From the NCBI RefSeq assembly GCF_016859285.1, contig NC_053402.1, positions 22,329,056 through 22,393,055 on the forward strand: 64,000 nt of DNA, in the 5' to 3' direction. Source of the stretch: Xiphias gladius (Eukaryota > Chordata > Actinopteri > Istiophoriformes > Xiphiidae). This document shows, piece after piece, positions 1 through 64,000 of the stretch. The notes under the pieces are model-generated. The model did no database searches and was not told the DNA's origin. It was given only the letters and a program-made list of their open reading frames with translations. The translations under genes were made by a program, and so were the position numbers. How positions within the stretch are numbered: the stretch's first letter is position 1; every line of letters starts with the position of its first letter.

Positions 1-179
1 AGTTAGGGATTAAAAGTGGTGTAACTTCCAGTCAAATATTCAAATGCAAACAATGAACCAAAACTACTCTCTTCTTAACTATACTGCTTCAGCTAATGTA
101 TTATTATTATTATAATTATCATTATTATCACACAAAAAACAGAGGCCTCCAATATTGTCACTTTGAGCAGTTTGAAAAA

Positions 180-290
180 CCGCACCGGAGGTGCAGTGGT
201 TGGCGCCGTCGCCTCACCGAAGGTTCTGGGTTCGAACCCCGGTTCACCCCGGGGCCGTTCTGAGTGGAGTTCGCATGCCCCCCCCCACCG
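180..290 (+). repeat. tRNA-derived SINE-like fragment
   Basis: The stretch has an A-box-like GTGCAGTGGTTGGCGCCG and a perfect B-box core GGTTCGAACCC at about 229-239, followed by a tail (GTGGAGTTCGCATGC) typical of a very abundant fish interspersed repeat. It is truncated and runs into a C-rich tract. Its cloverleaf is not complete, so I do not call a tRNA gene. Assignment to an exact SINE family is from memory of the motif, not from a search. Confidence 0.6.
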
Positions 291-399
291 GCTCCAATTA
301 TCTACTGTATCATACATTACTTTACTGCCAAGATATTATTTAAAGGATCCTATTAAAAATATGTATTTTGAAAAACTGACATGACGACTAGTCAAACAG

Positions 400-2124
400 C
401 TCGGCGGTTTATTTACTATGCATTAAACATCATAAAAGAAAAAAAACCACATTAGACCACAGTTCATATCTCTAAATATATTATTCTGTCATTGAAGTGA
501 TTACATAAAAATAACATTTAGTAGCATTTAACATAATTTAAATCATCCAGTGTATTTACTGTCTCCAGACCGAACAGCTACAGTACAGCAGCTACTTAAG
601 TGTTCTGATATGTTCTCACCTAATTCAGTGTTGAGCTAAAACATGCCATCAAATAAATAAATACATGTCTCTTTACATGAATCACAACAGCTGAACAAAA
701 CACAACAAAAAATGGGAAAAGAGAAAGCAAAATACAGCATTATGTGTACTAAGCATAGCCCAGAACAAAACACAAATTTTTCATTAACGTTAAGAGATAA
801 AATGTGTCTCCGGGTGCACTAACATGGAATCAGGTTTTTAATCTCGGGAAATACAAATGTAGTGAGCTTTTACCAGCACGCCTGCTCTGAGAGGGCTTAA
901 TACATACATGTACACATGGGCCCAGGAACGATGAAGTTTCATTCCCGAGTCTCATTTCATCCGCCCCAACAGAGGGAAATCACACAGCACGTATAAACTA
1001 ACCTGGGTTTAATAGCATCTATGGTTTGTACATTCAGTACTGAAGGATGTGATTTGTGCAACTCAGCTGTCTCGGGAAGATCAAAACTCAATTTCTCCGG
1101 AAAAAAAAAAACTGGAAATAAAACTAAAACTTTTAATATCCTACAGTCACGTCAAATACGTGACGTAAGCCGTGACATCAAGAAATAAATTCTTGTCATT
1201 CAATATCACTGTCAGTTCATTTTAATTTTAAGTCCACCTGAACCAGGAGAAAAGCAGCAGTTCATACGGGGCCTAAATGCTGTTCACACGCCTGAAGCGC
1301 AACATGCAACAGCTGATAATAGCTTCAGAGGTTTAAAATGGAGTCGAGGGCATTGTAATTAAGTTGATAACTGCATATTTGTGGGCAATGTTACACAACA
1401 TTTTAACTTCGCACCCTGATGGAAACTGAGATTTTTTTTTTTTTCCATTTCAAGCTGACTGGTGTGCTGATGTTCACCGTTTACGATCATGCTACATGAG
1501 ATTTGCCACTTAAATAATTCAGTCCACGACAGAAGAACGGGGCAGCACAAGCACCAATACCAGGACCAATACCTCACAAGCTCTTGGTTACTGTGTAGAA
1601 GCCACAGTATCGAGAAGTGGTTCTGCTCATTAATTTTCCTCCTGGATTGTCTAAACCTGCAGCCACGTTACAGTACTGATTACTGTACAAGTCCGGCCTC
1701 TCTCTTTGATGCATAGGCCAGGGCGCTGTCGTGTACGGGGCGGGGGGGGTACTGTACAATGAGCACAGGTCGCAAAGGTCAGGAAGGCTTTACTAAAGAT
1801 GAGGTAATCTCAATCTCCACTCTAAGGCAGGTTTACAGTACAAGCAGCATTGTCTTCTTGTCATTTTGGTTATCTTAAACACAGTGGGATATGCGGACTA
1901 TGGTTGCCTATGGCTGAAGCTCAAACAACGTAATCAGCCATGCATGTACTGTAGATTTTACTTCAGATGGGTGGCTGCTTAAAAGACCTTTAAAAGGTTA
2001 CCTACTTAGAGCACAAAGACATGCTTTTGGTCCTGAATGCGGGTAAGAGCAGTGGAGTTTAGCTGACAAAATACTTGATTTCTGAGACTGATGTTTCTCC
2101 ACTTTCCATGGATTTCTTGCCTCC
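400..2124 (-). other. rundc1: rundc1 3' UTR (inferred)
   Basis: AT-rich non-coding sequence follows the rundc1 stop codon on the minus strand. No other gene is visible here. Reading leftwards, the best poly(A) signal is at 408-413, which would give a 3' UTR of about 1.7 kb. An ATTAAA variant lies near 1220 and could give a shorter transcript. The extent is inferred only from the signal. Confidence 0.45.
408..413 (-). terminator. rundc1: candidate poly(A) signal of rundc1
   Basis: The plus strand reads TTTATT, so the minus strand reads AATAAA. It is followed on the minus strand by a GT-rich stretch about 20-40 bases downstream, which fits a cleavage site. Other AATAAA-like hexamers exist in the region, so the site is a candidate only. 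Confidence 0.4.
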
Positions 2125-6915
<4,791 letters not shown>

Positions 6916-7032
6916 TTTGGGCGACGGAGTTCGCTCCAGCTGTTTAACTACGCCGCCAGTTTATCGAGAGAAGTTTTATTTTCGTATGTGGCGCAGACGA
7001 CGAGGGGGATCACCGCCGCAGAGACAGGTGCA

Positions 7033-7043
7033 GCGCCATCTTG
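7033..7043 (-). promoter_or_regulatory. YY1-type element in the rundc1 promoter
   Basis: The minus strand reads CAAGATGGCGC, the YY1 consensus, about 120 bp upstream of the rundc1 ATG. YY1 elements typically sit just downstream of the start site of TATA-less housekeeping genes, so transcription of rundc1 probably starts close by. The surrounding 6950-7110 is CpG-rich and lacks a TATA box. An E-box CACGTG lies at about 7097. Confidence 0.55.
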
Positions 7044-7176
7044 GGAAGGGTGATTCATACGTCAAAGCGGAGACAGGAAAACACCGGAAGCGCGGCACGT
7101 GTGTCTTCAAAATAAAAGACGGGCGTGCCAGACAACGGCAGCAACAAAAAAGAACGGTGATACGAAAAGAAATTAC

Positions 7177-7177
<1 letters not shown>

Positions 7178-7216
<39 letters not shown>

Positions 7217-7218
7217 AA
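7178..7218 (+). repeat. (GAAA)n microsatellite
   Basis: About ten uninterrupted GAAA units lie upstream of the rundc1 promoter. The sequence shows nothing else of note here. Confidence 0.9.
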
Positions 7219-7219
7219 T

Positions 7220-8890
7220 TTGCACTAATTGAAGAACAGTGTCGACTCTTACGGGTCCTCCATCCTCCAACCCGTGGTTCTGGTCTTGTAGAGGGACCGT
7301 AGGAAATCTAGTCTGAAGACTTTCACTGTTTTATTTCATGTTGTGCTCATTTGTTGTAAAGCTGGGGGAAAAAAAGAAAGAAAATAAAGTGCCATGTGAG
7401 CCGGTGCGTACATTAGTCCCGGATCCTCAGGAAGAGCAGACCCGGCTGAGAACGAGATGGGACGGAGCGTTTGCGGTCAGGTCCCGAGGCAGCGACATCT
7501 TTGAAATCCCTTGTTTTTGTCAGCAAGCCCCTCCTGATTTTATTTTTGGCTTTTTACCTTATGTGTTGTTGTTTTTTTTTATATAAAGTTTTAATACCCT
7601 TTTTATAATTACTTTTATCTTACACCACCGAATTGGTTTTATCTGTTATCTAACCAATTCATTGATTAGCTGATTGAAAAAACAAAAAACCAAAAACTGG
7701 CAACAGTTTTGATAGTCGATTAATTGTTTTAGTAATGTTTTAATCAAACATGTCAAATATTCACTGCCGCCATTTTTTCAAATGTGAGTAATTGCTGGTT
7801 GTCCCAGTTCAAGAAACTGAAAATATTCGTGTTTTTTTCGTTTTTGACGCCTGAATCTGAATACGTTACTGTCAGACCCACTGATACTGAAGATAAGTGT
7901 TGGCTGCCTTAGGTGACTCCGACCATGGATTAATACTACCTTGCCCCAGGTTGTGTGTTCAGTGTGTTGATTATTTGAAACGCAGAAAAAAAAAAAGGGA
8001 AGTAATTTGATGAAACACAACATTACATCAAATTAGCTCAGTGTGAAATAAAACAGTGAAGGTGTCAGAACTAGATTTTGGCCACAGGATGGAGGGTGGA
8101 GGACCCGTGTCAGTGGACACTTTAATGTTGCAAATTTCGAACAAATTTGCCATTAATTAAATTATGTCGACCCAATTGATGTGTTGTTAACCTGGGGCTT
8201 TCGGGGCCCCAGGGCAGGCGCCAGCTGTGCCCGGTTGGTAATCCAGCCTTGGTAACAGGTGTTTTCTTTAGGCCCAAGGACAGATAAAGAGAAAATGGGC
8301 CCCTGAGCACAGACAGGTTAAAGGCCCCCCATTGCTCCTATATAGAACCCCCAGACTGAAAAAGACGTTTGTGTCTTTGTGGTCGTTTTGTTTCATTGTG
8401 TTTCGTTTTTGTTTTAGCCTCTCAATAATGCATTCACTTCATAAATCCTGACCTATTACTCTCCTTCACAGGATAGCACATTAGCTGCTTGTAACAATAT
8501 TAAGTATCAATATCAGAATTGATATTGGTGATCCCAATATCAATTACTTGGTGATTTCTTGGTATCACACCCAGATGTGACCAAATTCAGTGGAACAACC
8601 CCCCCCCCCCATCAGCTAACCAGAGGCTAAACAGCTAAAAATGTTGCCACACAATTAAACAAGTCGAAGATACACACGATGATCCTACACTGAATACATT
8701 TCTTTTTGGATGTGACAAATGACTAGACACATTTATAGTCATACAAAAGAATAAATAAATATAATAAAGTGATTCATAAAGGTTAGTGGGGAGAAATATA
8801 GATGGATTCCAAACTGGTGTCCAATTAATCGTTTCTTTTGACAGAAACCTTAGAATAATACTCCTGACAAGTTGTAATGTTGTACCATCA
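7220..8890. other. Intergenic region between rundc1 promoter and grn 3' end
   Basis: No coding exon was recognised. The interval holds a minus-strand copy of repeat family A (about 7630-7880, with AGTCGATTAATTG and the ACTGAAAATATTCG end). It also holds a minus-strand copy of family B (about 8185-8440, with TGTGCCCGGTTGG, GGGCCCCTGA and one TTTGTGGTCGTTTTG unit). The rest is AT-rich sequence in which I see nothing. Confidence 0.55.
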
Positions 8891-8897
8891 TATCTCA

Positions 8898-8903
8898 TTT
8901 ATT
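8898..8903 (-). terminator. grn: candidate poly(A) signal of grn
   Basis: The minus strand reads AATAAA, about 810 bp downstream of the grn stop codon. It would define a grn 3' UTR of roughly 0.8 kb (8880-9711). No better hexamer is seen nearer the stop. Confidence 0.45.
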
Positions 8904-9711
8904 GGTTTTATGGAAAATGTAAATTTCTCTGACTCCTCAAGAGGTTTTAAGCTGCACCAAACATGTAAATCTCCATTTTTTTGCATCACAGTGTTCGTTA
9001 AATCTCACATTATCACAAAAGGCACGAAATTTAACCACTTTTGATTTTAAACCATCACTGCAGGAAGACGACACATTAATTACTCATTGCAGATGCCACA
9101 AAATGATCAAAACAGTCAGATAAACCAAGTGTTGCACATTAATGAAAGTTTAAAAATGTCAGACTGAACAGAAGACAACACTACAGCAGCCTTAACTGTT
9201 CCTGCATCACAAGGTGGCATCACACAGCAGTTCATGTTTCTCACATTCAAGATAATAAAAGGTGCTGCATTAAATTATGCCCCAAATTGTGACTGATTAT
9301 TAATAGAGTGCACTTAGCAACAAAAGGCAGCTTAAGCAGAACATACAGTAACAGAGTGACCAACAGAGAACAAAATCATGTTGCCTGTGGAGTGTTTCAG
9401 TTGATTTTTTGGACAGAGTAGAGTTTCAAGTAGAAAACCGTGTGCTTGGAATAACAAGGATCTAGCTTGCTTTTAAAATGAGTTGTCAACCTGTGAACAA
9501 TGTATGAAAATACAAAGATGCTTGTAGATAGAAACTTGCAGCACCAAGATCACAAAACTTCATAACCTGAACCGCAGTTCAGTCTCCCCTTCACCATTTA
9601 CCACTTGCCACTAAGAACGAAGCACTTAAAAATTACCACAAAATCCCTTCACATTATCTTCCATTAGTTCACTGCATGCGGAACTTAAACGACAGTGCAG
9701 GGGCGATGTTT

Positions 9712-11492
9712 TCACACAACTAGAGTTCGCTTTTTGTTGGCGAGGAACACGTGCCAGCTGTGCCAGTGAAGCCTGGTGTTCTCGGTGCAGTGGCCGCTCT
9801 CAGTGCAGGTGTGGCCGCTGGGACAGCAGTGCGTCATGTCGCTGCAGCACACCGCCTGCGGAGAGAGCAGAGGAAGGAAGGTACGTAACGCTGTCGGCCA
9901 GTGGTGGAATAAACAATCAGGGGCTTTAGTTAAGTAGAATTTGCAATATCATGGTATAAACAGACTCAAATCACAAGTAAAGAATTGCCTTTAATTTTCT
10001 CAAGCTGTAGAACAACCACCAAATATTATTTAAAATATCAAAAGCACTCATTATGGCTCCTTTATGAGTGTTATATTATTAAATATGTTATAATACTGGA
10101 TTGTTATTATGATGCATTAACACGCAGGCAGCATTTCACTGTTGCAGTTGGTCAAGGTGGAGCTAAGTTTGACTGCACAGTGTTGGTTAGTCTCATCTCT
10201 GGCAAAGGATCATATCTCTATAAGCTGATGTTTTACATGTCAAATCATTTTCCACAAAGTAAGTAGTAACTTCAAGCCGTCTGACTTAATGTGGTGAGGT
10301 AAAAAGTAGAGTACATCCCTCAGAAATGTAGCGGAGTCAAAGCATAAAGTAGCAGAATTTGTAAAATCAAAAGTACAGGTACCTCAAAATTGTACTTGAG
10401 CACAATATTTGTACCTCTACCGCTGTCATCAGCAGCCAGAGACATGGATATCACAGCCATTTTCACTGCAATTTTCAATACACATTAAAGCTGGGCAATA
10501 CTGACAAAAACCAAATATCACTATATTTGCGATTCAGTACCTAAACATTAAAGTCCCTACAGTATGTACAGGAGTTGCAGCATAATCAGTTCTTCTGCTA
10601 TTCAGTCTCATTGTTAGAATTATTGTATCACTAATACTGATGCATTGACATGTAAGCAGCCCACTAGTAATGCAGCTGGTTGAGGCGTTGCTGGGTAAAA
10701 TAAACAACAAAAATACATTATTTTCTATAAGATGATTCGTATGTTAAGACTCAATCCGCAAAATATAATTAGGTTAATTAAGTTAGTTATTGTTTTTACG
10801 CAACAATGATTGAAAAAAAGCCGTTCTCAATGTCCTAGAGCACAAGGTGACATCATTAAATGCCTTGTTTTGTCTGATCAAAAGTCCGAAACCCAAAGAA
10901 ATTTAATTTGATATTATGCAAGACCAAAAAAAAAAAAAAAAAAGCAGCAAATTCTCACATTTGAGAAGCTAGAACCATCAAATGTTTGGCATTTCTGCTT
11001 GAAAAATGGCTCAAACGGCTTCATTAAGATTTTTCCCTGACTTTCCTCAGCTGTTATTAGCTCTGCTTGATGGTTAAAATGTGGCAGGAGGGAAGTTATT
11101 ACTGTAAATCATACATTCGGAGATGGACAGCAGCCCCATGTAGTGGCGGACGTCCTGCAGCAGGTCTCGTGATCCCTGCAGCTGGCCTCCTCGTCACAGT
11201 GGACGTCTCTGTGCTTTAAGGGACTGGTCTGGGGTTGATGGACAGGCAGGTACAGCGGTGTCAGAGGGACGGTGTCCAGCTGCAGCATGACGACCTTCTG
11301 ACAGGACCTGGAGCCGATGTTACAGGTGTAGCCCTGCGGGCAGCAGTGGTCCTTGTCTGGGCAGCACACGGCCTGCGGACACAACATGCAGAAGGTGAGT
11401 GTAAATGACAGCCCTTACTTTACATAGGCAAACTATGGTAGCGCACTTTTTATTTTCACGTCAATGTAGTCTCTTCTTCCACTTATCTCTCA

Positions 11493-11525
<33 letters not shown>

Positions 11526-14500
11526 GTACTCACATTTTGCAGCGGGCAGCAGCCCCACTCGCCCGTGAAGAGCTGGCAGCAGGTGGTTTGCTCGGGGCAC
11601 TGATTCAGACCGTCGCACCGCACGGAGCCGGGATCGGCCTGGACGCTGGTGGTGGCTGGGAGCTTGGTGTACCACGGGATCACCACTTCTCCTTTGACGC
11701 AGGAGGTCATGCGCTCGTTGCACTTGTAGTGGGTGGGGCAGCAGTGGTTCCCGTCGGCGCAGCACACCGCCTAGAGAGAAGTGAGAGAGGGGGTGCTACT
11801 TTCAAATCACTAATCCAGTTTCCCAGTTCTCCTTTCCTTTCCAGTGACAAGAATAAACTTAACACGAAAAAACAAGAGGTGTGCAATAATATTCTACAAG
11901 TAAAACTGTAACATCACTGTACATCTAGCCAGGAAATACTTGCTGAACAGGAAGAGTCTAAATTTATTAGCATCCTGTCTGGTCCAGTGGTTTTTTAAAA
12001 ATTTTTTTTTTTTTGACTATGCTATCAGTTCTTGTTGAGGGCCCCCTTACAAAAAAAAAAACAAAAAAAAAACCTGAAACAGATACTCCAAATAGCACAA
12101 AGCAAACTGGTGTGAGAGTCATCCCGAGGCTTGAGCCAAGGAGTCATGTGGGCCGGAGTCAGTTCAGAGCTCGTCAGATTCACCTAAGCGTGGTTTTCAG
12201 GATAATGCATGGGGGTGCTGCAAGATACATTTTAAATGATCTTAGTCACAGTAGCGGAGCCAGCGCAGAAAATTTCAATCTTTATACAATCACCCACCCT
12301 AGACTATTGTGGGTGATTCTGACAAACCAATGGCATTCAGATATTTCTAGTACCGACTGGCAACAATGAACACTTGTGGTGTGGCTTGGGGAGATTTTTC
12401 AGGTTTTCTCTACCTCATGTCATCATGAAAATAATCACGTTGGGTTTTTTCTTTAGCTCAGACAAAATATGAAACCGGAAGATGACATCTTCATCTCTGG
12501 CAACTTTGTCCTTAATAGTGTCACATCTCATAGACAACATAATAAATCAGTTCATTCATAAGTAAATTGATAGATGAATCAGTTATTAATGTTGCAGTCC
12601 TCTGCACTGTATACTGCTCAATCACCATTACATTTCAGAATAAGAGTCACTGGAGATCAGTGATGCTATGAAAATGCGGGGCTGACCTCCGGTAGCGGGC
12701 AACATCCCCACTTTTGAGACGAGGTCATGAAGCAGCAGGTGGTGTCCTGAGGGCAGCTGGTGTGGGCGTCACACGGAATCCTGCCCTCCACTTCTTTATT
12801 CTCCTCCTCTTCCTTCTCATCCGCCTCCTGTGCTTTAGTCACCTCGTTCTCCTCAGGCTCCTTCTCCTCCTCCTCTGTTTGCATGGCGCTTGTTGCCTGA
12901 CTTTGGCTTGTAGTGGCCAACGTAGCGGGAGCCGGCGTGGCGAATGGCGGCATCTTCTGTTTCATGGGTGTTGAGCCTGAGTCCCCCACACAGGTGAGGG
13001 TGGCCAGGTGACAGGTGGTGCCAGCAGGACAGCAGTGCTCATAGTCGTCACAACAGACCGCCTTTCATACAAAATGACAACAATACTTTCAGCCCCAAAC
13101 ATTGCGTGACAGTTGAATGTATGCATTTGGATCAGGAGAGGGAACTGTCAAAGTGAAGCCAAGGTGAGGTGCAGAAAAAAAGTCAGTGCTAAAGAGTGGG
13201 TAAATGCGCCGATAAATATGCTGTACAAACAGACGGAAAAACATTCATGCATCTCTAACACCTTTCACATCAAAGCTTACACATTTAAATAAGGACCTTT
13301 TAAGAAAAACGACAGACAAAATTGTACCTCTGGTAGAGGACAGCAGGCCCAGCCTCCCTCCTGGTTTTTACAGCATGTGGTGCCGTCAGGACAACTGGTG
13401 GTAGAGTCACATGCAACATCCCCCACCTGTACTCCCTGTCTGGGGATTGCAGGTATCTTCTCGACCCAAGGCATGGAGCTCGTGTCGTCATCGCAGGTTT
13501 GGGCGGCCAGGTTGCACTTCTGACCTTTCGGGCAGCAGTGTATGAAATCGTCACAACAAACAGCCTGGGAATGATACGATCAAACAGACGGAAAAACATT
13601 CATGCATCTCTAAAACCTTTCACATCAAAGTTTTATACATTTAGATGAGGACTTTTTAAGAGAAACGACAGACAAAATTGTACCTCTGGTAGAGGACAGC
13701 AGGCCCAGCCTCCCTCCTGGGTTTTACAGCATGTGTTGCCGTCAGGACAACTGGTGGTAGAGTCACATGCAACATCCCCCACCTGTACTCCCTGTCTGGG
13801 GATTGCAGGTATCTTCTCAACCCAAGGCATGGAGCTCGTGTCGTCGTCACAAGTCTGGGCGGCCAGGTTGCACTTCTGACCTTTCGGGCAGCAGTGTATT
13901 AAATCGTCACAACAAACAGCCTGGGAATGATACGATCAAACAGATGGAAAAACATTCATGCATCTCTAAAACCTTTCACATCAAAGTTTTATGCATTTAG
14001 ATGAGGACTCTTTAAGAAAAACGACAGACAAAACTGTACCTCTGGTAGAGGACAGCAGGCCCAGCCTCCCTCCTGGTTTTTACAGCATGTGGTGCCGTCA
14101 GGACAACTGGTGGTAGAGTCACATGCAACATCCCCCACCTGTACTCCCTGTCTGGGGATTGCAGGTACCTTCTCAACCCAAGGCATGGAGCTCGTGTCGT
14201 CGTCACAAGTCTGGGCGGCCAGGTTGCACTTCTTACCTTTGGGCAGCAGTGTATTAAATCGTCACAACAAACAGCCTGGGAATGATACGATCAAACAGAT
14301 GGAAAAACATTCACGCATCTCTAAAACCTTTCACATCAAAGTTTTATACATTTAGATGAGGACTTTTTAAGAGAAACGACAGACAAAATTGTACCTCTGG
14401 TAGAGGACAGCAGGCCCAGCCTCCCTCCTGGTTTTTACAGCATGTGGTACCGTCAGGACAACTGGTAGTAGTGTCACATGCAACATCCCCCACCTGTACT

Positions 14501-17500
14501 CCCGGTCTGGGGATTGCAGGTATCTTCTCAACCCAAGGCATGGAGCTCGTGTCGTCATCGCAGGTTTGGGCCGCCAGGTTGCACTTCTGACCTTTCGGGC
14601 AGCAGTGTATGAAATCGTCACAACAAACAGCCTGGGAATGATACGATCAAACAGATGGAAAAACATTCATGCATCTCTAAAACCTTTCACATCAAAGTTT
14701 TATGCATTTAGATGAGGACTCTTTAAGAAAAACGACAGACAAAACTGTACCTCTGGTAGAGGACAGCAGGCCCAGCCTCCCTCCTGGTTTTTACAGCATG
14801 TGGTGCCGTCAGGACAACTGGTGGTAGAGTCACATGCAACATCCCCCACCTGTACTCCCGGTCTGGGGATTGCAGGTATCTTCTCAACCCAAGGCATGGA
14901 GCTCGTGTCGTCGTCACAAGTCTGGGCGGCCAGGTTGCACTTCTTACCTTTTGGGCAGCAGTGTATTAAATCTTCACAACAAACAGCCTGGGAATGATAC
15001 GATCAAACAGATGGAAAAACATTCATGCATCTCTAAAACCTTTCACATCAAAGTTTTATACATTTAGATGAGGACTCTTTAAGAAAAACGACAGACAAAA
15101 TTGTACCTCTGGTAGAGGACAGCAGGCCCAGCCTCCCTCCTGGTTTTTACAGCATGTGGTACCGTCAGGACAACTGGTAGTAGTGTCACATGCAACATCC
15201 CCCACCTGTACTCCCGGTCTGGGGATTGCAGGTATCTTCTCGACCCAAGGCATGGAGCTCGTGTCGTCATCGCAGGTTTGGGCCGCCAGGTTGCACTTCT
15301 GACCTTTCGGGCAGCAGTGTATGAAATCGTCACAACAAACAGCCTGGGAATGATACGATCAAACAGACGGAAAAACATTCATGCATCTCTAAAACCTTTC
15401 ACATCAAAGTTTTATACATTTAGATGAGGACTTTTTAAGAGAAACGACAGACAAAATTGTACCTCTGGTAGAGGACAGCAGGCCCAGCCTCCCTCCTGGT
15501 TTTTACAGCATGTGGTGCCATCAGGACAACTGGTGGTAGAGTCACATGCAACATCCCCCACCTGTACTCCCTGTCTGGGGATTGCAGGTATCTTCTCGAC
15601 CCAAGGCATGGAGCTCGTGTCGTCTTCGCAGGTTTGGGCTGCCAGGTTGCACTTCTGACCTTTCGGGCAGCAGTGTATTAAGTCTTCACAACAAACAGCC
15701 TGGGAATGATACGATCAAACAGATGGAAAAACATTCACGTATCTCTAAAACCTTTCACATCAAAGCTTTATACATTTAAATAAGGGCTTCTTAAGAAAAA
15801 CGACAGACAAAACTGTACCTCTGGTAGAGGACAGCAGGCCCAGCGTCCTTCTTGGTTTTTACAGCATGTGGTGCCATCAGGACAACTGGTGACAGAGTCA
15901 CATGCAACATCCCCCACCTGTACTCCCTGTCTGGGGATTGCAGGTATCTTCTCGACCCAAGGCATGGAGCTCGTGTCGTCATCGCAGGTTTGGGCGGCCA
16001 GGTTGCACTTCTGACCTTTCGGGCAGCAGTGTATGAAATCGTCACAACAAACAGCCTGGGAATGATACGATCAAACAGACGGAAAAACATTCACGCATCT
16101 CTAAAACCTTTCACATCAAAGTTTTATACATTTAGATGAGGACTTTTTAAGAGAAACGACAGACAAAATTGTACCTCTGGTAGAGGACAGCAGGCCCAAC
16201 CTCCCTCCTGGGTTTTACAGCATGTGGTGCCATCAGAACAGGCCACTGTATCATTGCAGGGGACATTATTGCCTGGAAGAAAAATGCCAATAGTTATGGT
16301 AGGAAAAAAATCAGAACCTGTTCCTTACCTCTCTGAAATCTGCCCTCATGCTGAGACAAAGCAAACGAACAACAAAAACGCCACTCAGTGGTGTGAAGGT
16401 AGCTAGAGATGAAGTAATGTGCCAGCAAAGCCAAGTAAAAAGCAAATATAGATGTAAACAATGCAGTATTAAATGGATAAGGCTGGAGATTTTCTATATT
16501 TTTCTTATTGTCAACAAATCTCATGAAAAAACCAAAAAAAGAAGGAATGTATCCTTCTAACAAGTATTGTCTGTGTATCCAAAACCTGATTTAGCTTTTT
16601 CATCCGTGCCATCGGGTTTCAAATTTTTTCCAAAATCTGTTATAAAACAAAATGGTGAGCCACACTGTTGCACTAGGTGATATGTTCCTTCATTACAAAA
16701 AAATATTTGGCTTCGCAAACACCATACGAAGAAAACGCACTGAATTGCGTCTGTTAGACCTCAAGGATACGCGCAATGTGTTTCGGCGGGAAACGTTGAA
16801 TGTTAACTTTTGTTTGTTTACAAGAAAACTTTTTGAAGTTCTTTGTTCAGCTGACAGACACCTGCCAAACTGATGATTTTGAAAAACCTTTTTAAACCTT
16901 TTGCATCAGATTAGCAAAATACTGTATGATACATCACTGAGACTAATACCGATCCTAAACAGTCATTGATAATGGTACAATACTACTTCCATACATACTG
17001 GATGCAGGAAGAACGCTGCTGTACTTAATTTTAACCTTGATAGATCTTCCCCACTGCATAAATGTTGTCTTGTCATAGCAGGAAATGTTTCACCCATATA
17101 ACATTAACATTTAGCTGTGCCATTATTAATGTTATTAAACCAAAATATCTTCCATGAGAAGAGGCTATTGGTGAATTTGTACCTTACACCGTCAGCAACT
17201 TTTGTGGTGAATGAAAACGTACGCACCTGGTGTCATTATATGCATTTTTTGATACATCTGTGAACCTCTTGTTCTTTATTGTTTTAAATGTGATAACTTG
17301 ATGTGTAATACAAAACCTCACCTCCAGCACCCTTATTGACAGTTGACACAGACACTTCTTCCTCTAAAGGGGGAACTGTATTCACTGTGTTGCCTTCTGG
17401 TGCTTTTTCTGATGCACCATCTTTAACTGCCTCTGCAGTCACTTGTTCCGCCTCTGAAAGTGGAAACATGCACATATCAGGCTGCATGAACACACACACA

Positions 17501-20500
17501 GATTTAGATGATGAGTAATTAGAATGAGAAAGTAAATTGTGTTTTTTTTTTTTTTAGCAACACAAAAACAAATCTGACCTTTCTTACTCTCCCACTCCGC
17601 TCTTATCCTGGCGGGGAGTTTGGCCCACATTGGCATCTCTTTCTTGGTGAATAAGGAAATACATTTGGAGCGTTCGACATCACATGTACTCATCTCAGGG
17701 CAGCAGTGCAGCTTGTCCTCGCAGCACACGGCCTGTTAGACGATAAAGACACACATGGACCATGCATCACCTTAGAAAACCCACGCGATAAAGTGACCAT
17801 AAAGTCGAGATAGCTGGACATCAAGGCGGGACATGCAAAATCCATCATTTGACTTTTTACTCATTCATAATCTCACTTTTGCTACGGAGGAACATTAGCA
17901 TTTTAAAGCTGACATAGTGTGTGTGCCCATAAAGAAAAGATGAAGCATTTTGTACCTTTGGTATGGGGCAGCATCCCCACTTTCCCTCTGGGGTTTCACA
18001 GCAGGTGGTTTGATCTGGACACTCTGACACTCCATCGCTGCACATAATTGTAGTCACAAGCTCTGCAACAACATAGCAGGAACATGAAAAATTTTTGTGC
18101 AATAACTTTAAGGGACCTGGAGATAAAAGTAAATCCCTTAGAAACGCAAGGCAACAAAAAAATTATGTGGTGCAGAAAAGCTGCTTTGACACGTTCAGTT
18201 TTGACTCTGGGAACAGTAAGCAGACCTGTCCCAGGTGACCTGAGAGGTGTGGACAGTTCATAAGAGTTTTAAAATAAGCGTGTTGACAAACAGGAAGCCA
18301 GGCCTGCGATTTGAGAACTGAACTGAACTAGTTCTCTCTACTGTATCTTCCTCAAATTGTTACCTGAACTGTCTCTAAGTACATTGAGAGCAATGAAAAA
18401 CCAGACTCAAATTCAAACTGAGCTGCAGCTGTCTGATTTACATTTTATGGAGAACAGTTAAGACCCCATTGCATTAGTTGAGCTTTGGGAAAGATGGGCA
18501 ACTTTTTCGAAATCATGCTCAGACATAAGTCCGTTCACTATTGTGTTAATACACGGGTTCCTGAGCGCCTTCATCACCGAGATGTGTGCAGACACCTCAG
18601 ACAGTTCAAATCCTGTACTGACAGTTTGTCAGGGGTGAAGCTCTGCCTGTTTACAGTTTTTGCTTTAATGTAGCATATCTGGCATATATCCAGTGTCTGC
18701 TACACATTGAGGAAAGAGCAGGATTTTCATGCATGCTAATGTTATGAATATGATAACTATACTATAATAATGAATATAAATCTATTCTTAAGATGACAGT
18801 AGGCTGATTTTGTAATTGTCTTGATGTGGATTTTAAAATTTAAGTCTGAGTCTATAACTACACCAAGATTTCTGCCTTGGTTTTTGAACTTTAACATTAG
18901 CAATTGAGGCATTGTGCACTGACTTTTAATTGTTCTTCTTTTAATCCAAAAAACACTTATCTCTGTTTTTTCTTCGTTTAACAGGAGAACATTTTGCCAC
19001 ATCCACTCATTGCCTGTATGGGACCGCAGTAACCTGGTAATACTGTTACGGTAAAATATTTTGTTGCTCGGATCATGTAGGTGTTGAACGGAAGAGGCCC
19101 GAGAATGGAGCCTTGGGGTACGCCACATCATTTTTGAACACTCAGATGTGTACACCAAGCCTTCCCTATCCTGCAGACAGGATTCACACCAAGTCCCAGA
19201 CAGTTTTCCAGTCTGTCAAGTGTTATGTTGTGGGAGTAAGTAGAAGAGCTTCACCTTTTTTGATGCAGGACCGGCTGGTTGCACTGCATTGGTGGCCCTC
19301 AGGACAGCAGTGTTTGCCATCAGAGCAGGGGACTCCCTGTCAGAGGTCAGGAAATCAAGAACAATTCACAAATAATTTTTACTCTATGATTCAAAAATGA
19401 ATCATTTTATAGAGAAATAAGGTTTCAATATTAACTCAAACTCCAAAATTGGTGTGATAATTACAAATTTAAAGTCTGCCTGTACCTGTTTCTGAAATGC
19501 ATGGTACATTGTTGCTGTAAATCAATCCAGCAGATAACTTTACCAGAAAAACCAGAAAACCACTGAATGTTCTTTCAGTTCAAACAGAGCTATAGCTTTC
19601 ATATTAAATTTCACACGATAGCAGAAATCCCTTCCGACATATCTATTGTCTTCTAAGAAGTGAAACATCTTAGCTTGCTATTCAAAGAGCGAAAGATCCT
19701 CTTTTTGACAGGAAGTAAATGGGTTTTTGAAAAAAAAATCTTAGTTTTGCATAGTATATGAAACAAAGTCCACTCAGGAGTTCACTCATAACACCACCAG
19801 TTTTACTGTATGAGTGGTTTACCAGTGGACTCCATCATGGACTTTGTTTCATGGTTTTGTTCTTTATTTCTTGATTTCATATCTGTTCTTTTACTTTTAA
19901 AAACATCAGTACAATTTTAGTGGTTATTACCTCTTTTTTCCCTAATACTAGTGCTGAAGCATCACCATTATTTAAAAATGACATATTGATAATTGAAAAT
20001 GCTACAGGTTGATTACCTGAGCTAGGGGACAGCAGCCAAATCTCGTCAGGGCCCTCAGACAGGAAAACTCGGGCGGGCATCGCGATTGATCCGGACAGAT
20101 GTTGTCATCTTCCTCCCCCATGTATGCCTTTATCATCCTGAAGGACTGCAGGGACAGGGTGGAGAAAGGGGGACAATCTTACTGCAGGAACTCTCCTTAA
20201 ATACGTCAAACTGTGACTCGGCGTTTCATCTGTGTTCATTATGAAAGCAACGTGAGTCTGTTATTCTTACTTTGGAGAGCCTTGGTTGATTGGCAGAAGC
20301 TCTTTTCACCCAGGGTATGGACACAGTGGCGTTCACACAGCTGGCTTTGTCTGTATCGCAGATTGTGCCCGGAGGACAGCAATGCATGTGATCCCCACAG
20401 CACTCAGCCTACGGGGACAGCAGTAGTAGAAACAGTTTGACTACCAAAGTATTAAAACTGCTATCACATCAGGCTAAATGAGGCCTGAGCTTTTATCTGG

Positions 20501-22150
20501 TTTGTAAAGTTGTGAAAAACCACCGAGGATGAATAGTCCCACTGTATGGCCTCTCTTTTAATTTTACGAGAGTACGAGAGAATGGTTATCTCAAATGTCC
20601 TATGATAAAGTACTACGTCTTTGCTGGGTCTGGTTAAGAGGTAAACTTAGTAGTGAGAAAAAGGGGGTTTAAAGTTTTCAGCTTGAGTGGTTAAGCTCTA
20701 ACAGATGGATAAGATGTCATTTCTTCATTTTATGCCTTTGGGGACTAACTATTTCACTGACATAGACCTTTGAGAAAACCTGAGGGAATATGAGGGGAAT
20801 CAAGAATGTGTTCTCTCAGCTTTCCATCTACCATTTTTTAAATAATTACCTTGAAATTGATATAATAAATAAATTTACACATTAACACATTTAAATACGT
20901 TATTTACAAATTGCTTAATCACACCAAATTGTGAATTCCACTAGAATCAAAAGCTGAAATGGCAGCTAGCTTCTGCTATTCTAGGCTAGGCTAATTTTAA
21001 ACAGCACTAGTCTAGCTATTTTTTTGTGTCTCCATGGCTGATTTAGCTGCTGCCTTATTTATACGGGATAACAAACTTAATTATCAAGATGTTAATTCAC
21101 CAAAAGTGATATTACAGGAAATAGCTAGGGGAAAAAATAAGTCAGTCTAGCTCAAGGTTAGCTGTAGCTATTTCCTGCTAGCTTTAACTGGAGTTAGCTC
21201 TGGTGGTTTAGCCGTGTAGCTGACTGTTTGCTTTTTAGCTGTGTTTTGCTGTAAATCCCATTTAATATGCTGTTTTCTTTGAAATTATAGGTTTCTATTG
21301 CTTTAAAAAAATGTTCTATGGCAAAATAGAGGTCAAGATGTCAGATTGCTGGTTTTAACTAAATGCTGAATAGACACAGTTTCTACATTTTGGCTTTGTA
21401 GGGAAGTGCCAGTGTGCAGAAATAACCTAAATTAAAATATAAAAAAAGCTGATTTTACCGCTTAAACCATGTCAGGTACACCAGCAGGTCTATCATTACA
21501 AATGCATCTGTGTAATTTCAACTATTTCAAATCTGCTGCAAAGTTTTCCAAGATACAAAATAGATATTAATCTGAGGACAACTGTGTATAAAATGAAAAC
21601 ATGGCATCTTTACCTGGGAAACATTTCTGCCAAATGAATAAATGTTAATGTAAATATTTCACACAATGTAAGAATCAGTAATGTGCCGGAACAAGCAGAT
21701 GCAGAGTATCCTGTGTGCAGGTATGTGATGTTTTCATAAAGTATATGTTTATTAGGTCACTTTAAACCTATTATGGGGTAAGTTTAGGGAGAAAATTTAA
21801 AATTGGCCAATATCTAGTGCAATAATGATAATAAGAAGGGAACTTTACACCATGCACACTCCATAATGCTTCACTCACAACATGCTTACGTAGAATTACT
21901 GAATCCAAAAAGTAGTATTCTTACAAAAGAGGAATTGTGTTTAGTATCGTCCAACTCAGTGCAGGTGTTTCTGCAGTGCAGAACGTGCAGGTGGTGCAAC
22001 CGTGTCTACCTGATCAAACGGGCAGCATTCATAGCCGTTCGCCGGGTCGTTGCAGCAGGTTTGACCTTCTTCACACCTCCCCCCATCTGGACACTCTTCA
22101 GCACCAACCAGGGCCAGGAGAACCCAACACAACACAACCCACTTCTGCAT
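9712..22150 (-). CDS. grn: Progranulin with about 15 granulin domains
   Basis: Progranulin is a secreted, lysosome-targeted growth factor precursor cut into cysteine-rich granulins. Coding exons, 5' to 3': 22010-22150 (signal peptide MQKWVVLCWVLLALVGA), 20271-20408, 20017-20145, 19255-19336, 17956-18062, 17579-17732, 17322-17453 (cysteine-free linker), 16175-16272, eight near-identical exons at 15819-16055, 15463-15699, 15107-15343, 14751-14987, 14395-14631, 14040-14275, 13684-13920 and 13328-13564, then 12687-13061 (with an acidic E/K-rich linker), 11534-11770, 11115-11372 and 9712-9855. Each internal exon carries the C-half of one granulin (AVCCxDxxHCCPxGxxC) and the N-half of the next (CPxxTTCCxxxxxWGCCPLPE), so domains are split by introns. 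All phases agree except exon 14040-14275, which is one base short. With that base restored the product would be about 1296 aa; human progranulin has 593. The slc25a39 neighbour supports orthology with mammalian GRN. Fish have several grn paralogues, so grna or grnb is not decided. Confidence 0.93.
9895..10440 (+). repeat. interspersed repeat, family D copy 1
   Basis: A long copy in the last grn intron. It begins CCAGTGGTGGAATAAAC, contains GATGCATTAACACGCAGGCAG and GTCAAGGTGGAGCTAAG, and ends with CAAAAGTACAGGTACCTCAAAATTG. This is a common fish repeat rich in AAGTA/TACTT words. Pieces of the same family recur at about 10540-10690, 61010-61510 and 61690-62130. Confidence 0.6.
10840..11040 (+). 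repeat. interspersed repeat, family A copy 3
   Basis: Same family as at 5850. Marks are AAAGTCCGAAACCCAAAG, GAAGCTAGAACC, ATGTTTGGCATTTCTGCTTG and AAAAATGGCTCAAACGG. An A-rich run of 18 bases interrupts it. Confidence 0.6.
11501..11525 (+). repeat. (CA)n microsatellite at a grn splice donor
   Basis: On the grn strand this is (GT)n starting about ten bases after the donor of exon 11534-11770 (AAT|GTGAGTACT then GT repeats). It is intronic. Confidence 0.9.
13328..16055 (-). repeat. grn: Tandem array of eight granulin exon-intron units
   Basis: Eight units recur every 356 bp (one step is 355). Each has a 237-bp, 79-codon exon and a 119-bp intron. Exons 14395-14631 and 15107-15343 differ at one base by eye, and 14040-14275 and 14751-14987 at about four. 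Introns are nearly as conserved as exons, so the copies are recent or homogenised by unequal crossing-over or gene conversion. Units with 'DDFIHCC' alternate with 'LIHCC' units over much of the array, giving a 712-bp higher-order period. Each exon joins a granulin C-half to the next N-half through a linker (DDDTSSMPWVEKIPAIPR). The block therefore yields seven domains wholly inside it and completes one more at each end. Confidence 0.93.
14040..14275 (-). other. grn: Frameshifted array exon with embedded in-frame splice donor
   Basis: This array exon is 236 bp, while its seven sisters are 237. The lost base is in a short homopolymer: sisters read GCCCGAAAGGTCAGAAG or GCCCAAAAGGTAAGAAG, and this copy reads GCCCAAAGGTAAGAAG. 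Read through, the frame breaks and a TAA is met at 13899-13901, in the seventh codon of the next exon. The site also forms AAAG|GTAAGA, a near-perfect 5' splice site. Splicing there would leave a 39-bp exon (14237-14275, 13 codons ending in CCA AAG) in phase 0, joining in frame to the next unit. A sequencing or assembly error in the homopolymer is the main alternative. Confidence 0.8.
18778..19010 (-). mobile_element. non-LTR retrotransposon fragment (reverse transcriptase C-terminus)
   Basis: The minus strand translates to WMWQNVLLLNEEKTEISVF, then NQGRNLGVVIDSDLNFKIHI and TITKSAYCHLKN. These are the hallmark blocks just after the polymerase core of fish L2/CR1-type LINEs (consensus 'LNxxKTE', 'NLGVxxDxxLxFxxHI'). 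It is a short relic without endonuclease or upstream polymerase motifs. It sits in a grn intron in the same orientation as grn. Confidence 0.8.
19758..19852. repeat. Small inverted repeat in a grn intron
   Basis: A perfect 15-bp inverted pair, ATGAAACAAAGTCCA (19758-19772) and its complement (19838-19852), encloses further pairs GTCCAC/GTGGAC and CACTCATA/TATGAGTG. It folds as one long imperfect hairpin and resembles a tiny MITE. No transposase is linked. Confidence 0.6.
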
Positions 22151-22163
22151 CTGCACCCAGGGG

Positions 22164-22166
<3 letters not shown>

Positions 22167-22196
<30 letters not shown>
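22167..22196 (+). repeat. (CA)n microsatellite before the grn start exon
   Basis: On the grn strand this is (TG)n followed by TTTTCCCCCTGGGTGCAG and the ATG exon, so it sits about 17 bases from the 3' splice site. Confidence 0.9.
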
Positions 22197-22199
<3 letters not shown>

Positions 22200-22885
22200 G
22201 ATATCAGTAAAAGGAAAGTGAAAAATGTGCACCTGGAATCCCCCTTCTCCACTCAACATTAGAAATCACTTTTTTTTTCTTTTTGCGTTGAATGCTGCGG
22301 GAACTCGTGTCAGAGACAGTTTAATAAGCCTGCTCAGATGTTTGTACATTTTCCACAAACCTGTGACTGTGTCAAAAACTAATCCAGCCTATCTGGTGAT
22401 TAAAACCCAGCTTTTTAAATTACTGACTGGAACCGAGTTGTACAAGTCAAAACCAAATTCCTCTTGAGACTCAACACTGTCCACTGGATTTCTTGAACTA
22501 ACATACTTCTTTTAATGGTTTGTTCCTGTTTTGTTTTTTTTTCCCCTCCTTTATGCTGCACTGAAAAGACCGTCAGCCGCAACATGGGGGTCAGTGTAAA
22601 AGAACTCAAACCACTTTCAGTTTCGTTATCATACACACATTGAAACGTGTTTTGTCTAAAAATCTCGGCTAGTCAGAACAAACTGTGGTGCATTTCACAA
22701 AAGAGGATTACAGTTCAAAAACGCACTAGGTTTAAAAACAGTCTTAATATGTGCAATCTAAAACGTAAGGTAGTTGTTTTTAAATGTGTGTGAGTGGCTG
22801 TCAAAAGTCTTAACAGTTGACTCAAAGGAACCCGACACTTTACCGGATTCTGGAGGCCAGAGGCGGGGTTTTGCTTCGCTCTTAC

Positions 22886-22960
22886 CTCGGTAGAAGACTG
22901 AAGCGCTGCTGCGGGCAGTCAGGTGTTTCGCGAGTGTCTCGCCACAAATGAACACAGACG
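22886..22960 (-). other. grn: Non-coding first exon of grn (3' end defined)
   Basis: On the minus strand the sequence reads TTCTACCGAG|GTAAGAG, a strong donor, with the exon ending at 22886. The coding exon at 22150 is preceded by a plausible acceptor (GGTGCAG|ATG), so this is the best candidate for the 5' UTR exon. Its 5' edge is not determined; 22960 is a guess. No TATA box is seen close by. Confidence 0.5.
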
Positions 22961-23070
22961 CTAGAAATGCATTGTCTCGAACCCGCCTCCGGCAAGCGAG
23001 CGAAGGGAGGTGCTTCCCAATTTCCCTGGATACCTTGCACCGCCTCTCCCGGTCGCTTTCATCAAATCGG

Positions 23071-23102
23071 ATATATGTATACATATATGTATATACATAT
23101 AT
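23071..23102. repeat. Overlapping perfect AT palindromes upstream of grn
   Basis: 23071-23088 (ATATATGTATACATATAT) and 23083-23102 (ATATATGTATATACATATAT) are both perfect palindromes and share six bases. They lie about 100-200 bp upstream of the presumed grn first exon. Confidence 0.8.
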
Positions 23103-23550
23103 CTGACTGATAAGGTTTTAATGAAACGCCTCCTGCTTGCTTCACTTAACAGGCGGCAGTTCACTGACGGACAAACTTGTTTACAGCCGCAACAGCTGCA
23201 GGGCACCGACACTGAAGTTAGACTCAGATTTGAAAGTTAAGGGGAACTTAAGTTACAGAGCTGAACGCACCGATTCACTGTGGAGTTTTTTTTTTTAATT
23301 TTTAATTTTTTAATGTGTATTTTTTGCTGTATGTTAGACTTCCTGGTTAAAGCCTTATCGCTGTGCAGAACCAGCTTATATTTGTACTTGATAGCAGACT
23401 CCAGTAACTTTTGAAAACAGTGTCATGTTTGTGAAACTTTTTTTTGGTAAAATCCCCATCCAGACCATATTAAACCAGGTGTAGATCAAAAACCTTAGAC
23501 TTAGACTAGACTTGGACTAGATCTGGACCAGATTAACAGGGAGTGTGCAA

Positions 23551-23920
23551 AAACGTTTTAAAACTCATTTTCAGATTTGTGAAACTTTTATTCTATTTGT
23601 GAAAACACACAACACTGGGTGATTTCACTGTTTTTATTCCTATCCAGACCACATCAGACGAGATCTAGAAGGCTTCAGAAATCTGAAACTGTGCTCCAAA
23701 CACTTACTGGAGTCTGGTTGTTAATCAAGTCCAGGTCTGACAAGTGTAAATATGCTTCTTTGTTTGTTTTGTTTTTGTTTGTTTTTTTAATTGTTTTTTT
23801 AAGATACGCCTGTTGTGATGATGTTGTTTGGATGGAGAAAATGCAGTAAAATCGCCTCTTTTTTCAAGTTTTTTTTTTTTTTCACAAATCTGAAAGTGGG
23901 TTTTAAACACTTTTACAACA
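23551..23920. mobile_element. Foldback/MITE-like element between grn and slc25a39
   Basis: The left arm (about 23551-23583, ending TTTTCAGATTTGTGAAA) is matched by an inverted right arm (about 23879-23911), with roughly 28 of 33 positions identical. Inside and to the left, the phrase ATCCAGACCA recurs at 23459 and 23643, showing an internal direct duplication. There is no coding capacity. The family name is unknown to me. Confidence 0.5.
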
Positions 23921-24039
23921 TTAAGTGGATCAAAAAACCCGGAATAAGTGGCTCATTATTTTAAGTTTCCCCTAACTTCCCCCGCAACAGTCGAATCGGA
24001 AACGGTCTTCAAGATGCTGACGCTTTACCACTGATCTTC

Positions 24040-24344
24040 AAAACATGCGCACCGGCTTCTCCCGGCCACTCAGATATGACCATCGTCGAGCGCGGTGTTG
24101 TACATATCCGTGAGGTCCGCGCATAGCCTGTGCACATTCTGTGACTCGTGCCCGCGGACGGCCGCGGCACGAGCCCGGTCCAAAAACATGTTTACGGGTT
24201 ATCCACCCACCATGGAGGGCCCGAGCGAGCGGCGGCCCGACGGAGAGGCTCAACGTTAGCTCTCGCATGTGGCAGCGTTATGTCAAATTGAACCGAAATG
24301 GGCGAAGACGCCTGTGTTTCACGACGCTAGCAGCTAAAGTAGAG
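24040..24344 (+). promoter_or_regulatory. slc25a39: CpG-rich promoter and non-coding exon 1 of slc25a39
   Basis: CpG density is high from about 24040 to 24450. A consensus donor AGAG|GTGAGTAAC ends an exon at 24344. The first coding exon (acceptor TCTGACAG|GTGGGCAGG) follows 2.3 kb later. A 5' UTR exon ending at 24344 is therefore likely. No TATA box is apparent and the transcription start is not located. grn diverges from the other side about 1.1-1.4 kb away. Confidence 0.55.
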
Positions 24345-26685
24345 GTGAGTAACGTCGCCGGGCTTGTTGTCACAAATAACGCGGTAGCGTTGCCTGAAGA
24401 TAGCTAAGATAGCTACTCGGCTAAACTCGGCGCCCGGAGGCCGACAGCTACGAGACGGTTACGTGAAAAAAAAAAAAAAACGTGTCTCCGACAGGTTTGG
24501 CTCAACGCTGCCGATACATTAATGGAATCCAAGCTTTCCCCTTCTCCTCGAGTGCGGGTTAAGACGTCTTTAATTTGTCTGCCAAGCGCGGTTAGCTAGC
24601 TAATGGTGGATAAAGAGTACACAACGTGACAACACTGAATTTCGTACAGTGCCCTTTAGGTCATGACGGGGTGTGTGCAAGCAGCGAAAAGCCTTAAAAA
24701 ACACCGATCGTCAAGCAATCAACCAATCGATCAAGGCCTTAGATGGTATTAAAAAGTCTTAAATTTCCTTTGCAAAGGTCTTACATGTGTTTTCTGCCCT
24801 GCCATCGTCTGTAACGTTACTTAGAAAATGTTTTTGTGTGTGGGTTTTGCTTAAACTGGCTGGAAAGTCCTGATAGTGCTATTGTTCCCTATGAAAAATT
24901 CACGTGTAACTTAAGTCAACAGGTTTTTTTTTAAAAACTGATCAATCCATCCAACCATCCATTTCCTAATCAATTTTTGTGCTACTTACACAGGTCCAGG
25001 TGCCGTGTAATGATTGGTTAATTACATTATTAGGAATGCTATACTTCCGGGAAGCGCTGACAAAAATGTGATATGAACATAAATAAATTCGTGCACTTAG
25101 AAAGTAGAATTACCTACCAAGTGCATGATGATATTTTTCACACTTGAACCGGTATGACCACGAAGCAGAAATTAAATTGCATTCAGTGTTTTATTAAAAC
25201 TGTCTTAAAAAGGTCTCAAATGTAACTCAGTGAACCCTGTGTTTTTGTGTTTTAGAATGAAGTGAAATATGAATCTCTTCTGATTTGAAGTTAGTTAACG
25301 TGTCTCTGTTTTTTTTTTTTCCATTAACTTGTGGCCTGTCAGCATGAGTGTAATGTAGTATTAAAATGTTGAGCTTAACATTACATGAAGAACCTGGCTG
25401 CAGCGTTGTGCAGTTGGGGTGAAGGTGACAGAGAGGCCCCAAACATCCTCTCATTGTAGGACAGACATTTTGCTCCATGTTTGTTTTGGGCTCCGGGAGG
25501 ACTCTTGCTGGGCAAAGCAGCTCATTGGCCCGACAAACCTTGAGGGCGAAGTGGCTATAACTGTCACACTAAAGTGTAATTATCTCCAGAAATAGGCCAA
25601 CCCAGGGGAAACCGATGGTCACCCCACAGGTGGGTCAGCCAAAACATCTCGGCTGCTAGTGACGGATTTGTTTTCATTGTATATAACTTCTCAAAAACAT
25701 CAACCGCTTTATAAAGACAGGACTTCACAGATGAAATTTCTTGATTTACCTTCATTAGTTATTATTCCATGTCAGTATTGGCTGACGAAAAGTTTATTTA
25801 TCTGCTACTCCCTACTTTCTCATTTAGGAGTGGGTCATGAGAGGAGACTCTCACCGAAGACATGCACTTCATAGATAAGTTATCATAATGTCACAGCCAC
25901 CCCATTATAACAACTACGCCTGGACTCACCCAGCTCATCTAAATAAAAAACAGCTGCTCTGACTTTTAGGGCTGCAGTTAATGATTAATTTAATTGTCTA
26001 TTAGTCTGCAGCATTATTTATTTCAGTTAATCTATATTTGTAATATGGCAAAAATTAACCAAAAATGCCATCCAATGTCCCCAGACCCGCAGTCCAAAAC
26101 CCATTCCTTTTAAATTGATATGCGACAGATAAATCAGACAGACAGACAGATCACACTATAGAAGCTGAAACAATAAAAATGATTTGGCATTTTGCTTGAA
26201 AAAAGACTCAATTAGGTAGTCAAAGTAGTTGCCGGTTCATTTTCTGTCAAATCCAATAATCGTCTCAGCTCTGCTGAGTTTATTACAGTAATAATCGTTC
26301 TGTGCTTTCAGCGTTTTAGCCTTATTCCTGAGGGACAGCAGTATAAACGCGCCGATATTTTACTTTTTTCACTTTTAGCGTTGTTTGATAACGCTTATTT
26401 TTACCTTATTTGTGCCGTCACTGAGGCGGCAGCAGGCGTCAGACACTCAGTATCCTGACATAACAGCACACTGACCCAGCCACCAACTTGGTTTAAGGTT
26501 GCTGATGCGGTGGGACACCAGCTCCTCCTCCGTAGTTGTTTTACATAACAAGCAGACATAGAGACCTCGCTACAGTGAACGTCCTGAACAGCAGTGTTTG
26601 ACAGGGTCAGGAAAACACCCATGTGAAGTTTAGTTGCATTACATATTGCGCTCAGTGTGAAGTGGTGTGCTATTCCTCTTGGTCT
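24345..26685 (+). other. slc25a39: slc25a39 intron 1
   Basis: This AT-rich intron has no recognised exon. It contains a copy of repeat family A at about 25970-26290 (TTAATGATTAATTTAATTG, GGCATTTTGCTTGAAAAAAG). The remainder holds nothing I can name. Confidence 0.5.
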
Positions 26686-26699
26686 GACAGGTGGGCAGG

Positions 26700-29600
26700 A
26701 TGGGCGAGCAGGCCGTCAGCAGCCCCGTGGCTACGATCTCTCCAGTGCAGCAGATGCTGGCCTCTGGCACTGGAGCCCTCCTCACATCTATATTTGGTGA
26801 GATCATGGAAACAAAGACTAGAAAAAGCGACTTGTGTCTATATCTATAAAAGTAGTTTCTGTTTTTTTTTCCAAAATGGAGTTTGCCATTAACACTAGCT
26901 AATGATTATTTTCTCTTTTTCCCATTAATTGATTAATATTGTAGTTTAGTCCATAAAATTTTAGAAAATAGTGAAAAATGTCCATCTCGGTCTCTGAGTC
27001 CAAGTTGACATCTTCACGTCTTTTTGTCCAACCAATAGACCAAACCCCAAAGATTTTCATTGTAATATGATAGAAAACAGAAAAAAGTAGGAAATCTTCA
27101 AATTCAACAGGCTGAAAACTTTTGCCACTTTTGCATTAAAAGTTACTTTATCGATTAAGCGGTTATCAAAATAGCTGCAGATAATTTTCAGTCGACTGAC
27201 CTATTTATTAACCGACTTATCGTTACATCTCTAATCTTCACCCACTTGCTATATTGTTGCCAAAGGCTAATTTCATAAAAATGACTGAGTCAGTCAGTTT
27301 ATTTGTTTTGCAGTCACACCGCTGGACGTTGTGAAGATCAGGCTGCAGGCTCAGCAAACACCCTTCCACCAAGGTAGGACAAGGAGCGTGTCTTCATTTG
27401 TGGTTTGATATCACGATTAGTTTCGATAAGGAAACATAGACTTTGCTTTTAACAGCGGCTTTTGGATGCTATTTTAGTTTTGATGCTTTTCTAACCCCAC
27501 TACACCTGTCCTTTGTGCTTGTTGCGCTGCCCTCATCTCTGGTTTATTATGCTCTGTCTCTCTCTTTTATCTGTCCTGCCTTTCGGTTTGTTTCACAGCT
27601 TTAGCCTGTGAATCTGCTCCGTGGGGCGGCGTCATCCGCCCTTCCAAGTGTGAGTATCTGACCTGCCGTCGCCGCGTGCTAAAACTCTAAAACAAACGGC
27701 ACAGCTTCGTGTGCATGGCCATGTGCTCGGCTAACAAAACATCTCTTGCCAGTAAAAACAACAACAACAACAACAACAAAAAACAATTGCAAAAACATCC
27801 ACGTGACTGATGAAACGTGCATGTTTTTGTTTAACTGCTTGGCCCTATGTCTGACCTTGCTCAGACATTAACATGCATCTTGGGTGGTCCGATCACTAGT
27901 GGACAGCTCAAAGTACAGCTGTCAATGCACCAAAGCCACATGCGGGGTTTTTCTTTTTTTTTTTCTTTTTAAGAGTTTCTTTGAAAATACTGTCAATAGT
28001 CTATCTTTAAACCAGCCCTAAATAAACAGGCAGAGTAAGCAGTTCGGAGGACAGACCAGATGTTATCTTCTGAGTGGCTCAGCAGTCATTGCCTTTGCGT
28101 GTATTACTGGTCAGCATTTCTCTCCTCCATACAGGATTGTTTATCTCAATTTAGAAAAGGTTAAAACTTAATTGGCTCACACTAATATTGTGGGATGCTC
28201 GTTTTAATGAAAGGATTTTTAGATTCTGGATGATTTGATAGATTATCTGTTGATTGGCTATAAATTCTTCTAATGCTCGGGTCACGCAGTTACTGTATGC
28301 TCTGCTGATATTTTTTTACTGTGCTGACTGCCGGTTGTTCTGTCTCTCACAGGGAAGTGTTTCCTGTATTGTAATGGACTGATGGATCACATCTACGTTT
28401 GTCAGAATGGAACCAGTTGCACCAGCTGGTACAAAACACCAACACATTTCAGCGGGACTCTTGTGAGTACTGGTGTAGTGGCGGGAAACACTGGCAGCCT
28501 CAGTTTTGCCACAGTATTTGTCCCTCCTTAAAATGAATTGGAAATATGTCATGTTTGTTTGTTTGTTGTGCCGCAGGATGCCTTTGTGAAAATCAGTCGA
28601 CACGAAGGACTCCGGTCTTTGTGGAGTGGGCTCCCGCCAACGCTGTGAGCTTTTAAACTCTCATCATGAAAATGTTCCAAATACTTGTAGAATGAATGTG
28701 TAAGAAGGGACTTTCAGGTTTGGATCTGATGGATATGTGTCACCGATGTAATTGGCTGACTACTGTTTCATTATGATATTTATTATTACCTCCGCCAAGG
28801 AGGTTATTTTTTCACCCGTGCCTCTTTGTTGGTTTATTTGTTAGCGGGATTAAGCAAAAAAGTAATGAACCGAATTGCACCGAACTTGGTGGAGGGATGG
28901 GGCAGGGGCCAGGGAAGAACCCATTCAATTTTGGGGCAGATCCCGATCATTTACTATGAATTTAAATTTCTTTCCTCTGAAGTCTGGTTTAATTTGTTTG
29001 ACGCTGGCCTTGACGGAGGTCTGCGCTCTAGTGAGTGTCAGTTCTGGTTTTACTTTGAGTGTCATAATCACAAGGATAAAGCATTAGTTCTGTAAATGTA
29101 ATATTTTCTAGATGGAAACAGCATTTAGACTCATTCGGTTCTTTGAGGGTTAGATGACCCGCCACAACCGTGCATTGGCAGTGACAGAACAGACAAATAG
29201 AGCGGCAACCAACAATTTCTTTCGTTATCGATCAATTTGGTGATTATTTTTTCGACTAATAGTTTAGTACGTGAAAAACCCATAAATTGTGAAGAGATGT
29301 CCCTCGCACCTTCACAGAGCCTGAGGCGTCTTCCTCAGATGTCTCGTTCTGTTCAACCAACAGTCAAGGCCTTGAGAAGCTGGAATCAGAATGTTTGGCA
29401 TCGTTTCACGAGTTTTGCCCTGAAAAACGACTCAAGTGATTGATTATTTATAATAGTAGCAGTTGATTTTTCTGTTTATCTGCTGATCGATTAATCAGCT
29501 ATTATCACTCCAGCTAAAAATAAAAAACTTATTAAGGCAGATATCAATCGCCACATGCAGCAGGAACAGTTGTTTTCTATGTCATGGAAATTTTACCTCC

Positions 29601-30884
29601 ACCAGTTGTTTTTTGAAATAATTCACAATTTACAAAATGTCTTGAACAAATGATTACAGATCATGTCCCAAGAATTCACTTTTACTTGTAGACAGACTGT
29701 TTTTAAGCAGCTGCAGTCGGGCAGGAACCTTCATCTTTTAGCAGTAAACAACACTGACTATCAAGTGTTGAGTTATTTAATAAAAGACAGTATATATCTC
29801 ATATACCTGCAAACATCAGTCTCAATCTAGTGACAAATTTACATATTTTTTTGATATGAAAATGTTCCATTGAAATGGCACACAGTGCTCATTGTTGTGT
29901 GTGTGTGTGTGTGTGCGTGTGTGTAGGGTTATGGCGGTACCTGCCACTGTCATCTACTTCACCTGCTACGACCAGCTGCGAGACTTCCTGAGATACGGTC
30001 TGGGTTTTCAGGGCAGCCATGTCCCTCTTGTTGCCGGTGGTCTGGCCAGATGTAAGAGCATGAAACCACAAACACACATAGACTTCCAAACTATAATATG
30101 TTAACAGTGACGTGTTCACTGGCTTAGAGACTTTTTAAGACCTTTTTAATGCATGCAATGTCATTTAATACCCTTTTCACGGTCACACTGGTCGAAGAAT
30201 GACGGAAAACAAACAATAACACCTACAATTGTTTATCAAGTACATGAGTTTATTCACACTTATATCACATTTTATAACAACAGATGACAACAATTAACAT
30301 AACAATGATTCATAGTAATATAATTAATCAAATAATGTGACCTGGACCCATGTATGGATTACTGAAGGGGTACCCTGACCCCCTCTGGCCCTTGGACCAG
30401 AGCCTCTGTAGGAAGTGACTGTTAGTATTTCTTGTTTGAAAATGACAGAGCTCAGTTAAAAAACTTCAAAGACAGAAAAAAAACAAGCACTAAGAGAAGC
30501 AGAACGCAGCCACGCTGTTTGGCATTTTCTATCTCTTTCGGTCTGGGGGGTTCTATACAGGAGGGGTTGGGGGCCTCTTATTTGTCAATTCCTAGAGGCC
30601 ATTTGTCTCACAATCCATCCATGACTGGACTCAGATAAGAGGCCAACAAAAACGTGTGGATGGATTTACCAGTTTAAAAAAATGAACAATTCATTTGTGG
30701 ATGAGCTCTGGAACCACTGCCTCCCGAAAGCCAAAGTTATAACTAACGTTAGTGTCTACAGCCGACAAGAAAAAACATTCTGGACCTTCGTAAATGTAAT
30801 TCAAGACTTTTTAATACCTTCTCAGTCCGATTTGTTTTTGAGGAAGCTGAATTTTCAAGATGCACTGCGTTTTCTTGACTTGCA

Positions 30885-30931
<47 letters not shown>

Positions 30932-32849
30932 GTAGTGGGGGCTGTGACGGTGATCAGCCCTCTGGAGCTGATCAGGACTAAGATGCAGTCCCGTCGCCTG
31001 CCCTACAGCGAGCTGCGAGTGTGTATCCGCTCTGCCGTGGCCCAGGACGGCCTGCTGTCTCTGTGGCGGGGCTGGGCGCCCACCGTTCTCAGAGACGTTC
31101 CCTTCTCTGGTAAGAGCAGCACCGCAGAACACAGTACGATATAATGACGTGTGGAGGTATTACATCGCATTGATTTGAAAAATATGGCTGTATAAAAATC
31201 CCATCTGTGGGTTTATCTTGACTTCGTGTTGGTTCCACTTAAGGTGGAAAAATAGAAACTTGTCAAGCCACTCCTTTCACTCCCCTGCTGCTCCACACAG
31301 TCATCCTGTCATCAAAACTACCTGCATTCTAGGAATATGCTGGAGGTCTTTTTTCCAGGAAAACTACAGACTTTTTATAGCCACTTTCAAGCTTACAGAT
31401 GAGTCTTTCATCCAGAAACGATAGATTTGGGATGGGGTTAAATCAATGTTAAATTTTCAACGTTCATTTTAGATATTGCATCCATTTTTCTACCAAATTC
31501 GTAGGGTAGGGAAGAATGTGCAGTATCCCTGGCACTCTTTTTGTCCCCTTCCTGTACTGACATCCGGCACTCATTCATCCTGTCATTAGTCAGAAAACTT
31601 TAGACCCTCGACTCAGATAAGGAAAAACTCCCCAAAGAACACCCTTTTAACAGGAACAAATAACAGGAAGAGGGACAGAAATGAGATTTGTCTCAGTGCT
31701 GGTTATTTTGAAAAGAATGTGAAGCAAAGCAACACATTAGCTAACAAGCCTTCCCTGTTTATGTAACCTTGCAGCTTTGTACTGGTTTAACTACGAACTG
31801 GTGAAGGCCCAGTTATGTGAACAGTCCCGAGTGCCTCAGGCCAACTTCTCCATCACCTTTACTGCAGGAGCTGTCTCTGGAGCCGTGAGTACTCAGCATT
31901 AACATCATAACGTACTGTAGCTTTAGCATTTATCAGTAGACGGTGGGTCTGACATCCCGATGCCATCGTATGAAGGACTGGATGTAACCAGACCTGTTTT
32001 CTGCTTGAAATGAAAGCGAGGACGAGTAAAATAAAATGTGGTCTTGAGAAACACGGATGTTTTCTTTGGCTCAATAACTACAGTTAACTGTACTCCTGTA
32101 AATATATCAGAATCACTTACAACCCTAAAATATCTGATAACACGGCTCAAAGATGAGCGCATTGTCGGAGATCCGTTCAGAGAATCAGACCAGTGTTTGA
32201 CTCACAGCATCATGTTTCTTGAGCAATAATTAACCCACTCCCTTCCTGATCGGAACGGTTATTTTTTCATGCACTGATAATATCTGAGCTTTTGACTTGT
32301 AACTGCCAGCTGCAACTGTCTGCGCACTGTCCAGGATATGAATGTTCATGTCTGTCATGGCGTTTAGATTGCTGCAATCCTGACCCTGCCTTTTGACGTG
32401 GTGAAGACTCGGAGACAGATCCAACTGGGAGAGATGGACACTCTGGGAGGTCTGTGCTTATGCCCGGTGCAGGCAGTATGTTGCCTTCAAAGTGGGAAAT
32501 GCATTTACCTTCTTTATACACAATACGGAATGTTCTAAATAGTGTCTTCCTCCCATTCTTCCTAGTTTCCTTAAAGAGAACCACATCCACATGGCAAATA
32601 ATGAAGGAAATATGGGCCGAGTTGGGCTACAGGGGCCTATTTGCAGGTAAACACTTCTGCTGTCTAATGTGAGGTAAAAATACTATGTAAGCTTTTGCTC
32701 AAAAGTGAAAATATTTGATTTTTTCCCCAGGTTTCATGCCCCGGGTGATCAAAGTGGCCCCGGCCTGTGCTGTTATGATAAGCACCTACGAGTTTGGCAA
32801 GGCCTTCTTCCAGAAGATGAACCTCGATCGAGAGCGACTGGTGTCCTAA
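26700..32849 (+). CDS. slc25a39: Mitochondrial glutathione carrier SLC25A39
   Basis: Eleven coding exons: 26700-26796, 27314-27373, 27599-27649, 28353-28462, 28577-28644, 29927-30051, 30936-31109, 31775-31884, 32368-32449, 32566-32646 and 32731-32849. They sum to 1077 bp, 358 aa, against 359 for human. It is an inner-membrane carrier needed for glutathione import. Three carrier repeats show the signature P-x-D/E-x-x-[12 protein letters not shown] (from residue 35), [10 protein letters not shown] (179) and [10 protein letters not shown] (273). The first matrix loop has four cysteines C72, C76, C86 and C92 with the 4-10-6 spacing of the human iron-sulfur-sensing loop that controls protein stability. 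This, plus grn next door, distinguishes it from slc25a40, which I recall lacks the full set. Exon 27599-27649 (51 bp, 17 codons, symmetric phase) is small and could be skipped in frame. Confidence 0.95.
26895..27235 (+). repeat. interspersed repeat, family A copy 5
   Basis: Copy in slc25a39 intron 2 with CCAAACCCCAAAGATTTTCA, AACAGGCTGAAAACTTTTGCC and TTTATCGATTAAGCGGTTATC. Same family as at 5850, 10840 and 29200. Confidence 0.6.
28788..29020 (+). mobile_element. Non-autonomous DNA element with 13-bp terminal inverted repeats
   Basis: It starts ACCTCCGCCAAGG (28788-28800) and ends CCTTGACGGAGGT (29008-29020), an inverted pair with one mismatch. The interior phrases (CCGAACTTGGTGGAGGGATGG, GGCAGATCCCGATCATTTA) belong to a well-known, widely dispersed animal repeat. 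No transposase is present. It lies in slc25a39 intron 6 between exons 28577-28644 and 29927-30051. Confidence 0.7.
29200..29515 (+). repeat. interspersed repeat, family A copy 6
   Basis: Marks are TCGATCAATTTGGTGATTA, GAAGCTGGAATCAGAATGTT, CTGAAAAACGACTCAAGTGA and TGCTGATCGATTAATCAGC. Same family as at 5850 and 26895. Confidence 0.6.
29896..29926 (+). repeat. (TG)n tract forming a slc25a39 3' splice site
   Basis: TG repeats run directly into GTGTAG|GG at the acceptor of exon 29927-30051, with no ordinary pyrimidine tract. Confidence 0.9.
30330..30650 (+). repeat. interspersed repeat, family B copy 3
   Basis: Marks are GACAGAGCTCAGTTAAA, GGGGTTCTATACAGGAGGGG and AGGCCATTTGTCTCACAAT. It appears to be nested in another repeat, because AGACTTTTTAA...CCTTTTTAAT near 30127 resumes as AAGACTTTTTAATACCTT near 30803. 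Confidence 0.5.
30886..30935 (+). repeat. (TG)n tract forming a second slc25a39 3' splice site
   Basis: About 22 TG units end in TTGTAG|TGG at the acceptor of exon 30936-31109. Confidence 0.9.
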
Positions 32850-34285
32850 AAGGCTGTTTTGTGTGGCGCTGGGTGTTTCTCGGTGGCAGAAGCACACGTA
32901 AGCGGACGTAATTATCAGGACGTTTGGGAGAAAGTCTCCTCAGACTTTGACCCAGATGTCGTTTCCAGCTCGAGGAACTGGCGGGTTGGGATTTGGATTT
33001 CTATGAACGCTAAAGATGAGGATCCGTGCAGATTTCAGGGATGTCACTCCCTGCAAATCTGCTCTCTTGAAATGTTAACTGACTGATAAGACTTGAGACA
33101 CAACGACAATAATGAGCTTTAACAACATGCCTGGATACTGAGAGATACTCTGGGACCACAGACTTTGCGTGTTGATGATTTGAGTTACCTTTTTTTTGCA
33201 TTGTGCGGGAAAGTTGTGCAAGGTTTGATGCTTAATGGGAAAAATTCAGGCCCTCCCTAAAGACTTCAACTGCATCAGTACTTTTAGCATGAGAGTGAGG
33301 AAAATATTCTCATACCTGTGTTTTGCGTTGCCTGACGAACTGCATGGTGTTTACAACCCCCATTCATTGCAGAAGCTAGATAATAAGCTGGCCCACCCTG
33401 CATTGGCATTACTGCATTACCCAACATCCCTGCAGCAGTAAAGCCTGACTTTTTCATCTACTGAGTAGATGAATGTCATGCATGCTGGTTAGACTGGTTA
33501 GACTTGACCATTTGTGGCACTTTCCATTCGCGACACAAGAGCTGTGAAATGTAATCGTAAAAAATAACTACACGTAGGTTTTTATGTTTGTTGAATGTAC
33601 TCCTGGACTGGAGGAAAGCCATAGACACACAAGGCCTAATGGCAAGATTAAAGCAAGTCATCTCGGGAGATCTGTTTTTTATTGGTGCATGGATTTAGTA
33701 TCTTATGCTCTAAATATATTTCAAGAAGTAATGATGCGCGGAGACTTGAAAAATCAAAATCTTGTTGTCATAACTTTTCAACATATGTGAAAGCCACTGC
33801 TGCCAGCTCCCCAGAAATCAAGACTTTTTTAGGTCACGGTTAAAGCAAAACACAAGAGGCTTTCCAAAACCTCCACCTGCTGGTGTTCTGGTAATGAAAT
33901 ACTCGGTTATGTCTATATCAGACATAACCTCACAACGTGGTATGACACTGGGACATAAAACAAAAATATTGCTGCCTCAACCTAAAAGGTGTAAACGTGT
34001 GTCCATTGTTTTGTTTATTTGTTTTTAATGAATGAAATGGTAATACATGTTAAGACGGCTTGATTTTTATGCTATGTGTAATTTATTTTTGAATTGACCA
34101 TTATTCAAAAGAACAAAATATGTACAATAGTCACGATCGAGAAGGGGTATTTCATATAGGGCATGAACAATAGCATAAAAATTAAGAAAATACGCTACAA
34201 AACAAAGAAATTGTAGGTTTTCTTATGTAAATTTGAAGACAGTTTTCAGTTTCATGGGACAATAAAGGTGTATTCTATTTTAAAT
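32850..34285 (+). other. slc25a39: slc25a39 3' UTR (inferred)
   Basis: Non-coding AT-rich sequence after the stop codon, ending near an AATAAA at 34261-34266. No other gene or repeat was recognised in it. Confidence 0.45.
34261..34266 (+). terminator. slc25a39: candidate poly(A) signal of slc25a39
   Basis: AATAAA followed by a GTGTATTCTATTTT stretch, about 1.4 kb after the stop codon. It is the best hexamer before the rpl3 promoter. Confidence 0.5.
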
Positions 34286-34503
34286 TGATTAAAACTGTAG
34301 AACTGAAATGCATATAGTTTCCATTTGTCACAAATATAACTTAATTCTATAAAAGACATACATTAGATAAGATGTCCAGTACCTGACTGAAATATATATT
34401 TGGCCAAAGACAATTTGTTCTAAGTTAAAAGTTTTTAATATTGAATGTTCCCAATTAACTGCAAGTTATTTACACTGTAATGCTTTTATTTTGTAAAATC
34501 AAA

Positions 34504-34525
34504 CAGCGGCATCTAGTGGCCGCTG
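34504..34525. promoter_or_regulatory. CTCF-like palindromic motif between slc25a39 and rpl3
   Basis: CAGCGGC (34504-34510) and GCCGCTG (34519-34525) are perfect inverted arms around ATCTAGTG. The core CATCTAGTGGC resembles the CTCF core in reverse. It lies 130 bp upstream of the rpl3 ATG. This is a motif match by eye only. Confidence 0.35.
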
Positions 34526-34598
34526 GACACAATACATCTGTAGGGTAAAATCCCGGGGGCGGGTCCTCGCCGAGGATAGTCCCGCGATATTTGCTTTG

Positions 34599-34635
34599 GT
34601 ATATAGCGGTGGTTTGCCCTTCTGTAGGCCTCTTT
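34599..34635 (+). promoter_or_regulatory. rpl3: rpl3 core promoter with TATA-like box and TOP start
   Basis: GGTATATAGC (TATA-like core about 34600) is followed 28-30 bases later by CCTCTTT (34629-34635), a 5' terminal oligopyrimidine start typical of ribosomal protein genes. A second pyrimidine run CCCTTCT (34617-34623) is nearer and is an alternative start. The 5' UTR would be only about 27-40 nt. TOP mRNAs are translated under mTOR control. Confidence 0.6.
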
Positions 34636-34655
34636 GAAGTCGGACTGGCGACAAA

Positions 34656-38171
<3,516 letters not shown>

Positions 38172-38242
38172 GGCCCCCGTCCACAAGCGATGTCTCTGCT
38201 GCGTTGACTGTCACCATCACTGTTGTTCTGCAGAGTTATTTA

Positions 38243-38248
38243 ATTAAA
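38243..38248 (+). terminator. rpl3: poly(A) signal of rpl3
   Basis: ATTAAA lies about 70 bases after the stop codon and is followed by an A-rich and then T/GT-rich stretch. It gives the short 3' UTR usual for ribosomal protein genes. Confidence 0.65.
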
Positions 38249-38934
38249 AAAACAAAAAAAACAATGTCCCTGTCTTTTTCTAAAAGGATTAAACATCCTG
38301 AGTGATACAGGTTTTGTGTGTTTGGAAAAATAGTGGCTGCTGTGGAGGCAGGAGGGAACCTGGTCAGCTGCTGTTAACCTTGTAGTTAGACTTGAGTCAG
38401 CATGTTGTGAAGGTGCAGGTGAACCGCTCTGCCAAGAACTTAAGCACAGGTAGGTAATTGGTAGGTTTACCCAAGGCATCTGAGGAACATTTCAAAGCCA
38501 AACTTCCTGTCATGAAAGTCGATCACAACATGAAACATGTAAAAGACTTGTATCGTGAGGGACAATCAGCCGCCTGAAGTGGTTATCTTGAAAAACACAG
38601 GCTACACTGCAGGGAAGTTTTTACACAGAGGTGTTGGAAGTAGCCAGATGCTCTAGTTTAAAAAAAAAAAAAAAAACACCTGAAGTATCTAGCAAAAGTC
38701 CTAGATGCAGAGAAATGGCCCTTGTGAATGTTTATTTATATATTAGACATAATTAGTAGGTGGTGGCATTAATAACTTTAATACCAATAAGTTGAAGTCC
38801 AACGTTTTCCTCTGAAATGGGGTGGAGTACGAAATGAAAGATGAAGAGAGAGGGGAAAAAAAAGCCCAAAAGTTTGTACTCTGGTGAACGTCCTTGGTCT
38901 CGTTCCGCCGCCGAGGCTCATTTAGATGTGATCA

Positions 38935-38966
38935 GCCGCCGAGCCCGGGGGACTGGGCTCGGCGGC
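38935..38966. other. Perfect 12-bp GC hairpin
   Basis: GCCGCCGAGCCC (38935-38946), an eight-base loop, then GGGCTCGGCGGC (38955-38966). The stem has no mismatch and is 11/12 G or C. It lies in a CpG-rich block (about 38880-39120) with no recognisable gene, 0.8 kb downstream of rpl3. Confidence 0.75.
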
Positions 38967-39469
38967 AGCCACCTTAGCAGGGCTGCTGTGCGGACGCCCA
39001 GTTTAGCCGGCGCTGCATGTTTCAGCGGGGCCGTGTGTGTCCTTGGGCCCGCGAGGGCCCCGTGTTCGGCCGATGGAGCTCCGGCAGACGCGGCGCAGTA
39101 AATTAAGCCCCGGCATCATCATCCGCTCTGACCCATCGCTGCCCGAACGGAAGCCTCCACTTCAGCGGGCAATGGGGAGGGGCCCCACGGGCCAAGCGCC
39201 CCTCTCCGACACACCTCTGCATGACATTCAGCCCACTGTGCAGAAATGTGGATTTCCTGTAAGGCTTTTCAAGGCCCCACCTCCCTCCCGTTAACCCGCA
39301 GTCCAGGGAGCCGAAGGACAATCGTTCCCCGCTGAGCAGCATTTCAACCATCTGACATTTTCTCCACCAAAGCAGTTTCTGCCGCGAAGACAAATGACCC
39401 TCTACAGGACACTTACGTTGAACCGAGCCCCAAACAGAAGGCGAGGCCCCGTGTCACTGTGGCCTGTGC

Positions 39470-39865
39470 GGCATTTTGTAGTCGGTCTGTGTCATTGTCC
39501 ATCTCCTTTTGTTGGTTTTGCATAATTTTTTTTTTTTTTTTAAATCTCTCATTTTGCATCCGCTTGTGATCATTTTCTGTCTCAGTGGTCATGTTGTTGT
39601 TTTCCATCTCTGCGGTCATTGTGCGTCAGTTTGTGGTCGTTTGTCGTCCCTGGTTGCTTTGTGTGTCTGTGGTCATTTTGTGGTGGTCTTGTGTCTCCTT
39701 GTGACCATTTCTTTTGTCTCTGTAGTAACTTTGCATCAGTTTTTGCGGCGTGTTTGTCTCTGTGTCTGTTTTGCGTCTTCGTGGTCTTTTTTTTTTTTTT
39801 TGCCGTCATTCGGGTGTTTTCGCGTCCCTCCGTGGCTGTTTGGCGTCTCCGTCGTCAGTGTAGCG
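39470..39865 (+). repeat. Degenerate minisatellite, block 1
   Basis: A unit of about 20-21 bases, roughly GTCTCTTTGTGGTCATTTTGC, recurs with much divergence (GTGTGTCTGTGGTCATTTTG, GTGTCTCCTTGTGACCATTTC, and so on). It produces spurious open frames. Confidence 0.75.
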
Positions 39866-40379
39866 TGTAGACGCGGCCGGGTGAACCCCCTGCGTCACTG
39901 TGACCGGGGGACCTTCACGGAGACGGACCTGCTGTTGCGTAACGGCCTCCGGAGGCTCTGACCCCTGCCCGGTGCTGCAGTTCAAAGCACCCACGGAGCT
40001 CTGCTTTACATAATGCCCCCTCCCCCGCCAAATGGTGGCCCGGAACGACGCCGTTAATTGCTCCCTCTGGCCCCACTCAGGTGAGGTCAGGTGTCCCAGC
40101 AGGCGCCGTCTTTATGACCCCGTGCATCTGCTCAGGCAGCATTTCTGTGCACCTTTTCATAACCCCCCCCCCTGTAATACAGCTCAGTCCTCCACCGTCT
40201 CAAAGTGGCTCTCCTCAGGGCCGGGGACGACCTGAACGGGGAGCACGGGTTCAAAGCAGGGGGGGGGGTCAAATCTAAAGCTTTGACTCTTGGCAGTGAT
40301 AAACTGCACTTTATCAATAGTAACATTAGTCAGAGGCCTTATTACCCCCCCGTGTCTCTCTGAGCGAGACACGGGAGAT

Positions 40380-40820
40380 TTAGCGTCACTTCGTGGTCAG
40401 TCTGCATCTTTTCTTTGGCCACGTTGTGTCTCTTTGTGGTCGTTTTGCGTCGGTGTGCGGCCACGCTACATCTCCATGTGGTTGTTTTGTGTGACTGCAG
40501 CTGCTTTGTGGGTCTTTTTTTTTCGTTGTGTTGTGTGTCTGTGGTTGTTGAGCATCACTTTGTCATTGTTGCTTCTCTTTATGATCGTTTAATGTCTTTT
40601 TTCTTTTAAATTGCATTCATTTGTGGCCATTTTGTGTGTCTGTGGCTGTTTTGCGTCACTTTGTGATCATTTCACGGCATTTTACGGTCGTTCTGTGTCT
40701 CTTCGGTTCTTTTGTGTGATTTTGCATCATGTTGTAGTTGTTTTACGTCTCTTTGTGGTCACTTTTGGTCTGCCATGTCTTTTTTTCTTTTTTTGCGGTT
40801 CTTTGTGGTGGTTGGTAACA
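40380..40820 (+). repeat. Degenerate minisatellite, block 2
   Basis: Same unit as at 39470-39865 (TGTGTCTCTTTGTGGTCGTT, TGTGTGTCTGTGGTTGTTGA, GTCTCTTTGTGGTCACTTTT). About half a kilobase of unrelated C-rich sequence separates the two blocks, so an originally longer array may have been interrupted. Confidence 0.75.
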
Positions 40821-40970
40821 GTCACTCCATAGAGACAGGTTCGGTCGGAGCTCCCCTGGTCCTGGACCCAGGAGGCACTAGCTCTGGCCCTGCCCCTGAT
40901 TGGCTCGGTCCTCCATCATCTCAAATGAGCCGGAGGCGAATCAAGCCAGTATTGTTTATGGCTCTACTTT

Positions 40971-40972
<2 letters not shown>

Positions 40973-41022
<50 letters not shown>
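40973..41022 (+). repeat. (GT)n microsatellite
   Basis: About 25 GT units in intergenic DNA. Confidence 0.95.
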
Positions 41023-41027
<5 letters not shown>

Positions 41028-44000
41028 TATCATGCAGTGGAACCTCCAGTCCTGAGGTAGCAGCTGTTGCTAGTGGGACAGCAGCCAAGTAACCAGGGTG
41101 CATGCTGGGATGGCAGAGAGGAGGGCCAAGCATTTGATTTGTGTGAGAGTGTGTGCAGTTGCATGTAAAGTAGGTGTGTGCGTCTCCGCGCTGGTGTGTG
41201 TCCTGGCGCTGTCGGCGGCCGGCTGGCGCGGAGTCAGTACCAGGCCGTCCCGCAGAGCGAGGGAAGTGGCCGGACGGTGTCTGACAGGAGGACAGACTGT
41301 CGGAGGGGACGACCACACACTTTGGACCATTATTGCACAGGACGGCGGCCAGGGGCTGCTGCCGGTCCTGCTGCGGCTCTGGCTGCTCGGCCACTGTCAG
41401 GTCCGGTTACTCGGCCCGGACCGGGTGGATTTCAGACCTGAAACGATTACGTTCTGTTTACTGATCCGTTCGGTTTGAAGTCACCAAAGGCTTTTGTCTC
41501 AACCACCTCCTTGCTCTGAGCAACATGTCCTGCCACGGTCCCAGATATTTCAGTCGAGAGATTTCTGCATCTGTGTCCCTTGCCTTTGCTTTTCTCACTG
41601 GTTTGACAAAGGCGATGTCACGTCCTGCCCCGCACACCGACCGGGACTCGGCGACCTTTGAATGTAAATCCGAGGACAGCCGCGTGGCTGTTCGCGGTCG
41701 TTGGCAGGCCGCTGCCAGTCAAACCTGATCGAGATCAGATGAGCTGAGATTTGGAAGCTTCCATCGTTGCAGATTCAGTCATTAGTATTTGAGGTTATAG
41801 AAACACGGCAGGTTTTCGGGGGCTTTAAAGTACATTTTCGGGCAACGATACCAAAGACTTGTTGGTTCTAGCCGGGATGAGGTTTCGCCGCTTTTCTGTT
41901 TTGTATCAGTGTGAATTGAATATCTTTAGGTTTGGCCTGTTTAGTAGGACAAAATGAGCATTTTTCGGTGTTTTATAAAAATTTTACAGACAAAATGATT
42001 GATTGATCGATCGAAAATACAATTAGCAGATTCAGTAATGAATCTGTAATGGAAATCAGGACTATTTGGAGCCTCAGTGGATGTCTTTTATTTTTCCAAG
42101 GTGTGTTGAATGCGCCACAGGTTGCTGCGGGGAGCAGGAGCTGTAGACGATGCTGGGTTTATATATTTTTCTGTATATCTCGGGCGGATGAATGGCTTTA
42201 ACACAAGGGGCCTGTTTTGGGGCTCGTATTATTGCTGGCAACTCTTTAGTCTGGATTCCCGACGAGAGGGTTTGAAAGGTCATTCGTATTTCACACTTTT
42301 AATATGGAGAGGTGAAGAGGAGTCAAGGTGTGAACAGGTGGAACGCACCAACAGCCAGATTTTTTTTTTTTATCCTCCTGCCAGGAATCAAATGATGGAG
42401 ATGCGGTTTAGGGCCATTTTTGAGCATGGGGAAAAAAAACCCAAAAATCATCTCCATCCATATCAGATGCACTAGCGACTGAAGCTGTAGGGTCTCACCA
42501 ACAAGCCTGTGTCCGTGTAGGGGACGGCGAAGCTGAGCGTCTCTCCCGGGCCTGCCAGACTGCAGCGCCCGCACCCCTGCACTGTGGCATCAGTATTCCA
42601 GGCCCGTCTGTGGACACAGCGTTCCCTGAGCTGCCAGAGGCAGCGGCCCTGCACTCCGTCTCCCATCCCACCGCCAGAGGGCAGAGCGCGGCGCTCCATT
42701 TGCTTCACGCATCCCAGAGCACTTTGTGTGCTGTAGCCTACTTTGGTCCCCCCCCTCTTTATCTCTCTCTCTCTCTCTCTCTTTTTTAAAACTGCCCTCC
42801 ATTCAGAGCGGGATTTAAAAGCTTCAGATGATTTGTAAAACAGCAGCGACGTAGCTCCGACTCCTCTTTGTTCCATATATTATTTTGTGCAGGAAATGAT
42901 GAAGCCTCATGCAGCTCGTATCAGCAGCGGGGGAGATGTGAATGTGTCATTCCAGACTATGTTGGCGCCTATGATGTTTTTTCTTTTGGAGTTGGGTGAG
43001 CATACTTATAGCTCTCTGTTGCCACTCAACTCTGCATGACCCAAAAATAACCTGGGGTGACTGCGGTCAGCAACTGTTCTCTGGTCAGCACAAACAACGG
43101 GCCTCATCTCTCTCTCACACACACACACACATCCAGGCCTGCACATGCAGATTCAGTGTGTGTATGTATGCAGTAATCCTCAGAGGATGAATGTCGAACA
43201 CTGCGGCTTCTTCTCGGCGACTTAAAGTTTATGCTTCGGAGGCTTCGGGTGACGCGCCCACACACCGCTCCCCGTGGGTGCCTGCTCCTCTGTCCCAGAA
43301 CGTTGTCCAGTAAAGTCAGAGAAAGGTCATTAGTCGGTTTGATGCGAGGTTATGTAACCTCACATCCTGCCACAGACACAAAGCCAGGCTCAGGCATAGA
43401 GAGAGAGCCAGGAGGGGACAGTCTGTTCCTCAGGCCTCGTCTCCTCACGCTAACAACTACCACCACCAGGCTGCTGCCCCCCCCCTTCCCAGCCCCCCGC
43501 CACCCACCACACACCTCCTTCGCTATCACACAGCACTGCAGAGACACTTTGATCGCCACAGCAGGAACGGGAGGGGGGGGGGAGTGAGTCAATCTGAAGA
43601 GAGAACAGGGGGTCAAATGCTGGACAGAAGGGACCAGGTGGTAGAGGATTTTTTTTTTTTTTTTTTACCCCCAACACCAAAATGCAGACGTCAGGGCTCG
43701 GAACTTTTTAAATGTAAGAATGTCAGGGACTTTCAATGTCCTGTTTGTGGAGATTCAAGGACTCACAGTGAGCGTGTCTTGATGTTAAGCATCAAGTTAG
43801 AACCCTCGATTCAAAATAACTGAGGTAAAATCATCATTTTCCGAACTGCTACAGCCTTAAACCCCAGATCCTCCTCCGTGTCCGAAGCATTGGCCCTCGG
43901 ATGGACAGACGGCCCGGGGGGCTGAGGGGACGGTGGGCGGAGGAATGTTGGAGCAACGTCACAATTAAAAAATGAAAAACGGTTCATTACAACTTGGATC

Positions 44001-44199
44001 TTATTTTCAAGGTTTTTGCCATCATTTCTAGACGTTATGGTAAAATTTTTCTCTCAAAATTCACAATTTTTATAATAACTTTGGCTGTAATGACTGCGTG
44101 TAATGTGAAAGAGGTTGCTTGTAGTGATGTACCCCAAAGGATTATCACTTGACTCTGCAGTTCCTCTCAGCTCTACAGAGGTTTTTTTTTTTTTTTTTT

Positions 44200-44480
44200 T
44201 TTTTAACTGTCTTTCAGCTCGTTGTTTTGATTTTCTGGCTGCAGCTTTACTGTTTTGTTTCACTCTCACCGCTCTCATAGCTTCGTTTTCGGCTGTTTTC
44301 AGAGAAGAAGCTCTTAAATCCGACTCAGCGCCAAACATCTGACAGACACGGTTGGAGACCAGCTGGTGGACACGGTGGAGCATTTAGCAGCTAATGATCC
44401 TGGTATGTGCCTCAGGAGTTGGTGGAGACCAAAAACAGAGGTAAAAGAGAGTGAGTTTTGCATTTTTATTGATCAGCGTG
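44200..44480 (+). repeat. interspersed repeat, family C copy 2
   Basis: Plus-strand copy with GACCAGCTGGTGGACACGG, GGAGCATTTAGCAGCTAA and GTTGGTGGAGACCAAAAACA. It pairs with the minus-strand copy at 4180-4420. A T-run of about 20 bases precedes it. Confidence 0.65.
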
Positions 44481-45239
44481 ACTGCAAATAAATGCTTGTA
44501 CTGTTCCGTATCTCTTGGATATGTTAATATGCAACTTCTTCCTAACAATATCAACTTAAAATGTGATAATATCTCAGTGTTGTGGTTACAGTTTGTTTAC
44601 GCTGTCCCCAAGTGGTCATAAAATCAGTTATTGAAGTTTTAAAATTTGTTAAATCCCATGAATACTTGTGTTTAATGCCTCACTGCACTTCTTTTTTTTA
44701 GCAATGCTGCTGCGTTCTCAGATCCCAGCAGCAATTAAGTAATGGTAGGTGAGTACAATGTTATTATAACTGAGAGAAACAACAGCTAAATGTATAAAGA
44801 TAAGATCCAAGTAATACATTAAGGGGGCATCTATGTATTTTCAGAAACATTTAAGACACTAATGTCAAATGCCAAGGATTTATAAGACTGGCAGGTGAAG
44901 GAAGGACGATTGGGTATAGAAAGGGACACACACATCCAAAAGTGCACTTCCTCTTTTCTCTTGCCCCATTTCCAATAAATGAGACTTTGTGCCCTCCAGC
45001 AAACAGAGCATGGAAATCTGGCCTCTGAGCATTTGTGGGGCCCCGCTCCGGCTGCGCGGAGCTGATGCTGCGGGTGGAGCTATCATTAGTATTAGCTCTG
45101 GAGCTCTTGCCCTGACCCTCCCTGACATCTCTGTGAAGTGTCCAACTCTGTTATCCTGCCAAAAAAAACCAAAAAAAAAAACAAGCGTTGACTCTTCAAG
45201 GGCATGTCTCGCTTCCTCTGGATTCCAGCTCCTCTCTGT

Positions 45240-45300
45240 GAGGAGGAGGAGGAGGGGGAGGAGGAGGAGGAGGAGGAGGAGGAGGAGGATGACGACGACG
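45240..45300 (+). repeat. (GGA)n purine tract
   Basis: A strongly strand-asymmetric GAGGAG repeat of about 50 bases, followed by GACGACGACG. It could form triplex or G-rich structures. No coding context is evident. Confidence 0.9.
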
Positions 45301-45524
45301 TGGAGGGTAAGTTTCTTCATCCTATGCTTGCACAGTGAATCAACCTTTCAGGAGCTGGATGGAACATAACACAGATTAGTTTGTTATACTTTTTTTTTTT
45401 TTAGTGATATATTTGTATTGTTTTTCACCAGATGTCACTCTAAACCAGTGGGTCTCAAACTGGGATCCAAGTGAAAAACAACAGTTTTGTATCACTTTAT
45501 GTCACCAAACCCGGCCCCCAAACT

Positions 45525-45720
45525 GTGATTATCTCAGCAACCATAACTAGGCACAGCAGGCCTGAATCTTATCACCATGGGGTGATAAGATCAATATTTG
45601 GTATCTAAACAACAGCGAAAGTGTAGGGGGGGGGTTAATCGGTGTATTTATCTGCGCTGACGTGAACTGCAAATGTTAGCCTGCCCAGCTAACTAGCTCA
45701 CTACTTGCATTAACCAGCTT
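45525..45720 (+). repeat. Low-similarity repeat pair member (mate at 58850-59050)
   Basis: Shares AGCAACCAT...GCACxGCAGGxCTG, then AAATGTTAGCxTGxCCxGCTAACTAGCT with 58850-59050. A dispersed repeat is likely; the family is not recognised. Confidence 0.35.
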
Positions 45721-47510
45721 TATTTCCATTATGTGGGGTTACAGCTTTCAAAAAGTTGCTAGATTTTGTCGCTAGGTGCTTTTGTGAGGAGAAGTTGGTA
45801 AAGGGGTCTGAATAGTCGGTAAATCTAGCGACAAAGGCGCTAAGTTGGCAACACTGTCTGTAAATGCACCCCCGATGAGGCAATAGAAAATGTTTCGCCT
45901 ATTCATTTTGTAAGAGCAACGACCAATGGTGTAACATTTAACAAGGATATAAACATTTAATAAATAGTTTATAACAACACGCTATAATGTATTTATATGT
46001 CGATATTATTGCAGCTGTCTTACTGCATGATCATTTATTCTACACTTACGGGTCTCCACAGGAGGATACCCATGTATTTTTTAAAAGAAATACATTAGTA
46101 AACACTTATATCTGCTTACAACCACGTTATAGTGCACTCTTGAGCATATATTACATGTTTATATACATATAAATATGTATTTAATGTGACAACTAAATTC
46201 AATATGAACATTGTTACCTCGTTTTCTCCATTTTTCCTGTCATGTTACACAGCAATAACATGACCTGTAATAATTAAAGAAGAAAAAAGGAATCGGTAAG
46301 ACCCTCGTTCAAGCAAAGTCTCTTCTTACATACAGGTACCATGGATGTTTATATACGGATACTCGCATATACTATCAGCTCTAATCTAAACTCTAATCTC
46401 TAAACTTCATTATGTGCCTGGTGAGAATGGAAAGCTTGATCACCCTTAGCGGGGCTGATTAGAAGGATTTCTAAGTGACTATATGTTTCAGTCAATCATA
46501 TTAAATCGGAATCAAGAATTTAATCTCATAAATGGGTGGGACAAATCAGTGGGACAATATTTTATAAAACAGTGAATCCAAAACCTGATGTGAGTCCATG
46601 CAGGGGCCTGGGAGTGCCTAATCTTAAATATTAGAGTTTGATTTAAAAAGGCTGACAGCTGAGCCTCTCCCCAAAATTAGAAACGAGGGCCGAAGTTGTC
46701 CTCACTCACCCAATCTGTGATTTTCCACGGGTTGATGTATTGTTTCGCGGACGTTTACAACCCCTCCGTCTGCCTGCTGCCCTCAGAGCGAATATACGTG
46801 ACAGGACAGCGCATTGAAAAAGTTATGAGAGGAGACAGAGGGACAAAATGGGAGGGAAGTGCCTGAGAGGAGACGAGGAGAGACAGATGGGGGGGGGGGC
46901 TTATTCATTCCTAAAAACATATTAAAAATGTGACATTCAGACGGCTGCACCGGGGCCTGCTGCTTTATGAGCGAGCCCCTATCACTAAGCCTCCTCCACA
47001 CACACACACACACACACACTTTCTCTTTAATGTAATCCAGACCTGAAAAATGACTTCTTCTCACGAATTCTGAATAAAGATGGCTATACATTAAAAAAAA
47101 AAAAAAGCCCTATTCATTTAGACTGCTACGTTGACATATTTTTCCCTCAAACCCACAGAAAAGCGACTTGTGTCAGTGAACTCAGATAATGGCAAATCAG
47201 GATCTCAGCACTTTTTCGATCAGAAACTTTTTTCTCTCCCCTCCCTTGTCTGATGAGTCGGCCGGCCTCTGAACTTGTCCCGAGCTTGGGGGACAAGTTT
47301 AGGGAAGCACATGCTGTACCTACTGTCACTCTATTTATACAGTGAATCCCTTGATTTTATTTATTTGGTGTTTTTTTTCTCCCCCCGTACTCAGCTCTCC
47401 TTCAACCACACGTACATAAGACAGACCACGGTCCTGAGGAATGAACCCCCTTTTGTCTCACAAATAGATTTGCTTTGTGTATCTGCCTCAACAGCGTATA
47501 CGAGCACTTC

Positions 47511-47512
<2 letters not shown>

Positions 47513-47569
<57 letters not shown>
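47513..47569 (+). repeat. (CA)n microsatellite
   Basis: About 27 CA units followed by TATATACACA in intergenic DNA. Confidence 0.95.
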
Positions 47570-47574
<5 letters not shown>

Positions 47575-50434
47575 CACAGACGCAGGAGTATGTTAGGCCC
47601 TGGAAGCAATGCTTTTAGGGCAGTGGTGTGGAAAGGTGTTGGACATTCTCCTCACAGGGAAACCTGCGGTAGACTAAACCTGGCGGTGTTATTGCAAACC
47701 TGTGTTTCTTTCTCGGCAATACCGTGTCCTGGAAAGATGCTGTGACCGGCTCGTGTTTTACATGCTGTCTTCTCCGAGGCTTTTTACCTCGAAGAGAGAA
47801 AGAGAGAAAAATGTGTTTACTGGTCTATAAAAGAGCTGTATGTGTTCAGCAGAAGCCAAAAGTAGCATGTAGTGTACTACAGAGATTTGATAAATTGTCG
47901 GTTTGAGCTGCTGCCTGTTAAAAAGCAAAGGGGGGGGGGTATTCTCATCCTGTTCATGGAGCACACTTTGGTCCTGTATCTGTGTAACTGGCAAGAGTGT
48001 GACGTGTGTGTTTTCTGACTTTATTAATCCACTTACAGGCACACACTCGTGTCGACACTGGGGTTCTGATGCGGGCACGTAAGAGCCAGCGCTGATATTT
48101 TTGGATTGCGGCTCCCAGTGGCCGATTACAGCGTGTTATCACCATTTTACAACAGCAGGCAGAGGCTGTGGTTTTAGCAGAGCACAAAGGGGTTTTATGT
48201 CTGACAACTCAGCTCTTAGTTTTTATGGGTTCGTGAGGGCGGATGCCAATATTTCTGTTTCGATATTCAGAGTCAGAGAAATTTGGCTCTTTTTCGAGCC
48301 TAAAACCAAAAGCTTTTCCTCTTTGTCGAAATTGGTTCTCGCTAAGGTAGAAGCACAAGAGCACTCACACATTTGTGCTGCTATTCTTGTGAGGGCCCTT
48401 ACTGACACAACGATTTCCCTACCTGGGACCTTAAAGGCCTGGATAGGCTTCGAAGAAGAAAGTGATTGCTGGAGCCTTCAACAGTGTCTGAACCGCCCTT
48501 CCCTCACGCCTTTTCCTGCGTTTGGAACCCGAGAAGCACGGCAACCTCACATAGCGATTGACCAGGCGGGATCTGACTTCTGTTGCAGTATAGTGGCGCC
48601 TCAGGGATCCCAACCGGATGCCTAACCCCAACACTTTAATTCTGACCTAAGCCTAACTCTATCCTTAATCCCACAACCACGTTTTAACTTTCAAACAGCT
48701 CTTTAAACAAGCGGGCACCGGTTAAACTGTCCCGAAAGTTCAAATAACGGATCCGCGCAGAGACAGAAGCCCGGGCTGGCGCACACTAGATTTGCCTCGG
48801 GAAAAAAATCGGGGCCATTTTGCGTTGTTTATTTGTGTTGTTCCCAATGCTCCCAACCTTAAGTCTGAACGTGAATCAAAATGGTTAACCTGAGGGGTAG
48901 AATGATTAAAGGGAGAAGAATGAAATACACAATTGAATTTTGGGAACAGATGTTTGTCGTGACACTCGTAACTCAAGTTACTAGCTTTTTCCAGAGCTAT
49001 CAACCGCGTCTCATGGTCTTCATCGGGAAATAGACTTTGCTCAGTTGTGATGGAGTTGGTTCATTTGATTTTGCGTGATCTAGTTGTGGAACTTTGTGGA
49101 GCTCTCAAAAAAAGTGAGTAAGTGGACCTAGAGCTGAGATTATTTTCTCAAAACGATGTTTATTTTTTTTCTGACGCCGAGTTAAGATTTGCCCTTTTCT
49201 TCCTTGAAATCCTTGAAATGAACCAATCAGAGGCTCAAAACTTACGTCCACACTGACGAGACGTCACGAGTGGACGTTGCTTCAATTTACGCAGCCAGAC
49301 GCCAAAAAGGTTGTGAACTACTTCTCTATTCCACAGCTCGCCACCAGGACTAACAGTTTACTTTCAAGTCTAACTTTTTTTTTTTTTTTTTTTTTTTAAT
49401 GCATTGCAGATATGACGATGTGACAGACAGACAACTGACAGACAAGAAGGCGTGACGGGATAAAGTGTGTGTTAGAGACACGCAGTGAAACATGGTGATT
49501 TTGTTCCCCCTTGGGTTCGTATTTTATTCATCAGGACTTGATGCATCCAAGTATAGGATCATTCGGTTTTGGCACCTTTAAAGATTTCATTTTCAAATTG
49601 AATAACACATTAAAAATCAAAAGAAACAAAGAAATGACTAAGGCTGTGTGAGTTTTAAAAATAAAATACATACATACATATATTTATATATTTATAAAGA
49701 AATCACCCAAACCATTTAAAAAAGCAGTTTTGTTCAATGTAGATTGTTTGGTTTGTCTCACAAAAGCAATAAGATAAAATGAACTAAATAATAAAAAAGA
49801 AAACATAAGAAAAATACACATGAAAACATTAATACTTTAAACTTGAGCGTCTTTGCTTTTTTTTTCCCCTTATAATTATTAACCTTTAAAACTTAAGTTT
49901 CTCAAGAGCAGATTTGCTGTAATTTTATAGCATGCATTTAATTTCTGAAATTGTGAGTCACTTAGCTTCTCTTGTACTATTTCATGTTTAACTTGTTTTT
50001 CTTTTTGTGTTTGGCGTCCTCTTCTTTTCCTTCCCCTCTGCTCCTTCCTTTTTATTTTGTAGAAGTCGTGTTTGGAGTCTCTGCTTTGTGAACTTTGACC
50101 CCGGCTCTGTCTGTTTAAGGGGTTCGACTCTCCCGTTACGACCCCTCCCAAAGAAAAAGAAAGCGAACAGGGACTGAGAAAAAGACGAGAAGGTTCTGTA
50201 AAAAGAATAGATATTATTCTACTGTTGACTGTCTGCATCTGCCTCCGGCGGGCATCAGTCGCTGCGTACTGCCGCTGCCTTAAGGACCTTCGCTTGTTCT
50301 CAACCCTCAAATGAACAGATACTAAAAGAGTCTTTTCTCTGTTACCAACAGCACTTGGTTTAGTTAACTTGTTTTTTTTTTTTGTTCTTTTTTGCTTCGG
50401 TAAAGTCTGTAACTCTTGATTATTAACGTAATAA

Positions 50435-50440
50435 TTTATT
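50435..50440 (-). terminator. cacng2: candidate poly(A) signal of cacng2
   Basis: The plus strand TTTATT reads AATAAA on the gene strand, about 550 bp past the cacng2 stop. The cacng2 3' UTR in mammals can be much longer, so this may be one of several. Confidence 0.35.
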
Positions 50441-50986
50441 TATAAAAGTAATACATATATATATATATATAGTACCTTTGTTAGAGATTACAGATTGGGC
50501 TAATTCTGAGTGAATCCCAAACTGTAACAATTCACAGTTTTAATGCAAAAAAATGAACAAATGAGTCAATAAATAAACGAGGTGTGTGTCTGAGTGGTGG
50601 GCTGGCTGAGGGGGAGCTTGACCTGTTGCTCCAACCAAACCGTGGGGCAAAACTGTCAGACCAAAAGGGCTGTGAAATCATGAATTCAATTCCATTTCTC
50701 ATAAATGCCCACTCCCTCCAAACCTCCCTTTCAGTGCCCCCAAAACCTCATAAACAAAACCCCGCGCAAAAAAGTGACAGACCTCACTCTCTCGGTACAA
50801 CCCGACCCAGTCTCACTCTTCTCTGTCAGCAATGGTAATGGAAAAGTCATGCAGCCGAACAAAAAGAACAAATGTCTATAAACATGGAAATCCATCTTCT
50901 CCAGGGGCGAACTGCACCCACAGCGGTTCCCGTGTCTCCTGGTCTCCGCGCTATACGCCGGGCCGGCCTGGCCTGTGTCGACTCCC

Positions 50987-53139
<2,153 letters not shown>

Positions 53140-54576
53140 TCAACACCCCATCAGGCCTGTGAAAGACTCCATCAACACACTGTCTAGTGAGCGTGTATCC
53201 CCACAGTGAGCCTGTTATCCAACCTTATGTAATCACACCGCTTGACTCCCCCCCCCGGCGCACTTCTCTGCAGACCACAGAGCAAACTGGCTGCCTTATG
53301 TAGCATCATGTGAATGGCAGGCAACAGAAGTGCTACGGGGGCTCTGGCATGTATATCAGCCAGGCCGCAGTGCAGAGGGATGTCCTTGAAATGAAAACGG
53401 CGTCCTTTGCAGCTAATTATCAAGAAGCAAAAGCTGGAAACGGGATGTGATGTTACTTTTGAGGTCAAGCCAGGGTTAAAAAAAAAAAAAAAAAAAAAGA
53501 GCTGTGCTGCACCCTGAGGTGTCAGGTAAAATTAGTGTCATGCTTGAGTCAGAGAACAGACAGTTGTTGTTTGCGGGGGAAACAATGGGGAAGTCTCGCG
53601 AACCTGTCCGTTATTTTTTCAGTCACCTCCTGCCATCCTGCTGCCTCTCTTGCTTTACCCCCCCCCCCCCCTTCACCTATCCCTTCCCCCTCTCTCCTGT
53701 TTAACATGCACACTCAAACTTTCATCAGGCTGGTTAAATTTTCACCACTTCACCTCATCTCCCCTACGTGGCTGCCGCCTCAGCACTTTTCCCAGCTTCT
53801 CCCCAAAGTGCTGACGCTGGGCTGGGTGGCTCTGTGCTGAACTGGGCCACCTGCACCTCCACGGGGACCCGCCGGGGCTCTTGGCGGCCCATCTGCCTTG
53901 CCTAACTGCTGCCACTCATCGCTCCCCTCCCCCCCATACCCTTCTCCCTGTCAGGGATTCGATTACCCCCCGTCCCAGCACCCCTTAGGCGTCATGACGG
54001 CCGGCTCGGTGGGAAGGCTGCCTCGAGCCCATAGGCGGGCTGTTAGGAAGAAGTCAGGAGCTGCAGCGGTGGTCGTGGCCGGCTGGACGCTCATCGCTGC
54101 GTACTGCGTGTGCGGTTACTGAATCTGAAGGGGCAGAAAACGCCCAGAGTGCCACGCCCAGCTCCGATGAAACACGCTGTTTAGGCTTCATTGACAAAAC
54201 ACCGGCGTTATTCGTGATCCACTGCGCCTGCGGCTCCCAATCTCTTTTGCTCTGCGACGCCTTAAAACGACACCGTGTCCACTCGGGGCACCGCGTCAGA
54301 CATTAGATACATCGGTGAGTTTTACGCTTATTTAACTCCACCAGAAAGTGTTTTTTCACTTAACACTGGTAAGCATCCACTAGAAGCAAAGTCATCAGTG
54401 TATTGTTCATTCTGTCCAACACTTGTGTATTAACAAAGCGGGCCGTCGGGGCCACTTGTGAGGCTTGAGGGATTAAGTTGTTTTTGAGGTATTCCTATTT
54501 AAATGAACTGTGATGTGGTTAAGGACAGCAGTAGAGAAATACTGTAGTTTTTAATATATTCTATTTTTATTGTATG

Positions 54577-54579
<3 letters not shown>

Positions 54580-54614
<35 letters not shown>
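54580..54614 (+). repeat. (TG)n microsatellite
   Basis: About 17 TG units in the cacng2 intron. Confidence 0.95.
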
Positions 54615-54618
<4 letters not shown>

Positions 54619-55974
54619 AAACCTTTATGCTTGACTCAGCCAATCAACACAGAGGACCGAAGCTATCTGTTCTATGATAATGGGCTAGAAAACGACCAAA
54701 GCTGTTGAGCCGGAGTTTAAGAACGTCGCGCATCACCGGCGAGCCCCTTGGCGAACGCGCTCTTAGACTCGACACTGTAATGTCTCTGCTCCCCCCGTCC
54801 CACCTGTATTCATCATGTCATCATTCGACATCACGATGGGCTTGTCACTTTCTTTAACCTTGCCTGAAACAGGCCGGCCACTGGGCTCCAATCTGTGTGA
54901 TGGAGAAGACTTTAATGCCGTTATTCAACCGTCTTCCATTCCCCTTTCATCTGTCTCTGTCTACTGCACACGGTCGTCTCGCCGTCTTTGTCACCCAGCA
55001 AACGTCCCCCGTCTCATCTGGTCTTTCTCTGTCTCTTCCCTCTCTCTCTCACTTAATTCGCACTCAGTCAGAGCAAAAGACAAGTTGAAAGACAAAATGT
55101 CTTCTCGCCCCCCCCCCGTCTTTCTCTGTTTCTACTCACACTCTCCCACTTGTCTCCTTGCCCGACCAGAGGGGATTGTGGGGTTTAGGGTTACCGGTGA
55201 GGTGGGTTGATTAAATATTAAGTTGTACTGAGAGTTGACCCTGCTCCTGTGTCCTGCTCTAAACCCATTGCTCTTCCTACCCCCCCCCCCCCCCTCTATC
55301 CCGTTAACCCTGAAGGTATTGACATGGTTGTTCACAGCACATTACCTGGGAGAGGCCACCAGGGCTCTTTTTCATCCATCAGCTTCATTTGCAGAGACAA
55401 AGGAGGGATAGAGGTCCAGCCAAATTTATCGATTGTTGACAGTGGGGCTGTTTAAGAGCGATGGATCTCAAGGTGACACGAAAGTTGAGGAAACCTCAGA
55501 GAGGTTCGGTTGCAGACAAATGTAGAGAGAAAAACTGTTTGGCTTTTGAAGATGTGCACTCGTCTAGATTTTAGCAAAAACAAAAACTCTAAGGTGACTT
55601 TGCCTTTTTGTTTCACTGAGCAGCCGACACCGATGTTCATCATTTTATATTTTTTATTCTCAAATCTGATCTCACTGTAGTCTTCACTCAGCCAAAAAAA
55701 ATATCAATATGTTTGATTTTGTCTATTTTGGTCTGAACTAGCAGCTGTTAGCAGCAACAGCTTTAGGAACTAAAACTAAGTCTTTGCAACTTTAAAGAGC
55801 CCTAATTGTGAGATTTAATAACTATTATATACTTACTGTTGAAATTTCATTACTGCATCTAAATTATATTGTATACAGTATATTTAAATACTGAATTTAT
55901 GTGGTCTGAATCGCCCTTCAAAAGTCAATATCAAGCTGCACTATTTCAAAAATTTTATATCCTATATATATATA

Positions 55975-56305
55975 TATATAACTCAGCATGTGGTGATGTC
56001 CATGGATTCCAGACTTGAGGCATTCATTGACTGCAAAAGATTTTCATCCGAGTATTAAAAATAATCCTTATAATTATGTTGGTGTGTCCAATTACTTTTG
56101 AGCCTCTGAAAATGGAGGGACTATGTATAAAAATGGCTGTAATTCCTAAAAGATTAATGGGATATTTTTGTGAAACCCCTTTGAATTAAAGCTGAAAGTC
56201 TACACTTCAATCACACCTTGATGGATTTGTTTCAGATGTACGGAGGCAGAATTACAAAAATTGTGTCACTGTCCAGATGCTTATGGACCTAACTGTATGT
56301 AATTT
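55975..56305 (+). mobile_element. MITE-like non-autonomous DNA transposon copy
   Basis: Contains GTCCAATTACTTTTGAGCC, AAAGCTGAAAGTCTACACTT, CACACCTTGATGGATTTGTTT and ends GCTTATGGACCTAACTGTA. I recognise this as a high-copy fish element usually grouped with DNA transposon relics. The left end abuts an (AT)n run at 55964-55980. It is non-coding. Confidence 0.55.
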
Positions 56306-57784
56306 GGGTTCAAAAAAATTCAGAAATGAAAATTCAAGTACCTGATATTTACAGATCTACATATATACTGCATTTATCCAAATTGCTCAAATCTAAGTCA
56401 CGTCAAAAAAAATCTGGTCCCTCAAACTGGCCTGGCCAAAGTCAGGCTCTAAAAATTCAACGTATGACACTCACACCGGGACATCTGGGGCACCAAGCAC
56501 AGGCCTGAAGGTATCAATCAGATTTATGAGATTAAAATCTTTATGGCCCACATTTGCTTCCGTAGTTTCACCTCCCCATAATCAACCGGAAAAAAAAAAA
56601 GGACAGGGCTGGTTGGAACAAACGTACGCTTTGCAACAGATACTTAATTCTTTTACTTAACTAAGCGTCTGAATGCACAACTTTTACTTGTTGCGGGGTA
56701 TTTCACAGTGTCTGCCTACGTATCCCATACCATTTGAACCACATTATATCCAAAGATACAAGAAATCTGTAGGGCAGCTGGTCTCGACAGCACAAGTGCC
56801 TCAGGCTTCTGAGAAATCTTGAAAGCAACGATAGGGCTTGTGATGTTGGAGCTTTCCAGGGTCCGAAAGGATCCAGCTCATCTGCATGGCTGCGTAGGAT
56901 CGGCTGGCCTGCAGTGCTCCTCCAGTCCTATGCATTCTCCGTATTAACATCCGTGTTTAGCAGCGCGCTGATAAAATGCAGCGACCTTCACGGTGACCTC
57001 CCAGCATGCACTGTGCCTTCCCTGGGATCGGGATGCAGTTTTCTCTGCCAACGTGCCCCTGGGTTTGGCTGACCATGCTCTACCTCGGAAGAAAAGGCTG
57101 AAGTCCCTGCAGATTTTTCATGCCAGGATGCACTCTGTTCTCCTGCATAATATTGAGTGTGTCAGTGGTCACAACGTGTACGTATGAAGCCGTGTCCCCG
57201 AGCAGCATGTTGCCCGCAGTGAGGGCCGACGATGGGGACTGTTGGAGGAAGACGGGGCAATAACTGCGCCCCAGGGCCGTGAAGCTGCTTCTATCGGAGA
57301 GGCTGCCTATTTTAAAGTCAGTCCTTTCCCCACCACATTCCGGAGGTTTCACATCTTCACTTTCCGTCTTTTTACGGATCGGCTGAGCCCCTGTCAGAGT
57401 TTTGGATCCTGCCTGGAGGGATGTTTATGCACAGCAGCATCTTGGATGGGGGGGGGGCAAACAGACTGACGGGCTGACAGATAGACAGGGACCGCTCTCT
57501 GCTGTGGATGGGTTAGTGCAGAAAAAAGGGACAGGTCCATGATACACCATGTTTAGTAGAGCTGCATGGGGCGAGACAAATACATTGATTTGTTGATATA
57601 TTGAGCCGATGTTGACCTTCTATTTAACATTAGCTGTTGGCTAATAATGTCAGCCACCTCTGACATATTGAAGGTTTCTTACTGATCAGAGATTTGCCCA
57701 AGCTCACACAAAAACCTCTATTGAAATGTGATTTTTGTTTTTGTTTTTGTTTTGTTCATTCTACCTGTTCCAGCAGCACATGAT

Positions 57785-58250
57785 GAATTAAATGCTGAAA
57801 TAAATGAAAGATAATGCAAATTAAAGGCTAAAAAAAAAAAAGCCTTCAAAAACTTAAACTAGGGTCCAACTTTGGTCTTGTGGAGGGCGATAATTTGTAC
57901 ACATTTGGCAGAACCATGAATTGCAGTTGTGGTGTTATCAGCATTTTCTCAAACTGAAGAAAAACAACTGTGATATTCGACATACGGTGATTATCTTAAC
58001 CTGGGGGAACTCATCATAGCACCCTGGCAAACTACAGCTTTAGCTTTTATATAAATAAATGAAGGTTTGTGCCAATTTAGGGCTAAACAATTAAAAAAAA
58101 AAAAAAAAAAAAAAAGCTTTCTGAAAACTTGATTTGGGGTCCAGCTTTAGTCTTTCTGCCCTTGATTATTTGTGCATATTTGGTTGAAGGCTGATTTGCC
58201 ATTTTCATCACGTCATCATCTTCTAAAACCAACGGTGGTACTATGTACTG
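57785..58250 (+). repeat. Diverged local direct duplication
   Basis: Around 57800-57930 and 58050-58180 the same order of words occurs: AAATAAATGAA, an A-run before AGCCTT/AGCTTT, AAAACTT, GGGTCCAxCTTT, GTCTT, ATTTGTxCAxATTTGG. Spacing is about 280 bases. The two A-runs (12 and 22 long) suggest two insertions of one poly(A)-bearing element. Confidence 0.5.
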
Positions 58251-61009
58251 TACATCTTTTACAACTTGACAGGGGAGTATCAGGGAGGCCCGGCGAATGG
58301 AGATTATGCCAGCCAGGGTGACATTATTCTAACAGAGGGCTGTTGGGATATCTACAGTCCTGGGAGAGAAAGCCGTGGTGACTCTCTTGTGTGGTGAAAC
58401 GCTGTCAATCTCCGGCTGCTGGAAAACAACGACCCCGTCCAAATGAAAGCTTTGACCTCCGTGCTAATAGCCAACGACAGCGGCGACCTCGGCGGCGTCT
58501 TGTGTTTCTGAAGCTCTCGCCTCGGCCCACATGAAAGGATGCTCTCAGGAGCCCTGTGATTAGTCCTGAGGTCGCCGTTTTGATTTGGGTCGAGGTCACG
58601 ATCACAGAGAGCGGCGGATCTTCTGTTTCTTCCCCCGCGACTCCCAACATTAATGTGACACCCAGTTAAGGACAGTTTCTGGAGCTGCTACCCATCTCTG
58701 TCCTGTCTTTGGCAGTGAAGGCAAGTAACACAATACAATTATCATGTTTTATCATGTTTTCTGGGGCTGAATCTTGGATGAAAGTAGAGCTGTTGTGAAT
58801 CATTTTCATTGTAACTGACTGTTTTCCATTCCCCTCCGATAATAGCTAATAGCTAAGCAACCATTACTTTGCACGGCAGGTCTGTCACGCTTTAGATTTT
58901 TGCACATGCCACTCTAATAGTAGGTTTTATCCTTTCCGAAACCAGAAATACAAGACAAAAAGCGAAATAGATGAATTAAACTATGTGTTTATGTGCTCTA
59001 ATGTAACCTTCAAATGTTAGCATGTCCGGCTAACTAGCTTACATGAGTAGTAGTGTTTCTTGAAAAGACAAGTCATGTCATTAGCTGACTGACAAATCTG
59101 CTGTAAGGGAGCTAAGATGCAAATACGTTATATCAGAGTTTAAAGTCACGTTAGTGGCTGTGCCCTACCCCCTTAACTTGCGTTCGCTAGAGATAAGTTA
59201 GCCAGGCTTATGAATTATTCCTCGTCCTCTAATCTTTTTCTAAGTGAAACTACAGTTTCAAAATACAACTATAAATCTTCTCCGAGGATGTTTTTTCTGT
59301 TGGAAACATCCAAACCACTACACTAAAATTAACTCTTCAATTACAATTTAAAAAAAAATACTGTAATATAATACTACAAATGCATGTTTAAGATCCTTTT
59401 CAGGGTTCTTGCTTTAAAAAAAAGTCAGCTGGAAACCTTAAAAAAAAAAAATCAACCAAGAGACCAAGTTTTGGGTCAAATTGCAAAGTTTTAGCGTTAG
59501 CATCAGCTTAAGGTGGCTAGCTACAGCCAGCAAAAGTCGCACTTTCAGCTGGCAAAATTCACAGTCACTGGCTAGAAATGAATAGCCTGCTTTTGTTGAA
59601 TAGTGGATTAAATCCAAGCACAGTTGTTTAAAAAAAAAGACTGATCTTGAAAGATAAACCTGCCACTGTTATTACTGTAAACTGAATATGATCCATGCTA
59701 GAACAGATCGTTTTACAAGCATTAACAAAAGAGTTAGACTTCACTGAATTTACACAAATTTTTACCTACAGAACCAAGTTTGTCTACATTTTCATCATAA
59801 CTAAAATCTCAGTGAGGTATAAGTATAGTGTAAATCACTAAGTTGAACCAAACTAATGTAGGTCCTGTTCGAACGAAACAAAAACTCTGATTTCTGTTGA
59901 TATTGGCTGGTGGCTCTTTGGCTCATGATGACTGGCACTTTTCTGTTTACCGCCGCTGTCACCGGTTGTTTTCCTGTCAGTAGCCGAAACGAGAACAGGC
60001 ACAAAAGTTTACTTTTCCCCAGACGGAGGGAAATCTCATCTACTTTGATTTTATTGCGCAAGAGCGCTGAGTATTGAGACTCTTCGGTTTCTCCAATCCC
60101 TCGTTTACACATGTTGGAAGAAGCGATGTGATTAGTAATGATTCACATATTCATGTTGACAATGACTGAGTTACGCTTGCTGCATTTTGATTTTTTTTTC
60201 CTCTCCAGGTCAGTATGAGGGCATGCGTCCATAGGCCTTGTCTTGCTCTGCCCGGCCTGTTGGTGGCTGCACCGGGACGAGAGTCGTAGTAATGTGGGAT
60301 GGAGGCCTGGTTAGCCCCGCCTGGCCCCCGCTGTGCTGCCAGCGTGCGTGCCAACCTGCTCACAGAGACACAGGCAGAAAGCAGATACTGTGTGTACCGT
60401 ATTGATTGGCAGGCTGGTGTCCAAGCGCTGGCACTCTTCAAACAGCTTAATGAGGCTCAACATCCATGCAGGCCCATGGCTGCTGGGGTTTCTACAGCAT
60501 CCAACCCCCAACCCCCCCCCAGCGCCACGGTGGCTTCACTCGTGCAACCGAATGGTAACTAATCTGAATATTTAGAGGCATCTGAGCAGATTCGTATCAA
60601 ATCTGAGGATGCGGCAGATCGGTTTCATACACTGCAACTGAAACTCAGACTGACTGGCAGTTGCTTTAATTTCCCCGGAGCATCAGAAAACAAACACACA
60701 CAAAGGAAACGATCCGCTAAACTCTAAGCTACAAAAAAGTCCCTCCATTTCATATTTATCTTTAAGTATGGAGTCAAATCTAAGTCAGAATCTTTATAGA
60801 AATATTGCTTATTGAAATTACTTGCTTATTCAAGCCATATTTCTGAGGACAAAAGTAACTAAAAGGTATATGTAACTAATTATGTGACTTCTATACGAGT
60901 GATGATTTAGTTTGGTCTTATTAAAAAGGGTGGATACAAAGAAGTATTTTATATTTTGTGATTAATTTAGATTCTATTGTAAAGATCTGTTTTCCCTTTG
61001 ACATTAAAA

Positions 61010-61510
61010 GGGCCTTTTTCTGCGCTTGTACCCCTCTACACTTCAGAGGGAAAATAGATACTCGTTACCTTTAAGATTAAGATTTTACTCAGTAATATAT
61101 GCCAATATGCTAAAACACAATGTATTTTCAAAGATTAAGTCAGTTATTCCCAACCTTTTTTTTTTTAGCTTTTGATTCATTACAAAAAAAAAAAAGTTGT
61201 GGCCCCTTTGTCTTGTTCAAGAAGTCTCTGAGTAGAGAGGTCAATTTACCCAATATTTCAAAAAAAAGCAAAGATAACAGAAAAACATGCAATATAAACT
61301 TGTGCGTCAGAACTTAAAGTAGTTAAAACTAGCTCTATTTCAAGCAGCTACAACAGTAAATGCTGCTAAAACATTGAAGAATACGCATATGTCAATAAAA
61401 GGCCATTTTCCTGCAGAACGAGTTTTACGTTTACCTGATGATACTCTTGTTCTTCTACTTCGGTAGGATTTTGAAAGCAGGACTTTCAATCATAATGGAG
61501 TCCATTGTTT
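61010..61510 (-). repeat. interspersed repeat, family D copy (inverted relative to the next)
   Basis: Marks are CTCTACACTTCAGAGGGAAA, AGTAGTTAAAACTAGCTC, CAGCTACAACAGTAAATGCTG and TTGAAAGCAGGACTTTCAAT. Same family as 9895-10440, in reverse orientation. Confidence 0.5.
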
Positions 61511-61689
61511 AGGGAAATACATTTAAGAGATCTCAAAGATAGCGCAACCTTGTCTTTAACAGCCACAACCTGACGCTCACACACGTCCCAGTGCGTAGGT
61601 CACAATAAAACCGTATTAAATACAAGCAGTCCATGCTGAGGAGTATACGCAAGACAAGAACATGAGGGCGTTAGGGTGGTAAGTTATGC

Positions 61690-62130
61690 TAAATCCAGAG
61701 CACAACATACTAATTCAAATCGTTCACGTAAGTAAAAGTAGCAATACCAAGCCATAAAAGTACTCCATTACAAATCATGCATTCAAAATGTAGTACAGAA
61801 GTATAAAGTATAGAGATATAGTGATAAAATGTACCTATAGTATCAAAAGTAAAAGTATTCCTTATGCAGAATATTCCCAGCCAGAGTCTTATGATCATAT
61901 TATTGGATCCTTACAGTTCATGTATATAAGTGGAACCAAACGGTGCAGTAGGTCAAGCTGGAGCTAATTTGAACTATCCCGTATACAGCCGGGTGCTTTC
62001 TAAAGCGTCACATTTTACAAACTGATCCTTTGTTTCGTATTTGAAATCCTCATCTGAACAGTAGCTAGTAGCTAGTAACTGCAGCTGTCTGATAAATGCA
62101 GTGGAGCGAAAAGTAAAAATATAACGTAGT
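61690..62130 (+). repeat. interspersed repeat, family D copy
   Basis: Marks are AAAAGTACTCCATTACAAAT, GCATTCAAAATGTAGTACAG, GTCAAGCTGGAGCTAATTTG and CGTAGTGGAGTAGAAGTGCA. With 61010-61510 it forms a head-to-head pair separated by about 180 bases. Confidence 0.55.
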
Positions 62131-62264
62131 GGAGTAGAAGTGCACGGTCCCCCCACTGACACAGCACACAGGCACTGTACATGTCAGCGTACATGTGATT
62201 TAACACGCACGCTGTCCTCTTTACAAAGGCGTCGTCTCTTTGCATCGTCTCTCCATCCTCTCTC

Positions 62265-62286
62265 GCTCTCTCTCTCTCTCTCTCTC
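62265..62286 (+). repeat. (CT)n microsatellite
   Basis: About eleven CT units in the cacng2 intron. Confidence 0.9.
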
Positions 62287-62899
62287 GTTTTCATTGACAG
62301 GACTGAGAGGAAATTAGCATTGGCTCTTAATCAGCCTCCCCCAGCCCCGAATGTGCTGATGTGCAGGACGGGGTCATGCTAATCAGGTGCCTCGGCTCCC
62401 AGGCACATTGATTTAATACTACAAACGCTTATTAATCCCCTCTACACCTCCTCCGCCTCCTCCTCCTCTCCCTTGTCTTTCTCAATACTGAGCCCTTGCA
62501 CCGCCCTCGTCCTGACCAAGAGGCCTGTTGCCACGTCAACCCCGGCATCAAACATCCACAAAAGGGCGTAGAAAAAGATGGTTGCGGCAGACACTGATGG
62601 TGTTAAAATACACGGTGTGAAACAACCAGTGTTAAGAAGGGGAAATTAGCTTTGGTGGCTAAATTGGAAATTTGCAAGAATGCTTACACAGCTCTCGGCC
62701 TGTATCTAAAAGCTTATGTGTCTTGACAGCACACCTTGCAGGCAGAATGCAATTTGACTTGAACTGATTAGAAAATGAATGCGGGTTTCACTCGCTGGCC
62801 TTTATGAACTGGCACGCGAGTAAAAGCTGAGATGTTCGGATGTGGCATATCAGAAGCCTCTGGGGATCCGTTACCGGGTTATTTTGTGTCGCACTGTTT

Positions 62900-63215
62900 A
62901 CCTGAAAAGACTAACTGATGAATTGATTAGTCATTCAACAGATTTTGATAATCCATTGAACATTTAAGTATTTTGTTGTTTCTTCTGTGGAAACATTTGC
63001 CGGTTTTCTTAGTCCCATGTGATAGTACATTGAATATTTTTGGATTCTGGATTGTCCGACGGACCAAACAAGCAATCTGAAGACGTCCCCTTGGTCCCTG
63101 GAGAACTGGGTGGCCATGTTTCACTATTTTCACATTGAACAGACTAAACAACTAATGGAGAAAAGCACTTACAGGTTCATTGATGATGTAAATAAGGGTT
63201 TGTTGCATCCTTAGT
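62900..63215 (-). repeat. interspersed repeat, family A copy 7
   Basis: Minus-strand copy: GAATTGATTAGTCATTCAAC, GTATTTTGTTGTTTCTTCTG, CAATCTGAAGACGTCCCC and CATGTTTCACTATTTTCAC follow in reverse order of the copies at 26895 and 29200. Confidence 0.6.
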
Positions 63216-63930
63216 TGAGAAGAAGAGAGTAAATATCATCCAATGTATCTGCAAAAACTGTTTTAAACTAAAAAAGCTTTAGCCTCGTGGCGGAGACAGT
63301 AACTTCTACGCAAGTTCATATTTTTCTAATGGGGTCTATCCGCTCAGCGTTTGCGACACTCTGGGCCATTTCATGTCCCGCGTTCCCCTAAAAAATAAAG
63401 ACCCTCTCCAGCATAAATATAATGTGTATTTGGTTAGTAAACTTCGTCCTGAACAGGAACGATCAAAAGCATCACAGAACATAAAGGCCATAAAAAAGCC
63501 CCTATAAAGCACCAGCTCACATTTGATCAAGTCTAACTTAATATTCACATTCCCCCCAGAGGGTTACCGGTCGCCGTAATCGTTGCAAAGAGATGCCTAC
63601 TTAAAGGGATTTCATTGGAATGGGATACAAAATCCACAGCCCGTCGGTGAAAGCTGAGCCGATGCAGTCTGAGTTAGTCAAATAAGGCAGGTGTCTTCAG
63701 AACTCACAGTCTTTTTAGTAGGAAATTCTCTCTTTGTGATTCAGCGGAGAGCGTTTGCTCTAAGAGAGGGGTAGCAACTCAAAATAGGAATTTTGCATTC
63801 AAATAACTGCGACTTTGGAAGATATCCACTGGAGTCAGACCTCAGGTTTGCTCCTGTTAAATCATCATTCCGCAGAGCGAGCACCGTGGATTTCGTCCCC
63901 CGTCGCTTCCGCTGAAATTGCTCTAAGAGG

Positions 63931-63933
<3 letters not shown>

Positions 63934-63962
<29 letters not shown>
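63934..63962 (+). repeat. (CT)n microsatellite
   Basis: About 14 CT units near the window end. Confidence 0.9.
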
Positions 63963-63967
<5 letters not shown>

Positions 63968-64000
63968 GCTAGTGAGCGGAGGAGAAACTGTTCCAGCAAA

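Follow-up and report, generated by a model that had tools for sequence, protein, structure and literature searches.

The window, by which the whole stretch of 64 kb analysed here is meant (contig C3, 22329056-22393055, of a genome of 690.8 Mb in 1298 contigs), carries a long-form progranulin gene besides a ribosomal protein L3 gene and matches to two further protein families (Table 1). The exons with PMP22/claudin matches perhaps belong to a calcium-channel gamma subunit. Granulin half-exons on the minus strand, as found by a half-module profile search, match a gene of 20 exons which begins with an ATG at 22150, ends with a stop codon at 9714-9712 and has its internal exon borders marked by AG and GT; once exon 14 is omitted, the model is one open frame of 1217 aa. 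Its modules match solved granulins, and a Pfam search placed PF00396 above cut-off on the two exons submitted. Genome-wide, PF00396 gave 27 matches in three clusters.

Table 1. Features of the window (window coordinates; a slash in a motif marks the exon-intron border).
Feature	Position	Strand	Basis
Long-form progranulin gene, 20-exon model	9712..22150	-	AG/GT edges, open frame, half-module profile matches, Pfam PF00396 on two exons
Eight near-identical CN exons in tandem, 356-bp period	13328..16055	-	Tandem Repeats Finder and exon table
Two-unit blocks 15343-14632 and 14631-13921	13921..15343	-	Duplication of higher order within the array; blocks 7 substitutions and one missing base apart
Copy 6, 236 nt, one A short, broken frame	14040..14275	-	Exon table, sequence
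AAA run; closest sister, copy 4 (14987-14751), has AAAA	14238..14240	-	Alignment
Donor-like AAG/GTAAGA, copy 6, phase 0; last exon base would be 14237	14231..14239	-	Donor scan
Identical nine bases, intact copy 4, phase 1; last exon base would be 14948	14942..14950	-	Donor scan
Second internal donor-like CAG/GTGGGG, copy 6, phase 2 (phase 0 in seven intact copies)	14133..14141	-	Donor scan
Stop TAA inside copy 7 upon read-through of copy 6	13899..13901	-	Translation
Ribosomal protein L3 gene (RPL3)	35180-38150	+	Read without frameshift
Exons matching PMP22/claudin family	50987-53139	-	Pfam, one above and one below cut-off
Open frame with RUN domain PF02759	2125-3000	-	Pfam, 105.8 bits

The modules of the 20-exon model combine N, C and CN exons that join in phase 0 within a module, as a passage of PMC1310530 states for progranulins. 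The exon order, sn-c-n-c*-n-c-y-n followed by 8 cn, 3 further cn and c, includes the 10-cysteine module 2 (c*) and the spacer exon y which the table of PMC4527844 gives for the GrnA type, and the gene fits an ordinary long-form fish progranulin of the GrnA subgroup, a predicted name which rests on exon order. Zebrafish GrnA, in the order printed in the same source (sn-c-n-c*-n-c-y-n ... cn-cn-cn-c), likewise has near-identical modules in mid-gene and CN exons; it has, however, separate n and c exons there, whereas here eight near-identical CN units follow each other, one of them a base short. A second long-form granulin gene (C9:3076000-3095500) with the order n-c-n-c-n-c-n-c-n, five cn and c is close to the GrnB row of that table and has no near-identical array; open frames contain all 20 half-modules detected, and each of the five CN exons falls in a single frame, which is a weak observation as the search was confined to stop-free stretches. 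Three granulin half-module matches at C24:11162881-11164611 make up a short cluster, perhaps a short-form gene.

For the array, Tandem Repeats Finder reports a 356-bp period, 8.5 copies and 95% matches. The array exons all begin and end in phase 0; seven of the eight measure 237 nt (79 codons) and copy 6 (14275-14040) measures 236, while the distance from one acceptor to the next is 356 in six of the seven cases and 355 in the remaining one, so that the exon table bears out the shortened exon and spacing described in the initial annotation. As the two-unit blocks differ by so little (Table 1), copies 3-4 and copies 5-6 are recent duplicates. Copy 6 shares its bases at columns 15 and 128 with other units and not with copy 4, a pattern which gene conversion may have left. 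The units carry distinguishing bases, such as those at columns 15, 36, 43, 109 and 128, and the array is therefore well resolved in the assembly; a genome search with a 475-base query, in which the best candidates were scored, found the eight units on C3 but no further copy of the array. The array is recently expanded and, since PMC4527844 calls near-identical tandem modules recurrent among progranulins, is a further example of module arrays already described.

The base absent from copy 6 is one A of the string CCCAAAAGG, as present in 14987-14751. Over 356 columns, copy 6 differs from intact copy 4 by 3 substitutions besides the missing base, therefore a true deletion would be very young. Just one other base, at column 109, is private to copy 6, its N-half reaches 62.0 bits with the half-module profile versus 59.3-62.6 in the sisters, and its exon edge GAG/GTACAG also occurs in copies 1 and 4, the edges being no different from those of the sisters; no further decay was found in this exon or in the rest of the gene model. 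Read as it stands, copy 6 leads after 807 codons to the stop in copy 7, which translation confirms as a TAA where it had been proposed, and in the 20-exon model five exon junctions lie downstream of the stop-bearing exon. By the usual rule, a stop followed by five junctions predicts nonsense-mediated decay.

The donor-like AAG/GTAAGA stands after 39 nt in copy 6 and after 40 nt in 14987-14751, which agrees with the phases that had been assigned to the short copy and its unbroken sister. It encodes Lys-Gly-Lys as normal coding sequence, and the other six copies read AAG/GTCAGA at this position. The initial annotation had regarded the donor as productive only in the deleted copy; this holds for the phase, but the deletion neither makes nor strengthens the site, nor is the site specific to it, as the same nine bases are found in intact copy 4. 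With a donor-frequency matrix AAG/GTAAGA scores 6.85, against -0.76 and -1.18 for the annotated GAG/GTACAG and GAG/GTACAA, and the computed U1 pairing energies are -9.5 versus -6.9 and -5.7 kcal/mol. On both strands of the 64 kb, 11 sites (8 on the plus and 3 on the minus strand) score at least as high by this matrix; AAG/GTAAGA is strong and uncommon, a good donor on paper.

All 8 exons, on the other hand, hold CAG/GTGGGG with a score of 4.74 by the same matrix and a stronger U1 pairing of -10.8 kcal/mol, because of which donor-like strings outscoring the annotated donor are the rule in the array; and because CAG/GTGGGG is in phase 0 in 7/7 intact exons, an internal in-frame donor-like site is not peculiar to the broken copy. 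Single-base deletions made in silico left a phase-0 site of GTAAGA strength behind an open frame in 19 of 237 cases for copy 4 and in 0 of 237 for each of the six other intact exons; when a site as strong as CAG/GTGGGG sufficed, the figures were 116/237 (copy 4) and 97/237 (six other intact exons). The figure at GTAAGA strength somewhat favours a rescue by splicing, the figure at CAG/GTGGGG strength does not.

The CAG/GTGGGG site follows nt 138 of the intact exons (137 in copy 6), where it codes for Gln/Val-Gly, and outscores the weak annotated donors. Its use would drop N-halves in frame, and alternative splicing of the whole array is possible as a prediction.

Splice events were enumerated with the options of full exon use, skipping (8 exons), retention of the following intron (7) and use of the GTAAGA site (2 exons). 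The frame is reopened by 2 of 17 single events, namely the 14237 donor and the skipping of copy 6, and each of the 14 open two-event paths includes one of these. CAG/GTGGGG was rejected as a frame repair in copy 6, where it is in phase 2 and would not mend the frame; it lay outside the options enumerated. From the internal donor at 14237 an in-frame junction to the next exon is possible, thus the proposed 13-codon exon does join the next unit in an open frame, and the expected length of about 1230 aa is matched by 1230 aa in the 20-exon model, with a stub that brings four extra cysteines (171 vs 167). Skipping of copy 6, a further frame-restoring route absent from the initial annotation, links copies 5 and 7 without breaking the frame and yields 1217 aa of normal modules only, with one module fewer. 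Use of the GTAAGA site in copy 4 leads to a stop. As copies 4 and 6 do not differ over the 69 nt that follow the A-run, similar use is expected in copy 4, and with equal and independent use p in both copies in-frame transcripts would amount to p(1-p), at most 25%.

While the weight given to a consensus error, a null allele, skipping and the 14237 donor is a matter of judgement, we lean towards a base which the animal has but the consensus lacks, as a one-base length error within a near-identical tandem repeat. One A of the four-A run would have been lost from the consensus of copy 6, and AAG/GTAAGA, coding sequence in common with copy 4, would have entered phase 0 by chance once the upstream base was lost. 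An error is in line with the loss of one base in a short run of an otherwise undecayed copy, and near-identical repeats are hard to polish: around the site, the identity to other units is complete over 73 nt on the upstream side and 69 nt on the downstream side. The authors of PMC4527844 met and corrected sequence errors in several progranulin predictions derived from genomes; PMC6868369, in the part that deals with one-base errors, treats them solely for homopolymers in older platforms, and no support is taken from it. Against an error, 150 of 150 fn3 matches scored, from 1204 candidates, are free of internal stops, and the RPL3 gene in the window has no frameshift, 400/400 query residues being aligned with a single two-residue gap at a junction where split codons were left out. 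Three giant exons elsewhere in the genome, two of which we take to be titin-like by size and domain, are open over 5711, 5795 and 2102 codons (40.8 kb), and the rule of three puts the frame-break rate in such giant-exon sequence at less than about 7 per 100 kb. Also the longer runs A5, G5 and T5 of the array are altered in length only by substitution, and a homopolymer bias would therefore have been expected there first; the good resolution of the array by the distinct bases of its units likewise speaks against an error.

This accuracy of the assembly outside the array equally speaks for a real deletion in the form of a private or segregating null or truncating allele, a possible but less probable reading, in which transcripts retain the 236-nt exon, terminate at 13901-13899 and mostly undergo nonsense-mediated decay, while the second long-form gene covers for the loss. 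The five junctions behind the stop exon and the C9 gene with its 20 half-modules in open frames are consistent with it, and progranulin loss would be tolerable, since zebrafish without Grna and Grnb show no obvious phenotype in the results given by PMC4365039; the lack of other decay in the exon and the gene model argues against it, and the assembly offers no second allele for comparison. That the deletion is real and the array tolerant, the broken copy being bypassed via skipping or the 14237 donor so that near-full-length progranulin is still made, appears unlikely; phase-0 edges and internal donor-like sites stronger than the weak annotated donor may then permit flexible splicing. Skipping of the 236-nt exon, which we hold to be quite improbable, is among the two of 17 single events that reopen the frame and keeps it because all array exons have phase-0 edges. 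It has a parallel in a rat progranulin cDNA variant (via PMC1310530), which fits the removal of one exon, with the N-half of one module fused to the C-half of the module after it, though the passage on it describes no frame-breaking mutation, and a precedent in frameshifted multiple-of-three exons (PMC5453576), where, in the cases presented, skipping likewise restores the frame after a frame-breaking indel and removes one repeat. Those transcripts, however, were seen after genome editing and the present case is predicted from sequence, and the edges of copy 6 are like those of its sisters. Splicing of a truly deleted copy 6 at AAG/GTAAGA 14237, with the 13-codon exon joined to 13920 and a product of 1230 aa, is very improbable. 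Its frame is open, the score of the site exceeds that of the annotated donor and so strong a site is seldom brought into phase by a random deletion, and cryptic sites in or beside an exon, which can alter the effect of a mutation, were used in 3/7 zebrafish mutant lines of PMC5716581. There, however, the events were seen in cDNA, with the frame kept in one and lost in two of the three cryptic-site lines. It is weakened by the stop that the same site would cause in copy 4, the ceiling on in-frame transcripts, the stronger pairing of CAG/GTGGGG with U1 and the extra cysteines of the stub. A cryptic donor within a repeat of fish GrnA was not reported in the literature consulted.

We infer that the event is an error rather than an allele and that the donor was present before the deletion; the alignment of GTAAGA with the frame is most likely chance. 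The initial annotation had left the choice between a splicing rescue and a lucky coincidence around an assembly error, and it is the coincidence that is favoured, while the rescue is not supported because the donor nonamer of the sister is unchanged, 7/7 intact exons hold another phase-0 site and skipping restores the frame as well. The case is probably an ordinary one, a sequence error or a broken allele, and not an evolved repair.

If the base is missing from the consensus only, the matter is one of annotation, and a GrnA predicted from this genome would be wrongly truncated or wrongly spliced. If the deletion is real, the allele is a naturally occurring one that is broken or bypassed; the human counterpart of the gene, progranulin, is dose-sensitive, and this fish has a second long-form copy. 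It would then test whether a tandem array of symmetric exons absorbs a frameshift, and, if the tolerant reading of the array were true, such an array would buffer its own frameshifts.
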